This document shows, in pieces, positions 1-64,000 of a stretch of DNA of 64,000 nt. The position numbers were made by a program, and so were the translations under genes. The stretch is from Anaerolineae bacterium (lineage in GTDB: Bacteria > Chloroflexota > Anaerolineae > Aggregatilineales > Aggregatilineaceae). Numbering within the stretch: position 1 is the first letter of the stretch; every line of letters begins with the position of its first letter. Location: NCBI GenBank assembly GCA_018432315.1, contig JAHDLB010000004.1, forward strand, positions 248,001 through 312,000, in the 5' to 3' direction. The notes beneath the pieces were generated by a model. It did no database searches. It worked only from the letters and a program-made list of their open reading frames with translations, and was not told the origin of the DNA.

Positions 1-1
1 A

Positions 2-1132
2 GACCGCCTGGACCGGGCGATCCCGCCGCACCGGGACGAGATCGGTGCAGGCGACGGCGATCCGCTGGTGGATGCCGCGCGGCGTCTGGCGAGTGGTCCC
101 CGCCCCCGGCTGTCGAATGCTGCCGTGGGCCGCATCGAAGCCCGGCTGCGGGCGCAGGCTGCCGCGTCACGCGGAGCGTCTCTGTCCTCGCGCCGCGCGC
201 CGCGCTTGCGGCTGGCGCCGGTGCTGCGCCTGGGGCTGGTCGCCAGCCTGATTCTGATCCTGGTCATCACCGGGGCGGCGCGCGCTTCGGCGGACAGCCT
301 GCCCGGTGACCTGCTGTACCCGGTCAAGCGGGCAGTCGAGCATGGACGGCTCGCCCTGGTTTCGGACGATAGCGAGCCGGCGCTGCGCGTGGAGCTTGCC
401 GGGCGGCGCATCGATGAGTTCGATTCCCTGCTGGCCCGCCAGGAGATCGAGCCCGATGTGCTGGAGGAAGCATCCGACCAGCTCGCTCGCGCCCTCGACC
501 TGATGGCGCAGGGCCACGGCAGCCGCGAGGACCTCGATCCGCAGATCGCCGACCTCGCCTTTCGCCAGGCCGCACTGAGCGAGCACGCCCTGACGCTGGG
601 AACCGGTCGCCCGGACGAGCGCCTGCAAGCGATCGTCCACGAGAGCATCGCCATCCAGGCGCGTATCGCGCAGGAAAGCCCGGACCCGGCGGCCATTGAC
701 GCGATCGTCGCGACGGTAACGCCCACCCACACGGCGACCGCTACCGGCACGCTCACGCCGACCAGCACCCCGACAGCGACGCCAACCGCAACCGCCACCC
801 ACACGCTCACGCCGACCAGTACCCCGACGGCGACGCTCACGGCCACGCCTTCGGCGACGGCAACACCTACCGCCACCGCGAGCGGGACTCAGGTGACCGC
901 CGTGCCCGCGGTCATCGTGACAACCCTGCCCGCTGTGCGGCCGCCAGCAGACGGCGCGAATCCGACGCGCACGCCACCGGGGCACGGGCCGACGCCGGGC
1001 CTGGGCGACAACCCGCCCGGCCAGGGAGGCGATCATCCCGGCGTGGGCAACGACGGCCAGCCGCCCGGCCTGAGCGACAACCCGCCAGGGCCGCCCCACG
1101 TGCCCCCCGGCCAGGCCAAGAAGGACAAATAA
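2..1132 (+). CDS. DUF5667-domain membrane-anchored protein, 5' end outside window
   Basis: The frame is open from base 2, so the true start lies upstream; the GTG at 68 is only an internal candidate. After a basic N-terminal part there is one hydrophobic segment (GLVASLILILVITGAA, bases about 235-280). A DUF5667-like region follows, beginning DSLPGDLLYPVKRAVE and rich in charged helices. Next is a Thr/Pro/Ala-rich repeat tail (about 715-890) and a Gly/Pro/Asn/Asp-rich C-terminus with repeated DNPPG units ending in PPGQAKKDK. In known families DUF5667 proteins are often encoded beside ECF sigma factors; that neighbour would be outside the window. I infer an exported, membrane-anchored protein with a flexible low-complexity stalk. 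Its function is unknown. Confidence 0.75.
   Translation, partial: DRLDRAIPPHRDEIGAGDGDPLVDAARRLASGPRPRLSNAAVGRIEARLRAQAAASRGASLSSRRAPRLRLAPVLRLGLVASLILILVITGAARASADSLPGDLLYPVKRAVEHGRLALVSDDSEPALRVELAGRRIDEFDSLLARQEIEPDVLEEASDQLARALDLMAQGHGSREDLDPQIADLAFRQAALSEHALTLGTGRPDERLQAIVHESIAIQARIAQESPDPAAIDAIVATVTPTHTATATGTLTPTSTPTATPTATATHTLTPTSTPTATLTATPSATATPTATASGTQVTAVPAVIVTTLPAVRPPADGANPTRTPPGHGPTPGLGDNPPGQGGDHPGVGNDGQPPGLSDNPPGPPHVPPGQAKKDK
748..836 (+). repeat. In-gene direct repeat encoding a Thr/Pro tract
   Basis: A 35-base unit beginning CACGCTCACGCCGACCAG occurs at 748-782 and again at 802-836 (period 54). The copies differ by two third-position-type changes. It encodes the TLTPTSTPTAT unit of the DUF5667 protein. 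The tract is probably prone to length variation by slippage or recombination. Confidence 0.8.
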
Positions 1133-1239
1133 CCGCGCCTTTCTAACGCGATTTTTACACGCCGTTGAGGCGAATCTTACAGCCGTGTGCTACACACTGA
1201 ATGAACTGCTTTTGCCGGTCATTCAGGAGAGAATCGCCC

Positions 1240-3120
1240 ATGGCTGTCTCCGAGTCACAGACGTATACCTTCCAGGCTGAGATTCAGCAGCTTCTCAATA
1301 TCCTGGTCCATTCGCTGTACACCGACCGGGAGATTTTTCTGCGCGAGCTGGTGTCGAACGCCTCCGACGCGCTCAACCGCTTCCAGTTCGAGCAGCTCAC
1401 CAACGCGGACGTGCTCGATCCGGACGCCGAGCTGGCGATTCGCATCACCACCGACAAGGATGCCGGCACCCTGGTCATCGAGGATACCGGGATCGGCATG
1501 AATCGCGACGAGCTGATCGCCAACCTGGGCACCATCGCCCAGTCGGGCGCAGCCAGCTTTCTCCAGCGGCTGCAAGAGCAGGACAGTCAGAACGTGTCCG
1601 CCACCGACCTGATCGGGCAGTTTGGCGTCGGGTTCTATTCCGTGTTCATGGTGGCCGACAAGGTCACGGTGACGTCGCGCTCGTTCCGCCCGGACGAGGC
1701 GGCCTGGACCTGGACGTCGGACGGTAGCACCACCTACACGCTCGAACTGGCGGACAAGGCCACGCGCGGGACGACGATCACCGTGTACGTCAAGGACGAC
1801 GAGAAGGAATTCCTGGAGCCGTACCGCCTGCGCGCGATTGTCAAGAAACATTCGGACTTCATCGCCTTCCCGATCTACGTGGACGGCGAGATCGCCAACC
1901 AGCAGAAAGCGCTCTGGCGCCGCCCCCCGCGCGAGCTGAGCGAGGACGATTACAAGTCGTTCTACAAGCAGCTCACGCTCGACTACCGCGATCCCCTGCT
2001 GCACCTGCACATCGTCTCGGATGCGCCGGTCCAGTTTTACAGCGTGATCTTCATCCCCGAAAAAGCCGACCGCGGCCTCTTCAGCGCGCGCACCGAGCAC
2101 GGCCTGAAGCTCTACGCCCGCAAGGTCTTGATTCAGGACTACAACAAAGACTTTTTGCCGCCGTACATGCGCTTCATCGATGGCGTGGTCGACTCGGAAG
2201 ACCTGCCGCTGAACGTGGCCCGCGAGTCGATCCAGACGACGCGCGCCATCAAGCGCATCGGCGCGTCGATCAAGGGCAAGGTGCTGGCCGAGCTGGAGCG
2301 CGTCGCCAGGGAAGACCCGGACCGCTACCGGGCGTTCTGGAAGGAATTCGGCGTGTTCCTCAAAGAGGGCATCGCCACCGAGCCGGGCGACGCCGAGCGC
2401 CTGTCGAAGCTGCTGCGCTTCCACTCGTCGGCCAGCGACGGCGAGATGCCGACCGTCACGCTCGATGAATACGTGGCGCGGATGCAGGATGGGCAGGAGC
2501 ATATCTATTACATCCTGGCCGACGATCTCACATCGGTGGCGCACAGCCCGCACCTGGACACGTTCCACGCGCGGAATCTCGAAGTGCTGTACCTGATCGA
2601 CACGGTGGACAGCTTCATGCTGATGAACCTGTCCGAGTATGACGGCAAGCCGCTGCGCAACGTGGACGACGCCTCGCTCGAACTGCCCGACACGGCGCCC
2701 GAATCCGAGCCGGCGCAGGCTGCGCTCGAGGATGATACGTTCGAGGCGGTCCGGAGCCGGTTCGCGGCGGTGCTGGGCGAGCGCGTGCTCGAAGTGCGCG
2801 AGTCGCACATGCTGACGGGCAGCCCGCTGCGGTTGGTGACGCCCGAAGGCCAGCCCGATCGCAACGTGCAGCGCGTCTATCGCATGTTGGAGCAGGATTT
2901 CGAGGTGCCGCGCAAGATTCTGGAACTGAACCGCCGCCACCCGCTGATCGCGAATCTGGCGGGGCGGCTCGCCGCCGAGCAGGACTCCGCGCTGGTGGAC
3001 GAGGTGATCGAGCAGTTGTACGAAAACGCCCTGCTGGCCGACGGCATCCACCCCAACCCGGCGAGCATGGTCGGGCGCATCCAGCGCCTGCTGGAGATCG
3101 CGACCCGGCAGGCGGAATGA
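1240..3120 (+). CDS. htpG: Molecular chaperone HtpG (bacterial Hsp90)
   Basis: ATP-dependent Hsp90 chaperone, 626 residues, close to the usual bacterial length. The N-terminal GHKL ATPase motifs are clear: NASDALN with the catalytic Glu in RELVSNASDA, DTGIGM, GTIAQSGA, GQFGVGFYSVF and GTTITVYVK. The middle domain carries the conserved LPLNVARESIQ stretch with the catalytic-loop Arg, and the C-terminal dimerisation domain is complete. I chose ATG 1240 (MAVSESQTYTF) rather than the in-frame ATG 1201 because AGGAGA sits at about 1226-1231 and family alignment starts there. No CIRCE element is visible upstream. A strong hairpin terminator follows, so it is probably monocistronic. Confidence 0.97.
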   Translation: MAVSESQTYTFQAEIQQLLNILVHSLYTDREIFLRELVSNASDALNRFQFEQLTNADVLDPDAELAIRITTDKDAGTLVIEDTGIGMNRDELIANLGTIAQSGAASFLQRLQEQDSQNVSATDLIGQFGVGFYSVFMVADKVTVTSRSFRPDEAAWTWTSDGSTTYTLELADKATRGTTITVYVKDDEKEFLEPYRLRAIVKKHSDFIAFPIYVDGEIANQQKALWRRPPRELSEDDYKSFYKQLTLDYRDPLLHLHIVSDAPVQFYSVIFIPEKADRGLFSARTEHGLKLYARKVLIQDYNKDFLPPYMRFIDGVVDSEDLPLNVARESIQTTRAIKRIGASIKGKVLAELERVAREDPDRYRAFWKEFGVFLKEGIATEPGDAERLSKLLRFHSSASDGEMPTVTLDEYVARMQDGQEHIYYILADDLTSVAHSPHLDTFHARNLEVLYLIDTVDSFMLMNLSEYDGKPLRNVDDASLELPDTAPESEPAQAALEDDTFEAVRSRFAAVLGERVLEVRESHMLTGSPLRLVTPEGQPDRNVQRVYRMLEQDFEVPRKILELNRRHPLIANLAGRLAAEQDSALVDEVIEQLYENALLADGIHPNPASMVGRIQRLLEIATRQAE

Positions 3121-3130
3121 ACGCGCGCGC

Positions 3131-3168
3131 CAGGGCTGGATGCAGATAGGGTCCAGCCCTGTTGTTTT
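3131..3168 (+). terminator. Rho-independent terminator of htpG
   Basis: A perfect 10-bp stem, CAGGGCTGGA (3131-3140) with TCCAGCCCTG (3152-3161), is followed by TTGTTTT. It starts 11 bases after the htpG stop. Confidence 0.85.
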
Positions 3169-3203
3169 GGCGCGGCGCATTTGCCTTGAGAGACTACGGG
3201 GGC

Positions 3204-3232
3204 TTTCAAAACGGCGGCGAGGCAGGTATGAT
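3204..3232 (+). promoter_or_regulatory. Candidate promoter of the site-2 protease gene
   Basis: A good -10 (TATGAT, 3227-3232) lies 17 bases after a weak -35 (TTTCAA, 3204-3209), downstream of the htpG terminator and about 27 bases before the TTG start. Only the -10 is convincing. Confidence 0.4.
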
Positions 3233-3258
3233 TACTCCCCGAACAAGGGAGGTTTCGT

Positions 3259-3975
3259 TTGTACGGTATCTCAATCGAAATTCTGCTGGGCCGCGTCGTG
3301 GGCCTCGTGATCGGGTTCACCCTGCACGAGTGGGCGCACGCCTGGAGCGCGTATCGCCTGGGCGACATGACCGCCTATCGCCAGGGCCGCCTGTCGCTCG
3401 ATCCGCGCGTGCACATCGAGCCGATCGGGATTTTCCTGGCGCTGGTCGCCGGGTTCGGCTGGGCGAGGCCGGTGCCGGTGAATCCGGCGGCGTTTTACCC
3501 CAACGAGAAGCGCGGCCTGGTGCTGGTATCGCTGGCCGGGCCGGTGACGAATCTGCTCATTGCCGGGTTCGTGGCGCTGTTCATCCGCATGATGGCCGCC
3601 GGGGGGTTGGTCGAAGGCGCGACCCGCGTGCTGGTGGGCAGCGGCGAATTGGTCGAGATCGGCATCGGGTCGGCGGGCGTGATCACGTTCCTGTACCGCG
3701 TGCTGGGGACGGTCGTGGTGTTCAACATCGTGCTGTTCATCTTCAACCTGCTGCCGCTGGCCCCGCTGGACGGCTATAAGATCGCGGTCGGCACGCTGCC
3801 CTACGAAGCCAGCCAGAGCCTGATCCGCCGCGAGCGCGAAACCACGCTGATCCTGATGCTGGTGATCATGCTCGGTGTGCTGACCGATGGCCGGCTCGAC
3901 GTTCTCGGCGCGATCCTCGGCCCGGTGATCCGGTTCTTCTTCGAAACGCTGACCGGCTTCTATCCCAGTTTCTAG
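3259..3975 (+). CDS. Site-2 protease family membrane metalloprotease (M50)
   Basis: Intramembrane zinc metalloprotease, 238 residues. The catalytic HEWAH (HExxH, residues 23-27) lies in the first membrane helix. The second M50 signature NLLPLAPLDGYK (about residues 162-173) supplies the third metal ligand Asp. Four to five hydrophobic segments are visible and there is no PDZ or CBS domain, so this is the compact bacterial type close to the Rip/YwhC group. The start is TTG at 3259, supported by GGGAGG at 3247-3252. Substrate is unknown. It lies three bases upstream of the HD gene and they are probably cotranscribed. Confidence 0.9.
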   Translation: MYGISIEILLGRVVGLVIGFTLHEWAHAWSAYRLGDMTAYRQGRLSLDPRVHIEPIGIFLALVAGFGWARPVPVNPAAFYPNEKRGLVLVSLAGPVTNLLIAGFVALFIRMMAAGGLVEGATRVLVGSGELVEIGIGSAGVITFLYRVLGTVVVFNIVLFIFNLLPLAPLDGYKIAVGTLPYEASQSLIRRERETTLILMLVIMLGVLTDGRLDVLGAILGPVIRFFFETLTGFYPSF

Positions 3976-3977
3976 CG

Positions 3978-4496
3978 ATGGGCGCCTTACACCGGCTGGA
4001 TCAGGGCTTGCGGGCGCTGGCGGCGTGGACGCGCCCGGTAGATGACGCGCTGGCTGCGCGCTACCTGTCGCCGGAACTGGCCGCGCTGTACCGGCGAATG
4101 CGGCGCTCCGAGCGCCAGCACAGCCTGCGCGTGCTGCGGCGCCTGCTCGACGCCGGGCAGACCGATCCCGACCTGCTGGCGGCGGCGCTGCTGCACGACG
4201 TGGGCAAGGTGCGGACGCGGTTTTGGCTGCCGGAGAAGGTGCTGGTCGTGCTCGTCAAGGCGCTGGCCCCGGGCGCGTACCGGCGCTGGGGGAGCGGCCC
4301 GGCGCGCGGCTGGCGGCGCCCGTTTGCCGTCAGCATCCAGCACCCGGCCTGGGGCGCGGACATGGTCGCGGCGGCGGGCGGCTCGCCGCTGGCGGTCGAG
4401 CTGGTGCGCCGCCACGCCGATCACCTGGACGGCCCGCCGCAAACCGGGGCCGACCGGCTGCTGCTGGCGCTCCAATCGGTGGACGATCAGAGCTGA
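3978..4496 (+). CDS. HD-domain phosphohydrolase-like protein
   Basis: A 172-residue protein with an HD-superfamily core: His48 in SERQHSLRVLRRL and the HD doublet His73-Asp74 in AALLHDVGKVRTRFW. These are the usual metal ligands of HD nucleotide phosphohydrolases. A later His-rich helix (RRHADHL) may complete the site. It is shorter than most HD proteins with a defined function, so the substrate cannot be named. It starts with ATG 3978, two bases after the protease stop, and is likely translationally coupled to it. Confidence 0.8.
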   Translation: MGALHRLDQGLRALAAWTRPVDDALAARYLSPELAALYRRMRRSERQHSLRVLRRLLDAGQTDPDLLAAALLHDVGKVRTRFWLPEKVLVVLVKALAPGAYRRWGSGPARGWRRPFAVSIQHPAWGADMVAAAGGSPLAVELVRRHADHLDGPPQTGADRLLLALQSVDDQS

Positions 4497-4508
4497 CACA
4501 TCAAACTT

Positions 4509-4535
4509 TTGACCGGCTCACGGTGTACATATACA
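4509..4535 (+). promoter_or_regulatory. Candidate promoter of the TyrA-like gene
   Basis: TTGACC at 4509-4514 and TATACA at 4530-4535 are separated by 15 bases, followed by an AT-rich leader and AAAGGAAA before the ATG at 4567. The spacer is short, so this is tentative. Confidence 0.4.
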
Positions 4536-4566
4536 TAGACCGCTATCTCATCCAAAGGAAATTCTG

Positions 4567-5607
4567 ATGCACGTTCATGTGGCTATCATCGGCCTGGACC
4601 GGGTCGGCACGTCGATCGGCCTGGCGCTCAAGCGCTACCAGAAACAGCCCCGCGCCGAGCACACTTTCACCATCATCGGCAGCGATCCCAAAGCCACGCC
4701 GATGAAAAGCGCCGAGAAAATGGGCGCGGTGGATAACTTCAACCGCGCGCTGCTCAAGGCCACCGACAACGCCGACCTGGTGTTCGTCAACGTGCCCTAT
4801 GGCGACGTGGAAGAACTGTACGCGCGCCTGGGTCCGGAACTTAAACCGGGCGCGGTCGTCCTCGACCTGTCGCTGCTCAAGCAGCCGGTGATCGACCTGG
4901 CCGCGAAGCACTTCCGCACCAACGAGCAGGGCGCGCCGGTCGCCTACCTGGTGGGCATCACGCCGGTCGTTAACGTCAGCGGCCTGTACAGCGGCGACCT
5001 GAGCGCCGAGGCCGCGCGCGTCGACCTGTTCGACGAGGCCGAGTTCCTGGTCGCGCCCGACTCGAAGTGCCCCGCCGAAGCCATCGCCCTGGCCGAGGAC
5101 GTGATCCGGCTAATGGGCGGCAGGTCGCGATTCATGGACCCGGTCGAGCACGATGGCCTGATCGCCGCGACGGAGGGCCTGCCGGCCCTGCTGGGCGCGT
5201 CCCTGTTCTACATGCTCAACCGGTCCGAGGGCTGGCTGGAGCTGCGCCGGATGGTCAACCCGTCGCTGGCGCTCGCCATGCAGAGCCTGCGCCACCAGTC
5301 GCACCAGGACCTGTTCGCGCTGTTCACCCAGAATCGCGAGAACATCCAGCGTCACCTGGAAGCGCTGATCGGCACGCTCGACCAGGTCCGCGACGCGCTG
5401 GCCGATCCGGGCGAGGATGGCGAGTTCCTCAAGCTGGAAGTGCTGTTGAACACGGTCCAGGGCGAATGGGACAAGTGGGACGTGAAGCGTTACAGCGGCA
5501 AGTGGGAAGACGTCAAAGAGCCGGACCCGCTGCCCGGCCCGCTGGGGTCGCTGGGCGGACTCCTGACGCCGCGCCGCCGCAGGGACCGGGACGAGGACGA
5601 GTCCTGA
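4567..5607 (+). CDS. TyrA-like NAD(P)-dependent oxidoreductase
   Basis: A 346-residue protein with an N-terminal Rossmann fold (VAIIGLDRVGTSIG, residues 5-18) and a helical C-terminal half resembling prephenate/arogenate dehydrogenase (EHDGLIAATEGLPALLGASL). In true TyrA enzymes a catalytic His lies in an HPMxG motif after the cofactor domain; here the equivalent stretch reads GITPVVNVSG (130-139). The SHLPH-type motif is EGLPA. It ends in a highly charged Arg/Asp tail (RRRRDRDEDES). I call the fold with confidence but doubt classical prephenate dehydrogenase activity. AAAGGAAA precedes ATG 4567. Confidence 0.75.
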   Translation: MHVHVAIIGLDRVGTSIGLALKRYQKQPRAEHTFTIIGSDPKATPMKSAEKMGAVDNFNRALLKATDNADLVFVNVPYGDVEELYARLGPELKPGAVVLDLSLLKQPVIDLAAKHFRTNEQGAPVAYLVGITPVVNVSGLYSGDLSAEAARVDLFDEAEFLVAPDSKCPAEAIALAEDVIRLMGGRSRFMDPVEHDGLIAATEGLPALLGASLFYMLNRSEGWLELRRMVNPSLALAMQSLRHQSHQDLFALFTQNRENIQRHLEALIGTLDQVRDALADPGEDGEFLKLEVLLNTVQGEWDKWDVKRYSGKWEDVKEPDPLPGPLGSLGGLLTPRRRRDRDEDES

Positions 5608-5632
5608 CGGGGGGCGCCGCGCCGCGATCGAA

Positions 5633-5664
5633 AAGCCTCACACCGGGCCGCCGGCGTGAGGCTT
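5633..5664. terminator. Bidirectional terminator between convergent genes
   Basis: AAGCCTCAC (5633-5641) pairs perfectly with GTGAGGCTT (5656-5664). It sits between the TyrA-like gene (ends 5607) and the convergent malG-type gene (ends 5688). There is only a short A/T flank on either side. Confidence 0.7.
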
Positions 5665-5687
5665 GGCATGAATCGCTGTGACGCGGG

Positions 5688-6570
5688 TCAGCCTTTGACC
5701 GCGCCTTCGGTCAGGCCGCTGACGAAAAAGCGCTGGAAGCTCAGGATCACGATCACGATCGGGATCGCGCCGATCAGCGCCCCCGCCGAGAACACGCCCC
5801 ATTCCTGGTTGAAGCTGTCGGTGATGAAGCGGTTGAGGCCGATTGCCAGCGTCTGGACCTCTTTGTCCTTGAGCAGCGTCAGCGCGATGATCACGTCGCC
5901 GTAGGTGCCGACGAACGACAGGATGCCCACCACCGCCAGGATCGGGCGCACCAGCGGAAAGATGATCCGCCAGAAGATCAGCCAGTCCGACGCGCCATCG
6001 ATGCGCGCCGATTCATCCAGCTCGCGCGGGATCGAGTCGAAGAAGCCTTTCATCAGCCACGTGTTGATCCCCAACGCGCCGCCCAGGTACACCAGGATCA
6101 GCCCGCCGTGCGAGTTGAGCCCGAAGGACGGGATGTGCCGCCCGATGGTCTGGATCAGCAGAAACGTCGCGACGATCGTCAGCGAGTTGGGGAACACCTG
6201 CACCAGGAAGATGGTCAGCATCAGGTTGCGCCGCCCGGTGAACCGGAAGCGCGAGAACGCGTACGCGCCCAGCGCACACACGAACACCGTCAGAATCGCG
6301 GTGATGGCCGATACCTTGATCGAGTTCCACATCCACGTGGCGAACGGGTGGACATTGCTGTTGAGCAGGGTCCGGTAGTTGTCCAGGCCGGCGTTGGTCG
6401 GGATCAGTTTCTGGGTGTTGAGGGTGCCGGTTTCGTTCAGCGAGGCGGACACGATCCAGATGATCGGGAAGAAGGCGAACGCCAGCGCCGCGAACACAAT
6501 GAGCAGGCGCCCAAAGTAGCCGAGCCACCGGTCGCGCTTCATTTTGTTGGACATGATATCCATCGTGGCG

Positions 6571-6578
<8 letters not shown>
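5688..6578 (-). CDS. malG: Maltose-type sugar ABC transporter permease MalG
   Basis: Inner-membrane permease, 296 residues, of the carbohydrate uptake CUT1 family. It has six hydrophobic segments and the cytoplasmic EAA loop ELDESARIDGASDWLIFWRI that docks the ATPase. N-terminal RLLIVFAALAFAFFPIIWIVSASL and the C-terminus LTEGAVKG are typical of MalG. GGGAGGAG lies about nine bases before ATG 6578. The gene overlaps the end of the malF-type gene by eight bases, so the two are translationally coupled. No MalK-type ATPase is in the window, so a shared ATPase from elsewhere is likely. Confidence 0.93.
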
Positions 6579-8250
<1,672 letters not shown>

Positions 8251-8332
8251 GGGTCTTCAGGCGCACCGGCCCCACCAGGGTGGGCGAGCGCGTTGCGCCG
8301 TCGCTCCTTTCACAGAGGTTGCCCTTTGGGAA

Positions 8333-8366
8333 ACAGGGCCGGTGGAAGACGCTCCACCGACCCTGT
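8333..8366 (-). terminator. Intercistronic hairpin between malE and malF
   Basis: ACAGGGCCGGTGGA (8333-8346) pairs with TCCACCGACCCTGT (8353-8366) over 14 bp with one G-U pair and a six-base loop. On the transcribed strand only a short TTT follows. It lies in the 179-base gap between malE and malF, where partial termination or mRNA protection would give more binding protein than permease. Confidence 0.75.
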
Positions 8367-8429
8367 ATCATCACACTATCCGGGCTGGTCCACTAAGCAG
8401 CGGGCCGCCGGTGCGGGCTGTCCGTCCGA

Positions 8430-9647
8430 TCACTCTTCACCGGCGATCGTGCTGCGGATCGTGTCGGCAGCGGTCGTGAAGAGCTCGGCGGGCGACTGGG
8501 ACGTATCCTGCATCGCCAGGGTCACAGCGTCGCCCCAGGAGGTCCACACTGCGGACATTTCGGGGATGGCCGGCATGGGCAGGCCCACCGCGCCCGCTTC
8601 CGCCAGCGCGGCGAGGTACGGATCTTCGAGTTGCTCCAGGGCGGACAGCAGCGCCGGGGCGCGGTTGCCCTCTTCGTACAGCGAGAGCTGGACGTCTTCG
8701 CGCGCCACGAACTCGGTCAGGAACGCCTGGGCCAGCAGCGGGTTCTCGCTGAACGCGCTGACCATGAACGCCTGCGCGCCGATGAACGGCTTGCCGGGCT
8801 CGCCGCCTTCTTCACCCGCGGGGATGGCCGGGGCGATGGCGAAGTTCAGGCCGGCATCCAGGAAGTTCTGGATGTTCCACGGGCCGGTGATGTACATGGC
8901 CGCGTTGCCATCCATGAACAGCGTCTCGGCTGCCACACCGTCGAGGCCGGTCGGGATCAGGCCGTCTTTCACCATGTCCTGAACCCACTGCAGCGCCGCG
9001 ATCGAGCCGGGGGCGTCGATGCCGACATCGCTGGGATCGTAGCTGCCCTCAGCATCGATGCCGAACACGTACCCGCCAAAGGCCGTCTGGATCGGGAAGA
9101 AGTGATAGGGGTCGCCTTCCTGGCGGATGTAGCCGTAATCCGCCGCGCCGGAGTCCATGATCTCTTCCGACAGGCTGCGGACCTCGGCCCAGGTCGCGGG
9201 CGGGGTTTCGACCAGGTCGGTGTTGTAGAAGAACGCGATGTTCTCGGTCGCGTAGGGGACGCCATAGAGATCGCCGTCATAGGTGAAGGCGTTGATGGCG
9301 ACTTCGGAGAAGTCCGCCGCCGCGTCGCCCAGGTCGATCGGGCTCAGCAGGCCATTGAGGACCAGCTCGCCCAGCCAGTCGTGCGCGCCGACGATCACAT
9401 CCGGGCCTTCGCCCGCCGGGCCGGCGATGCGCAACTGGTCGCGGATGTCGCCAAAGGCCAACTGCTGGACGTTGAGCGTCACGCCGTATTCCTCTTCGAA
9501 GGCGGCGCCGAGGTCTTCGATCACGACGGCGCGCGTTTCGTCCGCCCAGATGGTGAGCGCGGGCGCTTCTTCCTGGGCCTGGATGGTGCTCGCGAAGGGG
9601 ACCATCACCATGACGGCCACCAGCAGTAGAGTCAACCGTTTCTTCAT
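8430..9647 (-). CDS. malE: Maltose/maltodextrin-type ABC substrate-binding protein MalE
   Basis: Extracytoplasmic solute-binding protein, 405 residues, family 1 SBP. The Sec signal peptide is MKKRLTLLLVAVMVMVPFAS followed by TIQA, with mature protein starting near QEEAPALTIW. There is no lipobox Cys. Characteristic maltose-binding features include TIWADETRAVVIEDLGAAFE, GPDVIVGAHDWLGEL and NAAMYITGPWNI. The longer in-frame start at 9689 is rejected: GGAGA at 9654-9658 is well spaced for the ATG at 9647. It leads the malE-malF-malG unit. Confidence 0.93.
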   Translation of the reverse strand: MKKRLTLLLVAVMVMVPFASTIQAQEEAPALTIWADETRAVVIEDLGAAFEEEYGVTLNVQQLAFGDIRDQLRIAGPAGEGPDVIVGAHDWLGELVLNGLLSPIDLGDAAADFSEVAINAFTYDGDLYGVPYATENIAFFYNTDLVETPPATWAEVRSLSEEIMDSGAADYGYIRQEGDPYHFFPIQTAFGGYVFGIDAEGSYDPSDVGIDAPGSIAALQWVQDMVKDGLIPTGLDGVAAETLFMDGNAAMYITGPWNIQNFLDAGLNFAIAPAIPAGEEGGEPGKPFIGAQAFMVSAFSENPLLAQAFLTEFVAREDVQLSLYEEGNRAPALLSALEQLEDPYLAALAEAGAVGLPMPAIPEMSAVWTSWGDAVTLAMQDTSQSPAELFTTAADTIRSTIAGEE

Positions 9648-9951
9648 CTTCAATCTCCATTTAGTTGTATGTATAGCGTTACTAACCACGACTTTTAACT
9701 CTTTGAAGTCGTCCTGAATACAAGATGCTGATCGCCAAAGTGTCTTATAGTTCTATTTGCCGTCTCCTTTCAGCACGTCGTATGTTGTAAAATATATATC
9801 CATCGGGGCGCGATTGTCAAACCGCGCGCGACACTCTGTGAAAAAAGGGAATTAATGTCATTTGATGTTAGTTCGATAACCAGCTTCGTGCTTACTGCCC
9901 TGTATACTTGTCTTGTGCCAGGTCACGGCCAGCCCGCGCCGCCCGCGCGGT
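9648..9951 (-). other. Long malE leader and upstream regulatory interval
   Basis: This gap holds no gene. It contains the malE promoter (listed separately), a predicted 140-base 5' leader and a 7-bp stem in that leader (ACGACTT 9688-9694 with AAGTCGT 9706-9712). The interval is clearly more A/T-rich than its surroundings. I see no unambiguous operator. Confidence 0.5.
9793..9820 (-). promoter_or_regulatory. Promoter of the malEFG unit
   Basis: On the minus strand a consensus -35 TTGACA (9820-9815) is followed after 16 bases by TATATA (9798-9793). The predicted transcription start is near 9786, giving a leader of about 140 bases. Confidence 0.65.
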
Positions 9952-9980
9952 TTGATGTGTGTCCCCCCGCCCGCTATAAT
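9952..9980 (+). promoter_or_regulatory. Promoter giving a probable leaderless transcript
   Basis: TTGATG (9952-9957) and a perfect TATAAT (9975-9980) are spaced by 17 bases. The ATG of the next gene begins at 9988, seven bases after the -10, so the transcript should start at or next to the start codon. Confidence 0.7.
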
Positions 9981-9987
9981 CTGGCCT

Positions 9988-10395
9988 ATGAGCGATCACA
10001 CGAATCGGACGAACTCCCCTGAACACGTGGGCATTCTGGCGGCGGCGGGGATCATTGCCGTGACCGGCTGGCTGGGCCTGTGGCTGCTCGTGACGTCCAG
10101 CCTGCCGACAGCCTTCCCGCGCTGGCTGTTCTTCGTGTTTCTGTACCTGGCCGTCACCGGGACGGTCCTGCCGTTCATCCGCTTCTTGAGCCTCCAGTTT
10201 GCCCGCGACGGCGAGCTGCCCTCCGGCGGGGTGATCATGCGCCAGAGCATCTGGGTGGGGCTGTTCGTCGTGGCGTGCGCCTGGCTCCAGATCCCGCGCG
10301 TGCTCACCCCGGTGATCGCGTTTTTTCTGGCGCTCAGCCTGATCGTGATCGAGATCTTTTTGCGGGTCCGCGAGCAAGACCAGTCCCACGACTGA
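9988..10395 (+). CDS. Small four-helix membrane protein of unknown function
   Basis: A 135-residue protein with four hydrophobic segments: GILAAAGIIAVTGWLGLWLL, FFVFLYLAVTGTVLPFI, WVGLFVVACAWLQIP and VIAFFLALSLIVIEIFL. It ends in a charged tail (RVREQDQSHD). I do not recognise a named family. The open frame extends upstream to 9913, but ATG 9988 fits both membrane topology and the promoter, which places the start of transcription at this codon. No Shine-Dalgarno is present. It is 70 bases upstream of the M24 peptidase gene. Confidence 0.7.
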   Translation: MSDHTNRTNSPEHVGILAAAGIIAVTGWLGLWLLVTSSLPTAFPRWLFFVFLYLAVTGTVLPFIRFLSLQFARDGELPSGGVIMRQSIWVGLFVVACAWLQIPRVLTPVIAFFLALSLIVIEIFLRVREQDQSHD

Positions 10396-10465
10396 CCCGG
10401 TCCGCCCTGCGGCATTTTTGCGAACCCATTTGCGAGTGACTGCACCAAAGGAAAAGCAACCGACG

Positions 10466-11695
10466 ATGAAAGCCGACCTGGATCGCCTGATGCACGAGCG
10501 CAGCCTGGACGCGCTGGTGCTGTTCCCCACCGAGTTCGAGGACCCCTACCGCGCCTACCTGAGCAACGGCGCCCATTTCTCTGGCGGGACCATCAAGCGG
10601 CGCGACGAGCCGCCGGTCCTCATCAGCAACGGGATGGAGATCGAAGAGGCCGCCAGGAGCGGGCTGACCGTCTACAGCACCGAGGACTTCGGCGAGAGCG
10701 AGCTGATGCGCACCTTCCGCAGCGATTATGACGGGCGGCAGGTGGCCTTCTACCGCCGCGTGTTCGACCGGCTGGGCGTGGCGGGCCGGGTGGGCGTCTA
10801 CGGTGCGGGCGATGCGAACGCCGTCCTGCGGCTGGTGGGGCTGCTCTCGGTGGCGTTGAGCGAGCAGGTCGAGTTCGTCACCGAGACGGTGCGCGCCACG
10901 ATCTTCGATGCGGCTTACGAGACGAAAGACCCCGCCGAGCTGATCGCGCTGCGCGAAGTGGCCCGCCAGACCAGCGCCGTGATGCGCGCCGCGCGCGACT
11001 GGATCGCCGGGCACCGGGCCGCGGGCGACACGGTCGTGAAGGCGGACGGCACCCCGCTGACGATTGGCGACGTGAAGCGCTACGTGCGCGGCCAGTTGTT
11101 CGAGCGCGATCTGGAAGATCCCGAAGGCATGATCTTCGCCCAGGGGCGCGACGCGGCGCTGCCGCACAGCAAAGGCGAGGCGAGCCAGCCGCTGAAGCTC
11201 GGCGAGTCGATCGTGTTCGACCTGTTCCCGCGCCGCCCAGGGAGCTACTTCCACGACATGACGCGCACCTGGAGCATTGGCTATGCCAGGCCGGAAGTCC
11301 AGGCCGCCTACGACGCGGTGATGGAAGCCTTCCGCCGGTCGATGGCGCTGTGCAGGCCAGGCGTCTCGACGCGCGAGCCGCAGGTGGCGGTGTGCGAGTA
11401 TTTCGAGAGCCTCGGCCACCCGACCGTGCTCAACACGCCGGGCACGTCGAAGGGCTACGTGCACTCGCTGGCGCACGGCGTCGGGCTGAACGTTCACGAG
11501 GCGCCCTATTTCCCCACGTTCTCGGATACGTACACGATCAAAACCGGGAGCGTGTTCACCATCGAGCCGGGGCTGTACTACGCGGACGAGGGGTTCGGCG
11601 TGCGCATCGAGGACACGGTCGTGATGAGCGAGGCGGGAACTGCCGAGAGCCTGACCGACTGTCCGTACGATCTGGTCATCGAGTTGAAAGGCTGA
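10466..11695 (+). CDS. M24-family Xaa-Pro peptidase
   Basis: Metallopeptidase of the pita-bread fold, 409 residues, with an N-terminal creatinase-like domain. The five metal ligands are recognisable in order: Asp in ESIVFDLFPRR, Asp in YFHDMTRTW, His in HSLAHGVGLNVHE, Glu in FTIEPGLYY and Glu in VRIEDTVVM. The known reaction is removal of an N-terminal residue before proline, with two divalent metals. I chose ATG 10466 (MKADLDRLMHERSLDALVLF) over 10418 from alignment with the family and an AAAGGAAAA stretch upstream. Downstream lies the TnpB element. Confidence 0.9.
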   Translation: MKADLDRLMHERSLDALVLFPTEFEDPYRAYLSNGAHFSGGTIKRRDEPPVLISNGMEIEEAARSGLTVYSTEDFGESELMRTFRSDYDGRQVAFYRRVFDRLGVAGRVGVYGAGDANAVLRLVGLLSVALSEQVEFVTETVRATIFDAAYETKDPAELIALREVARQTSAVMRAARDWIAGHRAAGDTVVKADGTPLTIGDVKRYVRGQLFERDLEDPEGMIFAQGRDAALPHSKGEASQPLKLGESIVFDLFPRRPGSYFHDMTRTWSIGYARPEVQAAYDAVMEAFRRSMALCRPGVSTREPQVAVCEYFESLGHPTVLNTPGTSKGYVHSLAHGVGLNVHEAPYFPTFSDTYTIKTGSVFTIEPGLYYADEGFGVRIEDTVVMSEAGTAESLTDCPYDLVIELKG

Positions 11696-11732
11696 GCGAG
11701 CGCGGCGGCGCGAGAGCCGCCGGTGAGACATC

Positions 11733-11850
11733 GTAAGCAACCCCACGGCTAAAGCCGGGGGCTTTGTCCCTGGCGCTACGCCATAAGGGGCGTATCCGAG
11801 ACGTTTGGGCAGCTTACAGCGCCCCGGCGACCAATATTGATCGCCGCGAT
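11733..11850 (-). ncRNA. Candidate TnpB guide RNA (omega/reRNA) at the right end
   Basis: Known TnpB systems transcribe a guide RNA from the 3' end of tnpB through the right-end hairpin into flanking DNA. The matching hairpin is at 11741-11761 just after the tnpB stop. The guide portion would come from the flank below 11733. Borders are inferred by analogy only. Confidence 0.4.
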
Positions 11851-12876
11851 GTGGTCGGCCTGTCCAGAGAAACCGCACGACACACAGGAGAACGTAGCTT
11901 GAGAAGGTCGATTGCGTTTGTCGATGTGCCCGCAGGTCGGGCAGGTGCGCGAGGTGTTACGGGGATCAACCGCGACCACCGGCACGCCTGCCAGGCGTGC
12001 CTTGTACTCGACAAAGGCCCGGAGTTGGAAGAACGACCAGCTATGCAGCGTGGCTCTCTGAGCGCGACGAACCGTTACCCGGTCGCGGATACCGCTCAGG
12101 TCTTCGAGAGCGATCCCGCGTCCGGTGTCTTGCGCGGCAGTCACGATGCGCCTGCTAATCGTGTGGTTAGTGTGGGTGGCAAAACGGCGCTCTTTGCCCG
12201 CCAGCTGCTTAAGGCGGCGTCGCGCCGACTTTGTGCCCTTGCTTTGCAGCCTGGCGCGCAGGCGGCGGTGACGGTGGCGCACGTTGTTCACCGCGCGGCT
12301 GCTGTGCCCCGTTCCGTCGCTGTCGGTGGCGATGTTGACAATGCCCAGGTCCACGCCCAGGAAGTCGTCTACCTCCGCGGCAGGCGGCTCGTCCACTTCG
12401 CAGACCTGATGCAGGTAGAACGCGCCACGGCGGTAGACCAAATCCGCCTCGCCCTGCATAAACGGCAGCAAGGCAAGCTGGCGTTCGCCCGCGACGAACG
12501 GGATGGTCTGCCGCCCGCCGACCGTCCAGATGCTCACGGTCTGCGCGGCGAGCTTCCAAGCCAGGATGCGCTTGTCGTAGGCGATGCTGCCGTGCGGGTG
12601 AAACGTGCGACGCGTCTTGCGGTCGAGCTTGTAGGCGTCCGCGACTTTGGCAATCGTGCGAACCACCATCTGGGCCGACAACTCAAACCGAGCGCGCACG
12701 TCATAGTAACAGACGTGGTGCAAGTCATACTGGCGAAAGGTCTGGGTGTCCCAGGCGACTTCGCTCACGTCGTTCGCCGCTGCGTTCGCCGTTTCCAGCG
12801 TGCGGCGCAGTAGTTCGGTTTGCCCTGGTTCGGGCTGGAGCTTGACCTGAGCAATCAGTTTCATAGTGCCCAGCAT
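11776..12876 (-). CDS. tnpB: RNA-guided endonuclease TnpB
   Basis: TnpB/OrfB of the IS200/IS605 group, 366 residues from the MLGTMKLIAQVKL start, a normal length. The RuvC-like catalytic residues are intact: Asp176 in GVDLGIVNIAT, Glu259 in IALEDLSGI and Asp341 in SGQADHIAAINI. The zinc finger Cys312, Cys315, Cys331 and Cys334 lies between the last two (CPTCGHIDK and CVSCG). In characterised members TnpB cuts DNA guided by RNA from the element's right end and so favours element retention. The upstream in-frame extension to 12975 runs through the left-end hairpin and is rejected. It looks functional rather than decayed. Confidence 0.92.
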   Translation of the reverse strand: MLGTMKLIAQVKLQPEPGQTELLRRTLETANAAANDVSEVAWDTQTFRQYDLHHVCYYDVRARFELSAQMVVRTIAKVADAYKLDRKTRRTFHPHGSIAYDKRILAWKLAAQTVSIWTVGGRQTIPFVAGERQLALLPFMQGEADLVYRRGAFYLHQVCEVDEPPAAEVDDFLGVDLGIVNIATDSDGTGHSSRAVNNVRHRHRRLRARLQSKGTKSARRRLKQLAGKERRFATHTNHTISRRIVTAAQDTGRGIALEDLSGIRDRVTVRRAQRATLHSWSFFQLRAFVEYKARLAGVPVVAVDPRNTSRTCPTCGHIDKRNRPSQATFSCVSCGFSGQADHIAAINIGRRGAVSCPNVSDTPLMA

Positions 12877-12968
12877 AGCACACTCGTTCTGAAAGTTCAA
12901 AACTTGAAAGGAGAAGTCTCGCCTACCTCCCCGCGCCTGAAGGCGGGGGTATCCGGCGAGTGTTTCTG

Positions 12969-14048
12969 ATGACACTGATTTTTGGCATCGAAACCTCGTG
13001 CGATGAAACCGCCGCCGCCGTCGTCGAAGACGGCGAGCGCATGTTATCCAACGTTGTCGCGTCCCAGATCGACCTGCACGCCCAGTACGGCGGCGTCTTC
13101 CCCGAGGTCGCGTCGCGCGCGCACATCGAGGCGATCAGCCACGTCGCCCGGCAGGCGCTCGACGACGCGGGCGTGACGCTCGACGCGCTCGACGCCATCG
13201 CCGTGACGCGCGGCCCCGGCCTGGCGGGCTCGCTGCTGGTGGGCGTGAACTTCGCCAAGGGACTCGCCCTGGGCCGCGACCTGCCGCTGGTCGGCGTGAA
13301 TCACCTGGAAGGACACGTCTACTCGCTGTGGCTGACCGGGCGCGAGGCGCCGGTCCGCTTCCCGGTGGTGTGCCTGATCGTGTCCGGCGGGCACAGCGAG
13401 ATCGTGCTGATCGAAGGGCACGGGCAGTACACGCTCCTCGGCAGCACGATCGACGACGCGGCGGGCGAAGCCTTCGACAAGGTCGCGCGGCTGCTCGGCC
13501 TGTCGTATCCCGGCGGGCCGGTCATCGAGCGCGTCGCCCGCGAGGGCGATCCCCAGGCGTACAGCTTCCCGCGCGCGCTGCACGGCGAGGGCTACGACTT
13601 CAGCTTTTCCGGCCTCAAGACGGCGGTGCTGCGCGCCGTCCAGCCGCCGCAGGAAGGCAGGCGCCTGCCCAAGAACGAGGGCATGACGCCCGACCAGCTC
13701 GCGCCCGGCGTCAACGTGGCCGACGTGGCGGCCAGCTTCCAGGCGGCGGTGGTCGATGTGCTGGTCGAAAAAACGGTGGGCGCCGCCGGCGAGCACGGCG
13801 CGACCGAAATCTGGATGGCAGGCGGCGTGAGCGCCAACACCGCGCTGCGCGGGGCGATGTCGGCGGCCAGCCCGCTGCCGGTGCGCTACCCGCCGCTCAA
13901 GCTGTGCGTGGACAACGCCGCGATGATCGCGTCGGCGGGCTATTTCCGGTTCCGGGCGGGCTACCGCGACGACCTGGCGATGGACGTCCGCCCGATGTGG
14001 CCGCTGGTGTCCGTCGCGGAGGTGATGGCCCGCCCCGTGGCGCCGTGA
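12969..14048 (+). CDS. tsaD: tRNA threonylcarbamoyladenosine transferase TsaD
   Basis: Essential enzyme that transfers the threonylcarbamoyl group to A37 of ANN-decoding tRNAs, 359 residues. The N-terminal ATPase-type motif IFGIETSCDETAAAVVEDG, the metal-binding HIEAISH/NHLEGH histidines and the C-terminal GGVSANTALR and CVDNAAMIASAGY motifs are all present. ATG 12969 fits the family; GTG 12960 is in frame. There is no clear Shine-Dalgarno because the left end of the TnpB element stops about 10 bases upstream, so expression signals may now come from the element or from read-through of the upstream gene. Confidence 0.96.
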   Translation: MTLIFGIETSCDETAAAVVEDGERMLSNVVASQIDLHAQYGGVFPEVASRAHIEAISHVARQALDDAGVTLDALDAIAVTRGPGLAGSLLVGVNFAKGLALGRDLPLVGVNHLEGHVYSLWLTGREAPVRFPVVCLIVSGGHSEIVLIEGHGQYTLLGSTIDDAAGEAFDKVARLLGLSYPGGPVIERVAREGDPQAYSFPRALHGEGYDFSFSGLKTAVLRAVQPPQEGRRLPKNEGMTPDQLAPGVNVADVAASFQAAVVDVLVEKTVGAAGEHGATEIWMAGGVSANTALRGAMSAASPLPVRYPPLKLCVDNAAMIASAGYFRFRAGYRDDLAMDVRPMWPLVSVAEVMARPVAP

Positions 14049-14071
14049 TCCCGCTCAGGGCGCGAAACGCT

Positions 14072-14099
14072 TTGCGCCCGGTGGCGGATTGGTTACAAT
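14072..14099 (+). promoter_or_regulatory. Candidate promoter of def
   Basis: TTGCGC (14072-14077) and TACAAT (14094-14099) are separated by 16 bases, just after the tsaD stop. The expected start is near 14106, about 36 bases before the def ATG. Confidence 0.45.
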
Positions 14100-14141
14100 C
14101 GAAACAGATTTGCATGACGAGTGAGTGAAAGCGGCTATTCC

Positions 14142-14723
14142 ATGGCAGTTCGTGAAATCATCACGCCCAAGAATCCCATCCTGCGCAAGAAGGCGCGCAA
14201 GGTCACCAACTTCGACGACCCGAAGCTCCAGGCCCTGATCGACGACATGGTTGAAACGCTGTTCGACGCGCCGGGCGTCGGCCTGGCCGCGCCGCAGGTG
14301 GCGGTGAGCCAGCGCGTGATCGTCGTGTACCTGCCCGACGACGAGGAATCCAGGGAAGAATACGGCCAGGATGCGGGCGTGCTGCATATCCTGGTGAACC
14401 CGGAGATCGTGCGCGCCTCGCGCGATATGGTGGACGGCGTTGAAGCCTGCCTGTCCATCCCCGGCTATTACGGCTCGGTCGACCGGCACGCGGCGGTGAC
14501 GGTCCAGGGCTACGACCGGCACGGCAGGCAGGTCCGCATCAAGGCGCGGGACTGGCTGGCGCGCGTGTTCCAGCACGAGATCGATCACCTGGACGGCATC
14601 CTGTTCATTGACCGCGCCAGCGAGATCTGGCGGGCGGTGCCCCAGGACGAGGCCGAAACGTTCGACGATCCGCTGGCCGGCGAAGTCACCGTGATCGAGA
14701 GCGAGGCCGAGGCGGGCGAATAG
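14142..14723 (+). CDS. def: Peptide deformylase
   Basis: Removes the formyl group from nascent N-terminal methionine. It has 193 residues and three conserved motifs: GVGLAAPQV (motif 1), EACLSIPG (motif 2, where Cys binds the metal) and QHEIDHLDG (motif 3, HExxH). Motif 2 is EACLS rather than the more common EGCLS, a tolerated variation. ATG 14142 (MAVREIITPKNPILRKKA) is the family-consistent start, although GTG 14121 is in frame. A strong intrinsic terminator follows, separating it from the radical SAM gene. Confidence 0.96.
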   Translation: MAVREIITPKNPILRKKARKVTNFDDPKLQALIDDMVETLFDAPGVGLAAPQVAVSQRVIVVYLPDDEESREEYGQDAGVLHILVNPEIVRASRDMVDGVEACLSIPGYYGSVDRHAAVTVQGYDRHGRQVRIKARDWLARVFQHEIDHLDGILFIDRASEIWRAVPQDEAETFDDPLAGEVTVIESEAEAGE

Positions 14724-14748
14724 GCCCGGTAGAACGGCGCGATCGCGT

Positions 14749-14778
14749 CCCGGTGGGAACCCCGCCGGGGCGTTTTTT
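14749..14778 (+). terminator. Rho-independent terminator of def
   Basis: CCCGGTGGG (14749-14757) folds onto CCCGCCGGG (14761-14769) with one mismatched pair (T-G) and a short loop, followed by a T-run (TTTTTT 14773-14778). Confidence 0.85.
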
Positions 14779-14792
14779 GTCGCGTGCAAACA

Positions 14793-14812
14793 GAACAAAA
14801 GTTCGGTATAAT
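14793..14812 (+). promoter_or_regulatory. LexA-type SOS box abutting a TATAAT promoter
   Basis: The perfect palindrome GAAC-AAAA-GTTC (14793-14804) is followed by GG and a consensus -10 TATAAT (14807-14812). GAAC-N4-GTTC is the core of the Gram-positive LexA/DinR operator. The -35 region is weak (GTGCAA at 14784-14789). LexA bound here would block the promoter of the radical SAM gene. The identical 12-mer occurs at the nadK-recN promoter. Confidence 0.7.
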
Positions 14813-14826
14813 CTGGGTAGCGTTGG

Positions 14827-15993
14827 ATGCTGCCGAGGATGCCGGACATGGATGGTGAAGACCTGCTCAAAAACCTGCGCGGCGTGACCGAGTTCGAGGT
14901 GGCGGGCGACCAGCCCCAGCGCGCGCGCCCGGTCCGCTCGCCGCGCCTGCCGCCGGACCTGAGCGGATGCGTGACGCACGTGACCGCGGGCAGCCGCAAG
15001 ATGCCGGTGCTCAAGGCGCTGACGACCACCGCCTGCGAGCGCGACTGCTTCTACTGCCCGTTTCGCGCCGGGCGCTCGTCCATGCGCCGGATCACCTTCT
15101 CGCCGGACGACATGGCGCAGGGCTTCATGGCGCTGCACCGCGCCGGGGTGGTCGAGGGGCTGTTCCTGTCGTCGGGCGTGATTCGCGGCGGCGTCACCAC
15201 CCAGGACTCGATCCTGGATACCGGCGCCATCCTGCGCGAGAAATACGGCTATAGCGGCTACATCCACCTCAAGATCATGCCCGGCGCCGAGCGCGATCAG
15301 GTCCGGCAGGCGATGGAGCTGGCCGACCGCGTGTCGATCAATCTCGAAGCGCCGAACGCCCGCCGGTTGGAGGTCATCGCGCCGGGGAAGAATTTCGACG
15401 ACGAGCTGCTGGCGCGGCTGCGCTGGGTGACGGATCTGCGGCGCGAAAGCGAGGGACGGCTGCGGGCCAGCAGCACGACCGAGTTTGTCGTCGGCCCGGC
15501 GGGCGAGCGGGATCTCGAAATCCTGTCGATGACCGACGTGCTCTACCGCCAGTTGGGGCTGGCGCGCGCCTACTTCTCGGCCTTCCGCCCCGTGATGGAC
15601 ACGCCGCTCGACAACCTGCCCGCCACGGACAGCCTGCGCCAGCTTCGCCTGTACCAGGCCAGCTTCCTGCTGCGCGATTACGGGTTCGACCTGGAGGAAC
15701 TGCCGTTCGTGGGCGAGGGCGACCTGCCGCTGCAGATCGATCCCAAGCGGGCCTGGGCGGACCAGCACCTGGCGCAGACGCCGCTGGAGCTCCACACCGC
15801 CTCGCGGCGCGAGCTGATGCGCGTGCCGGGGATCGGCGCCACGAGCGCCGACCGGATCATCGCGGCGCGGCGCAAGGGCCGCCTGCACGATCTGGCCGAT
15901 TTGCGGGCGGTGGGCGTGGTGAACGTCAACCGGATGGCGCTCTACGTGCTGCTCGATGGCCGGCGGCCCGTGGAGCAGCCGCGCCTGTTCTAG
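14827..15993 (+). CDS. Putative DNA modification/repair radical SAM protein with HhH domain
   Basis: A 388-residue protein. The radical SAM iron-sulfur motif is Cys70, Cys74, Cys77 (ACERDCFYCPF). A helix-hairpin-helix DNA-binding region lies near the C-terminus (RRELMRVPGIGATSADRIIA, about 329-348, then LADLRAVGVVNVNRM). This matches the uncharacterised rSAM family known to co-occur with a uracil-DNA-glycosylase-linked partner, from which a DNA repair role has been proposed. The partner is not adjacent here. A LexA-type box overlaps its promoter, which supports a DNA-damage role. ATG 14827 lies 15 bases after the -10; ATG 14848 with GAGG upstream is an alternative. Its TAG stop is shared with the convergent gene. 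Confidence 0.85.
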   Translation: MLPRMPDMDGEDLLKNLRGVTEFEVAGDQPQRARPVRSPRLPPDLSGCVTHVTAGSRKMPVLKALTTTACERDCFYCPFRAGRSSMRRITFSPDDMAQGFMALHRAGVVEGLFLSSGVIRGGVTTQDSILDTGAILREKYGYSGYIHLKIMPGAERDQVRQAMELADRVSINLEAPNARRLEVIAPGKNFDDELLARLRWVTDLRRESEGRLRASSTTEFVVGPAGERDLEILSMTDVLYRQLGLARAYFSAFRPVMDTPLDNLPATDSLRQLRLYQASFLLRDYGFDLEELPFVGEGDLPLQIDPKRAWADQHLAQTPLELHTASRRELMRVPGIGATSADRIIAARRKGRLHDLADLRAVGVVNVNRMALYVLLDGRRPVEQPRLF

Positions 15994-16361
15994 CCGGTGG
16001 CGCTGGCCGGGCCGCGCTCGCCAACCCCGGACAGCTTGCGGATCAGGCGCAGGATGACGTTGCGCCGGTTGGGAGATTTGTCTGTGTCGCTGCGTGGCGC
16101 GGCGGGGGCCGGTTGGGAGGGCTGGTCTGCCGTGCTCCACCGGGAGACGAAGCGCGCGGGGAGCCATTCGGGCTGGTGGCCCTCGATGTGCAGCACGCCT
16201 TTATCCAGCAGGCGGATCACCGCGCCGCGCGGCATGTGAACGGCGGTCTCGCGGGCATCCTTCCAACAGAATACGAGCGATTTGTCGGTCCACCTCACGA
16301 AATCGACCTCGTTACCGTCCCACCACACCTGGGTAACGAGCAAAGGCTCGGCCTGGCTCAT
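15990..16361 (-). CDS. Hypothetical protein, 123 residues
   Basis: No family recognised. The N-terminal half is a compact Trp-rich sequence (VTQVWWDGNEVDFVRWTD, then LVFCWKDARETAVHMPRGAV) suggesting a small beta domain. The C-terminal half is Pro/Ser-rich and then basic (RRNVILRLIRKL). GAGAGG precedes ATG 16361 at good spacing. It is convergent with the radical SAM gene: the palindrome CTAG at 15990-15993 provides the TAG stop codon for both genes. Confidence 0.6.
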   Translation of the reverse strand: MSQAEPLLVTQVWWDGNEVDFVRWTDKSLVFCWKDARETAVHMPRGAVIRLLDKGVLHIEGHQPEWLPARFVSRWSTADQPSQPAPAAPRSDTDKSPNRRNVILRLIRKLSGVGERGPASATG

Positions 16362-16448
16362 CGGTGCCTCTCGCTGTGTAATCGCCTGTCTGGCGTTCAG
16401 TATAGGCCATCGAACTAGACAGGGCCTAAAAGATTTGTTAAGAAAACG

Positions 16449-17234
16449 TCAACCAGGGGCGTGAAACTCGCGCAGATAGGCCAGGCTGCGCACCAGTTCG
16501 TTGATGTCCTCGATCTCGAGGGCCAGGGCGGGCCGGTTGGGAAGCCGGCACAACTGGGGCAGGAGGGCGCGATAGTCGAGCACGCCGTCGTCCAGGGCGC
16601 GATGCACGTCGATTTCGCCGTCGTTGTTGTTGATGTGCACGTGCGCGATCACCTCGTGCAGCCGGTCGATCCAGACTTCCAGCGGCACGTCCGAGAACAG
16701 GTGCGCGTGCCCCACGTCCAGGCACACGCGCAGGCCGGGCTGGTCCAGCCTGCGCACCACCTCGCCGATGATGTCCGGGTCGTATTCCCACATATTCTCC
16801 AGGGCGATGACCTGGCCCCGGCGCTGGGCCTGCTCGGCCAGCGGCTCCCAGAATTCGATCTGCCGCTGGGTCCAGCCGCTCCGGTAATCGAGGTTGCGCA
16901 TGGTGGCGATGAAGTTGGCGTGAAAGACGATCGTCTGGGCGCCCAGCTCGGCCGCGATGTGCAGCGCATGGCGGGCGCGCTCGCGCACCACGCGGTTGAT
17001 CAGCGGGTCGACGCTGCCGCTCGCCATGTCCATGAACGGACCGTGCAGCGCGACCGGCCCCGGCACGGACTCGAGCGCGTCCCGGTAGTGGTGGATCAGC
17101 GCCAGCCAGTCACCGTCCAGCGCGTCGGGATAGGCGAAGGTCTGCACCTCGATGCCCAGGCCGTGCTGCCGGGCGAGCGTCACGCACGCGTCGAAATTCG
17201 TCTGTTTGGCGCAAATCATCACATGATCGGACAC
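16449..17234 (-). CDS. Sugar phosphate isomerase/epimerase family TIM-barrel protein
   Basis: A 261-residue protein of the AP-endonuclease-2/xylose-isomerase-like TIM barrel superfamily. Likely metal ligands are visible in order: His in VALHGPFMD, His in TIVFHANF, Glu in VIALENMWEYD, Asp/His in LDVGHAHLF, His in AHVHINNNDGEID and Glu in ALALEIEDI. Members act as sugar or polyol epimerases and isomerases, or less often as endonuclease IV-like proteins. The substrate cannot be told from this sequence. It is divergent from the amino-acid permease gene at 17403. Confidence 0.82.
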   Translation of the reverse strand: MSDHVMICAKQTNFDACVTLARQHGLGIEVQTFAYPDALDGDWLALIHHYRDALESVPGPVALHGPFMDMASGSVDPLINRVVRERARHALHIAAELGAQTIVFHANFIATMRNLDYRSGWTQRQIEFWEPLAEQAQRRGQVIALENMWEYDPDIIGEVVRRLDQPGLRVCLDVGHAHLFSDVPLEVWIDRLHEVIAHVHINNNDGEIDVHRALDDGVLDYRALLPQLCRLPNRPALALEIEDINELVRSLAYLREFHAPG

Positions 17235-17332
17235 GATACCCTCGGTTCACCTTCGACCACGGTCTTAGGTATTTTATACCAGAATAGGGATGGCATGGCC
17301 CGAATTCCCCCCAAAAGAATGGCATTCGACAG

Positions 17333-17361
17333 TTGAAGTAAACCCTAACGGCCAGTATGAT
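17333..17361 (+). promoter_or_regulatory. Promoter of the amino-acid permease gene
   Basis: TTGAAG (17333-17338) and TATGAT (17356-17361) are spaced by 17 bases, with a predicted start near 17368 and ATG at 17403. The nearby palindrome GGTATTTTATACC (17268-17280) may serve the divergent gene. Confidence 0.6.
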
Positions 17362-17402
17362 TGGGCGCAGTGCTGCCCCTGCTCGCCAGAAAGAAGAGCG
17401 CC

Positions 17403-18329
17403 ATGACCGTGACATTCGATACCTCGACGACCGCGCGGCCCAACCCCCAAAAACGAAACCTGTTGATCCGCCGGTTGGCGCGGGCGCCGTGGTGGCTGCT
17501 GGTGCTGATCGTGCTGGTGCTGCTGTTCGTGCGCAGCGTGTCCGACCGCCACCCCTACCCGATCATCTGGGAAGCGGTGCAGCAGGGCATCTGGACCACG
17601 ATCTGGGTGTCGATTGTGGCGTATGCGCTGGCGTTGGTGTTGGGCCTGTTGATCGCGCTGCTGCGCCGGTCGTCGAACGTGGTCGTTTACCAGACGGTCA
17701 CGCTGTACGTCGAGCTGGTGCGCGGCATCCCGACCCTGGTGCTGGTCTACTACATGGCGCTGGCGCTCATCCCCCAGATCATCTACCTCGTGAACGATGC
17801 CGGCGAGTGGCTGAGCCACCTGGCAATCACGATCGAGTTCACCCGCGACATGACGTACACGATTACATTCATTGATACGGGCAACAGCCTGGCGGAGTTT
17901 CAAACGCGCGACTTTCCGAACACCTACCGCGCGATCATCGGGCTGGCGATCTCCTACAGCGCCTTCCTGTCGGAGATCTTCCGGGCGGGCATCGACAGCG
18001 TGGGCGAGGGCCAGCGCGAGGCCGCCCAGAGCCTGGGCATGACCCGCTGGCAGGTGATGCGCCTGATCGTGCTGCCGCAGGCGTTCCGCACGATTCTGCC
18101 GCCGCTGGGCAACGACTTCATCGCCCTGCTCAAGGAAAGCTCGCTCGTGTCCGTGCTGGGCGTGACCGACATCACCCGCCGCGGCCAGACCTACGCCTCC
18201 AGCACGTTCACCTTCTTCCAGTCGTACAACGTGGTCGCGCTCACCTACCTGACGCTGACGCTGGCGCTGTCGATGGCGGTCAAGGGCATGGAGTGGTACC
18301 TGGACCGCGGCAAGCAGCGCGCCTCCTGA
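17403..18329 (+). CDS. Amino-acid ABC transporter permease (HisM/GlnP type), orphan
   Basis: Polar amino-acid family permease, 308 residues. A hydrophobic N-terminal anchor (WWLLVLIVLVLLFV) precedes the permease core. The N-terminal core motif TLYVELVRGIPTLVLVYYM and the EAA loop EGQREAAQSLGMTRWQVMRL are typical. Between helices there is a longer external insert (about residues 130-175, EWLSHLAITIEFTRDM region). No binding protein or ATPase gene is adjacent, so partners must be encoded elsewhere. ATG 17403 is preceded by GAAGAG; TTG 17361 is in frame but overlaps the -10. Confidence 0.9.
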   Translation: MTVTFDTSTTARPNPQKRNLLIRRLARAPWWLLVLIVLVLLFVRSVSDRHPYPIIWEAVQQGIWTTIWVSIVAYALALVLGLLIALLRRSSNVVVYQTVTLYVELVRGIPTLVLVYYMALALIPQIIYLVNDAGEWLSHLAITIEFTRDMTYTITFIDTGNSLAEFQTRDFPNTYRAIIGLAISYSAFLSEIFRAGIDSVGEGQREAAQSLGMTRWQVMRLIVLPQAFRTILPPLGNDFIALLKESSLVSVLGVTDITRRGQTYASSTFTFFQSYNVVALTYLTLTLALSMAVKGMEWYLDRGKQRAS

Positions 18330-18515
18330 CCGGATACCCGGTGTGCCCAAAAGTGTGTTATACATTGCATGTAGCAGGCACGGATCCCCTGCGTATCAGA
18401 TTCGGGCTTAGGACCCTGGCGCCTGCCCTGACATTTGAACAACGTCTATCCACGCAAACGGAAAATCGCAATATTTTGCAAGACGAGCGTCGTCGAGGTT
18501 GTTTACATTCTCCAC
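18330..18515 (+). other. Intergenic region before the AraC gene
   Basis: No gene is seen. It contains a small inverted repeat GCAATATTTTGC (18468-18479) and an A/T-rich stretch ending TTTACATTCTCC just before the AraC start. I see no convincing -35/-10 pair. Confidence 0.4.
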
Positions 18516-19337
18516 ATGGCACGAGAATACGCGAACTTCTGGCAGGCAGACGATCTCAACGGAATGGAACTCCTCCATGCCCGCTACATCACGCATCGTT
18601 TTGACCGGCACATCCACCCGGGTTACGCGATCGGTGTGATCGAATGGGGCGCAGAGGGGTTCTACTATCGCGGTGTGCAAGCCGAAACCGCCCCTGTGGG
18701 GAGCATAGTCGCGATCAATCCTGGCGAGATTCACACGGGCTACGCACTCACGCCCGGTGGTTGGTGCTACCGAATGTTCTATCCCGGCATCGACTTCATG
18801 CAGACCGTCGCCTACGAGCTCACCGGGCGTGAGTGTGGCACCCCGCACTTCGCAGCGCCCATCATTCACGATGCGGACTTGCGCGATCGATTCCTTCGGC
18901 TGCACCGGATCCTGCAAACGTCCGATGACGCCCTGGTGCGCGAGAGCGCGGCGCGCGATGCCTTCGGACTCATGCTCGTGCGCCATTCAAGGACATTCAC
19001 CCCTCCGCGGCGCACGGGGGATGAGCGCGACGTCGTGCGAAAGGTGCGCGATTACATCGACGCTCACCTGGCAGAAAATACCAGTCTGAACGAACTGGCC
19101 GCTTACGTTGCGATGAGTCCGTACCATCTGCTGCGCGTCTTCCGGCAGGAGATGGGTATCCCCCCGCATACCTACCGCATCCAACAGCGTATCATCCACG
19201 CGAAAGCTCTGCTGGCGGCGGGAGTCCCCATCGTGGACGTCGCCGCTGCGACAGGCTTCACCGACCAGAGTCATTTCACCAACCGATTCAAGGCGATTGT
19301 CGGGGTCACTCCCGGAACTTATAGCAACTCGATATGA
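18516..19337 (+). CDS. AraC-family transcriptional regulator
   Basis: A 273-residue regulator with an N-terminal cupin ligand domain ([19 protein letters not shown], then [16 protein letters not shown]) and a C-terminal double helix-turn-helix ([20 protein letters not shown] and [20 protein letters not shown]). It is the first gene of a unit: its TGA overlaps the azlC ATG. AraC-azlC-azlD arrays occur widely, so it probably controls the exporter in response to an amino acid, which is inference. ATG 18516 was chosen over 18435. Sampled lines here have visibly lower GC (about 57%) than the flanks. Confidence 0.9.
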
Positions 19338-20134
19338 TGGCAGGGCTGATGAAGATGCGCCGAGGTACGGTCACACCGTACTCACAGTTCGTGGCCGGGA
19401 TGCGTGGCGTGGCGCCGATGGCTATCGGCGCGATACCGTTCGCGCTGATCTTTGGGGCGCTGGCCGTTTCCGAAGGCGGATTGAGCATTTGGGCCACCTC
19501 CGGCTTATCGCTGTTCGTGTTCGCCGGGAGCGCCCAGTTCATTGCCGTCAATCTGCTGTCGCAAGGGACCGGGCTCATCCCGATTGTGCTGACGACCCTG
19601 ATCGTCAACATGCGCCATGTCCTCTACAGCGCGTCGCTCGCGCCCTACATGAAGCACCTCCCCAAGCGGTGGCTGCTGCCCCTGAGCTTCTGGCTCACGG
19701 ACGAAACCTACGCCACGGTTATCAATGTGTGGCAAGACACCAACCACGACAGGTCGCATAAGGCATGGTATCACCTGGGGAATGCGGTGGCCATGTATAC
19801 GAATTGGAACCTGTGGACGCTGCTTGGCGCGCTCTTTGGCAGTCAACTGCCGAACATCGAGCAATGGGGCATGGATTTTGCGCTGGTCGTGACCTTCATC
19901 AGTATTGTCGTGCCCATGCTCGTCACGCGTCCGATGCTCATCTGCGCGCTGGTGGCCGGGGGTGTCAGCCTGGTGACGTATGGCATGCCCCATAATCTGG
20001 GGCTTCTCATCGCAGCGACTGCGGCCATTGCGGTCGGCTATAGCGTGGAAACGCGACTACAGCCCGCCGCCGCTTCCAGGCCGGTTCCGGACACCGATTC
20101 ACAGGTTTGGCAATTGGGTCAGAAGCATGAATGA
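19334..20134 (+). CDS. azlC: AzlC-family branched-chain amino-acid exporter, large subunit
   Basis: Membrane protein of 266 residues with about eight hydrophobic segments. AzlC hallmarks are [20 protein letters not shown] near the N-terminus and [17 protein letters not shown] followed by [15 protein letters not shown]. AzlC works with small AzlD in efflux of branched-chain amino acids or analogues. Start ATG 19334 overlaps the AraC stop by four bases (ATGA), and its end overlaps azlD by eight bases, so the three genes are translationally coupled. Confidence 0.93.
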
Positions 20135-20456
20135 GATTCTCCTGATCGTTGGGATGGCGGTTGTCACCTTTGCGGTTCGTTACCTGCCGCTGCATTTGCT
20201 GGGCAGCTTCGACCTGCCCATCAGCGTGACTCGCGCGCTGCGCTACGTGGCTGTAGCGGTGCTCACGGCTATTGCCGTGCCTTACATGTTCTACCGGGAC
20301 GGCGCTCTCAGTATAAGTCACACCAATTCCTATCTGGTCGTAGGGCTTGCGGCAGTCGTCATTGGCTTTCGGTCGAAGGCCCCTTCGGTAACCATCATCG
20401 TTGGTATGGCCCTGTTTGTCGCCTACCGTTTTCTATTGACTGCGCTGCCGGTTTAG
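20127..20456 (+). CDS. azlD: AzlD-family branched-chain amino-acid exporter, small subunit
   Basis: A 109-residue, four-helix membrane protein with the AzlD pattern [15 protein letters not shown] near the N-terminus and [19 protein letters not shown] in the middle. ATG 20127 ([15 protein letters not shown]) was chosen over the long upstream extension from 19980, which only reads the azlC gene out of frame. It forms the transporter with AzlC. Local GC is close to 50% in sampled sequence, the lowest of any gene here. Confidence 0.92.
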
Positions 20457-20486
20457 TGCGTGTTTTGCGCTTCAACCGTGAACGCG

Positions 20487-22886
20487 CTAGACCGGGATCG
20501 TCACGCGCTGCGCGCCGCCCGCGCCGGTGGCGATCTGCGCGCCGGGGGGCGCGAGGATGCGGCGCGTTTCGCCCGGCGGCAGGATGAACTCGAGTGCGGA
20601 GTAAGGTAGGTCGTAGCCGCCCGACGCCTCGACCGCCAGCGCCACCTCAGCCGCGCTGGCGCGCACCGCCAGCCGGACCGCCGTCACCTCGCCGCGCCGG
20701 TAGCCGAAACCGATCCCGTCGTCCTCGTACAGCGTGAACGTCCCCTCCCCGCTCGCCGGGTGCGGGAAGACGCGCACCTGCCGCCGATCGTCCGGCTGTT
20801 CGCCCACGTAGCGCATGACCTTGCCCAGCGGGATCAGGCCGCCCGCCGGGGCCAGCAGCGGGACCCGGTCGAGCGGCGCGTCGAGCGTTACCATCCCGCC
20901 GCCGGGATGCCACGCGCCGGTGTGGACGTCGCACCACGGCGCCTCCCTCGGCAGGTAGACCTCGCGCCGGCGGGCGCCCGGCTCCAGCACGGACGCCACC
21001 AGCAGGCCCGGCCCCAGCATGAAGTCGAACGACTCGGTATGGCAGCGCGGATCGCCGGGGAAGGCGTAGACCATCGGGCGGATGATCGGGTGGCCGGTCT
21101 GCGCCGCCTCGACGAACAGGCTGTAGAGGTAGGGGATCAGCCGGTAGCGGAGGTGAATCGCCTCGCGGACGAGGGGCAGCACGTCCGGGTGCATCCACGG
21201 CTCGTTGACCGTCCCGTCCTCGTTCCACGAGTGGATGCAGAAGCGCGGGTGAAAGATGCCGTTCTGGACCCACCGCACGAACAGTTCCGGGTCCGGCCTG
21301 GGGCCGTTGAAGCCGCCGACGTCGTGGCCGGTGTTCGGCGCGCCGGACAGGCTGAGGCCCAGACCCATCGGGATGTTGTAGCGGAGCGTGTTCCAGGACG
21401 TGAAGTTATCGCCGGACCACGTCTGGGCGTAGCGCTGGATGCCGGGGCATCCCGACCGCGACAGGACGTAAGGCCGCTCGTCGGGGCGGGCGGCACGCTG
21501 GGCCTCGTACGAGGCGCGCACCATCAACAGCGTCTGCACCGGGCGCAGGTGCCCCAGCCGGACCGGCTCGCCAAACCCGGCGCAGCGCGCATTGTCGTCC
21601 CAGATCGCGTATTCGTTGTTGTCGTTCCACGTCGCGTCGATGCCCACGTCGAGCAGGCTCTCGCGGACGCGCGCCTGCCACCACGCGGCGCCCTCCGGCG
21701 CGGTGAAGTCGATGTGCGAGCCATCCCCGCCCCAGAAGACGTTGATCTCCGGCGCGCCGGACTCGGCGGCGCGGATGAACGCGCCCCGCGCGGCGGCCTC
21801 GTCGTACTGCGGGTGCGTGGTCAGCAGGCAGGGCTTGACGTTGGCTGCCAGCCGGATGCCCGCCCGGTGGAACGAGTCGACCATGCCCGGCGGATCGGGC
21901 ACGCGGTCGCGGTTCCAGGTGAAGACGTAGCGCCTGCCGTCCGCGCCGGTGGTGTAGCCCGACGACAGGTGAAACAGGTCGCACGGGATGTCGTGCTGGG
22001 CGCACAGCTCCACGAAGCGCTGAAGCTGAGCCTGCGCGTCGGGCGCTTCGGTGTAGCTCATCGTCGAGCCGAGGTAGCCCAGCGACCAGCGCGGCGGCAG
22101 GGCCATGCGTCCCGTCAGCGCGGCGAGCTTCTCCAGCACGGCGGGGATGGTTGGCCCGTAGATCAGGTAATAGTCGAGATCGCCGTCGTCGGCCTGGTAG
22201 GTGCGGTAGGGGGCGTAATAGTTCTCGTGCTCGCGGCCCATGTCGAAGGTCGTGATCGCCAGGTTGTCGTACAGCAGGCCGTAGGCGATCTCCAGGTCGG
22301 GCACCCAGGTGATGTAAAACGGGACGTGCTTGTAGAGCGGGTCGCTGGTTTCGGCGTTGTAGCCCATCGCGTCCAGGTTGAACATGCGCATGCGCATCCC
22401 GGCCTTGTCCAGCGGGCCGGAGCGCTCGCCGAAGCCGTAATAGTGCTCCCCGGCGCGGCGCTGCATGACGTGGTAGACCGCCCGCGAGGCCCGGTCGTAG
22501 CCGTAGGCGCGGCCCGGCAGGTCGGCGGCGAAGGTCCGGCCCGCCCGGTCCGACCAGCGCAGCGCCACGTCGCCCAGCGCGATCTCGACGCGCAGCGCCC
22601 CGGTGCGCAGCGCCGCGTGCCTCTCGCCCACCTCGACGTCGAACGGCGGCAGCGGAAACGGCGTCAGGTCGTCGCGGCGGCGGCCTTCGGGCGGGGTATC
22701 GCCGTCCGGCCCGACGATCATCCAGGTGCGGTCGAGCCGGGGCGCGCCGTCGGGCCAGTGCTGCACGCGGACCAGGTCGTGATCGAGCACGCTGATCAGC
22801 AGGCGCTCGCCGCGCTCCCCGCGCAGCGCCAGCGGGTGCGCTGCCGGGTCGATCAGCGAGACGTGGGCGGGGCGGGTGAAGCGCAT
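20487..22886 (-). CDS. Glycoside hydrolase family 31 protein (alpha-glucosidase-like)
   Basis: A 799-residue retaining alpha-glycosidase. It has an N-terminal beta-sandwich, a catalytic barrel and C-terminal beta domains. Barrel signatures include PPRWSLGYLGSTMSYTEAPD, the nucleophile Asp in IDATWNDNNEYAIWDD (the family WxDMNE motif, here with Asn for Met) and the acid/base Asp in TWSGDNFTSWNTL. SGAPNTGHDVGGF is typical. There is no signal peptide, so it is probably cytoplasmic. It likely hydrolyses alpha-linked oligosaccharides such as those imported by malEFG, which is inference. It is convergent with azlD. Confidence 0.93.
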   Translation of the reverse strand: MRFTRPAHVSLIDPAAHPLALRGERGERLLISVLDHDLVRVQHWPDGAPRLDRTWMIVGPDGDTPPEGRRRDDLTPFPLPPFDVEVGERHAALRTGALRVEIALGDVALRWSDRAGRTFAADLPGRAYGYDRASRAVYHVMQRRAGEHYYGFGERSGPLDKAGMRMRMFNLDAMGYNAETSDPLYKHVPFYITWVPDLEIAYGLLYDNLAITTFDMGREHENYYAPYRTYQADDGDLDYYLIYGPTIPAVLEKLAALTGRMALPPRWSLGYLGSTMSYTEAPDAQAQLQRFVELCAQHDIPCDLFHLSSGYTTGADGRRYVFTWNRDRVPDPPGMVDSFHRAGIRLAANVKPCLLTTHPQYDEAAARGAFIRAAESGAPEINVFWGGDGSHIDFTAPEGAAWWQARVRESLLDVGIDATWNDNNEYAIWDDNARCAGFGEPVRLGHLRPVQTLLMVRASYEAQRAARPDERPYVLSRSGCPGIQRYAQTWSGDNFTSWNTLRYNIPMGLGLSLSGAPNTGHDVGGFNGPRPDPELFVRWVQNGIFHPRFCIHSWNEDGTVNEPWMHPDVLPLVREAIHLRYRLIPYLYSLFVEAAQTGHPIIRPMVYAFPGDPRCHTESFDFMLGPGLLVASVLEPGARRREVYLPREAPWCDVHTGAWHPGGGMVTLDAPLDRVPLLAPAGGLIPLGKVMRYVGEQPDDRRQVRVFPHPASGEGTFTLYEDDGIGFGYRRGEVTAVRLAVRASAAEVALAVEASGGYDLPYSALEFILPPGETRRILAPPGAQIATGAGGAQRVTIPV

Positions 22887-22974
22887 GAGAACCGTCCTTT
22901 GTGGTGCGCTGCGCGGATGCTGCCTCTAGTGTAACGCCCCCTGGCCGGTGTGCCAGGGCGAGCCGCGCCCGCGC

Positions 22975-24528
<1,554 letters not shown>

Positions 24529-24586
24529 GGGTCATCTCCCTGCAAAATAACCGCCGTCATACACATTATCGCGTATCCCGGCGGCT

Positions 24587-24614
24587 TTGGCACCTGCCCG
24601 AACTGGCCTATAAT
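24587..24614 (+). promoter_or_regulatory. Promoter of the alpha-2-macroglobulin gene
   Basis: TTGGCA (24587-24592) and a perfect TATAAT (24609-24614) are separated by 16 bases. The expected start is near 24621, giving a leader of about 80 bases before GTG 24702. Confidence 0.65.
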
Positions 24615-24701
24615 GGCGATCATCCTGTTGGCGTGGAACCAATCGGCGCCGGGTGACGTCCTAAGAGTAACGCAGCCGTAGAGAATCAGGGAGCGCTTAC
24701 C

Positions 24702-27700
24702 GTGAACCTTTTGAAGATCCTTACGTTTCGGAGCGCCGCCCTCGGCCTGGGCGCGGCGCTGTTGGTGCTGGCCGGGAGCGTGCTCGCCCAGGACGACCAG
24801 GGACGTTTTCCCCCCAACGCGATCGACGTGTGGCCCTATCCCGGCGAAGAGGTGGCGCTCGATACGCCGGTCGAGGTGACGTTCGACCAGGCGATGGACC
24901 CGGCCAGCGTCGAAGCCGCCTGGCAGATCGATCCCCCCGCCGCCGGGCAGTTCACCTGGCGGGACGCGCGCACGCTGGCTTTCCTGCCGGATGAGGGGTG
25001 GGCGCGCGCCACGCGCTACACCGCCACCATTGGGACGGGCGCGGCGTCGGCGGATGGTGTGGCGCTCGAAGCACCGTTCGAGTTCATCGTGCAGACTGCC
25101 GGCTACCTCGAAGTGGCCGCCGTGATCCCCGCGCCGGATGCCGAAGGCGTCCAGGCCGACGCGACGATCACCGTCTCGTTCGACCGCCCCGTGGTGCCGC
25201 TCGTCTCGACCGGTCAGCTCGACACCCTGCCCGATCCGCTGGTGTTCGACCCGCCGATCGACGGCGCGGGCGAGTGGATCAACACTTCGATCTACCAGTT
25301 CACGCCCGCTGAGCCGCTCAGCGGCGGGACGACCTTCGTCGCCAGCGTGCCCGCCGGCCTGACCGATGTCACCGGCTCGGTGTTGGAGGAGACGTATTCC
25401 TGGCGTTTCACGACACTGGCGCCCGAAATCCTGAGCATCACCCCCTACCAGGGCCAGACCGGCGTGCTGCTGGAAGCGCCGGTGAAAGTGCAGTTCAGCC
25501 AGCCGATGGACCGCCCCAGCACCGAGGCGGCGTTCATGCTGCTCTATGGCGGCGAGCGCGTGCCGGGTGATTTCGAGTGGTCCGCCGACGGGCGAGGGCT
25601 GACCTTCCAGCCCGCCGACCTGCTGCGCATCGAGGCGCTGTACTCGATCAGCATTGCGCCCACCGCGCGCAGCGCCGAAGGCGACGCCACGCTCGAAGAA
25701 GGCGTCACCTACACGTTCAACACCGTCCCCTATCCGGGCATCGAGCGGACGTCCCCGGCCAACGGCGAGCGGGACGCCCATCCCGGCGGCGGCGTGACCT
25801 TCACGTTCAAGTCGCCGATGGACACCGAGACGTTCGCGGGCAAGGCCGAGATCGTGGAGCCGCCGGGCGTGGAATGGGAGCCGGTCGTGCACGATAATCG
25901 CTCGTTCACGCTCAGCTTCGCCACCCAGCCCGAAACGACGTATATCATCCTGTTCCATCGCGGCGCGAAAGACCTCTACAGCAACGCCATCGAAACCGAC
26001 TACACGCTGAGCTTCCGCACCAGGGCGCTAGAGCCGTGGGCCATGCTGCCCTCGCGCGAGAACTTCATGATCACCAACGCCTACCGCGAGGACACGCGCA
26101 TCGCCATGAGCGTGCAGGCCAAGCCGGTGGTCGGCTTCACGCTGTACCACATCGCCCCGCAAGACGCCGGGATGGTCATGCGCCGCTATTACGGCGAAGA
26201 CACGAGCAGCGTGCTGCGCCGGTCCGAACGGCTGCGCGAGTGGTCGCAGCAGCTCGACGCCGGCCCGGTGCTGTCCGGCGTGGACGAGGTGCTGCTCGCC
26301 TCCGAGCAGGGCGGCCAGCTTGCGCCGGGGATCTACTTCCTCCAGGCGCGCGTGCCCGGCTGGAACGATCCGCAGGCGCTGACGCTCGGCGTGGTGACGG
26401 CCAACCTGACCGTCAAGCGCGCGCCGGGCGAGGTCCTGATCTGGGCCACCGACCTGCAGAGCGCCGAGCCGCTGGCGGGCCTGCCGGTGACGCTGTACCG
26501 CTATGACGGGACGGCCATCGCCAGCGGCCAGACCGACGCCGACGGCATCTACCGCGCCTCGCTGGCGAGCCCGGACGATGTGGACGAGTTCCTGTACGCC
26601 ATCGCCCAGGGCGAAACGGCTTACGGCGCGTGGTTCTCGTGGGGCGGATCGTCGCCGTCCGACGTGGCCGGCTACGTGTACACCGACCGCCCGATCTACC
26701 GCCCCGGCGAGACGGTTTACTTCCGGGGCGCGGTGCGCGACCGGGACGACATGACCTACACGCTGCCGCGCGCGGAGCAGGTTCACGTGACGATCGAAGC
26801 GAACTGGGGCGAGCGGGTTCTGTTCGACGAGGACCTGCCGCTGACCGAGTTCGGCACGTTCAGCGGCGCGCTGGACCTGGCCGACGACGCCCCGATCGGC
26901 ACGGGGAGCATCGCTGTGCGCTACCGCTACGGGTACGATGCCCAGGTGCAGTTCAGCATCGCCGAGTTCCGCGTGCCCGAATACAAGGTCGAGGTTACGC
27001 CGGACTATCCCGCCATCACCCAGGGCGACCCGGTGAAGGCAGTCATCGCGTCGTCGTACTACTTCGGCGGGCCGGTGAGCGGCGCGGACCTGTCGTGGTC
27101 GGCCATCGGCGAATCGGCCTATTTCAACTACGCCGGGCCGGGGCGCTATACCTTCTCGGACGAAACGCAGAGTCATTTCAGCTACGTCGACCTGGGCGCC
27201 GGGAACGCGGTCACCGACGCTGACGGGCAGGTGATCGTCACGCTGGACAACACCCGGGCGCCCTCGACCCGCCCGATGACGATCGCGCTGGAAGGCACGG
27301 TCGTCGACGAGAGCGGCCAGTACATCGCCGGGCGGACGTCGATCCTGGCGCACCCGGCGGACGTGTACGTCGGCCTGCGCACCGACCGCTACTTCGGGCG
27401 CGAGAACGTCCCGGTGACTCTCGACCTGATCGCCGTGACGCCGGGCAGCGAGCCGCTGGCCGGGCAGGCCATCGAGCTGGACGTGGTCGAAATCCGCTGG
27501 GAGCGCATCCCGATCGAGGGCGAGTTCGGGCGCTACGAATGGAAGCAGACCGAGATCGAGGTCGAATCCAGCCGCATCGTGACCGGCGACGACGGCACCG
27601 CCCAGGCCACCTTCACGCCGCCCCAGGCCGGGATCTACCGGGTGCGGGCGCTCAGCCGCGACGGGCGCGAGCGCGCCAACGCGGCCACGCTGCGCTTCTG

Positions 27701-30599
27701 GGTGACCGGGCAGGCGTCGGTGTGGTGGGGCCGCCCCAGCGACACGATCGACCTGATCGCGGACAAGGACAGCTACCGGAGCGGCGACACGGCTGAAGTG
27801 CTGGTCCCGGTGCCGTTCACGGGCATCTCCTACGTGATGATGACCGTCGAGCGGGCGGGCATCCAGCAGGTGGACGTGCTGCGCGTGGACGGCTCGACGC
27901 TGGTCTACGAGCTGCCGATCACCGAGGCGCACGTCCCGCGGGTGTACGTCACGGCCACGCTGATGAAGGGCACCGACGCCGAGAACCTCAACCCGGCCTA
28001 CCGGACCGGGACGCTGGCGCTCGACGTCGAGCCGGTCCACCAGCGCATCGACATCACGATCACCCCCTCGGCGGCGCTGGCCCAGCCGGGCGACACGGTG
28101 ACACTCGACATCAAGGCGGTCGACTCGCGCGGCGAGCCGGTCAGCGCCGAGGTGGGCGTCGCCGTGTCGGACCAGGCGATCCTCTCGCTGATGCCGCCCA
28201 ACAGCGTCCTGCCGGAGGGGGCGTTCTACGGCTACCAGCCGAATCACATCTACACGGGCGTGGCGCTGGAAGCGCTGCTCGACACGATGACCGACGAGCT
28301 GATCGAGCAGCAGGAGCGCATGGCCGCCGAAGCGCCGCAGGCCGCGCCCATGCCCACCATGACGGCGGCGTTTGGCATGGACGATGGCATGGTGGCGCAG
28401 GAAGCCGCCGCTGATGGGTTGGGCGGTGGGCCGGGTGAGGTCGAGGTGACGGTCCGCGAAGACTTCCAGCAGACGCCGCTGTGGGCGCCGCACGTCGTCA
28501 CCGACGCGACCGGGCAGGCGTCCGTCGCGGTGACGCTGCCCGACAACCTGACCACCTGGCACGTCGACGCGCGCGGCCTGACGGTCGATACGCGCGTGGG
28601 CGATGCCGCGCTGGACGTGGTGAGCACGCTGCCGCTGCTGGTTCGCCCGGTGGCGCCGCGCTTCTTCGTGGAGGGCGACCGCGTGACGCTGGCGAGCGTG
28701 ATCAACAACAACACCGGCGCGGCGCAGACGGTCGAGGCCACGCTGCGCGCCGAGGGCGTGACGCTCGAAACGGACGCGACCCAGACCGTCACCATCGACG
28801 CGGCGAGCCGCGCCCGCGTGGAGTGGGTGGCGAACGTGCAGGATGTGCCGTTCGTCGACCTGACCTTCGTCGCCATCGGCGCGGACGGCTACCAGGATGC
28901 CAGCAAGCCCACCCTCGCCACCGGGCCGGACGGCACGATCCCGGTCTATCGCTACACCGCGCCGGACACGGTCGGGACGGGCGGCGTCCTGCGCGAGGCC
29001 GGATCGCGCAGCGAGGCGATCAGCCTGCCGCCGCGCCTGGACGTGGACCAGGGCGACCTGACGATCAAGGTCGATCCGTCGCTGGCGGCGACGGCGGTCG
29101 ACGCGCTGGACTACCTGAAGAACTACCCGCACCAGTGCATCGAGCAGACCATCAGCCGCTTCCTGCCCAACGTGATGACCTACCGCGCGCTGGCCGACCT
29201 GGGCCTGGACGATCCCGACCTGGAAGCCAGCCTGACGGCGGTGCTCGGCGAGGCGCTGGTCAAGCTCGCCCACGAGCAGAATCCGGACGGCGGCTGGGGC
29301 TGGTTCAGCCGGATGGAGAGCAACCCCTACATCACCGCCTACGCCGCGCTGGGGTTGGTGGAAGCCCGCGACGCCGGTTTCGACGTCGACCAGGGCATGA
29401 TCGACCGGGCGCTGAACTTCGTGCGGAGCCGGGTGGCGCGGCCCACCATCGACACGCCGGCCTGGGAGCTGAACCGGCTGGGGTTCTATCTGTACGTCTT
29501 CGCCCGCGCCGGCCAGGTCCAGGCGCCCGATCTGGCCCTGCTGCTCGATCACCGGCTGGAGATGGACTACTGGGCGCTGTCGTTCCTGCTGATGGCCTAC
29601 CACGAGTTCGACCCGGCGGACCCGGCGATCCCGTCGCTGGTGAGCGACCTGCAAAGCGGCGCGATCCTCTCGGCCACCGGCGCTCACTGGGAAGAGGACA
29701 CGGTCGACTGGTGGAACTGGAGCAGCGACACGCGCACCACGGCGATGGCGCTCTCTGCGCTGACGCGCGTCCAGCCCGATCACGACCTGCTGCCCAACAT
29801 CGTCCGCTGGCTGATGGTGGCCCGCCAGGGCGATCACTGGGTCACCACCCAGGAAACGGCCTGGGCCGTGATGGCGCTCACCGACTGGATGAAGGCCAGC
29901 GGCGAGCTGCAAGGCGACTACGACTACGCCGTGACGCTCAACGGCGAGGCGCTCAGCGAGGGGACCGTCACGCCGGAGACGGTGCGCCAGGGTGCAACCC
30001 TGCGCGTCCAGGTGGCGGACCTGCTGCGCGACGAGGCCAACCGCCTGACGTTCGTGCGCGGCGAGGGCGAGGGCGTGCTGTACTACACCGCGCACCTCAA
30101 CGCGCGGCTGTGGGCGTCCGAGGCGAAGCCGATCAGCCGGGGCCTGACCGTGACGCGCGACTACTTCCTCGCAGGCGACCCGGAGACGCCGGTCACCGAG
30201 GCGACGATGGGCGACGTGATCGACGTGCGCGTGACGATCACGCTGCCGCAGGAAATCTACTACTTCGTGCTCGAAGACCCGATCCCCGCCGGGACGGAGC
30301 CGGTCGACACCTCGCTGCTGACGACCAGCCAGACGAACGAGGCGCCGGTCATCCGCCCGGATCGCGATCCGCGCTGGTACTGGGGCTGGTGGCTGTTCGA
30401 CCACACCGAGATGCGCGACGAGCAGGTCAACCTGTACGCCGATTACCTGCCGCGCGGCACGTACGTCTACACCTACCAGATCCGCGCCACCGTGCCGGGC
30501 GAGTTCCAGACCATGCCCAGCCACGGTTACGCGTTCTACTTCCCCGAAGTGTTCGGTCGGGGCGCGGGGACGCTGTTCACCGTCGCGCCCGGCGAGTAG
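24702..30599 (+). CDS. Secreted alpha-2-macroglobulin family protein with intact thioester
   Basis: A 1965-residue protein. The Sec signal peptide ends at VLAQDD with no lipobox. Four SbsA-type Ig-like domains come first (for example DTPVEVTFDQAMDPASVEAA and EAPVKVQFSQPMDRPS). MG domains follow (VYTDRPIYRPGETVYFRG), then the A2M central block (PLWAPHVVTDATGQA, LPDNLTTWHVDARG). The thioester motif is CIEQ, Cys1479 to Gln1482, followed by the alpha/alpha thioester domain (NPDGGWGWFSRMESNPYITA). Bacterial A2Ms trap proteases covalently. The usual partner, penicillin-binding protein 1C, is not adjacent. GTG start with AGGGAG upstream; a strong terminator follows. Confidence 0.95.
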   Translation: MNLLKILTFRSAALGLGAALLVLAGSVLAQDDQGRFPPNAIDVWPYPGEEVALDTPVEVTFDQAMDPASVEAAWQIDPPAAGQFTWRDARTLAFLPDEGWARATRYTATIGTGAASADGVALEAPFEFIVQTAGYLEVAAVIPAPDAEGVQADATITVSFDRPVVPLVSTGQLDTLPDPLVFDPPIDGAGEWINTSIYQFTPAEPLSGGTTFVASVPAGLTDVTGSVLEETYSWRFTTLAPEILSITPYQGQTGVLLEAPVKVQFSQPMDRPSTEAAFMLLYGGERVPGDFEWSADGRGLTFQPADLLRIEALYSISIAPTARSAEGDATLEEGVTYTFNTVPYPGIERTSPANGERDAHPGGGVTFTFKSPMDTETFAGKAEIVEPPGVEWEPVVHDNRSFTLSFATQPETTYIILFHRGAKDLYSNAIETDYTLSFRTRALEPWAMLPSRENFMITNAYREDTRIAMSVQAKPVVGFTLYHIAPQDAGMVMRRYYGEDTSSVLRRSERLREWSQQLDAGPVLSGVDEVLLASEQGGQLAPGIYFLQARVPGWNDPQALTLGVVTANLTVKRAPGEVLIWATDLQSAEPLAGLPVTLYRYDGTAIASGQTDADGIYRASLASPDDVDEFLYAIAQGETAYGAWFSWGGSSPSDVAGYVYTDRPIYRPGETVYFRGAVRDRDDMTYTLPRAEQVHVTIEANWGERVLFDEDLPLTEFGTFSGALDLADDAPIGTGSIAVRYRYGYDAQVQFSIAEFRVPEYKVEVTPDYPAITQGDPVKAVIASSYYFGGPVSGADLSWSAIGESAYFNYAGPGRYTFSDETQSHFSYVDLGAGNAVTDADGQVIVTLDNTRAPSTRPMTIALEGTVVDESGQYIAGRTSILAHPADVYVGLRTDRYFGRENVPVTLDLIAVTPGSEPLAGQAIELDVVEIRWERIPIEGEFGRYEWKQTEIEVESSRIVTGDDGTAQATFTPPQAGIYRVRALSRDGRERANAATLRFWVTGQASVWWGRPSDTIDLIADKDSYRSGDTAEVLVPVPFTGISYVMMTVERAGIQQVDVLRVDGSTLVYELPITEAHVPRVYVTATLMKGTDAENLNPAYRTGTLALDVEPVHQRIDITITPSAALAQPGDTVTLDIKAVDSRGEPVSAEVGVAVSDQAILSLMPPNSVLPEGAFYGYQPNHIYTGVALEALLDTMTDELIEQQERMAAEAPQAAPMPTMTAAFGMDDGMVAQEAAADGLGGGPGEVEVTVREDFQQTPLWAPHVVTDATGQASVAVTLPDNLTTWHVDARGLTVDTRVGDAALDVVSTLPLLVRPVAPRFFVEGDRVTLASVINNNTGAAQTVEATLRAEGVTLETDATQTVTIDAASRARVEWVANVQDVPFVDLTFVAIGADGYQDASKPTLATGPDGTIPVYRYTAPDTVGTGGVLREAGSRSEAISLPPRLDVDQGDLTIKVDPSLAATAVDALDYLKNYPHQCIEQTISRFLPNVMTYRALADLGLDDPDLEASLTAVLGEALVKLAHEQNPDGGWGWFSRMESNPYITAYAALGLVEARDAGFDVDQGMIDRALNFVRSRVARPTIDTPAWELNRLGFYLYVFARAGQVQAPDLALLLDHRLEMDYWALSFLLMAYHEFDPADPAIPSLVSDLQSGAILSATGAHWEEDTVDWWNWSSDTRTTAMALSALTRVQPDHDLLPNIVRWLMVARQGDHWVTTQETAWAVMALTDWMKASGELQGDYDYAVTLNGEALSEGTVTPETVRQGATLRVQVADLLRDEANRLTFVRGEGEGVLYYTAHLNARLWASEAKPISRGLTVTRDYFLAGDPETPVTEATMGDVIDVRVTITLPQEIYYFVLEDPIPAGTEPVDTSLLTTSQTNEAPVIRPDRDPRWYWGWWLFDHTEMRDEQVNLYADYLPRGTYVYTYQIRATVPGEFQTMPSHGYAFYFPEVFGRGAGTLFTVAPGE

Positions 30600-30623
30600 C
30601 GTTCGCGTTCGGGACCGTATCAG

Positions 30624-30668
30624 CCGCCCGCAGGTTGCGTCTCTGCCTGCGGGCGGTTCTGAAGGTTT
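30624..30668 (+). terminator. Terminator of the macroglobulin gene
   Basis: A perfect 11-bp stem, CCGCCCGCAGG (30624-30634) with CCTGCGGGCGG (30646-30656), begins 25 bases after the stop and is followed by a T-containing tail (TTCTGAAGGTTTT). Confidence 0.8.
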
Positions 30669-30711
30669 TGTGAATTTCGTCTAAGGTTAGTGTTCGGTTA
30701 AAGAGGTGTGG

Positions 30712-30717
30712 TACAAT
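30712..30717 (+). promoter_or_regulatory. Candidate -10 box for the receiver gene
   Basis: TACAAT at 30712-30717 lies about 63 bases before the ATG and after the preceding terminator. No convincing -35 is seen. Confidence 0.35.
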
Positions 30718-30780
30718 CCACCCCTGTAGGGTTGTGGTGGTGAGAGCAGTTTCTTTGGACGATGGGGGTGTGTGCCGCCG

Positions 30781-31137
30781 ATGAACATCGTTTACGTTGA
30801 AGACGATCCGGCCAACATTTTGCTGTTGGAACGGGTGACCTATTCGACCGGGGACGCGTTGCTCACGTTTCAGGATGCCGAGAGCGCCCTGGAGAGCGGC
30901 GCGATTGGGGATGCCGACCTGCTGCTGGTGGACATTCACCTGCCCGGCGCGCTCAACGGCCTGGACATGACCGAGGTGCTGCGCGATCACGGCGTCGATG
31001 TGCCGGTGGTCATGCTCACGGCCTACGACCTGCCCGACTACGTCCAGCGCACGCGCGCGCTCGGCGGCGACCAGTACCTGGTCAAGCCGGTCAGCGTGTC
31101 GGACCTGATGAACCTGCTCAACGGGTACCGGATGTAA
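30781..31137 (+). CDS. Stand-alone response-regulator receiver protein
   Basis: A 118-residue CheY-like receiver with no output domain. The acidic pocket is Glu7, Asp8, Asp9 (VYVEDDP). The phosphoacceptor is Asp51 (LLLVDIHLPG), with Thr80 (VVMLTAYD) and Lys102 (LVKPVS). All catalytic residues are present, so phosphotransfer is expected. No histidine kinase is nearby. ATG 30781 (MNIVYVEDD) is preferred to GTG 30772 because the beta-1 strand begins there. Confidence 0.92.
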   Translation: MNIVYVEDDPANILLLERVTYSTGDALLTFQDAESALESGAIGDADLLLVDIHLPGALNGLDMTEVLRDHGVDVPVVMLTAYDLPDYVQRTRALGGDQYLVKPVSVSDLMNLLNGYRM

Positions 31138-31190
31138 CCGGCTCGCGAACGGCGCGGGCGAGCGCGGGCTGCCCGCAGCGACATCGTAAC

Positions 31191-31226
31191 AAAAAAACCG
31201 GGGCGTGTCTGTGCGACGCGCCCCGG
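31191..31226 (-). terminator. Rho-independent terminator of nifJ
   Basis: On the minus strand a 12-bp stem (31226-31215 with 31209-31198, one G-U pair, loop of five) is followed directly by seven T residues (A-run 31191-31197 on the plus strand). It is one of the strongest terminators in the window and lies 30 bases after the nifJ stop. Confidence 0.9.
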
Positions 31227-31255
31227 CTGATTCTAGCGAGCGTATGGCTCGGCGA

Positions 31256-34834
<3,579 letters not shown>

Positions 34835-34894
34835 TATGCCTCCTATTTCCTCACGTAACACGACCACAAGCCTGCACAAAAGGAATAGGAGCTT

Positions 34895-34908
34895 GTGATC
34901 ACGATCAC
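34895..34908 (-). promoter_or_regulatory. CRP/FNR-family-like operator upstream of nifJ
   Basis: GTGAT-CACG-ATCAC is a perfect 5-4-5 palindrome 61 bases upstream of the nifJ start. It resembles CRP (TGTGA-N6-TCACA) and FNR (TTGAT-N4-ATCAA) sites. Regulation of an oxygen-sensitive enzyme by such a factor is plausible but inferred. Confidence 0.5.
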
Positions 34909-34994
34909 GTTCCAGAAGTTTATGCACGTTTCGTTGAGTGTTCGCCACCAGTCTAGTCCCTTTGGAGTGGGCTCAACAGTGTGAAATGTCGCAA

Positions 34995-35000
34995 TATAAT
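34995..35000 (+). promoter_or_regulatory. Candidate -10 box for the HAD-sortase operon
   Basis: A perfect TATAAT (34995-35000) lies 62 bases before the HAD ATG. No good -35 is visible at normal spacing. Confidence 0.35.
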
Positions 35001-35061
35001 AGATGAGTGTCACTTTTGCGGTCGGGCTGGGCGGGATACCGTATCTGCAAGGAAGGTGTTG

Positions 35062-35772
35062 ATGGGCGTCGAGTGGCTTGTCCTGTTCGATATCGATGGT
35101 ACGCTGCTGCATTCGGGCGGATGCGGGCGCGCCGCGACGCGCCTGGCCCTGCAGGAGGTCTTCGGCACGACCGGCGTGCTGGACGAGGTGAGCTTTGCCG
35201 GGACGACCGACTGGCAGGTGCTGCTCGAAGCGCTGGTGCCAGCCGGGTTTTTCGCCGAGGACATCCGGCGTGATCTGGACCGCTACGAGCGCGCCGTCGC
35301 CGGGCACCTCGCCCGGATCATCGACGAGTTCCCGATCCGGCCCTGCGCGGGTGCGCCGGACATCGTGGGGGCCCTGCGCGACGATCCCGCCGTGCTGCTT
35401 GGTCTGGTGACGGGCAACGTGCAGTCGCTGGTGGCGATCAAGCTGCGCGCCGCCGGGTACGACCCGCGCGACTTCAGGATCGGCGCGTTCGGCTCGGAGG
35501 GCTGGACGCGGCCCATGCTGCCGCCGCTGGCGCTCGACCGGGCCCGCCGGTTGGCCGGGCTGGACTTCGCGCCGGAGCGCGTCGTGATCATCGGCGACAC
35601 GCCGGGCGATATCGAGTGCGCGGACAGCATCGGGGCGCGGACCATCGCCGTGGCGACCGGCCCGTTCTCCATCGAGCAGTTGGCCGCCCACCGCCCCGAC
35701 CACGTCTTCGCGGACATGGCGAACCGGGACGCCGTCCTGAGCGCGATCTTCGCCAATGGGCACGCCCGCTAA
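35062..35772 (+). CDS. HAD-superfamily hydrolase (phosphoglycolate phosphatase-like)
   Basis: A 236-residue HAD phosphatase. Motif I is LFDIDGTLLHSG (nucleophile Asp and acid/base Asp), followed by a helical cap. Motif II is LVTGN, the motif III Lys is not obvious in this register, and motif IV is VVIIGDTPGDIECADS. Phosphoglycolate or beta-phosphoglucomutase-like activity is typical of this subgroup, but the substrate cannot be assigned. AAGGAAGG precedes ATG 35062. Its last 17 bases overlap the sortase gene start, so the pair is coupled. Confidence 0.88.
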   Translation: MGVEWLVLFDIDGTLLHSGGCGRAATRLALQEVFGTTGVLDEVSFAGTTDWQVLLEALVPAGFFAEDIRRDLDRYERAVAGHLARIIDEFPIRPCAGAPDIVGALRDDPAVLLGLVTGNVQSLVAIKLRAAGYDPRDFRIGAFGSEGWTRPMLPPLALDRARRLAGLDFAPERVVIIGDTPGDIECADSIGARTIAVATGPFSIEQLAAHRPDHVFADMANRDAVLSAIFANGHAR

Positions 35773-36712
35773 CCGCTTCCGGCGGACCGCGATCCTGGGG
35801 GTCCTGATCGGCGCGTTTGGCCTGCTGTGCCTGGGGGGTGGGCTGGCGCTGCTGGCGTGGCGGCTGCTCGCGCCGGAGGAGGCCGTGCTGCTGCCGCCGG
35901 GCGTGGTCATCACGCCGGAGGACACGCCGACGCCCGGCGTGTTGGGGCGCCCGCTGCCCGCCCCGCCGCTGCCGCCCGATCCCGCCCAGGTGGTGATCCT
36001 GCCGGAGAGCGAACTGCCCACGCCGACCGCGACCGGTACCCTGCCGCGCCCCTCGCCGTCGCCGCCTCCTAGCGACACGGCGGCGCCCTCGCCGTCCCGA
36101 ACGCCCACCGCCTCCCCGACGCGCACGCCGGCCCCGGCCCGGACGCGCGCCGCGCCCACGCTGGCCCCGTCGCTGACGGCTACTTCCGTGCCCACCGGGA
36201 CGCCTTCCCCCACTTCCACCGTGCCGCCGCCCGCCATCCCGGACCGGATCCTGATCGACGCCATCGGCTTGAACGCGCCGGTGGTCCCGGTCGGGCAGTC
36301 CGCGGTCCGGCTGGAGGGCGAGGTCTACAGCCAGTGGGACGTGCCGGACGTCTTCGCGGCGGGCTGGCACCAGAACTCCGCCCCGCTGGGCCAGCCGGGC
36401 AACACCGTGATCAACGGGCACCACAACATTCACGGCGAGGTCTTCCGCTACCTGGTGGCGCTGGAGCCAGGCGACGTGATCGCGCTGGAGGCGGCGGGGC
36501 AGCGCTACTATTACCTGGTGGCCCAGACGATGACGCTGGCCGAGCAGGGCCAGCCGCTAGACATGCGCCGCGAGAATGCGCGGTGGATATTGCCGACCGG
36601 TGACGAACGTGTTACGCTCATTACATGCTGGCCGTACAGCGCCAACACCCACCGGCTGGTGGTGATCGCCCAGCCCGTCTGGGCGTTGGGGCTGCCGGCT
36701 GAGCTGCCATGA
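35756..36712 (+). CDS. Sortase-family transpeptidase with Pro/Ser/Thr-rich stalk
   Basis: A 318-residue membrane-anchored sortase. One N-terminal transmembrane helix (ILGVLIGAFGLLCLGGGLAL) is followed by a long Pro/Thr/Ser-rich linker (about residues 55-160) and the sortase domain. The catalytic triad is His222 (INGHHN), Cys291 (TLITCWPYS) and Arg300 (ANTHRLVV). Sortases attach secreted proteins to the cell surface or to each other; no LPxTG-like substrate is obvious in the window. ATG 35756 lies within the end of the HAD gene. The stalk resembles the low-complexity tails of the DUF5667 protein. Confidence 0.9.
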   Translation: MGTPANRFRRTAILGVLIGAFGLLCLGGGLALLAWRLLAPEEAVLLPPGVVITPEDTPTPGVLGRPLPAPPLPPDPAQVVILPESELPTPTATGTLPRPSPSPPPSDTAAPSPSRTPTASPTRTPAPARTRAAPTLAPSLTATSVPTGTPSPTSTVPPPAIPDRILIDAIGLNAPVVPVGQSAVRLEGEVYSQWDVPDVFAAGWHQNSAPLGQPGNTVINGHHNIHGEVFRYLVALEPGDVIALEAAGQRYYYLVAQTMTLAEQGQPLDMRRENARWILPTGDERVTLITCWPYSANTHRLVVIAQPVWALGLPAELP

Positions 36713-36736
36713 CGGTTATACAGGGTAGACAACAAC

Positions 36737-37291
36737 ATGATCCAATTTCTCGCGGTTTTGGCTGCGCCCTTCCTCAACCTGCCCGTGATCCGCCGCATCC
36801 GGCGCAATCACGGCCTGGAGCACGCGACGATCCACATGTTGAGTCGCAAGCAGAAAAACCTCAACATCGCGGGCCGTTCGACCAACACCGGCTTCTACCT
36901 GTACGGCAACGTGCCGACCGCCGAGGTCGAGGCTGCCGCCCAGGAGGCGCTGCACCGCATGCGCCACGGCGAGCAGGGGCTGGCGATCCATCCCAACTGT
37001 GGGACGGGCCTGGTGACGGCGGGCGTGCTGACCAGCATCACCGCGCTGGCGGGCACAGCGGGCATGAAACAGAGTCTGGCCGACCGGCTCTCGCGCCTGC
37101 CGACGATCGTGCTGCTCTCGACCTTCTCGCTGATTCTCTCCCAGCCGCTGGGGCTGGCGCTCCAGCAGCATTTCACCACGCTGGGCGATCCGGGCCAACT
37201 GGAGATCGTGTCGATCAACCGCTACGAATTCCCGATCCCGTTGGCCGGCCAGCGCCTGACCGTGCATTTCGTGCGCACCACGCGCGGCTAG
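36737..37291 (+). CDS. DUF6391-type membrane protein
   Basis: A 184-residue protein whose N-terminal signature RRIRRNHGLEHATIHMLSRK resembles the DUF6391 family, which has a conserved HxLEHATI motif. There are small hydrophobic segments (LVTAGVLTSITALAGTAGM and TIVLLSTFSLILSQPLGLAL). The function of this family is unknown to me. It follows the sortase gene after 24 bases and precedes holA by 15 bases, so the genes from HAD to holA look like one operon. Confidence 0.65.
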   Translation: MIQFLAVLAAPFLNLPVIRRIRRNHGLEHATIHMLSRKQKNLNIAGRSTNTGFYLYGNVPTAEVEAAAQEALHRMRHGEQGLAIHPNCGTGLVTAGVLTSITALAGTAGMKQSLADRLSRLPTIVLLSTFSLILSQPLGLALQQHFTTLGDPGQLEIVSINRYEFPIPLAGQRLTVHFVRTTRG

Positions 37292-37306
37292 GCTCCCGCA
37301 GGCGCC

Positions 37307-38296
37307 ATGAGCAAACGCGCTCCTACCTTTTACGTCCTGCACGGGCCGGACAACTTTAGCTGCCGGGCGCAGATTCACACCATGCGCGACCAGATGGGCG
37401 ATCCGTCGCTGGCCGAGTTGAACACGACCGTGCTGGATGGCAAGACCGCTACCACCGCCGACGTGCTCTCCTCGGCGGGCGCTATGCCGTTCCTGGGCGA
37501 CAAGCGGCTGGTGATCGTCGAGGGGATGCTGTCATGGCTGGGACGCAAGGGCGCGGGCAAGGCGGGCAAAGCCCAGTTGGACGCGCTGGTCGAGGGGCTG
37601 AGCCGGCTTCCGCCGCACGCGCGCGTCGTGTTCGTCGAGAGCGAGGCCCTCTCCGAGCGCAACCCGGTGCTCAAGCTGGCGAAGACCGATCCGGGCGGGT
37701 ATCACAAGCTGTTCGACCCGCCGCGCGACGCCACGCGCTGGATCGAGGCCCAGGCCCGGCAGGAGTACGACACCGAGATCGAGCCGCGCGCCGCCGCCGC
37801 GCTGGCCGCGCTGATCGAAAAGGACCTGCGCGCCGCTGACAGCGAGCTGGCGAAGCTGGCCGCGTACGTCGATGGCGAGCGCCCGATCAGTGAGGCGGAC
37901 GTCGCGCTGCTGACGCCTTACGTGGCCGAGGCCGACGTGTTCGAGATGGTCGACGCGTTGGGGCGGCGCGACGGCGCGGCGGCGGCCCGCCTGCTGCATC
38001 GCCTGCTGGATGACGACGACCCGCTGCGCCTGTTCGGGATGATCGTCCGGCAGTTCCGGCTGTTGATCCTGGCCCGCGAATACCTCAACGAGGGCGGCGC
38101 CCCCGGCCAGATGGGCGCGGCGATTGGCGTGCATCCCTACGTGGCGGAAAAACTGACGCGCCAGGTGCGGGCCTTCACGCTCGACCAGTTGGAGATGATC
38201 TACCACTTCCTGCTCGAAACAGACGCCGGCATCAAGACCGGCAAGGTGGGCGACGTGCTGGCGCTCGACCTGCTGGTGGCCGGGATCGCGTCCTAG
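37307..38296 (+). CDS. holA: DNA polymerase III subunit delta
   Basis: Clamp-loader delta subunit, 329 residues, which opens the sliding clamp within the gamma/tau complex. The family pattern is clear: an N-terminal FYVLHGPDNFSCRAQIHTM, the strand MPFLGDKRLVIVEG and the C-terminal collar helices (LLDDDDPLRLFGMIVRQFRL, HPYVAEKLTRQVRAF, LLETDAGIKTGK). As usual for delta it lacks a functional Walker A motif. It is the last gene of the HAD-sortase-DUF6391 run and is followed by an intrinsic terminator. Confidence 0.93.
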   Translation: MSKRAPTFYVLHGPDNFSCRAQIHTMRDQMGDPSLAELNTTVLDGKTATTADVLSSAGAMPFLGDKRLVIVEGMLSWLGRKGAGKAGKAQLDALVEGLSRLPPHARVVFVESEALSERNPVLKLAKTDPGGYHKLFDPPRDATRWIEAQARQEYDTEIEPRAAAALAALIEKDLRAADSELAKLAAYVDGERPISEADVALLTPYVAEADVFEMVDALGRRDGAAAARLLHRLLDDDDPLRLFGMIVRQFRLLILAREYLNEGGAPGQMGAAIGVHPYVAEKLTRQVRAFTLDQLEMIYHFLLETDAGIKTGKVGDVLALDLLVAGIAS

Positions 38297-38327
38297 CCAG
38301 TCCCCCATTTTTTAGGCTGTTCGCCTC

Positions 38328-38354
38328 GCGGCTGGAACAACTCAGCCGCTTTTT
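38328..38354 (+). terminator. Rho-independent terminator of holA
   Basis: GCGGCTG (38328-38334) pairs with CAGCCGC (38343-38349) and is followed by TTTTT (38350-38354), 32 bases after the stop. Confidence 0.8.
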
Positions 38355-38428
38355 GCGTATAGGATGATATATCGTTGATGCGGCAGGGAACCGGGGATGT
38401 GCCGTTGAGCAGGTAAACAGGTGTTACG

Positions 38429-38815
38429 ATGGTCATGCAGTTAATTCAATCCAATCCGCAGCGCGTGCAGATCGTCGAGGTGTTGGGGCGGATCGATAAC
38501 CACACCGTCGGCGAGCTGGTGACGCTGCTCGATCAAGCGATTGCCGAAGGGCAAAACCAGTTGGTGCTCGACATGAGCGGCGTGCAGTATATGAACAGCG
38601 CCGGCCTGCGCGAGCTGGTGCGCGTCTACGAACAGGTGTCGAACTCCGGCGGGATGGTGCACATCGCCAACCCGTCACCCCAGATACAGAAGCTGCTGGA
38701 GCTGGTCGGGCTGGACACGGTCTTCCAGATTCACATCGACCAGTTGTGGAGCATGGCCCGCCTGACCCACCACGGGCTGCCGGTGCGCCGCCACCAGGTG
38801 TGTATCTTCGCCTGA
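38429..38815 (+). CDS. STAS-domain anti-sigma factor antagonist
   Basis: A 128-residue SpoIIAA-like protein. The phosphorylation loop is LVLDMSGVQYMNSAGLREL; Ser57 after Asn56 is the expected target of a GHKL serine kinase. It has a short C-terminal extension (THHGLPVRRHQVCIFA) beyond the usual STAS fold. Dephosphorylated antagonists bind anti-sigma kinases and release sigma factors, but no kinase or sigma gene is adjacent. ATG 38429 and ATG 38435 are both possible. Confidence 0.88.
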   Translation: MVMQLIQSNPQRVQIVEVLGRIDNHTVGELVTLLDQAIAEGQNQLVLDMSGVQYMNSAGLRELVRVYEQVSNSGGMVHIANPSPQIQKLLELVGLDTVFQIHIDQLWSMARLTHHGLPVRRHQVCIFA

Positions 38816-38837
38816 GCCGCGCCCTTCGATTCTCCCG

Positions 38838-38951
38838 CTACGGCAACTGAGACAGCGCCTCCAGCCGCCCCGGATCGTCTTCGGCGCGCCACACGGGGCC
38901 ATGCCCCATGCAGATGATCGCGGGGGCGAGGGGCTGGGGTTGCTCTGTCAT
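38838..38951 (-). pseudogene. Possible remnant of a metallo-beta-lactamase-fold gene
   Basis: A 37-codon frame ends at 38838 and encodes a peptide containing AIICMGHGPVWRAEDDPGRL and EALSQLP. It resembles the C-terminal end of MBL-fold hydrolases, where a GHGP strand-turn is followed by a helix. No upstream part of such a gene exists, because the kbl-type gene and its leader occupy that side. It could equally be a chance frame. Confidence 0.3.
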
Positions 38952-39066
38952 GGCATCTGTCCTTGTGTGCTAGAATAGGGAACGAATGGGGCGGGCTGCG
39001 CTGCACGTGAGGCGACGCAGGCGCCCATACTTGATATTACTGCAAAAAATCATAAGGAGTCTGTGT

Positions 39067-40251
39067 ATGACCGACACGAAAACCGCCTGGATCGCTGAGG
39101 AGATTGCCAGCCTGCAAGACCAGGGCCTGTTCACCCACATTCGCACCCTGGGCAGCCCGCAAGGCGCGTGGCTGGTGGTGGATGGCAAGCGGGTCCTCAA
39201 CTTCTCGTCGAACAACTACCTGGGCCTGGCGAACCATCCCCGGCTGGTCGAAGCGGCCAAACAGGCGATGGATACGCACGGCGTCGGGCCGGCGGCGGTG
39301 CGCACCATCGCGGGGACGATGGACCTGCACCTGGAACTCGAACAACGGCTGGCGGCCTTCAAGGGCGCCGAGGCCGCGGTCACCTTCCAGAGCGGGTTTA
39401 CCGCGAACCTCGCGACGATCCCCGCGCTGGTGGGCAAGGGCGACGTGATCTTCTCCGACGAGTTGAATCACGCCAGCATCATCGACGGCTGCCGCCTGTC
39501 GCGGGCCGAGATCGTGCGCTTTCGCCACGCCGACCCCGATGACCTGCGCCAGCAGATCGCAGCTACCTCGGACTATGGCCGCCGCCTGATCATCACCGAT
39601 GGCGTGTTCAGCATGGACGGCGACATCGCGCCGCTGCCGGCGCTGGCCGACATCGCGGAGGCGCTGGGCATCCTGCTGATGGTCGACGACGCGCACGGCG
39701 AGGGCGTGTTGGGCAACGGCGGGCGCGGCATCGTCGATCACTTCGATCTGCATGGCAAGGTGGACGTGGAGATCGGCACGCTCAGCAAGGCGTTCGGCGT
39801 GGTCGGCGGCGTGGTCGCCGGCAAGCAAACGATCGTGGACTGGCTGCGCCAGCGCGGGCGCCCGTTCCTGTTCAGCAGCGCGATGACCGTTCCGGACGTG
39901 GCCGCGTGCATCGCGGCGGTGGACGTGCTGGAAGAGAGCACCGAGCTGGTCGACCGGCTGTGGAGCAACGCCGCCTATTTCAAGCGCGGCATGAACGATC
40001 TCGGCTTCGATACCGGCGAGTCCCAGACGCCGATCGTGCCGGTGATGCTGGGCGAGGCGCCGCTGGCGCAGCGCTTCAGCAAACGGCTGTTCGAGGAGGG
40101 CCTGTTCGCCATGGCGATCGGCTTCCCGACGGTGCCGCACGGCAAAGCCCGCATCCGCGTCATGAACAGCGCCACCCACACCCACGAGGACCTGGACCAG
40201 GCGCTGGAGATCTTCGCCAAAGTGGGCCGCGAGCTGGGCGTGATCGCCTGA
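39067..40251 (+). CDS. Glycine C-acetyltransferase / 8-amino-7-oxononanoate synthase family
   Basis: PLP-dependent alpha-oxoamine synthase, 394 residues. Family features are [62 protein letters not shown] and the Schiff-base Lys241 in [12 protein letters not shown]. Members condense an acyl-CoA with glycine, alanine or serine. The sequence fits Kbl (threonine catabolism) slightly better than BioF because no biotin genes are near, but this cannot be settled by eye. ATG 39067 with AAGGAG eight bases upstream was chosen over 38986. A symmetrical terminator follows. Confidence 0.9.
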
Positions 40252-40286
40252 TCCGGCGCGCTGGCGGCGGCACCTGTCGCATACGT

Positions 40287-40322
40287 AAAACGCCCGGTGG
40301 GTGCGTGCTTGCCGGGCGTTTT
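40287..40322. terminator. Bidirectional terminator after the PLP enzyme gene
   Basis: A perfect 11-bp stem, AAAACGCCCGG (40287-40297) with CCGGGCGTTTT (40312-40322), gives an A-tract on one side and a T-tract on the other. It serves both this gene and the convergent gene ending at 40346. Confidence 0.9.
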
Positions 40323-40345
40323 CGTTTGCGCGCGCGGGGGAAGGC

Positions 40346-40666
40346 TCAAAGCTGGAAGCCGGGCCGGAACTTGACGATCTTGCGGTTGTAGTTGGTCGCG
40401 TATTCCAGCAGTTTGTCTTCCAGGCCGTGCCAGGTGTCGCTGTGCATCACCTGGCGGATGGTGTCCAGGTCTTCGGCGACGAATTCGGCCTGCCGCAGCG
40501 GGCAGTCGCCATAGACCGTGTGAAACACCCGGAACATGTACAACTCCATCTCCTGGGCGGTGGGGATCATCTCGTTCATGATGAAGTCGTAATACGCGTC
40601 CATCGACTGAGGCTTCAGGTCATAGAAAAGCATCAGTTTGTATCGCGGGACAATGTGTTTGGTCAT
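40346..40666 (-). CDS. Small conserved-looking protein, 106 residues
   Basis: No name can be given with confidence. The sequence (YKLMLFYDLKPQSMDAYYDF, then LYMFRVFHTVYGDCP) alternates strands and helices like a dimeric alpha/beta-barrel (ferredoxin-like) domain such as NIPSNAP or Dabb proteins, which is a guess from pattern only. It is soluble and rich in Tyr and Met. It lies 29 bases downstream of the AmrS-type radical SAM gene on the same strand and is probably cotranscribed with it. Confidence 0.6.
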   Translation of the reverse strand: MTKHIVPRYKLMLFYDLKPQSMDAYYDFIMNEMIPTAQEMELYMFRVFHTVYGDCPLRQAEFVAEDLDTIRQVMHSDTWHGLEDKLLEYATNYNRKIVKFRPGFQL

Positions 40667-40695
40667 GGTTGCGCGTTCTTCCCTGCGTGATGAGT

Positions 40696-41757
40696 CTAGT
40701 GCCAGATGCCGGGGATTTGCGTGCCGCAGGTCGGGCAGGTTCCGCCTGTGTGGGCGAGCTTGTTCTCATGGACCATGAACCCGTGCCGGCGAATGAGCGT
40801 GGTCTGGCAATGGGGGCAGCGGGTATTCTCCCAGTCACCGGCGCGGCCCGGTAGGTTGCCCGCGTAGACGTACTTCAGGCCGGCTTCGGCTCCGATCTCG
40901 GCGGCGCGTTGGAGCGTCTCGGCGGGCGTGCGCGGCGGGTCGGTCATCTTGTAGTCGGGGTGGAAAGCCGTCACGTGCCAGGGAATATCCGGCGAGACGC
41001 TGGTGATGTAGCGCGCGGCGTCCCACAGCTCGTCGTTGCTGTCGTTGAAGCCGGGAATGACCAGCGTCAGCACCTCGAGCCAGATGCCCGCCTCGTGCAC
41101 CCATTTGATCGTGTCCAGCACGTGCTGGAGCACGCCGCCCATCACCTTGCGGTAGTGCCGGTCCTGCATCGTCTTCAGGTCGATCTTGTAGCCGTCGATC
41201 CACGGCTTGAGGTAGTCGATCACCTCGCGGGTGCCGTTGCCGTTGGATACGTACATCGTCAGCATCCCGGCCTGGCGGGCGCGCTTGAAGACCTCGACCG
41301 CCCATTCGGTGGTGATCAGCGGCTCGTTGTAGGTGCTGGCGACGGCCTGCGCGCGGCGCGACGTGCCCAGCGCGATCAGCTCGTCGGCTGAGATGGGCAT
41401 GTAGTCGCGGCCCGCCGCATCGTCGCGCAGGGTCTGCGAGATTTCCCAGTTCTGGCAGTAGCTGCACCGGAAATCGCAGCCGAGCATCCCGAAGCTGAGC
41501 ACCGATATTCCCGGCAGGACGTGGAAGAACGGTTTCTTCTCGACCGGGTCGACTTGCAGCGCGCCCACGTAGCCGTGCGGGACGCGCAGCGTGCCCCCGT
41601 CGTTGTAGCGCACCTGGCAGATGCCGCGCCGCCCGTCTTTGATCAGGCAGCGGTGCCCGCAGGCCAGGCAGCGGATCTTCCGTTCTTCGGCGTCGACTAT
41701 TTCGAACAGCTCGCCGGCTGTTGTCATAGTGTCCAACCGGTCTTGCAGCGTCACCAT
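40696..41757 (-). CDS. amrS: AmmeMemoRadiSam-type radical SAM enzyme
   Basis: A 353-residue radical SAM protein. It has an N-terminal Cys pair region (KIRCLACGHRCLIKDGRRG), the cluster motif CDFRCSYC and a C-terminal zinc ribbon (CPHC and CPTCG). Signatures GYVGALQVDPVEKKPFFH and STYNEPLITTEW are characteristic of AmrS and the related PflA-like group. The family typically clusters with MEMO1/AMMECR1-like genes; these are not in the window. The reaction of this family is not well defined. ATG 41757 is assumed; the AGAGGG just before it is very close, so GTG 41754 is possible. Confidence 0.88.
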   Translation of the reverse strand: MVTLQDRLDTMTTAGELFEIVDAEERKIRCLACGHRCLIKDGRRGICQVRYNDGGTLRVPHGYVGALQVDPVEKKPFFHVLPGISVLSFGMLGCDFRCSYCQNWEISQTLRDDAAGRDYMPISADELIALGTSRRAQAVASTYNEPLITTEWAVEVFKRARQAGMLTMYVSNGNGTREVIDYLKPWIDGYKIDLKTMQDRHYRKVMGGVLQHVLDTIKWVHEAGIWLEVLTLVIPGFNDSNDELWDAARYITSVSPDIPWHVTAFHPDYKMTDPPRTPAETLQRAAEIGAEAGLKYVYAGNLPGRAGDWENTRCPHCQTTLIRRHGFMVHENKLAHTGGTCPTCGTQIPGIWH

Positions 41758-41911
41758 ACCCTCTGCTCCGACATATCTGTTCTATGATCAGACTCTAGCA
41801 TAAACGGTTGTTTCACTGCCCAATTTGAGCGCAAGATTCGGATAGCGTTTTGGCCCGTCTGCCGCTATCCTGAAGCTATCAAACAACGCAGCCATGCGAG
41901 GAACGCGAGTG

Positions 41912-42988
41912 ATGCTTGATACCCTACCCCCCACTACCATGCCCGACGAGCGCGAATGCTGGCGGGCCGTCCAGAACCGGGATCGCCAGTATGATGGTAC
42001 GTTCGTATACGCCGTGGAGTCAACCGGCATCTACAGCCGGCCATCGTGCCCGGCGCGGCATCCCCGGCGCGAGAACGTCACCTTCTTCGCGTGCGCCGAC
42101 GACGCGGAGCAGGCCGGTTTCCGGCCCTGCGGTCGCTGCCGTCCCAACGAAGTCGATTCCCAGGTCGACCTGGTGCGGCGCGCCTGCGACGTGATCGAAG
42201 CGGCGAACGGCTCCGCGCCGACGCTGGCCGAGTTGGGCGCGCAGCTGCACGTCAGCCCGTACCACCTGCAGCGCGTCTTCAAGCGGCTGACCGGCGTCAC
42301 GCCGCGCCAGTACGCCGACGCGCGCCGCCTGGACCGCTTCAAGTCCCAGCTCAAGGAGGGCGAGACGGTCACGCGGGCGCTCTACGATGCCGGGTACGGC
42401 TCCAGCAGCCGCGCGTATGCCGGGCAGTTGGGCATGACGCCCACCGCCTATGGCGGCGGCGGCGAGGGGATGGTGATCGCGTATACGGTGACGGACTGCC
42501 CGTTAGGGTACGTGCTGGTCGCGGCCACGGAGCGCGGGTTGTGCGCCGTCAGTTTAGGCGATTCGCCGGCGGATCTCGAAGCCGACCTGGTGAAGGAGTA
42601 TCCCGCCGCGTCGATTCACCGCGACGATACCGGCATGGGCGAGTGGGTGAGCCTGATCCGGGCCTACATGGACGGCGCGCCGTTACCGCCTGACCTGCCG
42701 TTAGACATCCGGGCGACGGCCTTCCAGCGCCGCGTGTGGGATGCCCTGCGCGCGATCCCGGTGGGCGCGACGCGCTCGTATGCCGAGATCGCCGCCAGCC
42801 TCAAACAGCCCACCGCCACGCGCGCCGTCGCCCAGGCATGCGCTCACAACCCGGTCGCGATGATCATTCCGTGCCATCGCGTCGTGCGCAAGAACGGCGA
42901 GTTAGGCGGGTACCGCTGGGGCGTGGAGCGCAAGCAGGCGCTCCTGGAACGCGAACAGCAGGTGACGCATTCCGAGGAACCGGCATGA
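41912..42988 (+). CDS. ada: Ada-type DNA repair methyltransferase and AraC-like regulator, Cys38 replaced
   Basis: A 358-residue protein with all Ada domains: zinc domain (about 15-80), AraC-type HTH (about 95-165, VSPYHLQRVFKRLTGVTP) and O6-methylguanine-DNA methyltransferase (about 190-350). The C-terminal acceptor Cys321 is intact (IIPCHRVV). In the N-terminal domain the segment is GIYSRPSCPARHP: the position equal to E. coli Cys38, the methylphosphotriester acceptor, is Ser42, while Cys46, Cys73 and Cys76 are kept. So O6-alkylguanine repair is expected, but methylation-triggered activation is doubtful. ATG 41912 has GCGAGG upstream. It overlaps the next gene by ATGA. Confidence 0.93.
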   Translation: MLDTLPPTTMPDERECWRAVQNRDRQYDGTFVYAVESTGIYSRPSCPARHPRRENVTFFACADDAEQAGFRPCGRCRPNEVDSQVDLVRRACDVIEAANGSAPTLAELGAQLHVSPYHLQRVFKRLTGVTPRQYADARRLDRFKSQLKEGETVTRALYDAGYGSSSRAYAGQLGMTPTAYGGGGEGMVIAYTVTDCPLGYVLVAATERGLCAVSLGDSPADLEADLVKEYPAASIHRDDTGMGEWVSLIRAYMDGAPLPPDLPLDIRATAFQRRVWDALRAIPVGATRSYAEIAASLKQPTATRAVAQACAHNPVAMIIPCHRVVRKNGELGGYRWGVERKQALLEREQQVTHSEEPA

Positions 42989-43389
42989 ACACAGGGGCGT
43001 TTTGGACAGAGTCTTCTTCGAGCAATTACCGGGGCAGCCCGGAGCCTGACACCGTCACCGGTCAGGCGGGCGGAGTCACTGTGATCGTCATAACCGGGGC
43101 GGGCAGGCCGGCCATCTTCGTCCCCGCGACGCGCCGGGCGCGATCCGCGGCCCTCCGGCAGGGCGATCTCTGGCTGGCGCCGGGCGAGGTGCAGAGCTTC
43201 GCGCGGGCGGGCCAGACGGTGCAGGTCGTGTCGGGCGGCGCCTGGGTGACGTTCGCCGGGCAGGATACGGTCGTGCTGCCCGGCCAGGGGATCGTGCTGG
43301 AGCCGGGGCCGGACGCGGCTGTCGTCTCGGCCCTGGGCACCGAGTCGCTGGTGTATCGCGTGATCGACAGGCCCGAAGCGAGCGAATAA
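42985..43389 (+). CDS. DUF2917-like protein coupled to ada
   Basis: A 134-residue protein. The segment GQTVQVVSGGAWVTFAGQD, then VVLPGQGIVLEPGPDAAVVS, has the strand pattern of DUF2917 (a small cupin-like beta-barrel). A low-complexity N-terminus rich in Ser and Gly precedes it. Function is unknown. Its ATG overlaps the ada TGA by four bases, so translation is coupled and the product may relate to alkylation stress, although that is only a positional inference. Confidence 0.65.
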   Translation: MNTGAFWTESSSSNYRGSPEPDTVTGQAGGVTVIVITGAGRPAIFVPATRRARSAALRQGDLWLAPGEVQSFARAGQTVQVVSGGAWVTFAGQDTVVLPGQGIVLEPGPDAAVVSALGTESLVYRVIDRPEASE

Positions 43390-43399
43390 ATCCTCCGGT

Positions 43400-43426
43400 C
43401 CGGGTGCGGAATAGAGGCCCGGTTTT
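43400..43426 (+). terminator. Weak terminator after the ada unit
   Basis: CCGGG (43400-43404) pairs with CCCGG (43418-43422), followed by TTTT (43423-43426). The stem is short. It lies between the convergent ada unit and recN. Confidence 0.5.
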
Positions 43427-43454
43427 CCACAACGCAACGTGTTGAAGCAGGGCG

Positions 43455-45200
43455 TCAGGCAGTGGTTTCGAGCCGGCGCCCTTCTTTGAGGCGGCGCGCC
43501 AGCATCAGGATGTCGTAGGCGCTCTGGCGAGCGCTGTCCGTTTCGGCGCCCAACATCTCGGCCAGTTCGTCGACGCGGCCCTGGTCGTCCAGCCGCTGGA
43601 CCTGGGTCACCGTGCGCTTGTTCTGCACGTGCTTGCTGACGCGGTAGTGCGCGTCGCCGAACCCGGCGAGCTGCGCCAGGTGCGTGACGACCAGCACCTG
43701 GTGCCGGTCCGAGAGCCGCCAGAGCTTCTGGCCGACCAACGCGCCGACCCGCCCGCCGATGCCCTGGTCGATCTCGTCGAAGATGAGCGTGGGCACCTGG
43801 TCGGCGTGGGTCAGCACGCTCTTGAGCGCCAGCATGATCCGCGCCGTTTCGCCGCCGGACGCGACCTTGGCGATCGGGCGCAGCGGCTCGCCCACGTTGG
43901 CCGCCATGTAGAACTCCACCTGATCGATCCCGGTGGGGCCAAAGGCCAGCCGCCGGTCCTCGACGAAGCAGCCTTCGGGATCGTCCTCCCAGGCGATCTG
44001 CACCTCGAAGCGGGCGCCCTGCATTTTCAGCTCGTCCAGCTCGCGGACGATGGCCCCGGTCAGTTGTTGGGCGGCGGCCCGCCGCTTGGCGCTCAACTGC
44101 GCGGCCAGCGTGCCGATCTGGCGCAGCAGGCGGTTCTCCTGGGTCCGCAGCTCGGCCAGCCGTTCCTCGCTGTGCGTGATGGATTCGAGCTCGGCGCGGG
44201 CTTTGTCGGCGTGCGCCAGCGCGGCCTCGATGCTGCCGCCGTACTTGCGCTTGAGCCGCGTGATGATCTCGACCCGCTCCTCGATCTGGTCCAGCCGGTG
44301 CGGGTCGTATTCGATCGTTTCGCGGTACTGCCGGACGGCGCGCGCTAGCTCGTCGGCCTGGGCGCTCAGGCTTTCGGCCAGCTCGGCGTACTCGGCAATC
44401 GTCGGGTCGAGTTTCGCCAGCCGCGACAGGTCGATCGCCGCCTGGGCCAGCAGGTCGACGCCGGCTGTCTCGCCCATGTCGCCCAGCAGCGCGTACTGGG
44501 CCTCGGTCGCCAGCTCCGCGATTTTCTCGGCGTTGACCAGCCGGTTGCGCTCCTGCTGGAGCTCGTCTTCCTCGTCGGGGCGCAGGGCGGCGGTGTCGAT
44601 CTCCTGGACCTGGTATTGCAGCATGTCCACGCGGCGGGCCAGGGCGGCCTCGTCGGTGAGCAGGCTCTTGATCTCGGCCTGGACCTGGTCCAGCGCGCGG
44701 ACCACTTCCTTGAACCCGGCGCGGGCGTCTTCCAGCCCGGCGTAGCGGTCCAGCAGGTAGATGTGCTGGGCCGGGCGCAGCAGTGAGAGGTGCTCGCCCT
44801 GGCCGTGAATGTCGACCAGCATCCCGCCGATCTCGCGATAGACGGTCAGGTTGCAGGTCGTGCCGTTGATGCGCGCCTGGCTGCGCCCGCTGCTGCGCAC
44901 CTCGCGGGTGAGGATCACCTCGTCGGGCGCCTCGCCGTCCAGCCCTTCGGCCTCCAGCAGGGCGTGCACCTCGGCCTGGAGCGCGGGCGGGATGGCGAAA
45001 ATGCCCTCGATCACGGCCCGGTCGGCCCCGCCACGGACCAGCGTCGCGTCCGAGCGCTCGCCGAGCAGCAGGTTGACCGCGTCGACGATGATCGACTTAC
45101 CGGCCCCCGTCTCGCCGGTGATCACCAGGAAGCCGGAATCGAGGGTGAGGGTCAGCTCGTCGATGATTGCGAAATCTTTGATGCGCAGTTCGTGAAGCAT
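43455..45200 (-). CDS. recN: DNA repair protein RecN
   Basis: SMC-like ATPase that acts early in double-strand-break repair, 581 residues. N-terminal MLHELRIKDFAIIDELTLTL and Walker A GETGAGKSI (residues 29-37) are diagnostic. The long coiled-coil middle, a Cterminal signature motif (VASGGETARIMLALK) and Walker B (LIFDEIDQGIGGRVG) are all present, and HLAQLAGFGDAHY is typical. It is the last gene of the nadK-zinc protein-recN operon, starting 12 bases after the zinc protein gene. recN is a classic SOS gene, and a LexA-type box precedes the operon. Confidence 0.97.
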   Translation of the reverse strand: MLHELRIKDFAIIDELTLTLDSGFLVITGETGAGKSIIVDAVNLLLGERSDATLVRGGADRAVIEGIFAIPPALQAEVHALLEAEGLDGEAPDEVILTREVRSSGRSQARINGTTCNLTVYREIGGMLVDIHGQGEHLSLLRPAQHIYLLDRYAGLEDARAGFKEVVRALDQVQAEIKSLLTDEAALARRVDMLQYQVQEIDTAALRPDEEDELQQERNRLVNAEKIAELATEAQYALLGDMGETAGVDLLAQAAIDLSRLAKLDPTIAEYAELAESLSAQADELARAVRQYRETIEYDPHRLDQIEERVEIITRLKRKYGGSIEAALAHADKARAELESITHSEERLAELRTQENRLLRQIGTLAAQLSAKRRAAAQQLTGAIVRELDELKMQGARFEVQIAWEDDPEGCFVEDRRLAFGPTGIDQVEFYMAANVGEPLRPIAKVASGGETARIMLALKSVLTHADQVPTLIFDEIDQGIGGRVGALVGQKLWRLSDRHQVLVVTHLAQLAGFGDAHYRVSKHVQNKRTVTQVQRLDDQGRVDELAEMLGAETDSARQSAYDILMLARRLKEGRRLETTA

Positions 45201-45212
45201 ACCGGACCACTC

Positions 45213-45725
45213 TCAGGTTGTCAGCCGCAGGCCAAACTGCGCGACCGCCGTGCCAGTCGCCATGAACAGGTAGATCCCGACGCTGAGCGGGTTGAACAGC
45301 AGGAAGGGCAGCGCGCCCAGCACGACGCAGGTGCCCACCACGGCGCCGGTGTAGCGCCCGCGCCGCTTGCCAGTGAGCGTCATGACGGCCCTGCCGATCA
45401 GGCCGCCCGCCGCCGGCGCCAGGAAGAACGCAATGAAGAACCAGCCGATCCGCGCCAGAATCCCGGCGGCGAAGAAGCTCATGACCAGCGTCACACCCGC
45501 GGCAATCAGGTAGTCGAGCATCTGCGCGTTGAAAAACTTATCCTGCTGCTCGCGGACGCATTCCCGGCAGCGATAGCCGACCGGCGTCTTGACGGCGCAG
45601 CGGGTGCACATCGGGCGCCCGCAGCGATTGCAGCGCAGGCTGGTGGCCGTATTCGGATGGACGGTGCAGTACACCACCTCTTCTTCGCTGGTGTCGGTGT
45701 CGTCGATTCGCTCTGAAACGGTCAT
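45213..45725 (-). CDS. B-box-like zinc-finger membrane protein
   Basis: A 170-residue protein. The N-terminal half has a Cys/His zinc-binding array (YCTVHPNTATSLRCNRCGRP, then MCTRCAVKTPVGYRCRECVR) similar to B-box fingers. The C-terminal half has three to four hydrophobic segments (YLIAAGVTLVMSFFAAGIL, WFFIAFFLAPAAGGLIG, TGAVVGTCVVLGALPFLLF). The function of such fusions is not known to me. ATG 45725 has better spacing from GAGGAA than the adjacent ATG 45728. It sits between nadK and recN with gaps of 20-23 and 12 bases. Confidence 0.8.
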   Translation of the reverse strand: MTVSERIDDTDTSEEEVVYCTVHPNTATSLRCNRCGRPMCTRCAVKTPVGYRCRECVREQQDKFFNAQMLDYLIAAGVTLVMSFFAAGILARIGWFFIAFFLAPAAGGLIGRAVMTLTGKRRGRYTGAVVGTCVVLGALPFLLFNPLSVGIYLFMATGTAVAQFGLRLTT

Positions 45726-45748
45726 CATCTTTCCTCAAGGTCGATGTT

Positions 45749-46654
45749 TCATCCCTGATTCTGGCTTGAATCGGTGGAATTGCCCACTGGCAGGCGGTTG
45801 GTGTGCGGCGGCACGCGCGGCTCCAGCCGGTCGAGCAGCGAGCGGTAAAAATAGTTGCGCTCGCGCAGGCGCACGAACTGCGTGATCCGGTCGCTGGCGC
45901 GCACGACGACCTCGTCGGACGGTTCCAGGCTGGCGATCAACTCGCCATCCACCGTCAGGAACACTTCGGCCAGCGTCTGCGGCTCCACGACGACCGTGAT
46001 CGTCGCGCCCTGCGACAGCACCATGGGCCGGTCCATGCTCAGATGTGGCGCGACCGGCGTCACCAGGATGTTCTTCAGCTCCGGCGGCAGGATCGGCCCG
46101 CCCACCGCCAGCGCGTAGGCCGTCGAGCCGGTCGGCGTGGCGATGATCAGGCCGTCGCCGTGATACGTCGTCGCCCAGCCGCCGTCGATGTACGTCTCCA
46201 GCCGGACCGACCGGGCGATGGCGCCCCGGTTGATCACCACGTCGTTGAGCGCGTCGTTGGTCCCCAGGCTCGCGCCGTCGCGCCGGATTTCGTAGCGGAT
46301 CATCATCCGCTCCTCGATCCAGTACCGGCCCGCCAACAGGGCCTCCAGGCTGGCCTCCCATTCTTCCGGGTTGATCTCGGTCAGGAAGCCGAGATAGCCC
46401 GTGTTGATGCCGAACACCGGCACGCGCTCCGGCGCGCACACGCGGGCCGCGCGCAGCATCGCGCCGTCGCCGCCGATGGCAACGACCAGGTCCGAGTCGT
46501 GAACCAGGGGCCGGACGTTCGGCATGTCCCACACAGTGCGCATCCAGGTCGTGATGTGGTGATCTTCCAGGGACCGGGTCAGGTCCTGGGCGATGGGGAC
46601 CGTGCCTGGGCGCAGCGGGTGAGCGAGTATGCCGATCGTCTGGAAGGTCTTCAA
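45749..46654 (-). CDS. nadK: NAD kinase
   Basis: Phosphorylates NAD to NADP, 301 residues. The GGDG motif (LVVAIGGDGAMLRAAR), the GINTGYLGFLTEI motif and the glycine-rich HGDGLIIATPTGSTAYALA region are clear. The usual ALNE substrate-binding motif reads ALND here, a conservative change. The start is TTG 46654 with GGGGAG eight bases upstream. It heads the operon with recN, as in many bacteria. Two promoters are visible upstream, one with a LexA-type box. Confidence 0.96.
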   Translation of the reverse strand: MKTFQTIGILAHPLRPGTVPIAQDLTRSLEDHHITTWMRTVWDMPNVRPLVHDSDLVVAIGGDGAMLRAARVCAPERVPVFGINTGYLGFLTEINPEEWEASLEALLAGRYWIEERMMIRYEIRRDGASLGTNDALNDVVINRGAIARSVRLETYIDGGWATTYHGDGLIIATPTGSTAYALAVGGPILPPELKNILVTPVAPHLSMDRPMVLSQGATITVVVEPQTLAEVFLTVDGELIASLEPSDEVVVRASDRITQFVRLRERNYFYRSLLDRLEPRVPPHTNRLPVGNSTDSSQNQG

Positions 46655-46693
46655 CGAGTAGGCTCCCCTGGTGCGTGTAACGAGCGTAAAGCG

Positions 46694-46721
46694 ATTATAG
46701 CTTGCTGGATAAGGGCGTCAA
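46694..46721 (-). promoter_or_regulatory. Proximal promoter P2 of the nadK-recN operon
   Basis: On the minus strand TTGACG (46721-46716) and TATAAT (46699-46694) are spaced by 16 bases; start near 46687. No LexA box overlaps it, so it may give basal expression of the essential nadK. Confidence 0.6.
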
Positions 46722-46739
46722 AACCGGGCTGGATCTTCC

Positions 46740-46768
46740 ATTATACGAACAAAAGTTCTAACTCGCAA
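46740..46768 (-). promoter_or_regulatory. Distal promoter P1 of the nadK-recN operon
   Basis: On the minus strand TTGCGA (46768-46763) and a perfect TATAAT (46745-46740) are spaced by 17 bases. The predicted start is near 46733. Confidence 0.65.
46747..46758 (-). promoter_or_regulatory. LexA-type SOS box within the P1 spacer
   Basis: GAACAAAAGTTC (perfect GAAC-N4-GTTC palindrome) fills the -35/-10 spacer of P1 and ends one base from its TATAAT. The same 12-mer is found at 14793-14804. Bound LexA would block P1 directly. Confidence 0.75.
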
Positions 46769-46777
46769 GCCAGAATA

Positions 46778-46813
46778 AAGACCAAACACTTGGTTCGCGA
46801 AGCGTTTGGTCTT
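46778..46813 (-). terminator. Terminator of the SDR gene transcript
   Basis: AAGACCAAAC (46778-46787) pairs perfectly with GTTTGGTCTT (46804-46813). On the minus strand it is followed by TTATTCT. It separates the SDR gene from the nadK promoters. Confidence 0.7.
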
Positions 46814-46958
46814 GGGGGAGCACCCGGATGGCTGTGGGGGGCATCAGCCATCTCGGTACTACCCTGATCTTAGGCGGCGCCCCGCGGCCCAACTTGACGC
46901 CTGATCGATGGCTGGGCAACGGAACCCCGCCGGACCTGACAGAACCCTGACGCCTCGA
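46814..46958. other. Gap downstream of the SDR gene
   Basis: No gene is seen. A second hairpin lies here: GATGGCTG (46827-46834) with CAGCCATC (46845-46852), 8 bp with a G-rich loop. With the next terminator it forms a double stem between the SDR gene and the nadK promoters. Confidence 0.5.
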
Positions 46959-47675
46959 TCACGTCAGTCCCAGGACCGGCACCGCCGCCCCGTGAATCGC
47001 GCGCGCCGCGTCCGACGCCAGGAACAGGAACACGTCGGCCAGGTCTTCGGGCGGAACCCATCTGTCGAAGTTGGCGTTGGGCATGGCCTCGCGGTTTTGC
47101 GGCGTGTCAATCGTGCCCGGCAGGATGCAGTTGACGTTGATCCCGTTGGCTTTCAGCTCGGCGGCCATGCTCTCGGTCAGGCGGATGACGGCGGCCTTCG
47201 AGGCGCTGTAGGCCGCGGAATGCTTGCGCCCCTTTTCGCCCGCCGGCGCGGCGGTGTGGATGATCTTGCCGCCGCCCTGCCGCAGCATGACCGGCACCAC
47301 GGCGCGGCCCAGGATGAAGGCCGTCCGCGCGTTGAGCGACAGCATGAACTCGAACGTGTCCAGCGGCGTGTCGTGGACGGGGTCCCCCGCCCGGAAGCCG
47401 CCGACGGTGTTCGCCAGCACGTCGATCCGGCCAAACCGGTCGATCACCTGGGCGACCATGTGGCGCGTGGCCGGTTCGTCGGTCAGGTCCACGCCGCCCA
47501 GCAGCAGGTGATCGGGCGAGTCCGCGAGATCCGCGAACGCCGCGCGCAGGCCGTCGCCGGCGTGGTCGACCAGGGCCAGGGTGGCGCCCGCCGCCAGAAA
47601 CCGGCGCGCGACGGCGCTGCCCAGGTTGCCGCGGGCGCCGGTGACGACCACGATCTGGTTCGAGAAGTCAAACAT
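46959..47675 (-). CDS. Short-chain dehydrogenase/reductase
   Basis: A 238-residue Rossmann-fold oxidoreductase. The cofactor motif is VVVTGARGNLGSAVARRF (TGxxGxxG), and a VDLTDE acidic site follows. The NNAG-type motif reads ANTVGGF. The catalytic Ser/Tyr/Lys region contains AAYSASKAAVIRL, and the C-terminal INVNCILPGTIDTP is typical. Substrate is unknown. The start ATG 47675 (MFDFSNQIVVVTG) has AAGGGA upstream; the frame opens two codons earlier at a GTG. It is divergent from the ABC exporter gene and shares a 90-base spacer with its promoter. Confidence 0.9.
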   Translation of the reverse strand: MFDFSNQIVVVTGARGNLGSAVARRFLAAGATLALVDHAGDGLRAAFADLADSPDHLLLGGVDLTDEPATRHMVAQVIDRFGRIDVLANTVGGFRAGDPVHDTPLDTFEFMLSLNARTAFILGRAVVPVMLRQGGGKIIHTAAPAGEKGRKHSAAYSASKAAVIRLTESMAAELKANGINVNCILPGTIDTPQNREAMPNANFDRWVPPEDLADVFLFLASDAARAIHGAAVPVLGLT

Positions 47676-47754
47676 GGTCACGTCCCTTCGCTTGTGAACG
47701 TCAGACTTGCAGCAGATTGTACGGTGTTGGCGGCAGAACGGCGATCAAAGCTGG

Positions 47755-47760
47755 TACAAT
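47755..47760 (+). promoter_or_regulatory. Candidate -10 box for the leader ORF and ABC exporter
   Basis: TACAAT at 47755-47760 is followed by CTGG, as in two other TAYAATCTGG sites at 9975 and 14807. No -35 at normal spacing is visible. An ATG lies only five bases downstream. Confidence 0.4.
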
Positions 47761-47765
47761 CTGGC

Positions 47766-47804
47766 ATGGAAAACGAAACGCGACGATCACAAAAGGTGGG
47801 ATGA
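47766..47804 (+). CDS. Possible 12-codon leader peptide before the ABC exporter
   Basis: The frame MENETRRSQKVG begins with ATG 47766, five bases after TACAAT, so the transcript would be nearly leaderless. Its TGA (47802-47804) directly abuts the ATG of the exporter gene (47805). The exporter's Shine-Dalgarno-like AAAGGTGGG lies inside this mini-ORF. The arrangement suggests translational coupling, but a chance ORF cannot be excluded. Confidence 0.4.
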   Translation: MENETRRSQKVG

Positions 47805-49760
47805 ATGCGTATGCACGGTGGCGGATGGTTCGCCTACGTTCGCGGCGAAGACGACAAAGACAAGAAGCGATACATGACGTGGCCGCTGCTCAAACGGGTG
47901 TTGGGCTATGCCCGGCCCTATCGCGGCCAGATCATTCTGCTGTTGGGCACGATCCTGGCGGTGACGGGCCTGGGCCTGCTGACGCCGCTGATCATGCGCG
48001 ACCTGATCGACCGCACGCTGCCCGCCGGTGACGCGGGGCGGCTCAACCGGCTGGCGATAGCGCTCGTGCTGATCCCGATCGTCAGCGGCGCGATCAGCGT
48101 CTCCCAGCGCAAGCTGAACGCGTCGATCGGCGAGGGCGTAATCTACGATCTGCGGCTGGCGCTCTACGCGCACTTGCAGCGGCTCTCGCTGCGCTTTTTC
48201 ACGCACACCAAGACCGGCGAGCTGATCAGCCGCCTGAATAACGACGTGATCGACGCCCAGCGCGCGATCAGCAGCACGATCGTGGACATCGTGACCAACC
48301 TGATCCAGGTCACGGCGATCCTGATCGTCATGTTCTCGCTCGAATGGCGGCTGACGCTGCTGGGCGTGATGGTCCTGCCGGCGTTCATCGTGGCGGCGCG
48401 GCGGCTGGGCGCCAAGCTCCGCCACATCGCCCGCGAGGCGATGGACCACAACGCGCAGATGAACGCGATCATGAACGAGACGCTCAACATCGGCGGCGTG
48501 CTGCTGGTCCGGCTGTTCGGGCGCACGGCGACCGAGGTCGACCGCTTCGACGCGCGGGCGGCGAAAGTGCGCGACATCGGCATCACGCGGGCGGTGACCG
48601 GCAGCCAGTTCTTCGTGATCATCGGGCTGGTCGGCGCGATCGGCACGGCGCTGGTGTACTGGGTCGGCGGGCATCTCGTGCTGAGCGGCACGTTCACCAT
48701 CGGCACGATCGTCGCGTTCGCGTCGTACCTCACCCAGTTGTACGGCGCGCTCCAGAACCTGACCAACGCGCCGGTCGCGTTCGCCACGTCGATGGTCAGC
48801 TTCGAGCGCGTGTTCGAGGTGGTCGACCTGCCGCTGGACATCGCCGAGAAACCGGGTGCGATCGTCCTGCGCGACGTGCGCGGCGCGCTGACGTTCGAGA
48901 ACGTGACCTTCGAGTACCGCATCGACGAGGAGCACCTGCTGCGCGGCGTGGAGCGTCACGGGCAGGTCGATATGGTCCAGGCGGTGCTGTCCGGCGGTGA
49001 AAAGACCAACGGCAAATCGAGCGAGCCGGTCGCGGTCAGTCAGGCGCGCGAGATCGCGCTGGAGCACGTGTCGTTCGACATCCAGCCGGGGCAGTTGGTG
49101 GCGCTGGTGGGGCCGAGCGGCGCGGGCAAAACCACGCTGACCTACCTCATCCCGCGCCTGTACGATCCCACCGAGGGGCGCATCCTGCTCGACGGGCACG
49201 ACCTGCGCGACGTGACGCTCAGCTCGCTGGCCGCCCAGGTGGGCATGGTCACGCAGGAAACGCACCTGTTCCACGACACGATCCGCACCAATTTGCTCTA
49301 CGCCCGCCTGGACGCGACCCAGGACGAGATCGAGGCGGCCTGCCGCGCGGCCAACATTCACGACTTCATCGCCGGCCTGCCGGACGGCTACGACACGGTC
49401 GTCGGCGAGCGCGGCTATCGCCTGAGCGGGGGCGAAAAGCAGCGCCTCGCCATCGCGCGCGTGATCCTCAAAGATCCGCGCATCCTGGTGCTGGACGAGG
49501 CGACCAGCCACCTCGACAGCCAGTCCGAAGCGCTGATCCAGGACGCGCTGAAGAAGGTGATGGCGGGCCGGACGAGCATCGTCATCGCGCACCGGCTGAG
49601 CACGATCCTGGCCGCCGACCTGATCCTGGTGATCGACCGGGGCCAGATCGTCGAGCAAGGCCGGCACGCCGACCTGATCGCGCAAGGTGGGCTGTACGCG
49701 CGGCTGTACGAGACGCAGTTCAGCCGCGATCAGAACGGCGCCCGGCTCGATCCGGCTTAG
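47805..49760 (+). CDS. ABC exporter, fused membrane and ATPase domains
   Basis: A 651-residue type IV half-transporter with six membrane helices (from LLKRVLGYARPYRGQIILLL) and a nucleotide-binding domain with all motifs: Walker A GPSGAGKTT, Q-loop VTQETHLF, signature YRLSGGEKQR, Walker B RILVLDEATSHLD and IAHRLST. Odd feature: between the first NBD strand (LTFENVTFEYRIDEEHLL) and the strand leading to Walker A (ALEHVSFDIQPGQLVALV) there is a charged insert of about 45 residues. Substrate is unknown; lipid or drug export is typical. It ends in a four-base overlap with the convergent SLC13 gene. Confidence 0.9.
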   Translation: MRMHGGGWFAYVRGEDDKDKKRYMTWPLLKRVLGYARPYRGQIILLLGTILAVTGLGLLTPLIMRDLIDRTLPAGDAGRLNRLAIALVLIPIVSGAISVSQRKLNASIGEGVIYDLRLALYAHLQRLSLRFFTHTKTGELISRLNNDVIDAQRAISSTIVDIVTNLIQVTAILIVMFSLEWRLTLLGVMVLPAFIVAARRLGAKLRHIAREAMDHNAQMNAIMNETLNIGGVLLVRLFGRTATEVDRFDARAAKVRDIGITRAVTGSQFFVIIGLVGAIGTALVYWVGGHLVLSGTFTIGTIVAFASYLTQLYGALQNLTNAPVAFATSMVSFERVFEVVDLPLDIAEKPGAIVLRDVRGALTFENVTFEYRIDEEHLLRGVERHGQVDMVQAVLSGGEKTNGKSSEPVAVSQAREIALEHVSFDIQPGQLVALVGPSGAGKTTLTYLIPRLYDPTEGRILLDGHDLRDVTLSSLAAQVGMVTQETHLFHDTIRTNLLYARLDATQDEIEAACRAANIHDFIAGLPDGYDTVVGERGYRLSGGEKQRLAIARVILKDPRILVLDEATSHLDSQSEALIQDALKKVMAGRTSIVIAHRLSTILAADLILVIDRGQIVEQGRHADLIAQGGLYARLYETQFSRDQNGARLDPA

Positions 49761-51631
49761 AACGGGTACAACAGCGGCACGCCGATCAACGCCACCAGCA
49801 GCATGAGCAGGATCATCGGCAGGCCGATTTTGATGTAGTCCACGAACCGGTATTCGCCCGCGCCCATCACCAGTGTGTTGACTGGCGAGGCCACCGGCGA
49901 GGCGAAGGCCATCGACGCGGCGATAGCGACCGCCATCAGGAAGGCCTGGGGCGCGACGTCCAGCTCGCGGGCGGTCGCCAGCGCGATCGGCGCGATCAGC
50001 ACGGCGGTGGCCGTGTTGGAGATCACCTGCGTGAAGGCCGACGTGATCAGGAACAGGCCGGCCATGATCACCAGCGGGCCGAAGTCGCCCAGGTGCTCGG
50101 TCAGGTTTTCGGCCACCAGCGACACCAGCCCGACCTGTTCGAGCGCCGTGCTCATGGGCAGCATCCCCGCGATCAGCACGATGCTCTTCCAGTCGATGGC
50201 CGCGTAGGCGTCGTCCATCGTCAGGCAGCCGGTCAGCACCATCAGCAGCCCGGCGGCCATGCTCACCGTCGCCACCGACCCCACGCCCGCGATCAGGGCG
50301 ATCAGCATCCCGGCCAGGATCGCCAGCGCGATCGGCGCGCGGGACCGGTTCGGCGCGCCCAGCATCGACTCCGGCTGGCCCATCACGACGAAATCTTTTG
50401 GATTCTTCTTGAGCGCCAGGATGTCGTTCCAATAGCCCTGGACCAGCAGAATGTCCCCGAACTGGAGCCGCGTTTCCTTCAGGTCGAGCTTGCCATCCTG
50501 GCCGGGGCGGCTGATGTTGAGCACCGTCAGCCTGTGGGTCGAGCCGAAGCGCGTTTCGACCAGCGTCTTGCCCACCAACGACGAGCGCGGCGGCAGCACC
50601 ACCTCCGCGATTCCGGCTTCCTGGTTGATCAGCGCGGCCTCGTCGGCGGGCTGGACCGGCTGCATCACCAGGTTCCAATAGGCGACCGCTTCCTTGACCG
50701 CGGTTTCCTCGCCCTGCGCGATCAAGACGTCGCCCTCGTGGATCACCGTGTCGGCGGTCGGGCGGACCGGCTCGGCGGCGTCCGACTGCCAGACCAGCCG
50801 CTGATCGCCAAACCGGACCAGGGGCTGCGGCTCGGCGGTGCGGCGGATCTCCAGCACCGTGACGTCGAATTCCTGCCGGAACTGCGAGTCCGCGACCGTC
50901 TTGCCGGGCAGGTTGGACCCGGCAGGCACACGGAGCCGGAAGAGGTTGTCCGGCAGGCGGTACACGTCGAGCAGCTCGCGCGGGCTGAGAAGCTGCTGCT
51001 GCAGGCTCTGCTTGCTGCGGCGGTCGGGCAGGATGCGGCGCCCGGCGACGATCATGAACGTGACCCCGGCCACGAGCATCATCACACCGACCGGCGTGTA
51101 CGAGAAGAAATGGAACGGGTTTTCCGCGTTCTCGCGCAGCAGGTCGCTGACGATGATGTTGGCGGGCGTGCCGATCAGGGTCATGGCGCCGCCCAACAGC
51201 GCGCCATACGACAGCGGGATCAGCAGCTTGGACGGGCTGAGGTTGGCGGTGCGCGCCAGGCTGACGATGGCCGGCAGCAGCACGGCGACCGTCCCGGTGT
51301 CGCTCATGAATCCCGACAGCAGGCCGCTGGTCAGCATGATCACCAGCACCAGGCGCGTTTCGCTGTCGCCCGCAACGCGCAGGATTCGCTGGCCGATGAC
51401 CGCCGCCAGCCCCGTCTTTAGCACGGCCCCGCCCACGATGAACAGCGAGGCGACGATCAGCACGACGGAATTGGAGAACCCGGCCAGCGCGTCAGCGGTC
51501 GAGAGCAGGCCGGTGACCATCAGCGTCACGACGACGCCCAACGCCACCACGTCCACGCGCAGCCATTCGGTCACGAACAACACGATGGCAACCGCCAGGA
51601 TTGCCAGGGTCAGCCACATATCACCGGTCAT
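49757..51631 (-). CDS. SLC13/DASS-type permease with two RCK_C domains
   Basis: A 624-residue membrane transporter. Two blocks of hydrophobic helices flank a soluble middle (about residues 210-420) holding two TrkA-C-like domains (LPGKTVADSQFRQEFDVTVL and LVGKTLVETRFGSTHRLTVL). The transport motifs are SDTGTVAVLLPAIVSLAR with IGTPANIIVSDLL, and SNTATAVLIAPIALATA. The family carries di- and tricarboxylates, sulfate or other anions with sodium. ATG 51631 has TGGAG upstream. It is the last gene of the minus-strand sugar operon, 61 bases after the kinase gene. The TTAG at 49757-49760 gives overlapping stops with the ABC gene. Confidence 0.9.
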   Translation of the reverse strand: MTGDMWLTLAILAVAIVLFVTEWLRVDVVALGVVVTLMVTGLLSTADALAGFSNSVVLIVASLFIVGGAVLKTGLAAVIGQRILRVAGDSETRLVLVIMLTSGLLSGFMSDTGTVAVLLPAIVSLARTANLSPSKLLIPLSYGALLGGAMTLIGTPANIIVSDLLRENAENPFHFFSYTPVGVMMLVAGVTFMIVAGRRILPDRRSKQSLQQQLLSPRELLDVYRLPDNLFRLRVPAGSNLPGKTVADSQFRQEFDVTVLEIRRTAEPQPLVRFGDQRLVWQSDAAEPVRPTADTVIHEGDVLIAQGEETAVKEAVAYWNLVMQPVQPADEAALINQEAGIAEVVLPPRSSLVGKTLVETRFGSTHRLTVLNISRPGQDGKLDLKETRLQFGDILLVQGYWNDILALKKNPKDFVVMGQPESMLGAPNRSRAPIALAILAGMLIALIAGVGSVATVSMAAGLLMVLTGCLTMDDAYAAIDWKSIVLIAGMLPMSTALEQVGLVSLVAENLTEHLGDFGPLVIMAGLFLITSAFTQVISNTATAVLIAPIALATARELDVAPQAFLMAVAIAASMAFASPVASPVNTLVMGAGEYRFVDYIKIGLPMILLMLLVALIGVPLLYPF

Positions 51632-51692
51632 ACACACTCCAGGGAAATAGGGGGCCGGGGCGAGGTCACGGTGGTGCCCCGGCCCAAACAGG

Positions 51693-53183
51693 CTACAGGG
51701 TGGACAACGTATCGAAGGCGGGCTTGAGCGTGGGATACAGGTCCCGGTACAGCGCGTAAATCGCCTCGTAGTCCGGCGCGTGGGGGCCCGGCTCGACACG
51801 CTCGCCCAGCTTGACGGTCCGCTCGGCAGCGGTGGCGACGTCCGGCCACACGCCGCCGCCCACGCCGGCCAGCAGCGCCGCGCCATAGGCCGCGCCTTCG
51901 ATCGCCTCGGCGACGACCAGCGGCACGCCGAACACGTCGGCCAGGATCTGGCGCCAGACCGGGCTTTTGACGCCGCCGCCGCTGGCCCGCACTTCGTCGA
52001 TGATTCCCGCCTCGCTGTTCTTGATCAGCTCGAAACCATCGCGCAGACCGAAGGCGACGCCTTCCAGCACGGCGCGCGTCAAGTGAGCGCGCGAGTGCCG
52101 CGCCGTCAGGCCGACGAACGCGCCGCGCGCCAGCGGGTCCGGGTGGGGCGTTCGCTCACCGGTCAGGTAGGGCAGGAAGACCAGCCCATCCGCGCCGGGC
52201 GCCACGCTCGCCGCTTCGCCCGTGAGCGGGCCGAAGTCCTCGCCGGGGGCCAGCGTGTCGCGGAACCATTGCAGGCTGCCCGCCGCGCTGAGCATCACGC
52301 CCATGAAGTGCCACTGGTCGGGCACGGCGTGGCAGAACGCGTGCAGACGACCCTCCGGCTCGTAGGCGTAGCTCGCCAGCGGCGCGAAGACCACGCCCGA
52401 CGTGCCAACCGTGAGCGCGACGATGCCGGGCTTCACCGCGCCGACACCGGTCGCCTGGGCGGCCTGGTCGCCGCCGCCGCCCACCACGGGCGTCCCGGCC
52501 CTCAGCCCGGTCTGGCGGGCCGCGTCTTCGCTCACGGTGCTGGTGATCTGCGGGCCTTCGTGCACGGGCGGCAGCCATTCGGCGGGGATGTCCAGCGCGC
52601 GCAGCACTTCGTCGGACCACTCGCGCCGGGCGACGTTGAGCAGCACGGTGCCCGCCGCCCCGGCCAGGTCGGTCGCGTAACCGCCGGTGAGCCTGAACCG
52701 GATGTAGTCTTTGGGCAGCAGAACGTGCGCGATCCGCGCGTAGACGTCCGGCTCGTGCTTGCGCACCCACAGGATCTTGGGCGCGGTGAAGCCGGTCAGG
52801 GCGCGGTTGCCGGTGAGCTGGATGAACCGCTCCTCGCCGACGGTGGCGTGAATCTCGTCACATTCGGCTTGCGTGCGCTGGTCGTTCCACAGGATCGCCG
52901 GGCGCAGCACCTCGCCGCGCGCGTCCAGGCACACCAGCCCGTGCATTTGCCCGGTGAGGCCGATGGCCTGGATCGCGCCGGGGTCGTCGATCTGCCCCAG
53001 CACGACCTTGATCGCCGCGGCCATGCCCGCCCACCAGTCGGACGGGTTCTGCTCGCTCCACAGCGGGCGGGGCTGGCTGAGGTCGTGCGGCGTGGTGTGG
53101 CTGGCGACCACGGCGCCCGTCTCGTCGATCAGGAGCGCCTTGGAGCCGGTGGTGCTCACATCCAGACCCAGTAAGTATCTCAT
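51693..53183 (-). CDS. xylB: Xylulokinase-like FGGY-family sugar kinase
   Basis: A 496-residue FGGY carbohydrate kinase. MRYLLGLDVSTTGSKALLID is the N-terminal phosphate-binding motif, IGLTGQMHGLVCLD is the XylB substrate signature, and GGGGDQAAQATGVG with LTVGTSGVVF forms the ATPase core. ASGGGVKSPVWRQILADV is the C-terminal FGGY motif. The sequence fits D-xylulose kinase, but the neighbours (FucI-like isomerase, aldolase) suggest the true ketose may differ. GAGGAG precedes ATG 53183. It lies 43 bases after the UroD-like gene. Confidence 0.9.
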   Translation of the reverse strand: MRYLLGLDVSTTGSKALLIDETGAVVASHTTPHDLSQPRPLWSEQNPSDWWAGMAAAIKVVLGQIDDPGAIQAIGLTGQMHGLVCLDARGEVLRPAILWNDQRTQAECDEIHATVGEERFIQLTGNRALTGFTAPKILWVRKHEPDVYARIAHVLLPKDYIRFRLTGGYATDLAGAAGTVLLNVARREWSDEVLRALDIPAEWLPPVHEGPQITSTVSEDAARQTGLRAGTPVVGGGGDQAAQATGVGAVKPGIVALTVGTSGVVFAPLASYAYEPEGRLHAFCHAVPDQWHFMGVMLSAAGSLQWFRDTLAPGEDFGPLTGEAASVAPGADGLVFLPYLTGERTPHPDPLARGAFVGLTARHSRAHLTRAVLEGVAFGLRDGFELIKNSEAGIIDEVRASGGGVKSPVWRQILADVFGVPLVVAEAIEGAAYGAALLAGVGGGVWPDVATAAERTVKLGERVEPGPHAPDYEAIYALYRDLYPTLKPAFDTLSTL

Positions 53184-53226
53184 TGTTCCTACTCCTCGTT
53201 AGCACAGAAACCAAAATGATCCGCGT

Positions 53227-54246
53227 TTAGTTGGGCGCCGCCAACACCTCGCCGAACGCGTGCAGGTTCTCGGCGGGCGTGTTGCGCGGGACCTCGCAGC
53301 CGGGCGCGGCCAGCCAGTTGGGACCGCCCGCATCGCGGCAGCCGAGAACCGCCTGACGGATGCCCTCCGGCGTGCCGCTGTACAACACGGCCACCGGGTC
53401 GATATTGCCGCACAGCGCGATCGCCGGATCGATGTCTTCCACCTGGGCGCGCGCCTTCGCCAGGTCGACCTGCCAGTCCAGGTCGATGATCTGCGCGCCG
53501 CTGTGGGCCATGTCACCGACAATGCGCGTCGTGTTGCCGCAAATGTGCAGCCGCGCGCTGGCGCCCGCCCCGCGCACCGCCTCGAAGATGCGCTGTTCGT
53601 AGGGCAGCGCGAACCGGCGGTAGGCGGCGGGGTTCACCTGCGAGGCGATGGCGTCGCCCAGGCCGATGATCGTCGCCCCGGCCTCGACCTGCGCCAGCGC
53701 GAACGCGATCGCCGTTTCGGTGCAGCGCTCGAGCAGCTCCTCGACCCAGTCTTCCCGGTCGTAGAGATCGTACATCAGGGCGCTGACGCCGCGCAGGTCG
53801 GCGGCTTCGGCCAGCGCGCCCTCGACCCAGCCCTGGACCGGCACCTGCCCCCCGGCGCGCGCGTGAAACAGGCGGATCGCGTCCACCCGGTCGCGCATCC
53901 GGCTGCCGGGCGCCAGCGGATCGGGCGCGGGCAGCGTGGCGAGGTCGGACGGGTCCTTAAGGCGCGGCTCGGTGCAGATCGGCAGGCCGTTCTCCGGGAA
54001 GGTGATCTGCGCGCCGAAATCGGCGGCTTCGCGGTACGGGTCGCTGATGGCGTCGAGGATGTCCAGGCCGAAGACCTCGACCGTCTTGAAATTCGCCTCG
54101 CACAGCACGTTGTAGTCCTGGTAGTAGCGGGCCAGCGGCGCGCCGATCTGGTCGGCGGCGAACTGCATGACCAGCGTCATGTTGGGGACGCGGTCGACCG
54201 GTTGCCCCCCCAGGCGCGCGGTGAGTCGTTCGGTAGATGTCATCAT
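53227..54246 (-). CDS. Uroporphyrinogen decarboxylase (URO-D) fold protein
   Basis: A 339-residue protein of the URO-D superfamily. It is not a heme-pathway HemE by context. A metal-type site is visible as in cobalamin methyltransferases of the MtaA/CmuA group: His and Cys in ARLHICGNTTRIV, and Cys in LAAPGCEVPRNTP. Other markers are GWVEGALAEAADLRG and IIGLGDAIASQVNP. Such proteins move methyl groups from or to corrinoids or thiols. Here it lies inside a sugar operon with no corrinoid protein nearby. ATG 54246 or 54243 is likely; GAAGGA is upstream. Confidence 0.85.
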   Translation of the reverse strand: MMTSTERLTARLGGQPVDRVPNMTLVMQFAADQIGAPLARYYQDYNVLCEANFKTVEVFGLDILDAISDPYREAADFGAQITFPENGLPICTEPRLKDPSDLATLPAPDPLAPGSRMRDRVDAIRLFHARAGGQVPVQGWVEGALAEAADLRGVSALMYDLYDREDWVEELLERCTETAIAFALAQVEAGATIIGLGDAIASQVNPAAYRRFALPYEQRIFEAVRGAGASARLHICGNTTRIVGDMAHSGAQIIDLDWQVDLAKARAQVEDIDPAIALCGNIDPVAVLYSGTPEGIRQAVLGCRDAGGPNWLAAPGCEVPRNTPAENLHAFGEVLAAPN

Positions 54247-54354
54247 GGGTGGTGTGCGTCCTTCGGAACTATCCAAAAATCGAAACCAGTGTGAAAAAGC
54301 GTGCCCTTCGTAACAGCAATGATACCGGCAAAACGCCGCTTTCTCGATTCTCCC

Positions 54355-54942
54355 TCACCGCCTGCGCACGGCCTGCACCAACGACGTGACGTTCTCGTCC
54401 GTCCGATCCCGCTGGAGCCGGTAAATCGCGATGGCCTCCAGGTGGTAGACGACGGCGACGCCGGCTGTCAGGTACCCCAGGAGCGGGTAGAACCGGTCGA
54501 GCAGCATGGTGAGCATCAGCAGCAGCACCAGCGCCGACGCCAGCTTGCCGCTGTAGAGATGGATGGCCGCCAGGCTGTGCAGGTAGCGGTACGCCGTGGC
54601 GTACATCAGGATCGACGTGACGGTTGGGACGATGAACACGTGCGGGTAGTCCGGAAAGACCCTGGCGAACTCGTCCCAGACGAGCCAGACGAAGATCGCC
54701 ATGCTGGGCAGCCAGATCGCCAGGTCGATCACCGTATCCAGCCGCCGCCCGAGGTCCGATTCGATGTGCAGCCGCCGCGCGACGAAACCGTCGATCGCGT
54801 CCAGGAACAATTGGGCGCCGAACAATCCCACGAACGCTTCGGGCTGTTGCAGGATTCCCGCGAGCACGATGAACGGCAGAAACCCCAGCCGCGAGAGCGA
54901 GATGATGTTCGCCAACTGCTGGCGCTGAAAGACGATCCGCAC
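54355..54942 (-). CDS. CDP-alcohol phosphatidyltransferase family protein
   Basis: A 195-residue membrane enzyme with the complete CDP-OH-P signature DAIDGFVARRLHIESDLGRR followed by LDTVID, that is Dx2DGx2ARx8Gx3Dx3D. About five further hydrophobic segments follow. The family transfers a phospho-alcohol from CDP-linked substrates, as in phosphatidylglycerol or phosphatidylinositol synthesis. The acceptor alcohol is unknown. Its place between a PfkB kinase (33 bases) and a UroD-like gene (108 bases) in a sugar operon is unusual, and it may make a sugar- or polyol-headed lipid. Confidence 0.88.
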   Translation of the reverse strand: MRIVFQRQQLANIISLSRLGFLPFIVLAGILQQPEAFVGLFGAQLFLDAIDGFVARRLHIESDLGRRLDTVIDLAIWLPSMAIFVWLVWDEFARVFPDYPHVFIVPTVTSILMYATAYRYLHSLAAIHLYSGKLASALVLLLMLTMLLDRFYPLLGYLTAGVAVVYHLEAIAIYRLQRDRTDENVTSLVQAVRRR

Positions 54943-54975
54943 TCTTCACGCCTCCTGATGAATGTGCGCGGGCGC

Positions 54976-56112
54976 TCACCTCTCGTCGTGAGGGCCAACC
55001 CACAGCGAATGGGCGTCGTCCCACGTCCAGCCAGACGCGGTGATGGTCACGGATTGGCGGCCCCACCCGGCGGCCACGCGGGCTTGAGTCTCGTCCCAGG
55101 GCCGGACGCCGCTCAGGGCGTCGGCGGCTTCCACGTTGCACGCGCCAACCGCGACCGCGCTGGTCAGCGCCTCCTCGGGCGGCTGCCCGCGCAGGATGCC
55201 CGCCAGGAACCCGGCGATGGTGGCGTCGCCCGCGCCGGTCGTGCCCACCAGCGGCTGGGGCTCGAAGCAGGGCGCCCACAATTCGCGGCTCCGCCAGCCC
55301 GCGCCGCGCAGGAACGGCACGCCCTCCGGCCCGGTGCGCAGGTACAGGCCGCGGTCGCCCAGCTTGAGCACCACGATCCACGCGCCCAGCGCCAGCATCT
55401 CGGCGGCGATGGTCGAGAGGAGCGCGTCGTCGGGCGGGTCGGCGGCGGGCATATGCCCGCGCAGCATGACGACCAGTTCGTCCAGGCTGGGCAGGAAGAT
55501 GTCCACGTGCGGCAGCGTGCGCGCGAAGACCGCCGGCCAATTCACCTGGCCGCCCAGCCCTTTCGGGTCGGGCATGGCCGTGTCGAGCGAGGTGATCGCC
55601 CCGGTGGCTTTGGCGCGGCGGTACATGGTGACCAGCTCCGCGCCGCCATTCGCCACCATGCGCGCCATGATCGGCGGGTAGCCGAAGTGGAACAACCGCG
55701 CCCCGTCCATCTGGTCGTAGCGCACGTCGTCCGCGCCGAAGGTGGCATTCGCCCCGGCACAGTGCAGAAACGTCCGGTCGTGGCCGGGCGGGCTGAACAC
55801 GACCGAATAGGACGTCGTTTCGCCCGGCGTGACGATCATGTGATCGGCCAGGGCCGGGTCGTCGTCGCGCAACTGGTGCAGCACGATCCGCCCAAAGTCG
55901 TCGTCGCCAACCTTGCCCATCAGACGGGTGCGAATCCCCAGGCGGTGCAGGTTGCGCCCGGTGTTGGACACCGGCCCACCCGTCGCCAGAATGGCCGGGC
56001 CGATCTCGATAACGGCGCCCGGCCTGAGATCCGTCCGGACGTCGATCGGCGGCAGGTCCGGGATCATGTCCAGGCAGATGTGACCGGCAACAACCGCGTC
56101 AGGTTGGGGCAT
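54976..56112 (-). CDS. PfkB-family carbohydrate kinase
   Basis: A 378-residue ribokinase-fold kinase. The N-terminal GHICLDMIPDL and the double-glycine region ATGGPVSNTGRNLHRLG bind sugar. The anion-hole and catalytic base motif is VGTTGAGDATIAGFLAGIL near the C-terminus, with Asp as base. It is longer than typical PfkB kinases, with a C-terminal tail (WTWDDAHSLWVG). The phosphorylated sugar is unknown. It starts four bases after the aldolase gene, implying translational coupling, so a ketose-phosphate kinase feeding the aldolase is a reasonable inference. Confidence 0.9.
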   Translation of the reverse strand: MPQPDAVVAGHICLDMIPDLPPIDVRTDLRPGAVIEIGPAILATGGPVSNTGRNLHRLGIRTRLMGKVGDDDFGRIVLHQLRDDDPALADHMIVTPGETTSYSVVFSPPGHDRTFLHCAGANATFGADDVRYDQMDGARLFHFGYPPIMARMVANGGAELVTMYRRAKATGAITSLDTAMPDPKGLGGQVNWPAVFARTLPHVDIFLPSLDELVVMLRGHMPAADPPDDALLSTIAAEMLALGAWIVVLKLGDRGLYLRTGPEGVPFLRGAGWRSRELWAPCFEPQPLVGTTGAGDATIAGFLAGILRGQPPEEALTSAVAVGACNVEAADALSGVRPWDETQARVAAGWGRQSVTITASGWTWDDAHSLWVGPHDER

Positions 56113-56116
56113 GGGC

Positions 56117-56974
56117 CTATCCTTCCAGCTCGGCCAGCGCGCCGTCCACGTCGAGATCGTCGTGAATCATCCGCCGCAGCACGCGCATCATCCGGCCCGG
56201 ATCGGGCGCCTGGAACACGTTGCGCCCGATGAACATGCCGTTGGCCCCGGCGGCCAGCGCGCCGTGCACCATCTCCAGGGCTTCGCGCAGCGTCGCCGTT
56301 TTGGGGCCGCCCGCGATCAGCAGGGGCCGGTACGAGGCCGCTGTCACCTGGCGGAACGACTCGGCGTCACCGCTGTAATCCGTCTTCAGGATGTCCGCGC
56401 CCAGTTCGCACGCCATCCGCGCGCCGGGCGCGATGTATTCGGGCCGGTAGATGTCGTGTTCGGCACGCAGGCCGCGCGCCATCGGCTCGATGATGCAGCC
56501 GATCCCCAGGCGCTCGCACGCCTCGGCCACACGTGCCACGTCTTCGGTCTGGCGCGCTTCGGCGTCGGGATCGTGGTAGCCGATGAACATGTACACCAGC
56601 ACCGCGTCGGCGCCCAGGCGGGCCGCGTCGTCCACCGACGCGATCAGCCGCCCGCGCCCCTCCTCCGAGCCGAGCAGGTCCGGCCCGCGCCAGCGGTTGG
56701 TCCAGTCGGCGCGCAGGATCAGGCCCGGCGCGCCGCGCCCGGTGAAGATCGAGGTGAACCGCCGCGCCGTGCCCGGCCCCACCAGGAACGCATCCGCCCC
56801 GGCTTCGGCCAGCGCGGCCAACGTCTGGCCGGGGTTCTCCGTGCCGGGGATGACGCCCAGGTGCACGCCGTGATCGAACGCGACGACCGCGGCGCGGTGG
56901 TTCCGCGGATTCAGGATACGGCCCAGGCGGATCGTCTTGCCGGGGTTGATGAATGCATAGGGCGAATCGGCCAT
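56117..56974 (-). CDS. DhnA-type class I aldolase
   Basis: A 285-residue TIM-barrel aldolase of the DhnA/LsrF/archaeal FBA class I group. The Schiff-base Lys197 lies in GADILKTDYSGDAESF, and AAVVAFDHGVHLGVIPG is the conserved N-terminal substrate motif. LLIAGGPKTATLREALEMV is the C-terminal phosphate-binding site. It probably cleaves a phosphorylated ketose from the FucI-like isomerase and the operon's kinases; the exact substrate is not evident. It starts 43 bases after the isomerase gene. Confidence 0.9.
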   Translation of the reverse strand: MADSPYAFINPGKTIRLGRILNPRNHRAAVVAFDHGVHLGVIPGTENPGQTLAALAEAGADAFLVGPGTARRFTSIFTGRGAPGLILRADWTNRWRGPDLLGSEEGRGRLIASVDDAARLGADAVLVYMFIGYHDPDAEARQTEDVARVAEACERLGIGCIIEPMARGLRAEHDIYRPEYIAPGARMACELGADILKTDYSGDAESFRQVTAASYRPLLIAGGPKTATLREALEMVHGALAAGANGMFIGRNVFQAPDPGRMMRVLRRMIHDDLDVDGALAELEG

Positions 56975-57017
56975 CGTGTCTCCTCCTCATGCGGACGGGC
57001 AGCAGCGCCCACCCCTG

Positions 57018-58658
57018 TTACAGCGCGACGTCGCCGCACAGGTGTACGGTCACACCCATCGCGTCCAGCATGGCGGCTTTGGCCGCCAGCGCCGCGTCGG
57101 CCTGTTTGGCGCTCGGCGCATAGGCGACGTTCAGATGGTTGGCCTTGTGCTGGGCCATCATCTGGTCGCGCGTGACGCCGTGCAGCACGGCGTTCATGAT
57201 CGGCCATTGCGGCGAGGTGATCTGCCAGCGGCGCTCGACTTCTTCGCGCGGCAGCTCGACCGACGTCGCGCGGCCCAGGTCGGCGTGGAGCTTGCCGCCC
57301 ATCACGTACACGCGGCTCCACACGACCTCGCCCGGCTTGCTGATCCCCTTGAGCGTGCCGCCGCCCAACCGGAAGTACATCGGCGCCTGGCGCTCGCTGC
57401 TGGCCCCCGCGTATCCGCCGATGAAGTGCGCCGCCGGCGCCGCGCCGGAGATCAGGAACACCCATACGAACTGGCCGCCGTATTCTTCGCCGTAGCGCAG
57501 GTCGTGGAGCGTGGTCTCGGGCGGCAGGCCCATGCGCGTCCAGATGCGATTGGTCACCAGCGCGTCCAGCCCGGCGCCCTCGTCCACCTCGTTGAAGTGG
57601 GGAATCGCCTGGCCGGGATACAGCTCTTCGCCCGTCTCCTGGTGATACACCGGCGGTCGATCGACGTTGTTGAGCAGGCCCTCGACCAGGTCCGACGCCG
57701 GCACGAGGTCCTTCAGCCCCTGCTGGTACTGGATGCCGATGGCCGCGCAGCCGAAATCGTGCGCGATGCGCGCGGCGGCGACGTACATCTTGCACTGGGT
57801 GAAAATCTGCGCGTCGGTGAGCTCGGTGGCCTCGTCGGTTCCGGTGACGAACGTCACGCCCTTCGCGTCCAGCCAGTCGCGGACGGCCTGGGCTTCGGCG
57901 TCGGTCACCTGGAGCATGGCGGCGTACAGCGCCGACTGGCTGAGGCGCTCCTTGTAGACGCCCATCGGGTTGAGCATCTCGTCGTCGATGATGGCGTTGT
58001 ACATGCCCATGCAGCCCTCGTCGAACACGCCGAGGATCGCCTTCTCGTGCTTGATCTGGCGGGCGAGCGCCTCGCCCAGCTCTTTTTCCGCCCCCGGCAG
58101 GCGAGCCGGATCGAGATCGCGCACGTGGCTGGTGTCGTGATCGATCTTCCCCTCGGCGATCCACTGGCGAATGCCCTGGCGGAAGAAATCGTCGGTGAAG
58201 TCCACGCTCCAGATCGTGCTGTACTTCACGCCCATCTTGGTCAGCGAGCCGTTGAGGTTCAACAGGCCGACCAGCCCCGGCCACTGGCCGCTCCAGTTGG
58301 CGACGGTCAGAATCGGGCCGCGATGATCGCGCAGGCCGGCCAGCACGTGGTGGCTGTACTGCCACACGGCCTCGGCGACGATCAGGCGCGCGTCGGGGTG
58401 AATGTCCTTGAAGATGTCCATGCCCATGCGCTGGCTGGAAATGAAGCCGTGCTGTTCGTCGGGGTCGTAGGGATGCCCGCGCCTGACGGTGATGCCCTCC
58501 GCCGCGAACGCCTGGATGACGCGCTGTTCCATGTCGTGTTGGGCGGGCCAGCACTGCTGGTTGGCGGCCAGCCGCAGGTCGCCGCTGGCGATGAGGATGG
58601 CTTCGTTCGGGGCCGGTGGGGCCGGTTCGACGATTTCCGGAAGCGAATAAGGCGCCAT
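57018..58658 (-). CDS. L-fucose/D-arabinose isomerase-like protein
   Basis: A 546-residue protein with the size and layout of FucI-type aldose-ketose isomerases. The N-terminal half has VIQAFAAEGITVRRGHPYD and ANWSGQWPGLVGLLNLNGSL; the middle has GVFDEGCMGMYNAIIDDEM and FGCAAIGIQYQQGLKDLVPA, with Glu and Asp residues expected to bind Mn. The C-terminal domain holds MYFRLGGGTLKGISKPGEV and NHLNVAY. The substrate is probably a pentose or deoxyhexose but is unproven. ATG 58658 (MAPYSLPEIVEP) has TGGAGGA five bases upstream. It is the first gene of the seven-gene operon. Confidence 0.85.
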   Translation of the reverse strand: MAPYSLPEIVEPAPPAPNEAILIASGDLRLAANQQCWPAQHDMEQRVIQAFAAEGITVRRGHPYDPDEQHGFISSQRMGMDIFKDIHPDARLIVAEAVWQYSHHVLAGLRDHRGPILTVANWSGQWPGLVGLLNLNGSLTKMGVKYSTIWSVDFTDDFFRQGIRQWIAEGKIDHDTSHVRDLDPARLPGAEKELGEALARQIKHEKAILGVFDEGCMGMYNAIIDDEMLNPMGVYKERLSQSALYAAMLQVTDAEAQAVRDWLDAKGVTFVTGTDEATELTDAQIFTQCKMYVAAARIAHDFGCAAIGIQYQQGLKDLVPASDLVEGLLNNVDRPPVYHQETGEELYPGQAIPHFNEVDEGAGLDALVTNRIWTRMGLPPETTLHDLRYGEEYGGQFVWVFLISGAAPAAHFIGGYAGASSERQAPMYFRLGGGTLKGISKPGEVVWSRVYVMGGKLHADLGRATSVELPREEVERRWQITSPQWPIMNAVLHGVTRDQMMAQHKANHLNVAYAPSAKQADAALAAKAAMLDAMGVTVHLCGDVAL

Positions 58659-58706
58659 TGTGTCCTCCAAAAAAGATCAATTCAGCCAATAACCCACATC
58701 GTCTTT

Positions 58707-58712
58707 ATTATA
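58707..58712 (-). promoter_or_regulatory. -10 box of the FucI-led sugar operon
   Basis: TATAAT on the minus strand (58712-58707) predicts a start near 58700, about 42 bases before the isomerase ATG. The -35 region is not consensus, as expected for an activator-dependent promoter. Confidence 0.45.
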
Positions 58713-58739
58713 GTGGGTGATGGGCGATGGGGATAACTG

Positions 58740-58795
58740 TGTGGGAATGTGGGAAAATGTTTGATTCCTGTTGGAAATGTTGATTGATGTGGGAT
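58740..58795 (-). repeat. Repeated TGTGGGAA-type motifs upstream of the sugar operon
   Basis: On the plus strand TGTGGGAA occurs at 58740-58747 and 58748-58755 in tandem, TGTTGGAA at 58769-58776, TGTTGATT at 58778-58785 and TGTGGGAT at 58788-58795. All lie upstream of the operon's -10, so they may be binding sites for a regulator. Confidence 0.55.
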
Positions 58796-58798
58796 AAG

Positions 58799-60673
58799 TC
58801 AGCCCGCCGCGGGGGATTCCTCAAGCTCGTGTTGATTCATGCCATCCACCGGCAAGCCCTCCATCGCCATGATCTTGAGCGCGTTGCTGGTAGGGGATGG
58901 CCCCGGGCGCAGCGTGTAATCGAACGTCATGCGGCCCCCGGCGACCGTCTCCGCGAAGTGGTAATTGTGCACGTGCGGGATTTCGCCGGCCAGCTTGACC
59001 AGTTCGAGATCGTGCGTCGAGAGCACGCCGACCCCGTTCTTCCCCGCCACGGCGCGAATGTACGCCCGGCTGCCGATCAGCCGCTCGCGGTTGTTCGTGC
59101 CGCGGAAAATCTCGTCGATGAGGAAAAAGAGTGGGTAAGCGTGGGATTCCTGCAGCGCATCCAGCAGCACTTTCAGACGCTTGACCTCGGCGTAGAAATA
59201 CGAGATGCCGTCGGTGACCGAGTCCGTCACGCGGATGCAGGTGGCGACGCGCAGCGGGGCGGTGGTGAACTCCCGCGCGACCACCGGGCCGCCCGCGTAG
59301 GCCAGGCACAGGTTGACGCCCAGCGTGCGCACGAAGGTGCTCTTGCCGGACATATTCGAGCCGGTGATCAGGGCGACCTCGCCCAGGCGCGACAGCGCGA
59401 AATCGTTGCAGACGCGCGCGCTGCGTGGGATCAGCGGGTGGCCGATGCGCCGCGCAGCGAGTGCCGGGTCGTCCGGCTGGGCGGTCACGGTGGGGAAGGC
59501 GTAGTCCGGGTTGAGATCGGCGAACGCCGCCAGCGCGCCGAGCGCCTCCAGCTCGTACCACACGTCCAGCCATTCGGGCATCAGGCGGGCGACCGCCGCC
59601 TTGCGCTGGTCCAGCCAGTGCGCTACCCACAAATCCCACGGCATCACCAGGTTGGCGACAAACCACAGGTACGGGTTGCCCCGCACGCTGGCCGCCGCCA
59701 GCACGCGCGTGATGCGCCGCAGGTGCGCCGAGGGGCGGTTGGCCGGGTCGAGGAACGGGGCGCACAGCGCGCGCAGCGCCGGGGTGTCGCCGTAGCGGTC
59801 GCGTTCCAGGTGCTCGAAGACCGCCTTCAGGTTGGTGAGCGGGTCGGTGAGGGCAAATGCCTTTTGGAACAGGTCGCCGGTCCGCTGCATTTTCCACACG
59901 TACAGCCCGGCGTAGACCAGCAGCGTGTAGCGCCACAGCGGCGGCAGCAGTCCCGCGCCCAGGTCCAGCGCCAGCAGCGCGAGCGTGGTCAGCGACAGGG
60001 CGGTGAGGCTCCACAGCCAGGGTTTCAGCCCGCTCGATGGCGCGAACGACGCCAGCCAATCGAGCAGCGCCGCGCCGTCCCAGCGCCGGAATTTGCCCTT
60101 GGCCGCCAGCAGCGCGCTGAGCTGGAGCCGGTCGCGGAACAGGGCGTGCGCCGCCAGCTCGCGGACCAGCGCCTGCCGCTGCGCGATCGCATCGGGATCG
60201 GGCGTGCCGGCGGCCAGCCAGTCGCGGAGCCGCAGGCTGCCCTCGCGCGAGACGGACGTATCCAACAGGCGGTGAATCCCGCGCGGGCCGGTCAGGTCCA
60301 GGTCGAGCTCCAGCGGGTGATCGGCGCGCGGCTCGGCGATCAGCGGCGGGGGCAGGCTGTCCCAGTCCAGCCGGGCGCGGGCGAGGTGCGCCTGTTTGAT
60401 GTCGCGCCAGATGTGGTGGCGGACTGTACTGGTTTTGATCCGCCCGTGAAAATGCGCCAGGGTGAGGAAGCCCACCAGCCCGGCGGCAGCGGCGATGGCC
60501 GCGATCCAAACCCCGGTTGTGACCAGCAGCGCGACGCTGATGACCGCCCCGGCGACGAAGACGATCAGCCGCGCCAGGGCGATGCGGACCCCGGCGACGT
60601 CCAACCGGTACAGGCGCGCGTTCAGGCGCTCGACCTGGCGCTCGAGGGCGTGCTCGCGAGGCGGGGCGCTCAT
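58799..60673 (-). CDS. Membrane-associated MutS-family ATPase
   Basis: A 624-residue MutS-like protein without the mismatch-recognition domain. Two hydrophobic helices lie near the N-terminus (LIVFAGAVISVALLVT region, about 45-80) and two more in the middle (about 225-265). Then come clamp/lever helices and the MutS ATPase: GSNMSGKSTFVRTLGVN, then YFYAEVKRLK and LFFLIDEIFRGTNNRERLIG, and STHDLELVKLAG. It resembles uncharacterised MutS-related proteins rather than MutS1 or MutS2. ATG 60673 overlaps the stop of the sugar phosphorylase gene by ATGA, so the two are translated together. Confidence 0.88.
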   Translation of the reverse strand: MSAPPREHALERQVERLNARLYRLDVAGVRIALARLIVFVAGAVISVALLVTTGVWIAAIAAAAGLVGFLTLAHFHGRIKTSTVRHHIWRDIKQAHLARARLDWDSLPPPLIAEPRADHPLELDLDLTGPRGIHRLLDTSVSREGSLRLRDWLAAGTPDPDAIAQRQALVRELAAHALFRDRLQLSALLAAKGKFRRWDGAALLDWLASFAPSSGLKPWLWSLTALSLTTLALLALDLGAGLLPPLWRYTLLVYAGLYVWKMQRTGDLFQKAFALTDPLTNLKAVFEHLERDRYGDTPALRALCAPFLDPANRPSAHLRRITRVLAAASVRGNPYLWFVANLVMPWDLWVAHWLDQRKAAVARLMPEWLDVWYELEALGALAAFADLNPDYAFPTVTAQPDDPALAARRIGHPLIPRSARVCNDFALSRLGEVALITGSNMSGKSTFVRTLGVNLCLAYAGGPVVAREFTTAPLRVATCIRVTDSVTDGISYFYAEVKRLKVLLDALQESHAYPLFFLIDEIFRGTNNRERLIGSRAYIRAVAGKNGVGVLSTHDLELVKLAGEIPHVHNYHFAETVAGGRMTFDYTLRPGPSPTSNALKIMAMEGLPVDGMNQHELEESPAAG

Positions 60674-62421
60674 GACGTGACCGGGTGCGCTTTGAGCCAC
60701 AGCACCTGGTAGGGCTTGACGTCGAAGGCCGTGCTCTCCGCGACCGGCGTCCCGGTGATCAGGTCGGTGTAGCCCGTGATGCCGTCCAGCGGGACGGCGG
60801 ATAGGTCGGCGCGGGCCGTCTGGCCGGACACGTTGTGGATGGCGACGATCTGCTCGGCACCGTCGGGCGAGGTCCGCAGCAGCGCGAACAGCGCCGGGTG
60901 CAGGTCGAGCACGGTCTGCGCGCCGTTGGGATGAAAGGCGCGCTCGCCGGTGCGCCGGGCGATCAGGTTGCGGTAGGCGAAGAACACCCTGCCGCGCAGC
61001 GAGTCGGGGTCGGCCAGCGCCGCCTCGACCGCGCCGAGGTCGAGCTTCTCGCGGTTAATGCTGCGCAGGTGGCCGGTCTGGCGCACGCCGTCGTTCCAGT
61101 TGCGCGAGCCAAGCAGGCTGTGAATGTAGACGCCCGGCATGCCCATGAAGGCCAGCGCGATGGCCTGCGACACCAGGAAGCGCTGGACCTGCACATCCAG
61201 CGGCTCGTCCGCCGCCGGGTCCGAGAGCGCGTCGAAGTAGTTGATATTTAGTTCGTACGGGCTTTGCGTGCCGTCGGCGTTGGCCTTGTACGACACCGCG
61301 CCGCCGTGCGCTTTGGCGCGCTCGACCAGCATCGTGACGTCCTCACCCGGTAGAATGCCCTCGACCGGGCGCACGCCGATCCCGTCGTGCGAGGCGGTGA
61401 AATTGAAGAACGTGGTCTGGTCCGAGATTTTCTCGACCCCGGCGGCCCACCGGCTGAGCACGGTCGCGTCGCCGGTGGCAATGGCGTGCAGCGCCAGCGG
61501 GGGCAGCGTGAACTGGTAGACGAGCTGGGCCTCGTCGCTGCCGCTGCCGAAATAGGACACGTTCTCCGGGTGCGGGACGTTCGTTTCGGTGATGATCGCC
61601 ACGTGGGGCGCGGCGTAGTCGAGCACGTCGCGGAACAGCTTGACGACGGTGTGCGTTTCGTCGAGGTGGATGCAGCCGGTCCCGATGCACTTCCACAGGT
61701 AGGCGATGGCGTCCAGCCGGATGAAGCTCATTCCCTGCCCGACGTAAAACAGCAGGACCTCGATGATCTTGAGCAGCACCTCTTCGTTGGCGAAATTCAG
61801 ATCGACCTGGTCGGCGCTGAACGTCGTCCAGACGTGGGCCGGGCCGTCGCTCGTCTCGAACTCGGTCAGCAGCGGCAGGCTGCGCGGGCGCACCACTTGC
61901 GAGAGATCGGTGTTTGGATCGACAGTGATGAAGAAATCCTGGTAGGCCGGGTCGCCGGCGAGGAAGCCGCGAAACCACGCGCTGTGGGCCGAGATGTGAT
62001 TGATCACGGCGTCGAACATCAGCTTGAAGTCCTGCCCCAGCCGCCGGATGTCGGCCCAGTCGCCCAGGTCGGGATTGACGGCGGTGTAGTCGATCACCGA
62101 GAAGCCGTCGTCGGACGAATACGGGAAAAAGGGCAGGATGTGGACCGCCGAGATCACGCCCAACAGGTGTTGGCGCAGGAACCGGCTCAACGTCTGGAGC
62201 GGCAGCAGGCCGGGCCGCTGCAGCGCGTCGCCGTAGGTGATCAGCATCACGTCGCGCTCGGTCACGCGCTCGCGCGGGTCGATGGATTGGGCGGACAGGT
62301 CGGGACGTTGGGCGCGGAAGTCGTCCAGCAGGGACATCAGGCGGGCATGGCACGCGGCGCCGCGCTCGGCGCCATAGAGCGCGATCAGTTTTTGGCGCAT
62401 GGACTCGGAATGTTCGGTCAT
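60670..62421 (-). CDS. GH13 sugar phosphorylase (sucrose phosphorylase-like)
   Basis: A 583-residue GH13 subfamily 18-type enzyme. Markers are VHILPFFPYSSDDGFSVIDY, DAVINHISAHSAWFRGF, the nucleophile Asp in FIRLDAIAYLWK, the acid/base Glu in VAIITETNVPHPEN, the third Asp in TASHDGIGVRP and the loop GHLRSINREKL. The family phosphorolyses sucrose, sucrose-6-phosphate or glucosylglycerate to glucose-1-phosphate. The exact acceptor cannot be assigned by eye. ATG 62421 (MTEHSESMRQKLIALYG) was chosen; the 31-codon extension lacks similarity. It is divergent from a sugar-binding protein gene. Confidence 0.92.
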   Translation of the reverse strand: MTEHSESMRQKLIALYGAERGAACHARLMSLLDDFRAQRPDLSAQSIDPRERVTERDVMLITYGDALQRPGLLPLQTLSRFLRQHLLGVISAVHILPFFPYSSDDGFSVIDYTAVNPDLGDWADIRRLGQDFKLMFDAVINHISAHSAWFRGFLAGDPAYQDFFITVDPNTDLSQVVRPRSLPLLTEFETSDGPAHVWTTFSADQVDLNFANEEVLLKIIEVLLFYVGQGMSFIRLDAIAYLWKCIGTGCIHLDETHTVVKLFRDVLDYAAPHVAIITETNVPHPENVSYFGSGSDEAQLVYQFTLPPLALHAIATGDATVLSRWAAGVEKISDQTTFFNFTASHDGIGVRPVEGILPGEDVTMLVERAKAHGGAVSYKANADGTQSPYELNINYFDALSDPAADEPLDVQVQRFLVSQAIALAFMGMPGVYIHSLLGSRNWNDGVRQTGHLRSINREKLDLGAVEAALADPDSLRGRVFFAYRNLIARRTGERAFHPNGAQTVLDLHPALFALLRTSPDGAEQIVAIHNVSGQTARADLSAVPLDGITGYTDLITGTPVAESTAFDVKPYQVLWLKAHPVTS

Positions 62422-62466
62422 CACACTCTCACAACTCGATTGGCAGGTGGGGCTCCATCCAATTAG

Positions 62467-62493
62467 ATTAAAGTCTTTAGGGGGGTTCGTCAA
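62467..62493 (-). promoter_or_regulatory. Candidate promoter of the phosphorylase-MutS unit
   Basis: On the minus strand TTGACG (62493-62488) and TTTAAT (62472-62467) are separated by 15 bases. The spacer is short, but both hexamers are good. Confidence 0.45.
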
Positions 62494-62520
62494 GGTTTTT
62501 TGAACTCGGCCCATCCATCC

Positions 62521-62526
62521 TATAAT
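62521..62526 (+). promoter_or_regulatory. -10 box of the binding-protein gene
   Basis: A perfect TATAAT (62521-62526) with TTGAAC (62500-62505) 15 bases upstream. The expected start is near 62533, leaving a leader of about 110 bases. Confidence 0.45.
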
Positions 62527-62557
62527 GGTTTGTCAGGTGAAAACAATTTTACGGGGG

Positions 62558-62574
62558 GTAAACCGCCGGTTAAC
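62558..62574 (+). promoter_or_regulatory. LacI-type operator candidate
   Basis: GTAAACCGCCGGTTAAC is a 17-base palindrome with one mismatched pair and a CG-rich centre, similar to operators of LacI-family sugar repressors. It sits just downstream of the predicted start of the binding-protein gene, a repressing position. No LacI-family gene is in the window. Confidence 0.45.
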
Positions 62575-62643
62575 AACTTATCGCATACTTATTGGCAGCC
62601 CTTTGTTTCCCGTCCGGGAACGATAGACACAGGAGAATTGACC

Positions 62644-64000
62644 TTGAAGAAACTGACTCTGGTGATCGGTTTGCTGGCGTGCTGCCTGGCCCCGCTGCTC
62701 GCCCCGGTGGGAACGCTGGGGGCGCAGGAGACGGTCGAAATCACGTTCGTCCACATTTTCCCCGACGAGCGCGACATCCGCCGCAGCACGGTGGAAGAGA
62801 TCGCGGCGGCGTTCATGGCCGAGAACCCCGGCGTGACGGTGAACGTCCAGACCACGACCGACGATTATAGCGAAGTGTTCGAGGGCGCCCTGCGCGCGGC
62901 GGAACAGGGCAACGCGCCGCACGTCGTCCAGATCGAGGACTCGCTCACGCAGATCGCCATCGACTCGCAGTATTTCGTCAAGATCGGCGACTATGCCAGC
63001 GAGGAACAGCTCGCCACCATCCCCGACATCATCGCGCCGATGCGCAACTTCTACAACCTGGACGACGAGATCTGGGGCATGCCGTGGAACGCGTCGAACC
63101 CGGTGATGTTCATCAACCCGACCATGTTCGAGGCCGCCGGGCTCGACCCGGCCAGCCCGCCCCAGACCTTCGAGGAGATCACCGCCGCCTGCGAGGCGAT
63201 CATGGGCGCCGGGATCGAGAACCTGGGCGGCTGCATCAACTGGCCGGTCAATAGCTGGCTGCCGGAGCAGTGGCTCGCGATGCAGAACGCGCTGTTCGTC
63301 AACAACGACAACGGGCGCTCGGCCCGCGCGACCGAGGCGTACATCGACACGCCCGAAATGGCGCGCGTGTTCGATTGGTGGAACGACCTCGACGACAACG
63401 GCTATTTCACCTACAGCGGCACGCCCGGCGCGTACACGCCCGAGGGGCTGCTGTTCGTCACCAAGAAGACCGCGATCCACCTGACGACCAGCGCCGCGAT
63501 CAGCAACATCTTCTCGTTCGCGCCGGTGATGGGTCAGTTCACGCCGGTCGTGGCGCCGTTTCCCAGGCCGTATGCCGAGGCGACGAACGGCATCACGGCG
63601 GGTGGCGCGGCAGTGTGGGTGATGGCCGGGCATCCGGATGCCGAGACGCAGGCCGCGGTCGATTTCATCTTCTACCTGACCAACACCGAGAACATCAAGA
63701 CCTGGCACAAAGCCAGCGGCTATTTCCCGGTGCGGCAGAGCGCGATCGACGAGTTGGAGGCCGAGGGCTGGTTCGACGAGAATCCGGCCTACTTCATCCC
63801 GCTCCAGCAGCTCCTGGACTCGACGCCCAACCCGGCCAACGCGGGCGCCCGATTTGGCGCGGCCAGCCAGGTGCGCGCCACCGTGATCGACGCGATCCTG
63901 TCGGTCATCGACAACGACGAGGACCCGGCGGCGGCGATGGCGGCGGCTCAGGACCGCGCCAACAAGGCCATCGCCGACTACAACAGCGTGATCGGCGGCT
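62644..64000 (+). CDS. Sugar/glycerol-phosphate ABC substrate-binding protein, 3' end outside window
   Basis: The frame is open from TTG 62644 to the window end (452 codons so far). AGGAG at 62631-62635 supports this start. The signal peptide LKKLTLVIGLLACCLAPLLA contains a possible lipobox (LLAC), though a signal peptidase I site near TLGAQE is also possible. The mature part (STVEEIAAAFMAENPGVTVN, then TTTDDYSEVFEGALRAAEQG and HVVQIEDSLTQIAID) resembles UgpB-type family 1 binding proteins. Permease genes are expected just beyond the window. It is divergent from the phosphorylase gene. Confidence 0.88.
   Translation, partial: MKKLTLVIGLLACCLAPLLAPVGTLGAQETVEITFVHIFPDERDIRRSTVEEIAAAFMAENPGVTVNVQTTTDDYSEVFEGALRAAEQGNAPHVVQIEDSLTQIAIDSQYFVKIGDYASEEQLATIPDIIAPMRNFYNLDDEIWGMPWNASNPVMFINPTMFEAAGLDPASPPQTFEEITAACEAIMGAGIENLGGCINWPVNSWLPEQWLAMQNALFVNNDNGRSARATEAYIDTPEMARVFDWWNDLDDNGYFTYSGTPGAYTPEGLLFVTKKTAIHLTTSAAISNIFSFAPVMGQFTPVVAPFPRPYAEATNGITAGGAAVWVMAGHPDAETQAAVDFIFYLTNTENIKTWHKASGYFPVRQSAIDELEAEGWFDENPAYFIPLQQLLDSTPNPANAGARFGAASQVRATVIDAILSVIDNDEDPAAAMAAAQDRANKAIADYNSVIGG

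Follow-up and report, generated by a model that had tools for sequence, protein, structure and literature searches.

A probable LexA operator in the promoter of a stand-alone radical-SAM/helix-hairpin-helix gene of Chloroflexota

In the window analyzed here, a 64,000-nucleotide stretch of the genome of an Anaerolineae bacterium of the order Aggregatilineales (Chloroflexota), a gene encoding a radical-SAM protein with a helix-hairpin-helix (HhH) region is preceded by a promoter of its own that contains, between the -35 and -10 elements, the palindrome GAACAAAAGTTC, a putative LexA operator. Judging from the sequence and from its conservation, we consider it highly probable that this gene is controlled by LexA, as part of the SOS response, through the operator in the promoter spacer. 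Such control had been proposed in an earlier note on this DNA, and the proposal is supported by the presence of a lexA gene, by a matching box at the lexA promoter and by the retention of the box in related genomes. By contrast, the statement in the same note that this family is tied to DNA repair solely by co-occurrence with a uracil-DNA glycosylase (UDG)-type partner has been overtaken by the literature: the relevant passages of PMC8565304 describe the COG1573-COG4277 operon (UDG plus radical SAM) of Bacteroidetes as being under SOS-type control, and cite such control for Verrucomicrobia and Alphaproteobacteria as well. What appears to be new is that membership of the radical-SAM gene in the SOS network would be independent of a UDG partner and widespread among the Chloroflexota members examined.

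The arrangement noticed originally, with the palindrome two bases upstream of a consensus TATAAT in front of the radical-SAM/HhH gene, is confirmed, the two-base gap being GG (14805-14806) (Table 1). The -35 element is weak, and a scan for consensus promoters in the window found none before the radical-SAM gene; in many relatives, the -35 place of this promoter is occupied by TTGCNN or TTGACN. Between the upstream peptide deformylase gene and this promoter lies a terminator-like hairpin, which would insulate the promoter, so that the radical-SAM gene seems to be transcribed from a promoter of its own.

Table 1. Features of the window and the recA paralogues of the same genome (contig and locus in brackets or before the colon)
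Feature	Position	Strand	Basis or remark
Terminator-like hairpin, then T-run	14745-14773	+	after the upstream peptide deformylase gene (profile match for the latter)
Weak -35 element GTGCAA	14784-14789	+	17 nt before TATAAT
Putative LexA operator (SOS box) GAACAAAAGTTC	14793-14804	+	between -35 and -10 of the radical-SAM gene; sequence, conservation counts
-10 element TATAAT	14807-14812	+	sequence
Stand-alone radical-SAM/HhH protein (COG4277/TIGR03916-related)	14848-15993	+	profile matches, alignments, model; alternative ATG 14827
Radical-SAM [4Fe-4S] motif CERDCFYC	15034-15057	+	C70, C74, C77 (numbered from 14827)
C-terminal HhH DNA-binding region (PF12836, HHH_3)	15784-15912	+	over cut-off; helices in model
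recN (TIGR00634, 564.7 bits, over cut-off)	43455-45200	-	presumed operon with NAD kinase
Small protein, B-box zinc-finger similarity below Pfam cut-off	45213-45728	-	between NAD kinase and recN
NAD kinase, leading gene of the recN cluster, after the second box	45749-46654	-	profile scans
Second putative LexA operator GAACTTTTGTTC (minus-strand reading; 12-mer identical to GAACAAAAGTTC)	46747-46758	-	1 nt upstream of TATAAT
Two full-length recA paralogues	C35:77529 (L076), C3:139919 (L077)		box-like GAAC-N4-GTGC at one only

The motif GAAC-N4-GTTC occurs three times in the window (14793, 46747 and 15697); 100 dinucleotide shuffles gave an expectation of 0.75, with at least three matches in 4 of the 100, so that by count alone the motif exceeds chance only slightly within the window. 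The earlier note had estimated about one chance match per 64 kb and had argued that position and the second copy are decisive. Both promoter copies lie 1-2 bp before a TATAAT, and it is this position that lifts the motif beyond the significance of the bare count. The 12-mer GAACAAAAGTTC itself was found twice in the 5.69 Mb genome, among the matches listed for GAACWNNNGTTC, both times inside the window. The third match in the window (15697-15708) falls within the frame that encodes the radical-SAM protein; it was taken as a chance occurrence.

Conservation of the box was assessed in three sets of loci that share genomes. The radical-SAM protein is present in 41 of 61 genomes (our own and 60 relatives), with loci available for 30; excluding our own locus and one without upstream DNA left an order set of 28, in which the search covered the 180 bp that precede the coding core. 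A perfect box was found in 24 of these 28 relatives, with the four spacer letters variable, so the conservation in close relatives that the earlier note had named as a check is indeed observed; the 255 other half-sites scored on average 0.08 of 28, and the best of them 4. A draw across the phylum comprised 251 genomes, 39 of which have a family member at an E of 1e-40 or lower, and yielded 30 loci, 10 with perfect boxes compared to a mean of 0.10 for other half-sites; among the remaining 20, a one-mismatch site was present within 450 bp in 14 and absent in 6, which is an uncontrolled count. The third set consisted of the best 80 of 326 loci, assigned to Chloroflexota by title, of which 63 could be anchored (13 had no anchor motif and 4 no upstream DNA): the box is perfect in 34, has one mismatch in 25 and is found in neither form in 4, that is, 59 of the 63 are within one mismatch, the means for other half-sites being 0.19 (perfect) and 4.1 (at most one mismatch) and the best values 2 and 17. 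Across these overlapping sets, and in counts made without a shuffled control, a -10-like TANNNT follows the perfect box by 0-3 nt in 63 of 68 loci, and TTG precedes it by 8-14 nt, also in 63 of 68, which suggests that the operator fills the spacer between the -35 and -10 elements. That an eight-base palindrome came to lie in this spacer by accident, as might be argued from the 4 in 100 window shuffles that match the count and from the many inspected genomic boxes that sit within long open frames, is hardly credible and seems already contradicted by the conservation counts, given that the relatives keep the box while its spacer letters change.

The source genome, which is 99.4% complete, contains a single lexA gene, one of the checks proposed originally (profile search, E 2.4e-53, 182 bits, over cut-off), and the promoter of this gene reads TTGACA-TC-GAACATGAGTTC-GGTT-TATAAT. 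A lexA match was obtained in 58 of the 61 genomes, and loci were available for 30, our own included; within 200 bp upstream of lexA, the box is perfect in 22 of these 30, carries one mismatch in 7 and is missing in 1, the best other half-site being perfect in 2 of 30. The perfect sites at lexA promoters indicate that GAAC-N4-GTTC is very probably the LexA operator of the order Aggregatilineales. The description of this motif as the core of Gram-positive LexA operators agrees with the pertinent part of PMC3323433, where GAAC-N4-GTTC is given as the Gram-positive LexA motif and CTGT-N8-ACAG as that of most beta- and gammaproteobacteria; compared to the Gram-positive operator as presented there, the half-sites, the 4-bp spacing and the location in the promoter core are the same, here in combination with a Chloroflexota LexA.

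The expectation that lexA and recA would both carry the motif holds for lexA. At recA the picture is weaker, and it speaks against the LexA reading that neither paralogue in our genome has a perfect box. One paralogue has GAACGCCTGTGC, which matches 7 of the 8 fixed bases and lies in the promoter spacer, between TTGACG and TAAACT; at the other, the box was not found even when one mismatch was allowed. Among 28 anchored recA loci (3 of 31 were not anchorable, and both paralogues are mixed), the box is perfect in 3 and has one mismatch in 11; two other half-sites score higher than GAAC/GTTC, with 5 perfect matches each. The form GAAC-N4-GTGC recurs upstream of recA in L279, L280, L285, L294, L299 and L304; a recA site, when there is one in these Chloroflexota, differs from the Gram-positive GAAC-N4-GTTC operator in being degenerate, frequently of this form.

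At its presumed cleavage site, the LexA protein of our genome (L010:1521-2255) carries Ala-Ser (GKIAASAP), as do most of the relatives among L123-L151 in which the site was detected; L123, L136 and L138 have Ala-Gly there. The usual residues at the LexA cleavage site are Ala-Gly, so self-cleavage of LexA in this lineage is not certain.

The genome also encodes a small LexA-HTH-like protein of 120 aa (L027:1535-1897; 22.4 bits at a Pfam cut-off of 23.7) that lacks a peptidase match and has a perfect box of its own, GAACAAATGTTC, approximately 22 bp upstream of the first start codon; it is possibly a second regulator that competes for the same operators. One could go further and assign GAAC-N4-GTTC not to LexA but to this protein or, for instance, to a phage-type repressor, and the box in front of the L027 gene fits such a scheme. 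We regard that as very unlikely because the box in the core of the lexA promoter in 22 of 30 loci is the mark of LexA autoregulation, and because the further genes with boxes include recN, uvrA, tag and ssb, which are classical damage or replication genes.

Across the genome, there are 88 GAAC-N4-GTTC sites, compared to 15 for the reversed control; when a TATAMT is required within 0-4 nt of the box, 5 sites remain, compared to 0, and summed over 31 genomes this layout occurs 105 times, compared to 4 for the control. The five sites belong to lexA, the radical-SAM gene, the NAD kinase-recN cluster, tag (3-methyladenine glycosylase I, 254.5 bits, over cut-off) and a putative short transcript discussed below. 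The genome-wide search that had been suggested does recover SOS genes: recN is a textbook member of the SOS response, and, in addition to lexA, the recN cluster and tag with the promoter layout, perfect boxes without the strict layout are located upstream of uvrA and ssb, as well as gyrA, gyrB and the genes for a HerA-like ATPase, a DinB/YfiT-like protein and the LexA-HTH-like protein. Control of gyrA and gyrB by the box is not convincing, the sites being approximately 75 and 180 bp, respectively, upstream of the first start codon, with no adjoining consensus -10. In front of the NAD kinase gene, a second, box-free promoter-like site lies nearer to the gene than the box at 46747. The inspection covered sites in 44 loci out of the 88 boxes, and 20 proteins encoded near boxes were scanned against Pfam, 8 of them without a match; other proteins near boxes, such as FAD-binding, lysine-aminomutase-like and GidA-like ones, have no evident SOS link.

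The product of the radical-SAM gene is 388 aa long if translated from 14827 and 381 aa if translated from 14848; the latter start is the likelier one because full-length members of the family align from query residues 5-8 onward and a GAGG precedes this ATG by 9 nt. The CX3CX2C motif and the radical-SAM barrel are both present (PF04055, 37.7 bits, over cut-off), and C70, C74 and C77 are invariant in 58 sequences, with no other cysteine in any column that is invariant or nearly so; in the HhH region, P334 and G337 are invariant in the same number of sequences. The match to TIGR03916 (rSAM_link_UDG) scores 253.4 bits (E 4.2e-75) and falls below the curated cut-off of 343.5, that is, by sequence, the protein is homologous to this family but outside its curated limits. 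The structure model has a mean pLDDT of 92.3, and the nearest solved folds among the matches listed are lipoyl synthase (4u0o: Z 18.8, rmsd 2.9, 224 aligned), HydE and biotin synthase; the C-terminus gives profile matches to the HhH of ComEA and of X-family polymerases. Neither fold listing has spore photoproduct lyase among its 50 matches, although the folds may still be alike. The product is predicted to be a radical-SAM barrel with a single cluster, joined to an HhH module, and the shared fold by itself says nothing on the function of the protein.

The UDG-type partner expected for this family was not found in this lineage. TIGR03914 (the UdgX family) has no match over the cut-off in any of the 61 genomes, with weaker matches in 59; of 11 such weaker matches scanned, our own included, 10 are family-4 UDGs over the cut-off of that family and one, in L081, stays below the cut-offs of both models. 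TIGR03915 was likewise found in none of the 61 genomes, while two control genomes do match. Partner sequences used as tblastn queries had no match in 140 Chloroflexota loci, the flanks of which extended up to 1.5-3 kb, and when ORFs of at least 90 aa were clustered across 80 loci, some of them short-flanked, no widely shared neighbor emerged, the five largest clusters being the gene itself or overlapping frames and the next one occurring in at most 7 loci. Co-regulation in trans with a UDG was considered and rejected as well: none of 12 UDG loci has a perfect box within 250 bp, and 2 have one with a single mismatch. In an unrooted tree of 32 rows, the 9 partnered ones form one side of a branch with 100/100 support, so that, on this sequence evidence, the Chloroflexota gene belongs to a stand-alone group, apart from the partnered members. 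The sole conserved context found is the LexA box, and it appears that SOS membership follows the radical-SAM gene itself. As a separate observation, the L081 protein (G053:C2:42728-43321) scores 132.9 bits with the UdgX-family model and 110.6 with that of family-4 UDG, both below cut-off, and is possibly a divergent UdgX in one relative of the order.

For comparison, 14 plasmid-borne family members from other groups were picked among 40 of 158 records. In 12 of these, the next gene belongs to the UdgX family (9) or to TIGR03915 (3): UdgX is annotated in Caballeronia, Paracoccus, Azospirillum, Ketogulonicigenium, Phaeobacter and Leisingera and was detected by scan in Cupriavidus, Ensifer and Sulfitobacter, and TIGR03915 is annotated in [Eubacterium] eligens and was detected by scan in Phocaeicola and Acetoanaerobium. 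As for the other two, the Neokomagataea record stops 27 bases past the radical-SAM gene, and the long ORF directly after this gene in Gemmatirosa reads as a histidine kinase. Within 250 bp upstream of the coding core, one of four LexA-type patterns, counted without a shuffled control, is present in 11 of the 14 members: all 8 from Alphaproteobacteria have GAAC-N7-GAAC, the reverse complement of GTTC-N7-GTTC, which we take to be the alphaproteobacterial LexA operator, both members from Betaproteobacteria have CTGT-N8-ACAG, and [Eubacterium] eligens has GAAC-N4-GTTC; none of the four patterns was found in this interval in Gemmatirosa, Phocaeicola and Acetoanaerobium. The occurrence of unlike LexA-type operators in different clades suggests that the partnered and the stand-alone groups are both tied to LexA.

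With respect to the operon described in the available part of PMC8565304, the likeness is that a homologous radical-SAM/HhH protein is found under a LexA-type operator, and the difference is that the Chloroflexota gene, across the 100/100 branch, goes without UdgX or TIGR03915 over cut-off in the 61 genomes. A COG1533 enzyme is likewise a radical-SAM protein in an SOS network and is set apart by family name, given that our protein matches TIGR03916. A literature search, with most subscription journals outside its coverage, found no paper on the LexA regulon of Chloroflexota, and none that combines UdgX with radical SAM.

By analogy with the classical SOS response, LexA bound to the spacer operator would block RNA polymerase at the radical-SAM promoter; upon DNA damage, RecA would be activated, LexA would cleave itself, and the radical-SAM gene would be switched on together with lexA, the NAD kinase-recN cluster, tag and, probably, uvrA and ssb. 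Binding, cleavage and induction at this promoter are inferred here from sequence. Conceivably, the induced enzyme then brings its radical chemistry to bear directly on the damaged DNA, with neither UdgX nor TIGR03915, in a manner similar in logic to that of spore photoproduct lyase; this step, which derives from the domain content alone, has in our estimate about an even chance of being correct. The fuller proposition, that Chloroflexota and, perhaps, Gemmatimonadota possess an SOS-induced, self-sufficient radical-SAM/HhH enzyme for the direct radical repair of a DNA lesion, with no UdgX or TIGR03915 at its side, is put forward tentatively, as somewhat less probable than that.

The SOS control could also be real and the protein not a repair enzyme at all: it might modify a protein or the nucleotide pool, or serve damage tolerance, with the HhH region as a docking module. 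SOS regulons do include non-repair genes, and the solved folds nearest to the model, those of lipoyl synthase, HydE and biotin synthase, belong to enzymes that do not act on DNA. Nevertheless, we consider a non-repair role less likely than not, albeit worth serious attention, in view of the HhH region with its invariant proline and glycine, the similarity to the HhH of ComEA and X-family polymerases, and the adjacency of the partnered genes to UdgX, a uracil-DNA binding protein, or TIGR03915.

If direct repair by the radical-SAM protein is the correct reading, a second SOS-linked lineage of radical-SAM DNA repair would exist besides SplB, and the radical-SAM protein, not the UDG, would be the core of the known COG1573-COG4277 operon. 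With the partner absent and the SOS box the sole conserved context found, the link to damage belongs to the radical-SAM protein itself. This partner-free case contrasts with the treatment of the radical-SAM protein, in the passages of PMC8565304 concerned, as one half of a UDG operon. The question of the function of the COG4277 family can thus be reduced to a biochemical test of one protein, and a computed, partial set of SOS genes is now at hand for this order.

Several other sites deserve mention. In L058 (1735-1885; C24:168234-168384), a LexA-type promoter composed of TTGACA, GAACATACGTTC and TATACT has no obvious ORF downstream; the roughly 115 nt that follow close with a strong GC-rich hairpin (fold z -3.1). 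The one match in an Rfam scan of this putative short transcript had an E of 0.96, below gathering, and the product is possibly an SOS-controlled small RNA or peptide. A second perfect box (L058:1702-1713) is located 45 bp from the first one and 44 bp upstream of a divergent gene for a carbon-nitrogen hydrolase (minus strand, 764-1657; PF00795, 112 bits). In L072 (1784-1865), three GAAC-N4-GTTC matches, about 35 bp apart and with ACCAGT alongside, fall within one open frame and are unlikely to be operators. Finally, the window itself contains, on the minus strand at 11776-12975, a gene for a TnpB-type transposon protein of 399 aa (Cas12f1-like_TNB, 78 bits; OrfB_IS605, 46 bits).
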